A DNA stretch of 22,702 nt, from IMG/VR virus record IMGVR_UViG_3300006052_000032, positions 1 through 22,702 of that record. The stretch is one strand, 5' to 3'. Source of the stretch: a virus. Position numbers and translations under genes: made by a program. Positions within the stretch are counted from its first letter, which is position 1, and each line of letters begins with the position of its first letter. Under the pieces are notes generated by a model. It worked only from the letters and a program-made list of their open reading frames with translations, was not told the DNA's origin and ran no database searches. Below, piece by piece: positions 1 through 22,702 of the stretch.

Positions 1-266
1 GCATACGCCGCTTGATGAATCTGGGCATGTAGGGCGAGCCAGTTCGACAGCGCCGGGGGCGGGGGCTGGCCCTTCTCCGCCCGCATCGTCTCGACCCACG
101 CCTCTTCGGCCGAGGAATCGGCCACCCCGAAGGTCGGGAAGGGGATCCCGAGCTGCGCGCTGATCGCGTCGGCCTCGCTGTCGTGAACGAACCGGTGGAC
201 GAGGAAGAAGTCCTGCAGCGCCGCCTTGTCGCCGTGCGAAATGATCGAGGCGAGATCGAGGTTCAT
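1..266 (-). CDS. Hypothetical protein, C-terminus cut by window edge
   Basis: An open frame starts at ATG 266-264 and runs leftward off the window, giving about 88 visible residues (begins MNLDLASIISHGDKAALQDF). Its start overlaps the stop of the large neck/tail gene in an ATGA, the coupling used throughout this operon, which supports the start. The visible part is soluble, with a helical N-terminus, an acidic Glu/Asp stretch and a Pro-rich patch around residues 65-70. I recognise no domain. By position, directly downstream of the adaptor and neck/tail genes, it is likely a small tail-region or accessory late protein, but that is inference from order only. Confidence 0.7.
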   Translation of the reverse strand, partial: MNLDLASIISHGDKAALQDFFLVHRFVHDSEADAISAQLGIPFPTFGVADSSAEEAWVETMRAEKGQPPPPALSNWLALHAQIHQAAY

Positions 267-2284
267 TGCAGGAAATCCCTCTCGGTCTTTCCACGGAGCG
301 CGATCGCGCTGATCCGGCTCATCCCGGTGTTGTTCGTGGAGCTGTTGCCGCTCAAGCTCACCCCGAGGTACTGCGACCCGCCATTGTTCACGAGTTCCAC
401 GTCGAGCGCGTAGCCGGCCGCGGTGTTCACGAGCTGCCCCTGCCCGATCGAATTCAGCTCGGTATCGATGTTCACGCTCACGGAAGCCTGAGAGACCCCG
501 GTGAAGACCCCCGCGAGCGCGACGTTGATCGCCTGCTTCTCGCGGAACTTCGCCCCGCCGTCCCAGAGTTTCGTCTTCACGATCCAGCTCGCGTAGTTCG
601 TCGTCCCGTTGATCGCCTGATAGAGACTCGCGCCCGAGAAGAAGTACCCCGTGGGCACCCCGGCCACCACCACCGAGTTCAGGGACACCGGGTTGTAGGT
701 CGAGTTTCCAACCGCCATCGAGGCAACGAACCACTTCCCGCGGAAGAAGAAGGCGATGATCGGGCGCTGGTTCCCGGACAGCGTGAAGATGTCGTTGAAC
801 GAGATCAGGAACGCGAGACAAAGCTCGTTGTAGACCATGATCTGACAGCCGATCGCCGTCGCGTTGGCGAGCCCGTTCACCCCGCCCACGACGATCTGCT
901 TGACGAGCCCGCCGATCTTCTCCGAGATCCGCTCCGGGGTGGAGCCCGAGAGGATGAAGAACCCGGACGCATGGAAAAAGGCCACGGCCCGGTAGTACCC
1001 CACGATCGAGGTCGGCACACTCGTTCCCACGCTCGTCGTCACGTTCAGGCGCGAGAAGCTCGTAAGCCCCGTAGACGCAGACACCGTGACGTTCGAGAGC
1101 ACGTCGATGTTGCTATCCCCGAAGATGTAGAGGTAGTTGTTCGCCGAGAACAGTGCCGTGATGTTGTTGTGCAGATACGCATCGTTGATCGTGAACGCAC
1201 CGCCCGCGCCGCCGAAGCTGTTGTAGCTATTGACATCGGTGAAGTTCACGATGCGCCCGGAGGCGATCCACACGCGCCCGGCATAGGTTGCGATCGACTG
1301 CCCACCGATCACCCCGGAAGGGATGATGCTGAAATCGTCCGTCGTGTGCCACACGGCGATCACGAGGCGCTGATCGATGATGAGATCCCCGTTTGCGTAG
1401 TTGGTCCCGCGCGTCAGGATATTGACCGAAAGAACGGTAATCAGGACCGAGAACGTCGCGCCAGCGCCTGCTCCCGTGGTCGTGAATACCGAGCCGGTGG
1501 GGCCAACGAACACCGTTCCGCCGGTCGTCGTCGGCCCGGGATAGCTTCCCCCCGCTGTCAGGGAAATTCCGGTGATAGCCCCGGCGGCCACCGCCGTGAC
1601 GACAATGGTCGCCGTGTTGACCGGGTTCCCATCCGTTAGGTAGATGATGTCTCCGACGGCAAAGCCCGCCCCGCCCCCGCTGATCGTCACGGAAGTGACC
1701 GCGTAGAACGTCGCCCACGTGGCTCCCGATCCCGTCGATGTGTTCGTATACGATCGCATCTGAGAGTTAGACGCGAAGGCTGTCGGAGTCCCGGAAGGAG
1801 TCACCTTCGCCACGGCATTGTTCTGCGCCGTGAGCGTGCTCGCCGTGGTGACGTTCCAGTCCCAATACCCGGTCGGGTCGATAATCAGGAGGCCCTGATT
1901 GTTGTACTGAGCCGCATACGTTGATCCCGAAGTCCAAATCCCCGTGCCGATCTGGGTCTTCGCGAACGAGGAAAGGTTAACGATCCACCCGTTGCCGCTG
2001 TTCTTCCACACCGCGAAGATGTAGTCGGTACCGGCGACGTTGAAGTTCTGGGTGTAGGTCGGCCCTCCGCTCTCGCCTGCGACGGTGGTGAGCGCCGATT
2101 GGCTCATCGTCTGAAGGACGGCAAGATTGTTATCCGCGAGCGGGATTGCGTTCTCGCACCACCACAGCTCGTTGTCGCCGATCCCCTCGCGAGCCGCGAG
2201 GTTGCTCATCCCCTCGAAGTTCGTCAGGGTGAATTCGGGATTCTGGCCCCCGACGTTCTGGGATCGCGGGCGCTGCTGCGGCAT
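263..2284 (-). CDS. Large neck/tail structural protein (P22 gp10-like stabilisation protein, probable)
   Basis: 673 residues, rich in Gly, Ser, Thr, Asn and aromatic residues with few charges, typical of a beta-rich virion protein. The N-terminus (FEGMSNLAAREGIGDNELWW, residues 23-42) has the 'F-G-G-N-ResAREG/N-E-ENaiP' look of phage proteins that close the head and join the tail. Later segments such as residues 300-420 (VWIASGRIVNFTDVNSYNSF and IFGDSNIDVLSN) resemble propeller-type tail stabilisation proteins of P22-like phages. Residues about 195-303 form a Gly-rich repeat block (GGGAGF, GDII, TAGGSY) that looks inserted. It lies 3 bp after the adaptor gene, the order adaptor then stabilisation protein seen in short-tailed phages. 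A different tail-tube or hub protein cannot be excluded. Confidence 0.65.
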   Translation of the reverse strand: MPQQRPRSQNVGGQNPEFTLTNFEGMSNLAAREGIGDNELWWCENAIPLADNNLAVLQTMSQSALTTVAGESGGPTYTQNFNVAGTDYIFAVWKNSGNGWIVNLSSFAKTQIGTGIWTSGSTYAAQYNNQGLLIIDPTGYWDWNVTTASTLTAQNNAVAKVTPSGTPTAFASNSQMRSYTNTSTGSGATWATFYAVTSVTISGGGAGFAVGDIIYLTDGNPVNTATIVVTAVAAGAITGISLTAGGSYPGPTTTGGTVFVGPTGSVFTTTGAGAGATFSVLITVLSVNILTRGTNYANGDLIIDQRLVIAVWHTTDDFSIIPSGVIGGQSIATYAGRVWIASGRIVNFTDVNSYNSFGGAGGAFTINDAYLHNNITALFSANNYLYIFGDSNIDVLSNVTVSASTGLTSFSRLNVTTSVGTSVPTSIVGYYRAVAFFHASGFFILSGSTPERISEKIGGLVKQIVVGGVNGLANATAIGCQIMVYNELCLAFLISFNDIFTLSGNQRPIIAFFFRGKWFVASMAVGNSTYNPVSLNSVVVAGVPTGYFFSGASLYQAINGTTNYASWIVKTKLWDGGAKFREKQAINVALAGVFTGVSQASVSVNIDTELNSIGQGQLVNTAAGYALDVELVNNGGSQYLGVSLSGNSSTNNTGMSRISAIALRGKTERDFLQ

Positions 2285-2287
2285 GGA

Positions 2288-3160
2288 TCAGCTCTGATAG
2301 ACGTCGGGGAGCCGCCCGGTGTAGACCGAGACCACCTCCCGCAGACGCCGCTGATACTGCTCAAGGAACCCGCCGGCTTCCCCGTAGCTCTGGGCGTTGT
2401 TCTTGGCGAGGTACGCCGCGTAGAACTTGATCGGATCCTGATTGAGCGTCGGGATGGCGTCGATCGTGGACACGTCCCCGGTCGCAAACGGCGTCGGCAG
2501 GATCACCGAGTCGAATTCCACCGCGTAGCTCTGGTCGGGGGTGGGGCCGATGAAGATCTGGTTGTCCCCGTAGACCGCCCACGCGACCGGCTGGCGTTGG
2601 TACGCAGGAGCGGTGAAGGGGCGGTACCAAGCGGAGAACTCACGGAACGGGCGCCACAGGAGCGAATACCGCTCCGTGCCCCATATCAGATTTATCCCGA
2701 GGATGTCGTAGGTGTTTACCGAGAGGATCCCGATCGCGAGCGTGGCTCCGGCGCCCGCGCCCGAATCGGTCAGGTTGTAGGAGGGGACAGAAGTGTAGCC
2801 GCTACCGTAGTTCGTGAAAGTGATTGTGTTGACCGCACCGCCACTCTGGGACAGGGTAGCGGCTACACCTGTGCCCCCTCCTCCTGAAAACGAAACAGAC
2901 GGTCCAGAGTAGTTAGATCCGGCTGCAGTGATGACAGCCCCTGTGACCTGTCCGAAAGTGTATTGCTCGATACCGGCCGTGAGGTAACTCGCCTGCAGGG
3001 TCCGCAGGCACCCGGTGTCCATGACCAACTGCCGTCGGGCCTCATTGATGTAACCGTCGATCTGCGCCTGAGTCCACCGGTTGAAGTTCGGATCATGAAG
3101 GAGATCCAGTACCTGAAACTCGTAGGTGCCCGAGGTCGTGTTAGGGCCGAGCGTGGTCAC
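2288..3160 (-). CDS. Head-tail adaptor/connector protein (P22 gp4-like) with Gly-rich insert
   Basis: 290 residues from a GTG start at 3160, 9 bp after the preceding stop. Residues 13-55 (FQVLDLLHDPNFNRW, QIDGYINEARRQL) match the N-terminal helix pattern of phage head-tail adaptor proteins, where a short helical domain binds the portal. The C-terminal half contains the usual beta segment (IFIGPTPDQSYAVEFDSVIL, about 202-221) and a final helix. Between them, residues about 72-147 are a Gly-rich, beta-type repeat block (FSGGGGTG, NYGSGYTS) not needed by the adaptor fold. Codon third positions in this block are richer in A/T than in the flanks. The insert also carries a perfect 14-bp inverted repeat at DNA level (2793-2806 with 2855-2868). 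The role is to extend the portal after packaging and provide the tail docking surface. Confidence 0.7.
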   Translation of the reverse strand: MTTLGPNTTSGTYEFQVLDLLHDPNFNRWTQAQIDGYINEARRQLVMDTGCLRTLQASYLTAGIEQYTFGQVTGAVITAAGSNYSGPSVSFSGGGGTGVAATLSQSGGAVNTITFTNYGSGYTSVPSYNLTDSGAGAGATLAIGILSVNTYDILGINLIWGTERYSLLWRPFREFSAWYRPFTAPAYQRQPVAWAVYGDNQIFIGPTPDQSYAVEFDSVILPTPFATGDVSTIDAIPTLNQDPIKFYAAYLAKNNAQSYGEAGGFLEQYQRRLREVVSVYTGRLPDVYQS

Positions 3161-3169
3161 GGAACCACA

Positions 3170-3490
3170 TCACGCGATCGCCGGCTCATCGAGCGGCAGG
3201 AGCGAGGAGCGCGAGACCATGACGGCCTCCTCGCGGACGAACCCCGCGAGGCGCCTCACGCCGTCCGGGTTCTCGGTGTACGCCTTCGTCGCCGGGTCGT
3301 AGGTCATCGCCCACCCGAGGCGCTGCAGGATGGCGCTCTTGTCGGGGTTGTTGAAGCCGAACATGTGCTCGGCTGCCTCGACCGGCACGAGAACCTGCTC
3401 ATGCGGGGGGAAGACGAAATCCTCCCCATCGTAGCGGTCCGTGTGGACGAAATCGTTGGTGTTCGTGACGAAGATCTTCTGCGGTCCCAT
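3170..3490 (-). CDS. Small late protein of unknown function
   Basis: 106 residues starting at ATG 3490, with GGAG about 8 bases upstream. The sequence begins MGPQKIFVTNTNDFVHTDRY and contains a central segment (EQVLVPVEAAEHMFGFNN) followed by a hydrophilic C-terminus. There is no signal peptide, membrane segment or recognisable catalytic motif. It sits between a structural Gly-rich protein and the adaptor, so it is probably a minor virion or assembly protein. Small proteins of this kind are common next to phage connector genes, but I cannot name a family. Confidence 0.7.
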   Translation of the reverse strand: MGPQKIFVTNTNDFVHTDRYDGEDFVFPPHEQVLVPVEAAEHMFGFNNPDKSAILQRLGWAMTYDPATKAYTENPDGVRRLAGFVREEAVMVSRSSLLPLDEPAIA

Positions 3491-3568
3491 AGGTCAACTC
3501 CGGGTGTCGCGTCGTTGTCGCCGCCGGCCGGTCCGAAGACTCTGGCCGGTACTGCTCTGACAAATCGC

Positions 3569-3595
3569 GGCAGCCGAAGATTTCCCCCGGCTGCC
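3569..3595 (-). terminator. Hairpin between structural genes, possible weak terminator
   Basis: A perfect 8-bp inverted repeat (GGCAGCCG at 3569-3576, CGGCTGCC at 3588-3595) with an 11-base loop lies in the 151-bp gap after the Gly-rich structural gene. On the minus strand only a short TTT follows, so it is a poor intrinsic terminator. It may attenuate transcription into the downstream adaptor and tail genes. A second, shorter repeat (CCGGCC 3524-3529 with GGCCGG 3544-3549) lies next to it. Confidence 0.35.
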
Positions 3596-3641
3596 CTTCA
3601 GCTTCTGGTAGCACCGATCGACTCTGGTGCCTGTCGGCATC

Positions 3642-4931
3642 TCAGATCGAGATCAGGTTGCAGACGTCGTTCTGCCCTCCGAGCACCGGCGTCTGGACCG
3701 ATACCGTGGACTGCACGCTCGTGTTGTTGAGCACGATCGTGATCGTCGGCGCGGCCTGAATGTTCACGCCACCGAAGGGACCCGCGAGCGTCGTCGCTCC
3801 CGTGGTGTTCGCGACGTTCACGGGCGGGAACACCGGGATCGACAGCCCCTTGTCGTAGAGGGGGTTGCCCGGGGAGTTCAGCGCCGGGGTGCCGGCCACG
3901 ATGCCGCCCGCGAACACCGCGGCGAGGTTGTTGCCGTAGTTCACGCCCGGGGTGGTGTTCGTGATCGACGTGATCGAGAAATTCATGATCGCCGTCGCGG
4001 TCGGCGCCGGGTTCGCGGTACCGGCGTACGAGAACGTCGGGGCCGAGGTCTGCGCAGTGCCGTAGAATGCCGGCCACATCAGCGTGACCGTTCCGGAACC
4101 GACCTGTCCCGCGTTGCCGGTCAGCCAGCCGATGACCGCGCCGCCGCCCGTGGTGTCGCCCTGCTGCGGGACCACCGTGATGCCGGGGAGCCCCAAGAGC
4201 CCCGCGCCCTGCTGCGTCACCGTGATCGAGTTGATCGCCCCGCCCGAGATCGTGCAGACCGCCTGCGGGAGCACGTAGGGCTGCGCGCCCTGATTGGCCG
4301 GCGGGCTGAACACGATCAGAGGGGCCGCGACATAACCCGAACCCGCGCTCGCGGTCACGCCACCGGTGGAGGCGCCGAAAGTGCCGTTGACACCGTAGTT
4401 GCCGTTGTAGACCGTGCCCGAGAGTGAAATCGTGGCATTGACCGCGCCGCCGACGATCGCATTCCACAGCGAGCCGCCCGCGCTCGGGGTGACCGTGAAC
4501 ACCGAATTGCCGACGGAAGTGATCCCGTTGACGATCGTGATCTGCGACCGCTGGTTGTTGTAGCCGTAGAACCCGTTGGTTCCGCCCGAGCCACCGGCCG
4601 TGATGATCGCCCCGATCGGGCATCCCGTGGTGTTCGCGAGGCGGAAATTCGTGCCGTCCGAGGAGATGAAATACTCCTGTCCCGGCTGCACGTTCGGGTT
4701 GCGCCAGTAGTCGAGTCCGGAGTCGTACACCTGAACGGTCGAGTAGGGCCCGAGCTGGACGACGTACTGGCCCGAGAGCGGGTTGTTCGTGCCGTACTGC
4801 GGATTGACCACCGAACCGAAGCCGCCGACGATGCCCTGCCCCGGAGGGAGGAGCCACGTCTCGCCGGGGGCGAGCGCGATCGGGAGCATCGGGGGAAGAT
4901 TCGCGGCACCGCCAATTTTGTTCACAGGCAT
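3642..4931 (-). CDS. Gly-rich structural protein, candidate head decoration or fibre-like protein
   Basis: 429 residues starting at ATG 4931. GAGGTG lies just upstream, overlapping the major capsid stop. The first about 140 residues (APGETWLLPPGQ, YVVQLGPYSTVQVYDSGLDY, NPNVQPGQEYFISSDG) look like a compact beta domain. Residues about 165-330 are a low-charge, Gly/Ala/Thr/Asn-rich region with repeated strands (GSGYVAAPLIVFS, GGAINSITVT, GLPGITVVP, APTFSYAG), similar in character to the blocks in the adaptor and neck genes. Position directly after the major capsid gene is typical of capsid decoration or stabilising proteins, which is my preferred guess. A fibre or spike component is the alternative. 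Confidence 0.6.
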   Translation of the reverse strand: MPVNKIGGAANLPPMLPIALAPGETWLLPPGQGIVGGFGSVVNPQYGTNNPLSGQYVVQLGPYSTVQVYDSGLDYWRNPNVQPGQEYFISSDGTNFRLANTTGCPIGAIITAGGSGGTNGFYGYNNQRSQITIVNGITSVGNSVFTVTPSAGGSLWNAIVGGAVNATISLSGTVYNGNYGVNGTFGASTGGVTASAGSGYVAAPLIVFSPPANQGAQPYVLPQAVCTISGGAINSITVTQQGAGLLGLPGITVVPQQGDTTGGGAVIGWLTGNAGQVGSGTVTLMWPAFYGTAQTSAPTFSYAGTANPAPTATAIMNFSITSITNTTPGVNYGNNLAAVFAGGIVAGTPALNSPGNPLYDKGLSIPVFPPVNVANTTGATTLAGPFGGVNIQAAPTITIVLNNTSVQSTVSVQTPVLGGQNDVCNLISI

Positions 4932-4940
4932 GAGAGCACC

Positions 4941-5957
4941 TCAGATCGAAACGATGCCGGTGAAGCCTGTCACAACCGTGCAGACCTTCGGCTTCGCGAG
5001 TACGAGTTCGAGCAGGCTGATGACCGCGCCGATGTAACCGATCTGGAAATTCGAGAGCGTGCTCTCGAACCCCGAGAAGGCGAACGCGGCGCGCTCGTGG
5101 ATGTAGAAGGCGAGATACCCCGTGTTGAGGAGGTACAGCGTCCCTTCCGGTACGTAGGGGTCCATGTAGATCGGGACGCCCGAGACCATCATCGCGCGGA
5201 ACGCCGAGCGGGCACCCCACGGTTCGTCATCGAACCCCTTCTCCGGGGTGACGACATACGACTCGTTCGGCAGGAAGTCGTTCTGCAGGGTCTGCCACGT
5301 GGCAGGCCCCATGATCCCGAAGGTCGGCAGCTCGCCGCCGTACTTGAACGTGCCGGTGATGTACTGCGCGATCAGCGCGCGGGTCGGCGCGGCGCTCGCC
5401 GTGTAGCGTTTCGCCTTCAGCCACGGGTTCGTCGTGCGCGACTGGTTGCCGTAGAGGGAGGAGTTCGTGCCGTCGTCCACCGCGGCCGGGAGGCCAATCA
5501 CCTGTGCGGTGTTCGAGACGTTGTTCAGGAGCGCGGTCGCCAGTCCGTCGCAGTAGACATTGCCGGCGTCGTTCATGCGCGCGGCCAAGAGCGGAATGAT
5601 CTCGTGCGCGTCCTGAATCAGACCCTCGAAACCGAGGTACGGAATCGGAATCACCGCACCCTTGAGGTTGAATTCGAGGTTCGTCACCGCAGGCTGCACG
5701 GCCGGCTGATTGAACGAGCCGTCGTACCCGACCCACTGCATGTTGACGAACTGCTGGCCCTGCGCCGGGATCGTCACCGACGAGACACCACCGGAGGCCG
5801 GTTGGCTGTTCGCGATCAGCGCCGCAGTCAGCGGGGAGGTGTTGTAGATCTGGACGACGAGCTTCTTGACGAAGCCGCGGCGAACGACGTACTGCAACTC
5901 CGCGCCGAGTGAGTTGACGCCACCTGTGGGGAATACACCTGTGCCAAGGACCGGCAT
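4941..5957 (-). CDS. Major capsid protein
   Basis: 338 residues from ATG 5957, with AGGAG 9 bases upstream. It follows the scaffold-like gene and contains features of HK97-fold phage coat proteins: a long helix-prone segment (GFEGLIQDAHEIIPLLAARM, about 110-129), and a central region with PTFGIMGPATWQTLQ, where a residue stretch is queried as a domain. A late P-domain-like stretch follows (VSGVPIYMDPYVPEGTLYLL), ending in LNTGYLAFYIH and a hydrophobic C-terminal strand. The 'V-G-hPhYhDPyhP-G-hYhLNt' pattern is characteristic of coat proteins. It would self-assemble into the icosahedral shell around the scaffold. Family assignment within the HK97 fold is not possible by eye. Confidence 0.85.
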   Translation of the reverse strand: MPVLGTGVFPTGGVNSLGAELQYVVRRGFVKKLVVQIYNTSPLTAALIANSQPASGGVSSVTIPAQGQQFVNMQWVGYDGSFNQPAVQPAVTNLEFNLKGAVIPIPYLGFEGLIQDAHEIIPLLAARMNDAGNVYCDGLATALLNNVSNTAQVIGLPAAVDDGTNSSLYGNQSRTTNPWLKAKRYTASAAPTRALIAQYITGTFKYGGELPTFGIMGPATWQTLQNDFLPNESYVVTPEKGFDDEPWGARSAFRAMMVSGVPIYMDPYVPEGTLYLLNTGYLAFYIHERAAFAFSGFESTLSNFQIGYIGAVISLLELVLAKPKVCTVVTGFTGIVSI

Positions 5958-6020
5958 GTCTCGAATCTCCTGTCGATGTACCCCCGCGCCTGCCGGTCAA
6001 TCAGGCTCGGGAGTGTGAGT

Positions 6021-6611
6021 TCAGTTCGTTCTGGCGGGGCCGAGCCCCTGCACCTTTCCACCCATGACTTCGTTCCACGCGGCGAACGCCTCGTTCATCG
6101 CGATCTTGTCGAGCATGTTCTTGTTCCCGACGCCCTTGCCCCAGACATCGGTCTCGGGCATCGAGAAGGTCGGGGGTGCGGAGCTCGCGGGCGTCGGCGT
6201 CGCCGACTGCTTCGAGTAGAGGTAGAGGCGCGCCGCGGCGTCGTGGCTCCCGACCTGATTGGCCGGATCGAGCATCAGCTTCTCGACTTCCTCGACGTCG
6301 GTGTCCGAGAGCCGGTACTTCGTCTTGATGTCGGCGCGGCGCTGCGCCACCGCATCGCGCGCGTCGCGCTCCATGAGCTTGCGTTCGAGCTTCTCGCGCT
6401 CTTCGCGCTCGGTCGCGATCGCCTTCTCGACCCGATCGGCCTGATCGATCTCGGGGATGTTCGCGCTCGGGTTGAGCTTCTTCACCGTCCGCAGGATCGT
6501 CTCGCGACCCTCGGGGTGTGCCATCACCTGATTGACCGTCGCCTCGATCCTCTGCAGGCGCTTGGCTTCCGCGAGGAGCTGATCGACGGTCATGTCTTCG
6601 AGGGAGGCCAC
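6021..6611 (-). CDS. Scaffold-like capsid assembly protein
   Basis: 196 residues from GTG 6611, only one base after the stop of a 19-codon ORF whose last codons (AAG GGT) supply a ribosome-binding site. An internal Met at residue 7 is an alternative start. The protein is strongly charged and helical: residues about 55-95 (EKAIATEREEREKLERKLME) form a predicted coiled coil. A Pro/Ser/Thr linker (about 132-148) and a shorter C-terminal helical tail (LDKIAMNEAFAAWNEVM) follow. Position immediately upstream of the major capsid gene, high charge and coiled coil are the usual signs of a scaffolding protein that templates the procapsid and then leaves. Confidence 0.75.
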   Translation of the reverse strand: MASLEDMTVDQLLAEAKRLQRIEATVNQVMAHPEGRETILRTVKKLNPSANIPEIDQADRVEKAIATEREEREKLERKLMERDARDAVAQRRADIKTKYRLSDTDVEEVEKLMLDPANQVGSHDAAARLYLYSKQSATPTPASSAPPTFSMPETDVWGKGVGNKNMLDKIAMNEAFAAWNEVMGGKVQGLGPARTN

Positions 6612-6612
6612 T

Positions 6613-6672
6613 TCAGCGACCCTTGCGCTTGCCGCGGAACGGCGGGCGCCACTGTCCGGTCTTGCCGCGCAT
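6613..6672 (-). CDS. 19-residue basic microprotein
   Basis: ATG 6672-6670 to TGA 6615-6613 encodes MRGKTGQWRPPFRGKRKGR, with 8 Lys/Arg and no acidic residue. It starts 2 bp after the TAA of the 59-residue gene and ends 1 bp before the scaffold GTG, with a G-rich stretch (GGGGGTCGG) upstream. The tight fit suggests a real translated cistron or a leader that couples ribosomes onto the scaffold gene. I know of no named family, and its role is unknown. Confidence 0.5.
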   Translation of the reverse strand: MRGKTGQWRPPFRGKRKGR

Positions 6673-6674
6673 GG

Positions 6675-6854
6675 TTACCGACCCCCGTTCGGCTTCGAGA
6701 TGGTGAACGGATTCTTCTGCGAGATGCGGCTCTCGCGATCGAGCCCGCCGTGCTCGGCGTAGCGCGGCTGGTTGATGATCTGACCGTTCTCCTTCTGGGG
6801 ATCGGTGGGCTTGCGGAGGCCGGTCGTTGCGGGTTCGAGATAGCGTGACGGCAT
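6675..6854 (-). CDS. 59-residue hydrophilic late protein
   Basis: ATG 6854-6852 to TAA 6677-6675, preceded by an excellent ribosome-binding site (AGGAGAGG, 4 bases from ATG). The product starts MPSRYLEPATTGLRKPTDPQ and ends ISKPNGGR. It is polar, rich in Arg, Pro, Asn and Gln, without hydrophobic core or membrane segment, and so probably disordered. It lies between the 156-residue protein and the scaffold in the head-assembly cluster. Function is unknown; a minor head or assembly factor is a guess from position. Confidence 0.65.
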   Translation of the reverse strand: MPSRYLEPATTGLRKPTDPQKENGQIINQPRYAEHGGLDRESRISQKNPFTISKPNGGR

Positions 6855-6867
6855 GATCCTCTCCTAA

Positions 6868-7338
6868 CTACTGCATCGTCGGCGGCGCGGGCGCGGCACC
6901 CGCAGCACCCGGCGGCTTCTGCATCTGTTGCTGGATGAGCTTCTGGATGTCGGTCCCACCGCCCATCTGCGGCATTTGCCTGAACATCTGCAGCATTTCC
7001 GCCGGTACTAGGTCCGAAGAATCCTTCTTTGAGCCGAGCTTGGCAAGTTTCTTCAGGCAATCCATGACAGCCATGCCCTCGGGCGTCTCGCTCCCGAACG
7101 AGCCGAGCGCCTCTTCGAGCATGGTCTGGGCGATGTGGATGTTGACCCGGGCGGCAGCCTGAAGGCCGGCCTTGTTCTGGGGCTTTGACATCGGGGCCGC
7201 GGCTGGCGCCTGCACCGGCATCGCCGAGGCGCTCCCCGGACCACCCGGCGCCGCGCCCGGAGGCGTCGCACCACCAGCCGCCCCGGGCGCAGCGCCGCCG
7301 CCCATCATCTTCTGAATGAGTTCGGGAGGAACGCTCAC
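6868..7338 (-). CDS. Gly/Ala/Pro/Met/Gln-rich head-region protein
   Basis: 156 residues from GTG 7338, 3 bp after the stop of the 29-residue ORF. Both ends are low-complexity: residues 11-50 are Gly/Ala/Pro-rich, and the C-terminal about 40 residues are Gln/Met/Pro-rich (IQKLIQQQMQKPPG). The middle (residues 57-100, AARVNIHIAQTMLEEALGSF, VMDCLKKLAKLG) is a two-helix segment. Such proteins with a helical core and disordered tails are common between portal and scaffold genes in phages. They are usually annotated only as hypothetical. An assembly chaperone or internal head protein is plausible but unproven. Confidence 0.65.
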   Translation of the reverse strand: MSVPPELIQKMMGGGAAPGAAGGATPPGAAPGGPGSASAMPVQAPAAAPMSKPQNKAGLQAAARVNIHIAQTMLEEALGSFGSETPEGMAVMDCLKKLAKLGSKKDSSDLVPAEMLQMFRQMPQMGGGTDIQKLIQQQMQKPPGAAGAAPAPPTMQ

Positions 7339-7341
7339 CGG

Positions 7342-7431
7342 TCAGACCCGCTTGGAGGCGTTCCGCATCCGCTTCGACTTGCGACGGGCGTACTTGCCGC
7401 CGCCGCCGCGCGTTCGTGCTGGTAGAGCCAT
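7342..7431 (-). CDS. 29-residue arginine/lysine-rich microprotein
   Basis: ATG 7431-7429 to TGA 7344-7342 encodes a peptide with a GGGG turn and then KYARRKSKRMRNASKR. 11 of 29 residues are Lys/Arg and none is acidic. The upstream site is only AGGA, 11 bases away. Its stop is 3 bp from the GTG of the next gene. It belongs to a chain of small basic ORFs between portal and scaffold. A nucleic-acid-binding or internal-head peptide is conceivable; a non-functional frame cannot be excluded at this length. Confidence 0.45.
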   Translation of the reverse strand: MALPARTRGGGGKYARRKSKRMRNASKRV

Positions 7432-7502
7432 GAGTGCAGATCCTGAGTGAAGGAAGAGAGGGGCGGGTCAAGCGCCCCGGATCCGGTGGGGAGACCGGAG
7501 CC

Positions 7503-7538
7503 TTACTTCCGCTTGTGCTTGCGACGATGACGAGCCAT
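7503..7538 (-). CDS. 11-residue basic micro-ORF with strong ribosome-binding site
   Basis: ATG 7538-7536 to TAA 7505-7503 encodes MARHRRKHKRK: seven Lys/Arg and two His out of eleven residues. An AGAGAGGAG Shine-Dalgarno stretch lies about 6 bases upstream, among the best sites in this operon. A longer frame in another phase (7468-7590) crosses it but has no comparable start. It could be a real micropeptide or a regulatory leader. Confidence 0.4.
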   Translation of the reverse strand: MARHRRKHKRK

Positions 7539-7609
7539 GTTCGCTCCTCTCTGGGTTCCGACTTCGGCCACTTTTGGTTGGGGGAGCAGCCATACCCCCG
7601 TGAAACTCT

Positions 7610-7780
7610 TCAGCCGCTGCGCGCTGACTTCGACCGCGAACCGTGACCACGTGCCATGCGGAGCTTCATGCGACCCGACGGGTTGCGATTGAAATTCCGC
7701 TTGAACGCATTGCCCGGCGTGTCGATGTCAGATCCGCGACTCCCGTCGTCGGAGCGCGCGATCTTCCTGCCATCGCTCAT
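7610..7780 (-). CDS. 56-residue basic protein following the portal
   Basis: ATG 7780-7778 overlaps the portal stop in an ATGA, and the frame ends at TGA 7612-7610. The product begins MSDGRKIARSDDGSRGSDID and continues with FKRNFNRNPSGRMKLRMARG. It has 14 Lys/Arg against 5 Asp and is Ser/Gly-rich, with no hydrophobic core. Translational coupling to the portal supports it as a real gene. It is the largest member of the group of basic small ORFs here. Function is unknown. Confidence 0.6.
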   Translation of the reverse strand: MSDGRKIARSDDGSRGSDIDTPGNAFKRNFNRNPSGRMKLRMARGHGSRSKSARSG

Positions 7781-9474
7781 TTCTTGCCTCCGCGGTGAGC
7801 GCCCTGCTGCTGCATCATCGCAAGTTCCTCCTTGCGCGCTGCAGCTTCCTGCTTCTCGATCACTTTAAGCCGCTCCTGCAGATCCTGCAAGTTCGGGGGA
7901 TCGAACATGTCAAGGAGCGTCGCGCGATCGATCGCCTTGGCTTCCAAGAGCGTGATCGCATCGTGCTTCCGATCCTCCACAAAGATCGGCGAGGAGCTGT
8001 GCGCGTCGACCTTCACCTCGTAGTCGCGCGTGAACTGCTCGGCGATGAACTGCGTGACTTCGGCCTTGCCCTCCGGCCCGGGAGCGGTGAACTCGAACCG
8101 CTGGTCGGAGTGATCCTGCACGAGCCGCAGGATGAGTCCCGCCACCTCTTCGGCCGACTCCTCGACGGCGATCGCGCGATCCTTCGGCCGCGCGCTGCCG
8201 AGGCGAGCCATCAGGTCCGCCTGCCCGCGCGAACGCACTCCCGCCTCGCCCTTACCCTGCAGTACGTGGCCGATTCCGGCCACGTCATCGAACATCGTGT
8301 CGATCTGGGAGACGTCAGCGAAGAGATCCGCAGGCATCTCCGGCGCATGGCTCTGGACCTTCGCGTTCGGGGTTGGGAAGGGCACCATGCCGCCCGCTGC
8401 GCGCAGCGCAGAGAGTTTCTCTTCCGTGATGCCGACGCCTCCCGTGATCGAGAACGGCGGGTCGACTTGCTTGTCCATGAGCGTGCGGATCTGCATCACG
8501 CGCGTCGTGCGCCAGTCCTGCAGCCACGCGAGCTTCGCCACGAACGAGGTATTCCAGAAGTAGTCATAGCTCGCGAAGTCGATCTGGATCTTGCTGAAGG
8601 GCGCGCGGCCCTTCACGTGCCCCATGAACTCGCTCGACCGGTCGTAGATGTAGACGTCGGGCGCGGCGCGCGTGATGACCTGATAGTCATCCGTCTCGTC
8701 GTTCCACACGTAGAGGTCGCACATGTCGATCAGCTCTGCCTCGACCACCGGGATGTAGTCGTAGCTCGTCCCCCGGCCGCCGATCCCACCCTCTACCGTG
8801 GAGCTGCCTCCGGCGAGCGCAATCGAGCCCGACACACCTCCCACCGGAGAGCCGACGAGGAGCCGCTGAAGACCGGAGTCGAGTTCCGGGAGCTTGTCGG
8901 GGCCGCCGCCGCCCGCGCGCTCCATGATGTCGCCCTTCCTGCGGTTGCCTTCGAGACGCCCCTCAAGCTCGGTTTTCGTGATCGTGTAGTGATGGGTGAA
9001 CGCCTCCTGATCGGCCAGCTCCGGGATGTCCTCCCGGAGCACCCCGAACTGGTGCGGCTCCACGAGGTAGGAGCGCACGCGGTTCCCCATCCACATCGAC
9101 TTCATCATCATCGCACCGTAGACGGACGCCCACTTCACGCCCGTCCCGTAGAGGAGGTGCGTGCGGGAGACGCGCCACTGCTCGGTGACTTCCTTCGAGA
9201 GCGGCACGCTCTTGTGGATGTCATCGATCGAGGATTCAGTCCCGAGGTGGAGCGAGAAGCGCAGCGTGTCCGGGGAGTAGATGAACGAGCAGAGCGTATC
9301 GACCGTCGAGCCGATCTTGTTGTACGGCGCGCCCTTGCCGTCCTGAGAGCCGAACAGGTAGTAGTTACGGCAGACCTGATAGAAGTTGAAGCGGTCTTTC
9401 CGCGACGCCGTGCATTGCTTCACGAGGTCGCTGTAGAGGCGCTCCTTCGCAATCAGATCCTTCGGGATCTTCAC
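7777..9474 (-). CDS. Portal protein
   Basis: 565 residues from ATG 9474, overlapping the preceding gene by ATGA. Features of portal proteins: a helical N-terminus, a middle beta region with 'GTGVKWASVYGAMM' and a placement segment (SYLVEPHQFGVLREDIPELA). A stem and crown region follows (VAKLAWLQDWRTTRVMQIRT, LRAAGGMVPFPTPNAKVQ, GIGHVLQGKGEAGVRSRGQA), ending in a long charged C-terminal helix (LQERLKVIEKQEAAARKEEL). It forms the dodecameric ring at one vertex through which terminase pumps DNA. Terminase upstream and scaffold/capsid downstream fit. Length is in the usual 450-750 range. Confidence 0.85.
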   Translation of the reverse strand: MKIPKDLIAKERLYSDLVKQCTASRKDRFNFYQVCRNYYLFGSQDGKGAPYNKIGSTVDTLCSFIYSPDTLRFSLHLGTESSIDDIHKSVPLSKEVTEQWRVSRTHLLYGTGVKWASVYGAMMMKSMWMGNRVRSYLVEPHQFGVLREDIPELADQEAFTHHYTITKTELEGRLEGNRRKGDIMERAGGGGPDKLPELDSGLQRLLVGSPVGGVSGSIALAGGSSTVEGGIGGRGTSYDYIPVVEAELIDMCDLYVWNDETDDYQVITRAAPDVYIYDRSSEFMGHVKGRAPFSKIQIDFASYDYFWNTSFVAKLAWLQDWRTTRVMQIRTLMDKQVDPPFSITGGVGITEEKLSALRAAGGMVPFPTPNAKVQSHAPEMPADLFADVSQIDTMFDDVAGIGHVLQGKGEAGVRSRGQADLMARLGSARPKDRAIAVEESAEEVAGLILRLVQDHSDQRFEFTAPGPEGKAEVTQFIAEQFTRDYEVKVDAHSSSPIFVEDRKHDAITLLEAKAIDRATLLDMFDPPNLQDLQERLKVIEKQEAAARKEELAMMQQQGAHRGGKK

Positions 9475-9974
9475 GCGGTCATCGCCTTCGCTTTCGCGGT
9501 ATCGCTCTTGTCGGCCACCGCGACTTCAACCGCGCGCGGGAGAACGCGCTGCGTGATCTTCGTCTCGTTGGCGATCGCCCGCATCCCGTTGTTCCGGGTG
9601 TCGGTGATGACCTTGCCGTCGGGGCGCGTGATCGTGAGCGGCTTGTGCGCGGCCTGCGTCATCTCGGCGAAGCTCTTGCCGAGGGCCTGCTTCGTCTCAT
9701 CTCCCCAGAGGAGCTGCATCCCGCTCTTCGGCTCCGCGCGCCCACCGAAGGACACCTCGCCGGGGCGTGCGCTCTTCAGGTTCGTCGTCTGCAGGGAGTC
9801 GGCGGTCTTCCTGATCCCGAGGTCGAACCGCTTGGTCTTATCATGCTTGATGACCGGAGCGGTCAGGAACACCCGCTCGACCGACTCCGATCGGCAACCC
9901 ATCGCCGGGCAGATCGGGTGAGTGCCCTCGAAAGTCCCGTGCTCGATGCACTCCCATTCCTTGAGCACTGCCAT
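9471..9974 (-). CDS. Late protein with N-terminal zinc-ribbon-like motif
   Basis: 167 residues from ATG 9974, with AAGG upstream. Residues 7-27 read W-E-C-x2-H-G-x-F-E...C-P-x3-C, a C9/H12/C22/C27 arrangement that could bind zinc. The rest (residues 40-167) is polar, with a Lys/Thr-rich middle and a C-terminal stretch of Ala/Lys/Asp. It lies between an unknown gene and the portal and is coupled to the portal by ATGA. It may be a minor virion or packaging factor. No catalytic motif was seen. Confidence 0.6.
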   Translation of the reverse strand: MAVLKEWECIEHGTFEGTHPICPAMGCRSESVERVFLTAPVIKHDKTKRFDLGIRKTADSLQTTNLKSARPGEVSFGGRAEPKSGMQLLWGDETKQALGKSFAEMTQAAHKPLTITRPDGKVITDTRNNGMRAIANETKITQRVLPRAVEVAVADKSDTAKAKAMTA

Positions 9975-9975
9975 G

Positions 9976-10413
9976 TCATCGACCTTTCACCGTGAGCCCG
10001 AGTGTCGCCGGATCGATCCTCATCTCGATGGCCGGCCGCGGCGCGGCTTGTACCCCTTCCGGGGGAGCCATTTTCGCCAGTGCCGCATCGTGAGCACTCC
10101 TGTGCGTGAGCCGCCACTTATCGCCAAACCGCGCCTTGACCACCCGTCCGGTGTCCCAGAAGTGAAAGAAGCGGGACAGATCCCGCTGCTCCTGCTCCGT
10201 GAACCGCGCCCCGGGCATGAACTTGGTCCGAAGGTGGCGATCCTTCACCGCAATATAAGCCGCGATGTCGGTCGGGCGCAAAATGGCATTGAACCGGTGC
10301 TCGGGCGGCAGCCGCGTGCGGATGTACCGGCTCTCCTCGGACACCTCCTTCAGTCTCCGGGTCAGCTCGGTGAAGGGCAGGATCGGAAAGTGGAACCCTT
10401 CAGGTGAGCCCAC
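9976..10413 (-). CDS. Hypothetical late protein
   Basis: 145 residues from GTG 10413, one base after the previous stop. The sequence is charged, with helical stretches (PFTELTRRLKEVSEESRYIR, 13-32) and FTEQEQRDLSRFFHFWDTGR (71-90), and an Ala/Pro-rich C-terminus. I recognise no domain. Placement between terminase and portal is a usual location for small packaging accessories, but the function is unknown. The stop overlaps the next start region (one-base gap). Confidence 0.6.
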   Translation of the reverse strand: MGSPEGFHFPILPFTELTRRLKEVSEESRYIRTRLPPEHRFNAILRPTDIAAYIAVKDRHLRTKFMPGARFTEQEQRDLSRFFHFWDTGRVVKARFGDKWRLTHRSAHDAALAKMAPPEGVQAAPRPAIEMRIDPATLGLTVKGR

Positions 10414-10414
10414 G

Positions 10415-10627
10415 TCACCCGCCGGGCTTGGGCGGCAGCTTTTTCTTAGCTGCCTCAGAAGCAGAAAGCGTCTTGTAGAACTTGATGTTCCCGCGCTTCA
10501 CTTCGGAGTCCTTGAAATCCTCCCTCGGGATCGTCTGGTCCTGCCCCCAATAGTAATAACCCGAGGGGCTTTTCCGCGTGATCCTCTCCCTGCCAGAAGA
10601 AGAGGTTTTCTTCCTGTCATCAGGCAT
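10415..10627 (-). CDS. Small lysine-rich hypothetical protein
   Basis: 70 residues. The frame is open further upstream, but I place the start at ATG 10627-10625 because TAGGAG lies 8 bases before it and this TAG is the terminase stop; a longer product would overlap terminase. It begins MPDDRKKTSSSGRERITRKS and ends AAKKKLPPKPGG, so it is basic and hydrophilic, with one aromatic patch (GYYYWGQDQ). The function is unknown. It follows terminase and precedes another small unknown. Confidence 0.6.
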   Translation of the reverse strand: MPDDRKKTSSSGRERITRKSPSGYYYWGQDQTIPREDFKDSEVKRGNIKFYKTLSASEAAKKKLPPKPGG

Positions 10628-10638
10628 CCGGATTTCTC

Positions 10639-12438
10639 CTACGTCAGACCACGGAACTTGATTCCCTGCCGCGTGAGGTAATTTACCACCGACCGCTCTG
10701 CGGGCGTGAACACGCGCGCATCCTCCTCGGGGCGGTTCTCGCGCTGCCACGTGCGCTGATTGGCCTGCATCTCCAACATGATCCAGTCGTTCCACGCGAC
10801 AGTCGCGATCGCGAGCGCGATCACCCGGTCATCCTTCGCCCGGCCCTCGCCGCCGATCTGGTCACCCTGCCGATGGATGTTCCGGAACTGCTGCAGGCAG
10901 TCGGGGGAGTTGATCTCGATCATCTCGCGCTCGAAGTACGAGCGGAGCGTGGACATCATCCGGATCTTCTCCTTGGAGTTCGTCTGCCACTGATAGGCGA
11001 AGTTTCCGTGGATCGAGTCCTGCTTCTTCCACAGGTAGTCACGTATTCGACCCACGACGTCATACGCGCCCGCGCGAGGATCTCTGGGAGGAATGGTCGC
11101 ACTCTGCCTCTTCAGGTTCACGAGTTCGTTGAACACCGTCGCGCCCGGCCCCTGCATTTCAAGGTTCAACATGCAGTCGCCGTACCAGCCGGTGAGGTGC
11201 GCGATCACCCACGCGAACTGCGCCTCGGTGAATGCGGTCGAGCCGACTTCGGCAACCTGCACCACCTTGTCGGCGTAGCAGCGCAGCATACACCCGGCGA
11301 ACTCGTCGGCCCATTCGCTCGACCCGTAGGCCGGATCGCACCCGAGCACGTAGGTGCCGCTGCGCCCGCCCGGCGTCTTCGCGTGAACGGGGGTCTCCCA
11401 GATCGTCACCTCCGCGTTATCGGCGTTCGTCTCGATGAACTGAGTGTCCTCGAAATTGAGCCCGAACTCGTAGCGGAAGTGGACGGCCTCCTGCTTGATC
11501 GCTCTCTGGTGCGCCTGATTGACGCGCTCGGAGCTGAAGAACTTCGAGCCCGAGAGCTGAAACGCATAATCCTCGGTGGGGGGCATCTCCTGCAGGGCCA
11601 ACTGCTCGTCGCCCTTCATCTGCTCCGCGGTGTACCAGCGCCACCACGCGAGCTGCTCGTCGTTCACCTCGACCCGGTACTGGTCCCAGACATCCTTCAG
11701 CCACACCCGCTCTTCGGAGGTTGGCGAGCCGTCCCACCACGCCTCGTATTCCTTGCTCCCGCGCGCCCACGTATACAGCTCGTTCCGCCACCAGCCGACG
11801 AAGATCGCCTTCTGCGTCGCGCTCTTCTTCGCTACCTGCCACGCCTGATAGAACATGTTGTAGCCGCGCGCCGTGCTCTCGAACACGTAGACGCGCTTCG
11901 GGTTCTTCTGCGCGAGCGTGTTGATGAGAGAGCCGAAGCCCTCCTCGTCGCCCCACGAGCTGCACTCCGTGGCGTGCATGAAGTTCACCGACTTGGCTCG
12001 TCCGAGGTCACCCTTTTTCTTGGTCCCGGCCACCATGTACACGAGGCGCGACCCGTTCTTGAGCACGAGTTGAGTACGATTGTGGCGCTCAATAGGCGCG
12101 CGAGCCGTCGTCGGCAGGGAGAGTCGGTACTGCTCGATGTAGGAGCGGAACACCTCACGATTCTCATCCGTGTCCGTGACAATGGCACCCTGCAACCCCG
12201 GGTTCTTGGCGGTCCAGTAGAGATCGAATCCGAGCATCACCGAGCTGATGCCGAGCTGGCGACCTTTGAGCACATAGAACGTGTGGACGTCGTTGTTCAG
12301 CCCATCGGCGATCTCGTTGACGAGATACCGCTGAGTGCCGAGAAAGCGAAGAGGTACGCGCCCGAGTTCCTTCGAGTCGATGCGGAGCTTCCCGCAGAAG
12401 GTCTCGAACTTCACCGGATCGAAGACAGGATCGGTCAC
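10639..12438 (-). CDS. terL: Terminase large subunit (packaging ATPase/nuclease)
   Basis: 599 residues. I choose GTG 12438 because it overlaps the preceding stop as GTGA and removes about 27 unconserved residues. ATPase motifs: Walker A variant GRQLGIS (59-65), Walker B region SVNFMHATE with catalytic Glu 158 (the 'hhhSE/TE' form common in phage terminases), and the coupling motif FESTARG (186-192). RNase H-like nuclease: Asp 368 in LGCDPAYGS, Glu 427 in LNLEMQGPG and Asp 536/537 in AKDDRVIALA. It translocates DNA into the prohead through the portal and cuts the concatemer. All key residues are present, so it should be functional. Confidence 0.93.
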   Translation of the reverse strand: MTDPVFDPVKFETFCGKLRIDSKELGRVPLRFLGTQRYLVNEIADGLNNDVHTFYVLKGRQLGISSVMLGFDLYWTAKNPGLQGAIVTDTDENREVFRSYIEQYRLSLPTTARAPIERHNRTQLVLKNGSRLVYMVAGTKKKGDLGRAKSVNFMHATECSSWGDEEGFGSLINTLAQKNPKRVYVFESTARGYNMFYQAWQVAKKSATQKAIFVGWWRNELYTWARGSKEYEAWWDGSPTSEERVWLKDVWDQYRVEVNDEQLAWWRWYTAEQMKGDEQLALQEMPPTEDYAFQLSGSKFFSSERVNQAHQRAIKQEAVHFRYEFGLNFEDTQFIETNADNAEVTIWETPVHAKTPGGRSGTYVLGCDPAYGSSEWADEFAGCMLRCYADKVVQVAEVGSTAFTEAQFAWVIAHLTGWYGDCMLNLEMQGPGATVFNELVNLKRQSATIPPRDPRAGAYDVVGRIRDYLWKKQDSIHGNFAYQWQTNSKEKIRMMSTLRSYFEREMIEINSPDCLQQFRNIHRQGDQIGGEGRAKDDRVIALAIATVAWNDWIMLEMQANQRTWQRENRPEEDARVFTPAERSVVNYLTRQGIKFRGLT

Positions 12439-12758
12439 CGCCACGCTGCCTTCGCCCGCAGATCCGCGCGGAGCGCCTCGGGCTGCTTCATGACCCACTC
12501 CTCGACAGCCTCGTTCCACTGCCGCGCTGCGGCGCGATCGCGCTCAAGATCCTCGGTGATGTACCGATGCGTGACTTCCTTCACGTCGAGCCCGAGGAAC
12601 TCTGACAGAGCCCGGGCGTGCTTCCTGACCTTCTCCTCCTGATCGTCCTGCCACTGAAACCCCGTCGCTTCCGTGTGACGAAAACTCCCGGCAACGAGAG
12701 ACACGAACCATGCCTTCTTCGCGCTCGGCGTCTCGATCGTCGCAAACTCGACGTACAT
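12435..12758 (-). CDS. Hypothetical protein, possible small terminase subunit
   Basis: 107 residues. The start at ATG 12758 overlaps the previous stop as TGATG, favoured over an ATG six codons upstream. The N-terminal 40 residues are beta/mixed (YVEFATIETPSAKKAWFVSL). The rest is strongly charged helix (EEKVRKHARALSEFLGLDVK, EDLERDRAAARQWNEAVEEW). No clear HTH is visible. Its place immediately upstream of, and overlapping, the large terminase is where phages usually keep the small, DNA-recognising subunit, but similarity is not evident, so this is only a positional hypothesis. Confidence 0.55.
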   Translation of the reverse strand: MYVEFATIETPSAKKAWFVSLVAGSFRHTEATGFQWQDDQEEKVRKHARALSEFLGLDVKEVTHRYITEDLERDRAAARQWNEAVEEWVMKQPEALRADLRAKAAWR

Positions 12759-13006
12759 CAGGGGCCTTTGTTCCACGCCCGCACCGCTTCCTCAAGGTGA
12801 AGTGCCGGCGGACCGGCGGCGCCGCAGTTCCCGCACTCGATCGTGAACGTCCCAAGCTCGCCCTCGTCACTCACGTAGCGCGCCGCCTGAAGGTTCATCG
12901 AACCGCAGAAAGGGCACCACCGCGTCGGCTGCTCCTCGTTCCGCTTCGCTTCCTTCTCGGTCGCCTTCACGGCGCGGGCGACGGCCAGATTGATCGGATC
13001 GCTCAC
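12758..13006 (-). CDS. Lar-like zinc-ribbon protein
   Basis: 82 residues from ATG 13006, overlapping the KTSC gene stop by ATGA. Residues 31-35 WCPFCGS and 58-66 CGNCGAAGP form two CxxC knuckles. They are followed by the typical ending EEAVRAWNKGP, the pattern of the Lar restriction-alleviation family (short proteins with two CxxC pairs and a C-terminal 'eEAi.aWN'). E. coli Rac Lar modulates type I restriction-modification; many phage relatives are uncharacterised. Here the gene lies in the late operon before terminase, so an anti-restriction role on entry is not certain. Zinc binding is likely. Confidence 0.75.
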   Translation of the reverse strand: MSDPINLAVARAVKATEKEAKRNEEQPTRWCPFCGSMNLQAARYVSDEGELGTFTIECGNCGAAGPPALHLEEAVRAWNKGP

Positions 13007-13233
13007 TTCAGCCTCTCCTCATCGAACACCCCGATGACGCTCCGGGCGATGAACTTCCCCACAGAACTCGCCCCGAGCGCCGCCTGAAACACGGTCTCCG
13101 GCACATTCCGGTACCGGTAGATGTGCCCGGAGTGGAAATCCACCTCCATCGTGCCAGCACCCTCCTCGTCGGGCTCCCACCCGATCGAGGCGATGTTGCT
13201 GCTCGATACCGGCCGACGTTCCACGTGGAACAC
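13003..13233 (-). CDS. KTSC-domain protein
   Basis: 76 residues from GTG 13233, directly after the TGA of the upstream gene. Residues 10-74 match the KTSC domain pattern: SSSNIASIGWE, then EVDFHSGHIYRYRNVPETVF, then A-x-S-x-G-K-F. KTSC is a small beta domain named after its Lys-Thr-Ser-Cys signature and found in phage and bacterial proteins, with a suspected role in nucleic-acid-related functions. The first nine residues (MFHVERRPV) lie outside the domain and are encoded by a near-perfect parS sequence. A downstream GTG (codon 4) is an alternative start. Confidence 0.75.
   Translation of the reverse strand: MFHVERRPVSSSNIASIGWEPDEEGAGTMEVDFHSGHIYRYRNVPETVFQAALGASSVGKFIARSVIGVFDEERLK
13217..13232. 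promoter_or_regulatory. parS-like centromere site
   Basis: Minus strand reads TGTTCCACGTGGAACG, 15 of 16 matches to the bacterial parS form TGTTCCACGTGGAACA. The core is a perfect 14-bp palindrome (13218-13231). It overlaps the start of the KTSC gene in codons outside the domain. In bacteria, ParB binds this site to nucleate a partition complex. No ParA or ParB gene is visible in the window. Confidence 0.55.
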
Positions 13234-13596
13234 TCAGCCAAGGCGCGGCGGGAGCGGCCCGTTGCCACGCGCGGGCATCACGGCCGGCGCGTTCTCCTGC
13301 AGGATCTCCTGACCCAGAGTCTGCTGCAGCACCTGTGCCCGCACGGCGCGCTCGACGTGGCGCTTGAAGGGCACCGGCAGCTCGCCCGTGTCGGGCATCG
13401 GCTTCAAGAGCCCGCGCTGCTGCGCCAGCTCAAGGAGCCGGCTCGCGCAGTCGAGTGCCTCATCGGCGTCGGTGAACTTGCCGTTCCGAATGAAATCCAC
13501 CGCGAGCCTCACTCTGAGGTCGAGCTGGACCCCGTTGGTGAAGCTGTCGATGACGTTGCCGAGGTAGAGGTTGGTGTCCAATCGGGCGCTCTCCAT
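13234..13596 (-). CDS. Hypothetical late protein
   Basis: 120 residues from ATG 13596. The first 28 codons end almost entirely in G or C, unlike the competing frame in this stretch, which supports the long form. However, ATG 13596 lacks a clear ribosome-binding site, and a GTG at 13512 that overlaps the upstream stop as GTGA would give 92 residues. The protein has a helical core (ADEALDCASRLLELAQQRG, 43-61) and an Ala/Pro/Gly-rich C-terminus. The function is unknown. Confidence 0.6.
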   Translation of the reverse strand: MESARLDTNLYLGNVIDSFTNGVQLDLRVRLAVDFIRNGKFTDADEALDCASRLLELAQQRGLLKPMPDTGELPVPFKRHVERAVRAQVLQQTLGQEILQENAPAVMPARGNGPLPPRLG

Positions 13597-13832
13597 ATTC
13601 GCGTGATGCCGGGCCGAAGTTCTCGAAGGATAAATCGCAGCTCCATGCCGTAGACCTTGCGGAACCTGAACACGTAGAACGTCATCGACCCCTTCGAGCG
13701 ATCCACGTCGATCGCTTCCCCGACTTCCATCTGGGCGAGGGCGTTATAAATCGCTTCCTGCACGATCGAGGTCGAGTTCCATTTCGGAAACGGAGCTGAA
13801 ACCTTTCTGATGTTGACGGGCGGTCTGGGCAC
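13509..13832 (-). CDS. First gene of the late operon, hypothetical
   Basis: 107 residues from GTG 13832 with no obvious Shine-Dalgarno; a leaderless or internal start is possible. Residues 1-80 look like a folded beta/alpha domain (WNSTSIVQEAIYNALAQMEV, GSMTFYVFRFRKVYGMELRF). The last about 25 residues are Ser/Thr-rich (PTSTSATSSTASPTGSSSTS) with low GC in third positions, as expected where an 88-bp overlap with the next gene forces this frame. The end may therefore be non-functional tail or a frameshift boundary. It is the first cistron after the candidate promoter. Confidence 0.5.
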   Translation of the reverse strand: MPRPPVNIRKVSAPFPKWNSTSIVQEAIYNALAQMEVGEAIDVDRSKGSMTFYVFRFRKVYGMELRFILRELRPGITRIWRAPDWTPTSTSATSSTASPTGSSSTSE

Positions 13833-13864
13833 GGTCCGGGAATTTACCAGACGGTACAGGCGAA

Positions 13865-13894
13865 ATTACAACAGAATTGCAAGAATTATTGCAA
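13865..13894 (-). promoter_or_regulatory. Candidate late-operon promoter
   Basis: On the minus strand, TTGCAA (13894-13889), an 18-base spacer and TGTAAT (13870-13865) resemble sigma70 -35 and -10 boxes (4/6 and 5/6). They sit in the most AT-rich stretch of the area, about 30 bases before the first late gene. TTGCAA/TTGCAAT also recurs twice as a short direct repeat here, which could be a regulator site. Confidence 0.4.
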
Positions 13895-13986
13895 TTACCG
13901 TTGCAGGATTTTAGGAAAAATTTTTAGGCGGGGCTCGTTGGGGTCACCCTCAACGGAGGCGCTGGACCCAAGGAATTCCTTCGATT

Positions 13987-14011
13987 CCGCGCTGCACCGC
14001 ACAATGCTGCG
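13987..14011. repeat. Short form of the 15-bp iteron array
   Basis: This stretch contains CCGCGCTGCACC and, overlapping by two bases, CCGCACAATGCTGCG. Both sequences also occur in the four-unit iteron array at 17209-17268, where they are separated by 23 bases. It looks like a shortened or independently built copy of that array on the far side of the early operon. Confidence 0.45.
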
Positions 14012-14115
14012 CTGCCGCATCGACTTTACATAATAACGATTATGCGAACTAGGCATCTAAGCCATTGATCTGTAACCAATTTCCCCACCACTGACCCATC
14101 TAGGGGCAATTTGCG

Positions 14116-14152
14116 GCGCTGCAACCTGACAGGAGCCTGTCGTGTGCAGCGC
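14116..14152. other. Compound hairpin in the divergent region
   Basis: An 8-bp perfect stem (GCGCTGCA 14116-14123, TGCAGCGC 14145-14152) encloses a second 5-bp stem (GACAG 14128-14132, CTGTC 14137-14141) with a 4-base loop. There is no T-run beside it, so it is more likely an origin/regulatory structure or RNA fold than a terminator. The remaining DNA between 13895 and 14230 shows no gene: open frames there lack a ribosome-binding site and are built from the repeats. Confidence 0.4.
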
Positions 14153-14230
14153 AGCATGGCTCGGATCTGAGAGCCGGCGGCGGCCCGGCGGCAAACGCTA
14201 CGCGCCCGGTGCGTTTCACGCCGACAGGCC

Positions 14231-14394
14231 GGCACGATTCTTTCCGGCGTCCCGCAAGCGTTCGGGAGGCCGCTCTAGGGCCTCTCGCTTTGGCACGATT
14301 CTTTCCGGCGTCCCGCAAGCGTTCGGGAGGCCGCTCTAGGGCCTCTCGCTTTGGCACGATTCTTTCCGGCGTCCCGAAGCAAATCGGGAGGCCG
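14231..14394. repeat. 61-bp tandem repeat, 2.7 copies
   Basis: Units at 14231-14291 and 14292-14352 are identical; a third partial unit occupies 14353-14394. Each carries a hairpin: CGGCGTCCCG, 8-base loop, CGGGAGGCCG (10-bp stem with one mismatch). In unit 3 the stem is unchanged while the loop is replaced by a different 8-base sequence. Units 1 and 2 also contain GAGGCC/GGCCTC in inverted orientation. It is too few and too closely spaced for a CRISPR array, and fits an origin or protein-binding array. Confidence 0.9.
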
Positions 14395-14401
14395 ACAGAA
14401 A

Positions 14402-14443
14402 GTGACGCGCTACGTCACGTGACGCTCGGCGTCACAAAGTGAC
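14402..14443. promoter_or_regulatory. GTGAC palindrome cluster
   Basis: Five GTGAC/GTCAC boxes lie in 42 bp: GTGACG-5-CGTCAC (14402-14418), GTGACGC-TCG-GCGTCAC (14419-14435, perfect 7-bp arms) and a fifth box at 14439-14443. The regular alternation suggests binding sites for a dimeric regulator or initiator. An A-rich stretch follows at once (14442-14449). Confidence 0.6.
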
Positions 14444-14458
14444 AAAAAACGGCACTTT

Positions 14459-14497
14459 GGGGAAAAGCTGTGAATTGCGGGGAAAACCTGTGGATAA
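14459..14497. other. 20-bp direct repeat with DnaA box
   Basis: GGGGAAAAGCTGTGAATTG (14459-14477) and GGGGAAAACCTGTGGATAA (14479-14497) form a 20-bp-period repeat. The second copy ends in TGTGGATAA, the complement of the perfect DnaA box TTATCCACA; the first matches it in 7 of 9. This suggests host DnaA-assisted origin melting or regulation. The remaining bases to 14728 hold a TTGACA at 14640 without a good -10. Confidence 0.5.
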
Positions 14498-14728
14498 CTG
14501 GCCCTATTTCGGCGATCGGTATCGACCCGACCCTACCCTAGCGCTTTGGAGCGCTCGCGCCCTATAGGCCCTCTCCGTGCGTTATACGACGTGCGACCAC
14601 TAGGCGAACGAGGACGCAAATAAATCGGCTGCGAGGGGATTGACAGCCTTACCGGCCTGTATCGGGTGCTCTAGGATCGGATGGTCCAGAGTCTTGATGT
14701 TCTCTCAACCACTACCGGAGTCACTGAC

Positions 14729-14917
14729 ATGAGCACCGCACACCACATTCGCCTCGCCATGCGCGCCGCCGCGCGCCGTGGCGTGGATCCGTACAACTCG
14801 CACGACGGCTACGCGGCCGCGTTCCGGAAGCAAGAGCGCGACCGGCTGCGCCGCCTCTCCGAGCGCGACGCGAACCGCGAGCTGCACGCCGCCATCGCTC
14901 AGGGGGCGCAGTCATGA
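14729..14917 (+). CDS. Small early protein, hypothetical
   Basis: 62 residues. The frame is open 16 codons further left, but ATG 14729 has GGAG 8 bases upstream and is preferred. It begins MSTAHHIRLAMRAAARRGVD and is Arg/Ala-rich and helical (YAAAFRKQERDRLRRLSERD). No hydrophobic segment is present. It is the first gene of the rightward early operon, overlapping the next gene by ATGA. The function is unknown; high basic charge would suit nucleic-acid or protein binding. Confidence 0.65.
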   Translation: MSTAHHIRLAMRAAARRGVDPYNSHDGYAAAFRKQERDRLRRLSERDANRELHAAIAQGAQS

Positions 14918-15126
14918 AGCTCTACCGCCACAACTTCGATGCCGACACCTACGAGCTGATCGCCGAGGCCGCAGTCGGCAGCTCGGGCACCGACGGGCGA
15001 GGCGTCGACATGCTCACCGACCCCGACCGACAGGGGAATTGCTGGTCGGTTCGGTTGACGCGCGCCGAGGCTGAAGACTTGGCTCACGCGATCAGAATCA
15101 TGCTGCAGAAGGAACCGCGCCCATGA
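14914..15126 (+). CDS. Small early protein, hypothetical
   Basis: 70 residues from ATG 14914, coupled to the previous gene by ATGA and to the next in the same way. It begins MKLYRHNFDADTYELIAEAA and contains a Gly/Asp-rich middle (GSSGTDGRGVDMLTDPDRQG) and a C-terminal helix (TRAEAEDLAHAIRIMLQ). It looks like a compact alpha/beta domain. I cannot name a family. Small coupled genes of this sort at the start of an early operon often act on the host. Confidence 0.65.
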   Translation: MKLYRHNFDADTYELIAEAAVGSSGTDGRGVDMLTDPDRQGNCWSVRLTRAEAEDLAHAIRIMLQKEPRP

Positions 15127-15431
15127 ACCGCACCGACTACGCCGCCCGTGCCTCGCGCGCGCTCGCGATGGCAGAGGCGGAATCCGATCCGCGCGACAAG
15201 GCCGTATGGAAGGCCGCGGCGCGCGCGTGGGAACAGCTCGGCTCGCGTGCCGTCTCGCCGCTGACTGCCGATGGCGTGCGCTTGCAGCGCATGTACACGC
15301 TCCGCCGCGCGCTCGGGGCCGTGCGCACGGACGTACCGCCCGACGCCAGCTACGGGCCGGATGTCGAGTCCGAGGAACCCGTACAGGAGGTGAAGCAGGC
15401 CGCGCCCGCGGCCACGTCGATTGACTGGTAG
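15123..15431 (+). CDS. Small early protein, hypothetical
   Basis: 102 residues from ATG 15123 (ATGA overlap). The N-terminal about 65 residues are helical and Ala/Arg-rich (DYAARASRALAMAEAESDPR, KAVWKAAARAWEQLG). The C-terminal 35 are acidic and Pro/Glu-rich (ESEEPVQEVKQAAPAA) and probably disordered. No recognised domain. It is followed directly by the first double hairpin. Confidence 0.65.
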   Translation: MNRTDYAARASRALAMAEAESDPRDKAVWKAAARAWEQLGSRAVSPLTADGVRLQRMYTLRRALGAVRTDVPPDASYGPDVESEEPVQEVKQAAPAATSIDW

Positions 15432-15441
15432 TCGCCAGCGT

Positions 15442-15494
15442 CATGCCCGGGAGGCTAACAACTCCCGGGCATGGCGATGTCATCTACCGACATC
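15442..15494 (+). terminator. Double hairpin upstream of DUF932
   Basis: Hairpin A is a perfect 12-bp stem (CATGCCCGGGAG 15442-15453, CTCCCGGGCATG 15462-15473) with an 8-base loop. Hairpin B follows (GATGTC 15476-15481, GACATC 15489-15494). There is no T-run, so it may block or process transcripts instead of acting as a classical terminator. A second copy of the same arrangement lies after the DUF932 gene. The remaining gap to 15540 has only the TAGGAG ribosome-binding site. Confidence 0.6.
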
Positions 15495-15540
15495 ACGCGC
15501 GCCGCGGGCGGATCCGCGGCACTTGATAGGAGCTAACATC

Positions 15541-16659
15541 ATGTCGAACTTCAGCAACATGGCAATTTCTCGCGAATGGGCCACCCGTCCCGCCGACCAG
15601 CGGTTCACGTCGCTGACCGCACTGCAGGCCGCCACTCAGTTCACGCGGGACCACAGTGTCGAGCGCGTCATTTCCTCGAAGTCCCTCACCGCGGACGTGG
15701 AAGACGGCCAACTCGTTGTGAAGGGTCCGAGCGGGCAGGGTGCGCGCCCCTCGCATTGGGCATTCGGCCAGCTCGCCGGGCTCGCAGGAGCGCCGGCCGG
15801 CTACCTCCGGGATCTGCCCGACGCGCTCGCCGCCGACTGCCTGAACTACGGCCTGCAAGTGAACCGCGACGTACAGGACGTGAAAGTCCTTCTGTACAAG
15901 AACGGCGGGCCGGCTGAGATCCACGCGGCGAACGGTCCTAACTATGGGCGGATTTGGAACTCGAACATCGCGCAGGCCGCCGTAGAAGCGTTCGGCGACG
16001 GCCTAACGGGACGCTTCAAAATCCCCGGCGAGTTCGGCAAGCGTGTACCGATCACCGAGGCGAACACCACCCTGTACGCCAGCGATCGCGACATGGTGAT
16101 CTGTCTCGCGGACGAGTCGCGCATCACGGAAGTCCCGAACCGTCGCGACGGGAAGACGGGCGCACTGTCCACCGGCATCGCACTCGGAAACTCGGATGTC
16201 GGCGCGGGCCGGTATTGGATGGCGTACTTCGCTTTCGACTACATGTGCTGCAACCGGATCATCTGGGGAATGCGAGACGTGGAAGAGCTATCGTTCAAAC
16301 ACACGTCGAGCGCGCCGCACCGCTTCTTCCGTGAGGTGGTGCCGGCCATGCGCGAGATGGCACGCAGCACGGCGACGCTTTCGGAGTCGCTGATCGTCGC
16401 CGCGCAGAACGAGCGGATCGACAACCTTGAGAAATTCCTGACGTCGCGGAAGTTCACGCGGAGCCAAGTCTCCGGCATCAAGGCGGCCTACAAGTCGGAT
16501 GAGGGAGTCTCGCTCCCGACCGACTCTGAGGGAGTCACGTCCGCGTCGATCTGGGACGCGGTTGTGGCCGCCACGGCGTACGCGCGCTCGCTTCAGTATC
16601 AGGACGAGCGCGTCACGATCGAGCGTGAGGCGGGCCGGATCCTCCAACTCGCGGCCTGA
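15541..16659 (+). CDS. DUF932 family protein
   Basis: 372 residues. The frame extends 40 codons upstream, but ATG 15541 is right because AGGAG lies 9 bases before it and the upstream part is the hairpin region. Recognisable DUF932 features: SHWAFGQLAGLAGAPAGYLR (residues 76-95), then a long beta/alpha region with GRIWNSNIAQAA, LYASDRDMVICLAD and GIALGNSDVGAGRYWMAYFA, and F-x-Y-M-C-C-N-R-I-I-W-G in the centre. DUF932 proteins are widespread in phages and plasmids, and their biochemistry is unclear. This copy is bracketed by a repeated double hairpin, which suggests it is expressed as its own unit. Confidence 0.85.
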   Translation: MSNFSNMAISREWATRPADQRFTSLTALQAATQFTRDHSVERVISSKSLTADVEDGQLVVKGPSGQGARPSHWAFGQLAGLAGAPAGYLRDLPDALAADCLNYGLQVNRDVQDVKVLLYKNGGPAEIHAANGPNYGRIWNSNIAQAAVEAFGDGLTGRFKIPGEFGKRVPITEANTTLYASDRDMVICLADESRITEVPNRRDGKTGALSTGIALGNSDVGAGRYWMAYFAFDYMCCNRIIWGMRDVEELSFKHTSSAPHRFFREVVPAMREMARSTATLSESLIVAAQNERIDNLEKFLTSRKFTRSQVSGIKAAYKSDEGVSLPTDSEGVTSASIWDAVVAATAYARSLQYQDERVTIEREAGRILQLAA

Positions 16660-16670
16660 GACGGCGGCGT

Positions 16671-16720
16671 CATGCCCGGGCGCCCACGGCCCGGGCATGG
16701 CGATGCCGTCTCGGCATCGC
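16671..16720 (+). terminator. Double hairpin downstream of DUF932
   Basis: Hairpin A is an 11-bp stem (CATGCCCGGGC 16671-16681, GCCCGGGCATG 16689-16699, 7-base loop). Hairpin B is a 9-bp stem with a 3-base loop (16700-16708 with 16712-16720). Outer flanks GCGT and GCGATG are shared with the copy before DUF932. It lacks a T-run and resembles an RNA processing, stabilising or attenuating element. Confidence 0.6.
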
Positions 16721-16736
16721 TTGCCCGGAGACACTC

Positions 16737-16940
16737 ATGCGCCCCGTCCGACTGTTCCTCGACCAGTACGGTAACCGATTCCACGCCCGGACCGTCCGCG
16801 AGCTGCGCGCCCAGATTGGGAACGGCAGCTCGCGCGTGTCGCTCATGTACCGCGACCTTCCCGACGGCTCGGCCGCCCGGATCGGCTACGTGATCGGCGA
16901 CCATTGGCTCACGGCCTACGTGCCCGAGGTGCGCCTGTGA
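16737..16940 (+). CDS. Small early protein, hypothetical
   Basis: 67 residues from ATG 16737, with GGAG 8 bases upstream. Begins MRPVRLFLDQYGNRFHARTV and continues with a probable beta hairpin (RVSLMYRDLPDGSAARIGYV) and YVIGDHWLTAYVPEVRL, giving a small beta-rich fold. No family recognised. It ends with GTGA, overlapping the following gene. Confidence 0.65.
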   Translation: MRPVRLFLDQYGNRFHARTVRELRAQIGNGSSRVSLMYRDLPDGSAARIGYVIGDHWLTAYVPEVRL

Positions 16941-17155
16941 GCGCCTACGGCGCCCTCCCGGCCGCCGACCGGGATTACCTGACCGGACTCCTCGCCGAGC
17001 GCCGACAGGCTCTCAGGGACGCTCTACGGCGCCTTCCGAGGGCCGCCGGGCTCGCCCGGACCCGCGTCGAGGTGGAGGAGGATCGCTTGTCGCGCGTGAT
17101 CGCCGCGCTTCGAGCTGACGCGCCGCAGATCTACGGGCAGGAGGTGCGCGCCTGA
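16937..17155 (+). CDS. Small early protein, hypothetical
   Basis: 72 residues. I take GTG 16937, which overlaps the previous stop as GTGA, over the longer open frame from 16904. The product is Arg/Ala/Leu-rich and mostly helical (YLTGLLAERRQALRDALRRL, RVEVEEDRLSRVIAALRAD), suggesting a coiled-coil or helical bundle. No domain recognised. It is the last gene of the rightward early operon and is followed by a strong GC hairpin. Confidence 0.6.
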   Translation: MSAYGALPAADRDYLTGLLAERRQALRDALRRLPRAAGLARTRVEVEEDRLSRVIAALRADAPQIYGQEVRA

Positions 17156-17175
17156 GGCCCCGCCCGCCACGGCTT

Positions 17176-17204
17176 GCCGGCCGCCTCGCCCCGGGGCGGC
17201 CGGC
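17176..17204 (+). terminator. GC-rich terminator-like hairpin
   Basis: A perfect, all-GC 10-bp stem (GCCGGCCGCC 17176-17185, GGCGGCCGGC 17195-17204) with a 9-base loop lies 20 bases after the last rightward early gene. There is no T-run immediately after, though a T6 run occurs at 17298-17303. Likely blocks read-through into the iteron region; it could work in both directions. Confidence 0.5.
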
Positions 17205-17208
17205 CTTG

Positions 17209-17268
17209 CCGCGCTGCACCATGTTGCGGTGCAATATGTTGCGCCGCACAATGCTGCGGCGCACAACG
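17209..17268. repeat. 15-bp iterons, four tandem copies
   Basis: Units begin at 17209, 17224, 17239 and 17254. Units 2 to 4 follow YTGCGSYGCAMWAYG closely (TTGCGGTGCAATATG, TTGCGCCGCACAATG, CTGCGGCGCACAACG); unit 1 (CCGCGCTGCACCATG) is more divergent. Each contains a half-palindromic TGCG/CGCA core. Fixed 15-bp spacing suggests cooperative protein binding, as at iteron origins. Confidence 0.65.
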
Positions 17269-17327
17269 CCCCGGCCCGGGGTGGTGATCTGGTGTGGTTT
17301 TTTCGCCGCCTCGCCTCGAAGTCGGCT

Positions 17328-17395
17328 GTAAGATCATTTTCCAGATCGCCGCGGTAAGTTCACTTTCCGGATCGCGCGGTAAGATCACTTTCCGG
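17328..17395. repeat. 25-26 bp direct repeats, three copies
   Basis: Units start at 17328, 17354 and 17379: GTAAGATCATTTTCCAGATC, GTAAGTTCACTTTCCGGATC and GTAAGATCACTTTCCGG. The conserved core is GTAAG-W-TCAYTTTCC. The third unit ends just before the 9-bp iterons. This could be a regulator or initiator array; insertion-sequence subterminal repeats are the alternative, but no transposase gene is present. Confidence 0.65.
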
Positions 17396-17400
17396 GGGCT

Positions 17401-17561
17401 GTGCTAACCGTGCTATCTGAAACATGCCCAACCTTCTCTGTACTGTACTGTACCCACTGCGCCCTGTATTAAACCCCATATATGCCCTACTCTATCCGCC
17501 CCTTCCTTTGTTCCCCATCCCTTTCTAGTAAAAAGGTTAGCACAGATAGCACGGTTAGCTA
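17401..17561. repeat. Inverted pair of 9-bp iteron clusters around an AT-richer core
   Basis: Left cluster GTGCTAACC GTGCTATCT (17401-17418) faces right. Right cluster GGTTAGCAC AGATAGCAC GGTTAGCTA (17535-17561) is the same motif in reverse. Together they make a perfect 17-bp inverted repeat (17403-17419 with 17543-17559). The 116-bp core is lower in GC than its surroundings, includes CTGTACTGTACTGTAC and is pyrimidine-rich on the plus strand. The rest of 17156-17563 holds no supportable gene. Confidence 0.7.
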
Positions 17562-17563
17562 AG

Positions 17564-19837
17564 TCACTGGTGTGACCAGAGATATTTCTGTGCCGACTCC
17601 GTGCCAACCGCGGTTCGTGTTCTAACCTTTGAATATCCGAGCTTGCGCAGTATTTTCGCGACGCGCATTTCCGTGGACCGATTTATCTGCTTTTCCTCAA
17701 TTCCGATGGCGATCGCCGCGTCGCGGGTCGAAAAGAGGCCAACCTGAGCTGACCTTGCTGACCTGATCCACTGATTCTGCGCCCATAGTTGGACAGACTC
17801 CTCCCACGCATCTTCAATCAAGAACTGGTCATGCTCGGCCGGCGCCAACTCGCTCACCTCACGCCACACGATGCCGTCTCTTCTAAACAACATCGCCCCT
17901 TCCGCCCAGAGCTGATCCTTGTCCCGGGCGATCGCCTCGACGTCAATCTGGCCCACCCGGATTGGCAACCACCGCCGGTTGCCGGTCTCGTCGTCAAGGA
18001 ACTCCTGATCGTTGGTCGTGCCAATGAAGACGCACCGCCGGTCGTGGGTCTGCGACCGCTCTTGATACTTCGGGGTCCACGTGTCGGCCCGCTCGCTGAT
18101 GAACTTCTTGATCTCGGTCTTATCGCGCGTGTGGAGCCCGGTCAGCTCGGCGATCTCCACCACCACCTTGCCCAAGATCTGCCGGCCGCGCTCGTCGTGC
18201 TTCAGCGCGAGGTCCAGCGTCGTGTAGGCCGCCCGGAAGGGGGCCATCGCCTCGATCCCCCTGGTCTTCCCCACCCCCTGACCGCCGACGAGGATCGGCA
18301 CCATGTCGCACTGGATCCCGGGCACGAGCAACCGCCCGGCGAGCGCCGTCCAGAGGTACTTCGAGACCGCCCACGTGTACGAGCCAAAGCTCGCCCCGCA
18401 GTACCGGTCGAGGAACCCCTCCACGCGCGCCACCCCGTCCCATTCGAGCCTAGAGAGCCACGTCCGTGCGCTATCGAAGGAGTTCTCCCGGGCCACCCGG
18501 CGCACCGCCCGGCGCATCAGGTCCACCCCCACGGCTTTGAAGCCGGCGTGTTCGAGCGCGATGATCGCCCGGGTGTAGAAGTCGTCGTCCGCCACGGGTT
18601 GCCACGGTTCGGCCCCCGCCGGCGCTTCCCACCCGCAGAACATCTCGTTCCCGTAGAACTCATCGAACCCGAGCCGATACCAGAACCCCGGTGTGGCGAG
18701 TGCACGGACGACGTTCTCCGTGTTGATGCGGTACCCCGAGCGGTCCCGGCGGAGGTAGTAGGGCGAATCCCTGTCGCCCCACGCCGGCGGTGCGCTACCA
18801 TTCGCGCCGCTCCCCTGTCCCGCGGCGCCCCCCGCCGTCGTGACAACGGCCGGTGTCATCGGCCCGGCCGAGGGGAGCGCCAGCGTCGGCAGCGCCTCGA
18901 AGTCCCCTGCTACCGCTTCCTGCCAGCCGATCGCTTCGAGGAACTGCTCATCCGTCCGCCCGGCGCAGTGCGCGTGGAGGCAGCGGAAGTGGCCTTGCTC
19001 GAACCCTCCGGTGCCGGGCGCGAAATACGACGTCTCGCTCGTCCCGGAGTCCCCGGTGTGCTCGTCCTGCCACGGGCAGTAAATGTCGAGCCCGCCGTCG
19101 CGGCGCTCGTCGCGGACCCATCCGCGCGCTTTGAGCCAATCCCTGACAGAATCCTCTCCACGAGCCACGGAGGAAGGAGGTACACCGTTCCGCGCGTCGC
19201 TGGTTTGTCGTATTCGAGCGGTACGCCCCTCAACGACAGCCCCCCCGATCGCGGCCCAGAAGGCTTCGAGCGCCTCGTGCTGTACCTCGGGGATTTCGTC
19301 CGGGAGACCACGCTCGAAGCCGTAACGTCCGCCCTTGGGGTGTCGCCCGGCGATAAGGATCTGTTGACCATCGCCGAGAAGTTCAACCGCACCAGAGGGC
19401 TGTACGACAATTCTTTTGGACAGTGGAGTACTGCATCGGAACAGAAGGGCGACACGATGAGCTCCAGCCCGCACGCGCACCGGTAAGGCACCGAGATGCT
19501 CGTATGCAAGAATTCGGATCCGGTTGACGGCTTCGAGGTCTTCGCAGTCGATGTCGATCGCCCGCACCGTTCGAGTGATGAGACAAATCCCGTAGTCGCC
19601 TTCGCGCGACCATGCTTCGATCTGGCGGTCTGATGCGCGGTAAGTGGGCCATTCTGCAATCCCGACGACTTTCCGGTCGGCGTCGTAGCGCGAGGGGATT
19701 TTGCCGAGCGTCGTGAGTTTACTTTTCGCACTGATCTGTGCCTCCGGGTTAGAGACTACTGGTAAGAGGTCGTCCCCGAGCCCAAGGACGAGTGACCAAT
19801 GAGCCCATTCTTCGGGGCTCGCGCCGTGACGCGGCAC
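17564..19837 (-). CDS. Primase-helicase (prim-pol domain plus VirE-type P-loop domain)
   Basis: 757 residues from GTG 19837, with GAGG (containing the upstream stop) about 6 bases before; the open frame extends 54 codons further but overlaps the regulator and has no start support. Residues about 40-170 form an archaeo-eukaryotic prim-pol domain: GKIPS, W-x-AsD, catalytic AIDID (Asp 95/97) and a late His 166 (IAGRHPKGGRYG). Next is a zinc-type segment (CPWQDEH at 254-260, CLHAHC at 286-291). The C-terminus is a virulence-associated E P-loop ATPase: GGQGVGKT (518-525), VVVEIAEL (558-565) and FIGTTND (604-610). It would prime and unwind DNA at the phage origin. Confidence 0.88.
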   Translation of the reverse strand: MPRHGASPEEWAHWSLVLGLGDDLLPVVSNPEAQISAKSKLTTLGKIPSRYDADRKVVGIAEWPTYRASDRQIEAWSREGDYGICLITRTVRAIDIDCEDLEAVNRIRILAYEHLGALPVRVRAGAHRVALLFRCSTPLSKRIVVQPSGAVELLGDGQQILIAGRHPKGGRYGFERGLPDEIPEVQHEALEAFWAAIGGAVVEGRTARIRQTSDARNGVPPSSVARGEDSVRDWLKARGWVRDERRDGGLDIYCPWQDEHTGDSGTSETSYFAPGTGGFEQGHFRCLHAHCAGRTDEQFLEAIGWQEAVAGDFEALPTLALPSAGPMTPAVVTTAGGAAGQGSGANGSAPPAWGDRDSPYYLRRDRSGYRINTENVVRALATPGFWYRLGFDEFYGNEMFCGWEAPAGAEPWQPVADDDFYTRAIIALEHAGFKAVGVDLMRRAVRRVARENSFDSARTWLSRLEWDGVARVEGFLDRYCGASFGSYTWAVSKYLWTALAGRLLVPGIQCDMVPILVGGQGVGKTRGIEAMAPFRAAYTTLDLALKHDERGRQILGKVVVEIAELTGLHTRDKTEIKKFISERADTWTPKYQERSQTHDRRCVFIGTTNDQEFLDDETGNRRWLPIRVGQIDVEAIARDKDQLWAEGAMLFRRDGIVWREVSELAPAEHDQFLIEDAWEESVQLWAQNQWIRSARSAQVGLFSTRDAAIAIGIEEKQINRSTEMRVAKILRKLGYSKVRTRTAVGTESAQKYLWSHQ

Positions 19838-19845
19838 GGGGCGCC

Positions 19846-20100
19846 TCAGTGCTTGACGTCGAGATAACCGGCCTTGAGCCGGAGCATCCGTTCGATGTCG
19901 CGCGCGAGAACCTCCCCGATGTTGCGCCGCGGATTCGGCCCCGCGCAGGCGATGAGGAACGTGACCGAGTGCGCGCACTGGCGCGCGAGTTCCGACCACG
20001 AGCCGTACTGCTTTGCAAGTTCGCGAAGGTTATCGACTCGTGTCTGCCGCAGCTCCTCGATCGCTTCGTACTTCGCGGCGCGGTCTCTTTTCGTGAGCAT
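19846..20100 (-). CDS. Cro/CI-like helix-turn-helix regulator
   Basis: 84 residues. ATG 20100 has CGGAG 8 bases upstream and is preferred to an upstream ATG at 20217 inside the opposite gene. Residues 21-83 follow the phage repressor/Cro HTH pattern: RVDNLRELAKQYGSWSELAR (helices 1-2), CAHSVTFLIACA (recognition helix region), then NIGEVLARDIERMLRLKAGY ending LDVKH, as in 'IGe.lAR.iE..l.lp.gwlD'. The recognition helix is unusual, with Cys and His. It precedes primase by 8 bp and faces the rightward operon across a 92-bp promoter region, so it probably controls both and itself. Confidence 0.7.
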   Translation of the reverse strand: MLTKRDRAAKYEAIEELRQTRVDNLRELAKQYGSWSELARQCAHSVTFLIACAGPNPRRNIGEVLARDIERMLRLKAGYLDVKH

Positions 20101-20192
20101 CGATTTTTCTCCGTGGCCCTGTTGACACAATGAGGCAAGTGGGCCAACAATGTATTTGACCGCCCCCACAAACTCAAGCACGGAGAAATTCA
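20101..20192. promoter_or_regulatory. Divergent promoter/operator region
   Basis: Plus strand: TTGACA (20122-20127), 18-base spacer, AACAAT (20146-20151). Minus strand: TTGAGT (20177-20172), 17-base spacer, TACATT (20154-20149). ACAATG repeats at 20127 and 20147, two helical turns apart, and may be operator half-sites. Both leaders carry the same ribosome-binding stretch, CACGGAGAAA, giving a 10-bp inverted repeat (20106-20115 with 20179-20188). Confidence 0.45.
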
Positions 20193-20738
20193 ATGGCGCT
20201 GGAAGACGTAATTGCAAAGCTCGCGCGGAGCATTGACCATTTGGACGAAACCCTGAATCGAATGCTGAAACCGCCGGCGCTCGTCTCGTTGGAACAGTTC
20301 GAGAACGGGAGGCCGGAGGATCTCACCCCCGGACCAGTCACTCAAGCGCCGCCGCACACGGGCACCGAAGGCGCTCCGCTCACACCCGGTCCGGTGCCCG
20401 CAGCGCCGCCCGCCGCCACCGCACCGCGCCGCGGTCGACCGCCGAAGAATTCTCAGCCCATGCCCGCCGAGGCGATCCAGAAGCTGACCGAACAGCCGAA
20501 GGCCGCAGACCCCGACACCGTGCTCGCGATCCCGCCGGCCGAGGCCGCTGCTGCAGAGCAGCAAAAGGAAGTCGAGTACGAGGAGGTGCGGCAGTTGATC
20601 CTCGCCACGGCGAAGGAGAAGGGTCACAACGTCGCCCGCGGCGTGCTCGCAAAGTTCGGCGCGAAGGTGGGAACCGATCTCAAGAAGGAGCAGTACCGTG
20701 ACGCACGAGATGCTTTCATCGCCGCCCGCGCCGGGTGA
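20193..20738 (+). CDS. Early protein with AT-hook-like motif
   Basis: 181 residues from ATG 20193, with GGAG 7 bases upstream. Short N-terminal helix (VIAKLARSIDHLDETLNRML), then a long Pro/Ala/Thr linker (about 40-110) containing RRGRPPK (79-85), an AT-hook-like DNA minor-groove motif. The C-terminal about 55 residues form a small helical domain (EYEEVRQLILATAKEKGHNV, RGVLAKFGAKVG, EQYRDARDAF), a pattern seen in phage replication-region proteins. It opens the rightward replication operon. DNA binding is likely, exact role unknown. Confidence 0.65.
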   Translation: MALEDVIAKLARSIDHLDETLNRMLKPPALVSLEQFENGRPEDLTPGPVTQAPPHTGTEGAPLTPGPVPAAPPAATAPRRGRPPKNSQPMPAEAIQKLTEQPKAADPDTVLAIPPAEAAAAEQQKEVEYEEVRQLILATAKEKGHNVARGVLAKFGAKVGTDLKKEQYRDARDAFIAARAG

Positions 20739-20913
20739 GCTGATGGAGGAGCGGCCGCCCTCGGTCGATCTCCTCCTCTCGCGGCTTCGCGCCGCAACGT
20801 GGCTCGTCGCCGAAGTCATGATGGACGGGGGCGACGAGATGGATCAGAGAATCGCGTGGCACGCGCTCGATTCCGCGTGGGCTGATCTCATGAAGCACAG
20901 GGGGAAGATATGA
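20698..20913 (+). CDS. Small hypothetical protein in replication operon
   Basis: 71 residues from GTG 20698, chosen because AAGGAG lies 7 bases upstream; it overlaps the previous gene by 41 bp. ATG 20743 after that gene's stop is an alternative. Begins MTHEMLSSPPAPGELMEERP and continues as an amphipathic helical segment (VDLLLSRLRAATWLVAEVMM, DQRIAWHALDSAWADLMKH). No recognised family. It ends in ATGA shared with the nuclease gene, so it is probably co-translated. Confidence 0.55.
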   Translation: MTHEMLSSPPAPGELMEERPPSVDLLLSRLRAATWLVAEVMMDGGDEMDQRIAWHALDSAWADLMKHRGKI

Positions 20914-22142
20914 GCGCCATCGAAGCCGACGTCCACGCCTTCTGTTCTCCCTCCGGTGCCGAGCGGTGGATGGCGTGCCCGGGAGCCCCGGCGCTCGAAG
21001 AGGGGCGTCCCGACACTGCAGGCCCCGATGCCGCTTTCGGTACCGTGGCGCACGACGTCGCCGCGCGCTGGCTCGCTACGGGGAAGAAGCCCTCCGACGC
21101 AGGGCCTGAGTTCGATTTCCTCCGGCACTACATCGAATACGTGGAGTCCCGGGTCAACGCCTACAAGGAGGCCGGCGCCGGGCGCGTCGAGATCCTCATC
21201 GAGAAGCGTCTCGACATCTCGGCGATCACGACCGAGCGCGGCGCGATGGGCACGGCCGACTGCATCCTGATCGTGACGTGGCCCGATGGGCGCTGCTCGA
21301 TCGATGTCATCGATCTCAAGACCGGCATGGGCGTCGAGGTCTCGGCGGTCGAGAACAAGCAGCTCATGATCTACGCGCTCGCTGCCGTGCTCGTCTATTC
21401 GCTCCTGAGCGACTTCAAGGAGGTCAACATCGTCATCTCTCAGCCGCGGATCCGCGAGCAGCCCTCCGAGTGGATGACGACGGTCGATGATCTCTACGCT
21501 TTTGGGCAGCGCGTCACCGAAGCAGCGTCCATTGCGCTGACGCTACGAGGTGACGTCGCTGCCCTCTCGAACCTGAACCCCGGCGAGGTGCAGTGCCGCT
21601 GGTGCCGCGCGAAGAGCGCCTGCCCGGCCCTACAGAAGATGGTTCACGACGAGGTGTTCGGGGAGTTCCAAGCCATCGAGGATCCGGCCGCGGTGCCGCT
21701 CACTCCGGACGAGAAGAGCTTGGATCCGAAGGATCGGCTGATGCACCTCGCGCGCTCGATGGCGCGCGTGCCGCTCATCGAGAAGTGGTGCCTCGCGATC
21801 CGCGCGGAAGTCGAGCGCGAACTCCTCGATGGTCACCCGGTGGAAGGGTTCAAGCTCGTGGAGGGCCGCAAGGGTCCGCGCAAGTGGACCGACGAGGAAG
21901 CGGTCATCGGGCTCCTGAACATGGAGGGCTTCACGGCAGCCGACATGTACAACCGGTCGCTGAAGAGCCCCGCGCAGCTCGACAAGGCTGTGAGCGGGCG
22001 GACGATCGCGGAGTCCCTGAAAGAACTCGTGAGCCAGTCCGAGGGGAAGCCCTCGGTGGCACCCGTGGATGACCCGAGGCCGGAGTACACGCCAGCCGCG
22101 GCGTCTGATTTCGACACCTACAACGGAGAGGATCTCGTATGA
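20910..22142 (+). CDS. DUF2800 family PD-(D/E)XK nuclease
   Basis: 410 residues from ATG 20910. The pattern matches DUF2800: SPSGAERWMACPGAPALEE (13-31), FGTVAH with His 48, MGTADCIL with Asp 117, VIDLKTGMGV with Asp 135 and Lys 137, and QLMIYALAAV with Gln 151/Tyr 155. These are the Cas4/RecB-type nuclease positions. Cys 23 plus C229-x2-C232-x5-C238 fits the iron-sulfur arrangement of Cas4 and AddB. The C-terminal about 120 residues are helical and Lys/Glu-rich. It probably acts as an exonuclease in phage replication/recombination and is coupled (ATGA) to the DUF2815 gene. Confidence 0.85.
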   Translation: MSAIEADVHAFCSPSGAERWMACPGAPALEEGRPDTAGPDAAFGTVAHDVAARWLATGKKPSDAGPEFDFLRHYIEYVESRVNAYKEAGAGRVEILIEKRLDISAITTERGAMGTADCILIVTWPDGRCSIDVIDLKTGMGVEVSAVENKQLMIYALAAVLVYSLLSDFKEVNIVISQPRIREQPSEWMTTVDDLYAFGQRVTEAASIALTLRGDVAALSNLNPGEVQCRWCRAKSACPALQKMVHDEVFGEFQAIEDPAAVPLTPDEKSLDPKDRLMHLARSMARVPLIEKWCLAIRAEVERELLDGHPVEGFKLVEGRKGPRKWTDEEAVIGLLNMEGFTAADMYNRSLKSPAQLDKAVSGRTIAESLKELVSQSEGKPSVAPVDDPRPEYTPAAASDFDTYNGEDLV

Positions 22143-22681
22143 AAGTGCTTCTGAAGAATGTCCGCCTGTCGTTCCCGAATCTGTGGAAGGCTTCGTCTTT
22201 CGGCGGTGAGGGGAAGCCGGCGTTTTCGGCGTCGTTCATCTTCGGCGATGAGCACGAGGTGATCGAGCTGATGAACGAGGCGATCGACACCGTGGCGACG
22301 GAGAAGTGGGGCGTCAAGGCGAAGGCGATCCTTGGGAGCCTCGTGGCCCAGAACAAGACCTGTCTCCACAGCGGCGACACGAAGCCCGACATGGACGGCT
22401 ACGCCGGGAACTACTTCGTCTCGGCGCGTGCGTACCAGAAGCCGCTCGTGATCGACCGGGGCAAGCAGCCGCTCGCGGAGACCGACGGCCGGCCCTACGC
22501 CGGGTGCTACGTCAACGCCTCGGTCGAGGTGTGGGCGCAGGACAACGAGTTCGGCCGGCGCATCAACGCGACGCTCCGGGGCGTACAATTCCTGAACGAC
22601 GGCGATGCGTTCGCGGGCGGGGCTCCCGCGACGCCCGACGAGTTCGAGGATGAGGGAGCCGACGAATCCGCACTCGCGTGA
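22139..22681 (+). CDS. DUF2815 family protein, ssDNA-binding-like
   Basis: 180 residues from ATG 22139 (ATGA overlap). Begins MKVLLKNVRLSFPNLWKASS, the signature start of DUF2815, followed by KPAFSASFIFGDEHEVIELM, a central GYAGNYFVSARAYQKPLVID and a beta region with YAGCYVNASVEVWAQDNEFG and INATLRGVQFLNDGDAF. The C-terminal about 25 residues are acidic (DEFEDEGADES), as in many ssDNA-binding proteins whose tail recruits partners. The family is typically next to DUF2800 and thought to resemble T7 gp2.5-type proteins. It would coat ssDNA during replication/recombination. Confidence 0.85.
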   Translation: MKVLLKNVRLSFPNLWKASSFGGEGKPAFSASFIFGDEHEVIELMNEAIDTVATEKWGVKAKAILGSLVAQNKTCLHSGDTKPDMDGYAGNYFVSARAYQKPLVIDRGKQPLAETDGRPYAGCYVNASVEVWAQDNEFGRRINATLRGVQFLNDGDAFAGGAPATPDEFEDEGADESALA

Positions 22682-22684
22682 GCG

Positions 22685-22702
22685 ATGGAAGAGGATCTCG
22701 AA
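22685..22702 (+). CDS. Start of a further gene, cut by window edge
   Basis: ATG 22685 begins MEEDLE and runs off the right edge four bases after the DUF2815 stop. A GTG at 22678, overlapping that stop as GTGA, is an alternative start in another frame. Too little is visible for a function. In operons with DUF2800 and DUF2815 the next gene is often a DNA polymerase, which is a guess from order only. Confidence 0.3.

Follow-up and report, generated by a model that had tools for sequence, protein, structure and literature searches.

Gene organization between the portal and capsid genes

The window, by which we mean the whole 22,702-nucleotide stretch of viral DNA that was analysed (IMG/VR record IMGVR_UViG_3300006052_000032), carries a set of head genes on the minus strand. 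From portal to capsid, their order is portal, p56, an 11-codon gene, a 29-codon ORF, p156, p59, a 19-codon ORF, a scaffold-like gene and the major capsid protein (MCP) gene. The features of this region, with the basis for each, are as follows.

7777-9474, minus strand: portal protein gene (Pfam SU10_portal in homologues and an AlphaFold model)
7610-7780, minus strand: p56, a 56-codon ORF with a basic Arg/Ser-rich C-terminus (similarly placed relatives within the window's clade)
7565-7599, minus strand: PK1, an H-type RNA pseudoknot (covariation and permutation test)
7544-7548, minus strand: AGGAG, Shine-Dalgarno sequence of the 11-codon gene (sequence)
7503-7538, minus strand: 11-codon gene, MARHRRKHKRK (conservation and pN/pS)
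7460-7478, minus strand: GC-rich hairpin with a T-rich tail, a possible terminator (3' of the 11-codon gene)
7342-7431, minus strand: 29-codon ORF, MALPARTRGGGGKYARRKSKRMRNASKRV (counterpart in the relative L025)
6868-7338, minus strand: p156, a conserved 156-aa protein (found in almost all relatives with a contig across the gap)
6675-6854, minus strand: p59, a conserved 59-aa protein (gene order in relatives)
6613-6672, minus strand: 19-codon ORF, MRGKTGQWRPPFRGKRKGR (gene status unsupported by conservation)
6021-6611, minus strand: scaffold-like 196-aa protein (named from position only)
4941-5957, minus strand: MCP (phrog_9953 major head protein, E 1.9e-22)

The original prediction drew attention to four very basic ORFs on this strand, and all four are present, with lysine and arginine accounting for 7 of 11, 11 of 29 and 8 of 19 residues in the three shortest. 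Its description of strong ribosome-binding sites and of stop/start spacings of 1-3 bases was also borne out: the stop of the 29-codon ORF lies 3 nt from the next GTG, that of the 19-codon ORF lies 1 nt from the GTG of the scaffold-like gene, and the 11-codon gene is preceded by AGGAG. The start of p56 overlaps the portal stop (ATGA), and its Shine-Dalgarno sequence is GGAGG at 7791-7787. p56 and the 11- and 29-codon ORFs lie within the portal-p156 interval, hereafter the gap; the 19-codon ORF is found beyond it, flanked by p59 and the scaffold-like gene.

The portal assignment was supported by Pfam SU10_portal, matched by 31 of 41 portal homologues (best E 3.6e-14), and by a PHROG portal family, matched by 21. 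An AlphaFold model of the portal reached a pLDDT of 79.6 with the 41-sequence alignment (38.6 from 8 sequences), and its best PDB match was the SU10 portal (E 2.9e-15). E. coli phage SU10 (Kuravirus) thereby provides the closest solved portal fold, and it shares the order portal, small gene, scaffold and MCP. Unlike the window, SU10 has its portal and scaffold genes separated by one 79-codon gene, and its annotation leaves no gap able to hold tiny ORFs. The scaffold-like protein gave no significant family match.

Relatives of the window

A portal search of IMG/VR recovered 7 relatives and a portal profile 248, 80 of which were kept; an MCP profile search recovered 581, of which 80 were likewise kept. 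Two relatives in GenBank originate from Manatee Spring, L086 (MW202825.1) and L087 (MW202753.1). These searches yielded neither a cultured phage of the lineage nor a cultured host. The order portal, gap, p156, p59, scaffold and MCP was common to the relatives examined. In the GenBank annotation of L086 and L087, the tiny genes are omitted and hypothetical genes on the opposite strand are listed in the gap.

Additional sequences were seen at several points of the cluster. The p59-scaffold spacer of L025 and the region after MCP in L001 hold inserted ORFs that by eye resemble HNH homing endonucleases, and other relatives have insertions of 460-640 nt between head genes. L262 and L270 have additional ORFs of 95-154 aa, poor in basic residues, between the tiny gene and p156. 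Two portal relatives, L110 and L111, are on contigs binned with Saccharibacteria and Patescibacteria MAGs, and L110 carries MARKARKGRKARK with GGAGG; a CPR host for these phages would be of interest, bearing in mind that binning of phage contigs is unreliable.

A tiny basic gene is conserved in the gap

Tiny ORFs were sought as ATG-initiated frames of 8-30 aa with a Shine-Dalgarno sequence and at least 50% Lys/Arg. Such an ORF was found in 37 of 39 non-redundant gaps, against a mean of 0.02 in dinucleotide shuffles. The opposite strand of the gaps yielded none, and a single one turned up in 257 kb from other parts of these loci. The two gaps without a qualifying ORF (L029 and L032) hold the same basic tail behind an N-terminal extension. 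Among loci found through MCP, and therefore chosen without reference to the gap, 46 of 58 carry a tiny ORF, and several further ones have a 20-25 aa Lys/Met/Pro-rich version instead. The combined non-redundant sample has a tiny ORF in 66 of 79 gaps. Since the subclade L248-L260 is without one, the tiny gene is not universally needed. Mx8, a distant MCP relative, showed no such ORF within the region examined.

Constraint on the encoded peptide was assessed from pN/pS in three aligned sets. The in-frame values were 0.37, 0.32 and 0.18, compared with 1.1-3.4 in the other two frames; for the set that includes the 11-codon gene, the in-frame 0.37 compares with 1.68 and 1.11 in the alternative frames. 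Identical peptides are encoded by different codons among relatives, indicating that the peptide itself is under selection. Typical peptides of the window's clade are MARHKRRHKRK, MARHRRRHKRK and MARRHRRHKRK; clade B has two tiny ORFs, a MYKMAKRGRKTRR-like one followed by a MARKARKGRKARK-like one, and a third clade has MRRHKRKTRR and MRRKRRGRKSKR. Each phage has one to three tiny ORFs. When exact DNA patterns of two peptide types were searched against 2.9 million IMG/VR viral contigs, 21 and at least 118 readable matches were obtained, and among the matches listed every one falls in the portal-p156 gap.

The peptides are usually 10-14 aa long, consist of approximately 65% Arg plus Lys after the initial Met and have almost no acidic residues. 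Across 124 distinct peptides, Arg makes up 35% and Lys 29%, with a mean of 7.4 basic residues, and Asp or Glu occurs in only 2; the Shine-Dalgarno sequences of this set are strong, partly owing to how the set was selected.

The 11-codon ORF and its paralogues are thus genuine conserved genes constrained at the peptide level. A frame not conserved between related phages was one of the two outcomes named as refuting the original prediction; for these ORFs, start, stop and frame are kept in relatives. An origin of these ORFs by chance in GC-rich or Arg-biased sequence has a negligible probability: nothing speaks for it in the case of the 11-codon gene, and the 37 of 39 gaps against 0.02 in shuffles, the pN/pS below 0.4 in frame only and the same peptides in quite different codons speak against it. 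What chance has in its favour concerns the 19-codon ORF, considered below.

Three relatives differ at the N-terminus. In L029, L030 and L032, the basic tail MFRRHRRHKR is fused to an amphipathic-looking N-terminal segment, e.g. MSEALMFDPLGEALHALQALLSMFRRHRRHRR, and this segment might serve as an anchor to a protein or membrane. Such an extension would be in keeping with host-directed micropeptides whose targets would be ribosomes, RNA polymerase, membranes or defence RNAs of the host, and a review (PMC11323111) describes small phage proteins as often directed at the host. In every relative, however, the gene sits in the head gene cluster and not with early or accessory genes, and we regard a host-directed role as improbable.

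The other basic ORFs

Conservation of the 29-codon ORF extends to at least one relative. Its counterpart in L025 is MPLPARTRGGGGRYARKKQRRG, and over codons 2-20 the two differ by 10 synonymous and 5 non-synonymous codon changes; looser basic analogues are found in several other relatives of the window's clade. p56 is recognisable at the same position in that clade (e.g. L001, L015, L022 and L031-L033).

For the 19-codon ORF, no basic ORF was found between p59 and the scaffold-like gene in any relative, and it has no Shine-Dalgarno sequence of its own. Its frame is therefore not conserved, its membership of a conserved set is rejected, and it may be a chance ORF or a recent addition. The argument that four such ORFs in one cluster are hard to explain by chance accordingly holds for the 11-codon gene and in part for the 29-codon ORF, and fails for the 19-codon ORF, whose counterparts number zero. 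At least two of the four ORFs in the window are real genes.

A conserved pseudoknot precedes the tiny gene

Upstream of the 11-codon gene lies PK1, a feature absent from the original prediction. Its layout is GGGGG-UA-UGGCUGCU-CCCCC-AACCAAA-AGUGGCCG (7599-7565, minus strand). In stem 1, GGGGG (7599-7595) pairs with CCCCC (7584-7580), and in stem 2, UGGCUGCU (7592-7585) pairs with AGUGGCCG (7572-7565). The two helices cross, both are retained in relatives despite changed letters, and each shows compensatory changes, as is characteristic of an H-type pseudoknot. At its centre, stem 2 retains either a mismatch or a tandem U.G/G.U wobble.

In two alignments (A4 and A5), 93-94% of cells pair, and the covariation scores were 0.29 and 0.33 versus 0.117 and 0.088 in shuffles, none of 500 shuffles reaching as high; these counts are biased towards the structure, since anchoring relied on the GGCT and GGCC cores, which are conserved, five elements that were short or wrongly anchored were re-cut or removed after visual inspection, and the two stem 2 lengths were separated by eye. 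The score dropped once the partners were slid. A permutation test anchored on the cores only gave a mean run of 3.94 versus 3.27 ± 0.09 for stem 1 and 2.56 versus 2.22 ± 0.055 for the variable half of stem 2.

The position of PK1 relative to the tiny gene is narrowly kept. Among 82 distinct relatives, its 3' end lies 18-24 nt from the AUG and 6-11 nt from the Shine-Dalgarno sequence (5-95% ranges). A search of IMG/VR with a PK1 DNA pattern returned 88 new matches, all in this gap; 78 were scored as having a tiny basic ORF after them, and sequence inspection attributed the other 10 to start mis-picks or contig ends. A relaxed scanner detected PK1 in 48 of 66 gaps with a tiny ORF (18 of 66 undetected) versus 1 of 13 without, against a reverse-strand background of 19 of 79. 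PK1 is a conserved RNA structure that is genetically linked to the tiny gene.

Known RNA classes were considered for PK1. Rfam gave no match up to E 5 for window positions 6500-7900 or up to E 1 for six relatives. A tmRNA-like RNA was rejected, as ARAGORN found none in the window and the tiny ORF has its own AUG and Shine-Dalgarno sequence. A programmed frameshift signal, which calls for a pseudoknot 5-9 nt past a slippery site inside an overlapping ORF, was rejected as well: in the window, PK1 starts 10 nt past the upstream ORF's stop and its 3' end precedes a separate Shine-Dalgarno sequence and AUG, and in clade B it likewise follows the stop of the first tiny ORF. In many relatives of clade B (e.g. 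L040 and L004), a small hairpin with a GNRA-like loop (GCCCGAAAGGGC) lies between that stop and PK1.

The linkage of PK1 to the tiny ORF (88 of 88 new matches; detection in 48 of 66 ORF-bearing gaps versus 1 of 13 others), its placement 18-24 nt ahead of the AUG and the central wobble or mismatch of stem 2 raise the possibility that the peptide is a miniature Arg-rich RNA-binding regulator of PK1 or of another late mRNA site, which would autoregulate its own expression or that of the capsid operon. Arg-rich peptides often recognise helix distortions such as tandem wobbles or mismatches. Phage precedent for autoregulation through a pseudoknot exists in T4 gp32 (PMC3014915). Against such a regulator, the exchange of Lys and Arg and the variable length and spacing suggest low specificity, and several tiny ORFs are without PK1 (L006, L007 and L245). 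We consider this explanation unlikely, but the most serious of the competing ones. A narrower form of it, in which a peptide of 10-13 aa would specifically recognise PK1 in its own leader and thereby time or dose head assembly, seems slightly more doubtful; it would represent the smallest known autoregulatory RNA-peptide pair, in a lineage with SU10-like portals in which a second pseudoknot, PK2, would close the transcript in one clade.

Elements after the tiny ORF

Hairpins recur after the tiny ORF in relatives, with an overall terminator count at chance level; consensus promoter and terminator counts were both at that level and served as positional hints only. A TTGAC box is present in the post-ORF spacer of 54 of 86 relatives, and in 33 of 42 spacers with the box a hairpin ends within 8 nt of it. 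In clade B, as opposed to the window's own clade, PK2 was found after the second tiny ORF (L040 at about 8000-8085, L067, L069, L203, L306 and others). PK2 is again of the H-type, for example CATC-AUU-UGGCGGUUG-GAUG-CUAAA-UAACCGCCA with a TTGACA box directly after, and the pairing between its hairpin loop and 5' flank passed the permutation test (3.79 versus 2.71 ± 0.13).

These elements bear on whether the tiny ORFs are leader or attenuator ORFs, in which translation of Arg/Lys codons would sense translation or charged tRNA and control the capsid operon through the hairpins that follow. The terminator-like hairpin at 7478-7460, whose counterpart in L006 is strong, lies ahead of the capsid operon, and the TTGAC box past the ORF in 54 of 86 relatives could also be accommodated. 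The peptide, however, is kept while its codons change; an interchange of Lys and Arg would be intolerable for a sensor of a single tRNA; PK1 lies upstream of the ORF and is not an alternative to a terminator; two or three ORFs occur in a row; and the capsid genes of clade B seem to have their own promoter. Attenuation therefore appears quite improbable. The related suggestion that the ORFs act as translation-coupling leaders is weakened by the conservation of the peptide sequence and by the Shine-Dalgarno sequence that each conserved tiny ORF has of its own.

Possible function of the tiny peptides

Given this composition, with 65% Lys plus Arg and an acidic residue in 2 of 124 peptides, binding to a polyanion is the most likely activity, and the location among head genes suggests a role in packaging DNA or in assembling the head. 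DNA binding, one of the roles put forward in the original prediction, is thus plausible. At this length and charge the peptides cannot fold independently, and hence they probably work by covering or compacting nucleic acid. We favour, tentatively and with somewhat less than even confidence, small polycationic assembly peptides that bind nucleic acid and are made in amounts governed by the pseudoknot. They would coat or condense nucleic acid while the head is assembled and filled, much as J of phiX174 binds DNA. PK1, at the edge of the 30S footprint, would set or feedback-control the amount of peptide, its placement there being suggestive of dose control. The several paralogous copies per phage and the free exchange of Lys and Arg fit a bulk-charge role. 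Counting against such a role, each peptide brings approximately 8 charges, and thousands of copies would be required to neutralise much of the genome.

Several known systems offer comparisons. Protein J, of 24-38 aa, belongs to ssDNA microviruses. The tiny peptides resemble J of phiX174 and other microviruses in being very small, strongly basic and encoded among morphogenesis genes. J coats DNA at about 120 copies per replicative-form molecule (PMC13386984). Unlike J, the peptides described here are mostly 10-14 aa and are encoded in tandem in tailed dsDNA phages behind a pseudoknot leader. Adenovirus mu and similar core peptides are short, Arg-rich and DNA-condensing and reside in a dsDNA virion. 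Such animal-virus core peptides are released from precursors by a protease, whereas each tiny peptide is the direct product of an ORF, mostly of 10-14 codons.

Short Arg-rich segments that act together with a nearby structured RNA are also represented by lambda N and boxB. Lambda N is a larger antitermination protein that binds a hairpin; here, the basic segment makes up the whole tiny gene, and a pseudoknot takes the place of the hairpin. Like the tiny gene, T4 gene 32, whose product is a nucleic-acid-binding protein, has an H-type pseudoknot upstream of its start codon (PMC3014915). In T4, the pseudoknot is situated about 67 nt upstream, where it serves to nucleate cooperative binding, and a 2010 review regarded it as possibly the one viral pseudoknot that functions in translational autoregulation (PMC3014915). 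PK1 differs in ending 18-24 nt upstream of the start; its likeness to the T4 element is one of location and structure.

Significance

The tiny genes belong to a large group of environmental phages and are mostly preceded by a conserved pseudoknot. At 10-13 codons, such genes are shorter than the minimum size applied in usual annotation, and no description of these peptides or of PK1 was found in the published literature covered, which comprised open-licence papers. Conservation across portals of only about 40% identity would place the tiny genes among the shortest conserved phage protein-coding genes known. Binding of the peptides to the packaged genome would give tailed dsDNA phages an equivalent of the viral core peptides; binding to the pseudoknot would amount to a minimal RNA-peptide regulator. 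The presence of PK1 makes the regulation of the tiny gene directly testable.

Follow-up and report, generated by a model that had tools for sequence, protein, structure and literature searches.

Does a phage that carries a bacterial parS site, and in which no gene for a reader of this site was found, make use of the chromosome-segregation system of its host? The question is raised by a stretch of 22,702 bases from an IMG/VR virus record, called here the window, whose early phage genes include a VapE-type primase-helicase, DUF2800 and an Enc34-type ssDNA-binding protein, and whose minus-strand gene block includes the terminase (Table 1). In bacteria, chromosomal ParB is reported to bind the 16-bp parS, to close with CTP and to slide outwards, linking the DNA to ParA and SMC (PMC8494293, PMC12704722). 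A preliminary description of the window had pointed to a minus-strand match of 15 positions in 16 to this site, and the match was confirmed: the 14-bp palindromic core (13218-13231) is perfect and identical to that of chromosomal parS, making the whole a close variant of the 16-bp palindrome TGTTYCACGTGRAACA. No other place in the window comes within three mismatches of parS, and shuffled sequence gave a mean of 0.09 matches at this tolerance; a published search rule for chromosomal sites is the consensus TGTTTCACGTGAAACA with two mismatches allowed (PMC10197239). For the four forms of the core, GTTYCACGTGRAAC, base composition predicts 0.0002 exact copies in the window and a dinucleotide model 0.0003, which bears out the earlier claim that chance occurrence is far below one. 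By its letters, the window site looks like a genuine parS.

Table 1. Features of the window that bear on the parS-like site.
Feature	Position	Strand	Remark
Large terminase gene	10639..12519	minus	tblastn to annotated terminases; probe for relatives
KTSC-domain gene, overlapped by the site	13003..13233	minus	PF13619, E 7.9e-16
parS-like 16-mer TGTTCCACGTGGAACG	13217..13232	minus	15/16 to TGTTCCACGTGGAACA
Conserved late-leader element AAGGAATTCCTTGGG...GTGACCCC	13940..13981	minus	common to related parS-bearing phages
Inverted repeat CATAATCGTTATTATG	14029..14044	minus	upstream of the leader element; kept in several relatives

The preliminary description had placed the site in the first codons of the KTSC gene, at the head of the late operon. 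The overlap with the KTSC start stands, but the rest needs correction. In 19 homologous loci of related phages (about ten of them distinct; a twentieth is truncated) the position aligned to the central GTG of the palindrome (13224) is occupied by an ATG or GTG, and neither the palindrome nor an FHV extension occurs at the aligned KTSC position in any of the 19. The true start of the gene, with start codons inferred solely from alignment, is thus probably GTG 13224, in the middle of the palindrome, and with this start the half-site 13225-13231 would be leader and not codons. Since the homologues start at the mid-palindrome GTG or ATG without having the palindrome, the KTSC protein does not account for the site. 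The late operon does not begin here either, as two mechanically called minus-strand ORFs (13509-13832 and 13234-13596) separate the site from the late leader. The gene adjoining KTSC (12758-13006) matches Lar, a protein of restriction alleviation (PF14354, 32.9 bits, cut-off 28.6).

Conservation of the palindrome at the KTSC start had been proposed as the check on its function. At that place the homologues keep the N-terminus and are without the palindrome, which is the outcome that had been named as a refutation; parS at the KTSC start is, from the alignments, the window's own place, at which relatives do not keep the site. However, several related phages carry exact parS near the same late leader, so that a check confined to KTSC was too narrow. 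A search of viral contigs with the KTSC protein brought up no relatives, and the terminase succeeded, yielding 21 loci; a terminase alignment then gave 600 stretches, and the 80 best of these, some coinciding with the 21, were taken further. An exact member of the parS class was present in 12 of the 100 loci examined (the window included; L232 is the same contig as L137), and a one-mismatch copy in the MAG contig L224 was not counted as parS. The close set, with the window included and the duplicates L230 and L232 removed, comprises 32 loci and 364 kb, and holds GTTYCACGTGRAAC exactly 13 times and a one-mismatch copy not once, despite 152 one-mismatch neighbours. Across 1260 half-site arrangements, parS among them, the average is 0.028 matches in the same set; parS has 13, two arrangements that share a member with it have nine each, and all others together have four. 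The 66 more distant loci (638 kb) have no exact copy, and the one-mismatch copy belongs to this set. One of the 13 close-set copies, that of L254, lies inside a structural protein motif (compared by eye) and may be accidental; it stays in the count and is not used as support.

A few further features of these relatives were recorded. In L137 a tRNA-like gene (1479-1550) lies directly downstream of parS. In L123, short direct repeats (TTTGTGCGTAC, TTGTGCAG; found by eye, 5880-5950) stand directly beside parS in a plasmid-iteron-like manner, and parS and repeats adjoin a gene with an AAA_25 (PF13481) match. A terminase-alignment scan of genome contigs was rejected as a source for the host, having returned two MAG contigs only (44% and 35% identity), the labels of which, Lentisphaerae and Acidobacteriaceae, were not trusted.

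Upstream of the late genes, several relatives have a non-coding leader formed by the inverted repeat CATAAT-ATTATG, AAGGAATTCCTTGGG and then GTGACCCC. In the window the same series, followed by an A/T tract, occupies a strongly conserved region (13885-14050), which may be a set of operators or a structured RNA leader; at gathering thresholds, Rfam gave no match on the window. When all viral contigs were scanned, the leader element was found in 13 records, and with the window and L137, whose leader copy is diverged, the leader-bearing records number 15, falling into eight distinct groups (at most 88% terminase identity). Exact GTTYCACGTGRAAC is present in 11 of these 15 and a one-mismatch copy in none. 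The 11 records represent five lineages with 64-75% terminase identity, the members of one lineage being counted once because their terminases are identical, and three parS-class forms occur among the five (GTTCCACGTGGAAC, GTTCCACGTGAAAC and GTTTCACGTGAAAC). In four lineages the site lies upstream of the leader, at -223, at -179, at -570, or at -325 and -270, the last being two copies 55 bp apart; unlike these, the window site is at +750, across the KTSC start.

In other groups the site is missing. The nearest relative of the window, L345 (79% terminase identity), has no parS upstream of the leader (898 bp) or downstream of it (13.2 kb), and the L124/L346 group, which includes a 37.7-kb record, has no copy over good coverage. 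The L129/L341 group also has none, but its sequence reaches only 360 bp upstream of the leader, and in L351, likewise without parS, the record ends 150 bp upstream of the leader, the site of its sister records being at -179. The picture, as read from these sequences, is of a parS gained, lost and relocated among relatives, and exact wherever present. The exactness is that of a site under selection across related genomes, both in the close set and in the leader-bearing records, within the limits that two well-covered groups lack the site and that the window copy stands at a place of its own.

Between its early and its late genes the window also holds a tandem array (14231-14394), in which a unit of 61 bases is repeated 2.7 times with 96% matches, and a consensus DnaA box, TTATCCACA, at about 14489-14497. 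The box suggested a replication origin beside the leader, an idea that was dropped after no consensus box was found within 1 kb of the leader in eight relatives.

As to the reader of the site, no ParB_N domain (PF02195) was found in the window, in line with the earlier statement that no ParB is encoded, nor in 11 virus records of relatives, which are mostly fragments; 7 of these 12 records hold the site (including the doubtful one of L254), and the same search was positive in 10 of 14 control genomes. We therefore term the site orphan. With ParB_N absent from all 12 virus records, it does not appear to share its replicon with parA and parB close to oriC, as a chromosomal site would, or to be part of a phage parABS system with its own ParA and ParB; it agrees with the phi29-type arrangement, in which parS is present and the phage's own ParB is absent. 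With a parS-type site and no ParB_N domain in the window, host ParB is the likely reader, and the suggestion to this effect in the preliminary description is supported. A tyrosine integrase is absent from 11 of the 12 records, and the one that has it is without parS. This absence is no argument by itself, since controls differ little: a depletion of integrases in parS-bearing viral records (0 of 46, against 2 of 39 controls, p = 0.21) was considered and dropped. The parS-bearing relative G022 (41,353 bp, two sites) is probably complete, as it has a 127-base direct terminal repeat, and several of its genes that were examined match DNA polymerase, helicase and primase families.

We consider it reasonably likely that the window carries a functional orphan parS of the chromosomal type, which would nucleate host ParB on a non-integrated phage genome for its positioning or retention. 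A number of relatives have this signal close by as well, which makes the site probably a real handle for borrowing a host protein. Given an exact parS core and no ParB found, the phage DNA should be loaded with host ParB; we infer binding of host ParB to the site strongly and with good confidence, and a role in retention or positioning with moderate confidence. At infection, the ParB of the host would bind the phage parS, close as a CTP clamp and slide over the neighbouring phage DNA. The non-integrated genome would in this way become attached to the origin-segregation machinery of the host (ParA, SMC, polar or origin foci), and could, before lysis or instead of it, be given a position or be retained in cells that divide or grow slowly. 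Attachment to this machinery is proposed as the most likely use because no ParB domain and no tyrosine integrase was found in the phage, and the precedents of phi29 with Spo0J and of SGI1 with the ParABS of a helper plasmid favour, by analogy, a use in keeping the genome.

Host ParB might instead be loaded at the site chiefly to silence or time the late operon, by spreading near the late leader. The site lies within 750 bp of this leader in all five site-bearing lineages, and the ParB of P. aeruginosa is reported to repress promoters adjoining the intergenic parS3 and parS4 (PMC5521831). However, both the distance and the side relative to the leader vary by lineage (-570 to -179; +750), a variation not easily tolerated by a promoter-specific operator, and the sites of named phages are found in other contexts, a terminal repeat and a portal gene among them. 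We regard control of the late operon as unlikely to be the main function.

Positioning or retention through host ParB, the reading preferred here, can also be viewed against viral sequences at large, in which the parS 16-mer is enriched over two control palindromes of the same plan: TGTTCCACGTGGAACA was found in at least 120 viral stretches, and the controls in 10 and 29 (complete scans). Just outside the 14-mer, at a base that the search pattern did not include, T stands in 163 of 242 half-sites (121 copies), and in 161 of 238 with duplicate contexts removed, compared with 56 of 175 lone half-sites in the same loci (p about 1e-12 against the parS half-sites, if independent). Forty-six parS-bearing viral records, mostly chosen for length, were taken from among 80 scan matches listed; ParB_N was found in one of them and a Terminase_6N match in 13 (11 above cut-off), while 39 control viral records held no parS. 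Stretches with two to four sites (12 of 141) would suit a decoy, in which the parS copies of the replicating phage titrate ParB or SMC and so disturb host segregation or an SMC-like defence, and for SGI1 and IncC it is reported that additional parS copies make a ParABS replicon unstable (PMC10954446). The other 129 stretches, all being parts of contigs, have a single site, which is a weak titrant beside the several sites of a host, and we find interference of this kind quite improbable.

Named phages were searched by BLAST with four short stretches of parS context, which gave 135, 255, 201 and 125 records, of which 52, 179, 151 and 73 had at least 99% identity; three control contexts gave 0, 77 and 19 records (0, 12 and 0 at this identity), a comparison that is only rough, since the flanks differ between queries. 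The window's own site context gave 53 named-phage records, 26 of them at 99% identity or above. These are counts of records and not of parS, as matches need not span the whole core. Eighteen of the listed phages, a non-random choice made for host diversity or because they were doubtful, were fetched and checked base by base; the core is exact in 17, and one mismatch off in Siara. Ten of the 17 exact cases lie outside annotated genes: Gordonia phages Orchid and MrWormie, Arthrobacter phage Racecar, Roseobacter phage DSS3P8, Clavibacter phage CMP1, Lactobacillus phage Bromius, a Xenohaliotis phage, Bacillus phage vB_BcoS-136 (three copies), Pseudomonas phage phiPsa374 (in the terminal repeat) and an inovirus (two copies). 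The other seven are inside genes: OneinaGillian, Emotion, Ranunculus, JAMaL (a Mycobacterium match, holding the whole core), Goe1, K64-1 and Tunturi_2, a phage of an acidobacterium; a portal gene is among the contexts. ParB_N was above the cut-off in none of the first 13 named phages searched, with a weak match below it in Ranunculus.

The exact 16-mer of Klebsiella phage K64-1 lies inside a baseplate gene, and other Klebsiella phages are among the BLAST matches listed. This host group is not known to have chromosomal parS, so that some phage copies may be coding accidents, and not every copy should be read as functional. In four phages of the checked set (L361, L365, L368 and L370) parS lies near a genome end or in the direct terminal repeat: at 78.5 and 79.4 of 80.7 kb in Orchid, at 1.7 of 58.7 kb in CMP1, at 45.0 of 45.1 kb in Emotion, and in the repeat in phiPsa374. 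Such a position might be relevant at DNA entry. The inovirus record (L377, 5.9 kb) has its exact copies at 603-616 and 630-643, in an intergenic gap; the parS probe matches 10-12 places in this and two similar records, which likely hold further copies.

The spread of the site over phages also bears on the possibility that the palindrome is the operator of a phage-encoded regulator and its resemblance to parS fortuitous. The leader contains two further conserved palindromes, AAGGAATTCCTT and CATAAT-ATTATG, so that dimeric DNA-binding proteins may be used by the phage at this place. However, the variant forms encountered belong to parS, and the 16-mer, its outer T/A included, is over-represented in viral contigs and present in named phages of many hosts, which one phage regulator cannot account for; we judge this explanation very improbable. 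An origin of the window copy by accident of coding, where KTSC starts, is just as improbable, for although its place is not common to relatives, the nearest relative lacks the site and the L254 and K64-1 copies may likewise be accidents, 0.0002-0.0003 copies are expected in the window and exact copies lie near the same leader in four other lineages.

A generalisation of the preferred reading, borrowing of host ParB by a non-integrated genome, stands for us about evenly poised between true and false: orphan chromosomal-type parS would be a widespread cis-element of phages whose hosts have ParB and mostly do not sporulate, an element gained, lost and shifted about in phage genomes, which recruits host ParB so that the non-integrated genome rides the origin-segregation system of the host, a generalised form of the phi29 trick. 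No publication on orphan chromosomal parS in phages at large was found by title or opening abstract, in a search of mostly freely available literature. If host ParB reads these sites, phages without a partition system still gain a handle on the chromosome-segregation machine of the host. This would offer a mechanism for carrier states and pseudolysogeny in integrase-less phages and would make the position of a phage in the cell predictable from its sequence, and the idea is open to direct testing in laboratory pairs of Gordonia, Microbacterium and Bacillus phages with their hosts.

Among known systems, bacterial chromosomal parS, such as parS1-4 of P. aeruginosa, has the same 16-bp palindrome as the window. 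Chromosomal parS sites of bacteria are reportedly treated by Livny et al. in 2007. The window site differs from them in lying on a phage, with no ParB gene found beside it and no oriC cluster. P1, N15, RedRock and other actinobacteriophages have, as here, a partition site on a possibly extrachromosomal phage genome, but these phages are described as encoding their own ParA and ParB and having other parS sequences, which in RedRock are arrays of 8-bp repeats (PMC7157519). SGI1 is closer in its strategy, being a mobile element that carries parS sites and is reported to rely on the ParA/ParB of an IncC plasmid for its own stability, thus exploiting the ParABS of another replicon; its sites, however, are described as of plasmid type (22-bp inverted repeats) and read by a plasmid-encoded ParB, whereas the window phage has a 16-mer of chromosomal type (PMC10954446).

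The Bacillus phage phi29 resembles our proposal in that a phage genome is handled by host ParB. The phi29 genome and host Spo0J are said to be the subject of Meijer et al. in 2005. According to a further source, host Spo0J (ParB) entraps the phage genome in the spore (PMC9437464). Goe1, a phage of the phi29 family, has an exact parS-type site, located in its endolysin gene. The outcome in phi29 is different, namely trapping in the B. subtilis spore under Spo0A control, and the window phage has another gene set and a GC-rich genome. Use of host ParB by phi29 was thus already known; what appears to be new is an orphan site of the chromosomal type in another phage family, together with signs that such sites may be common among phages.
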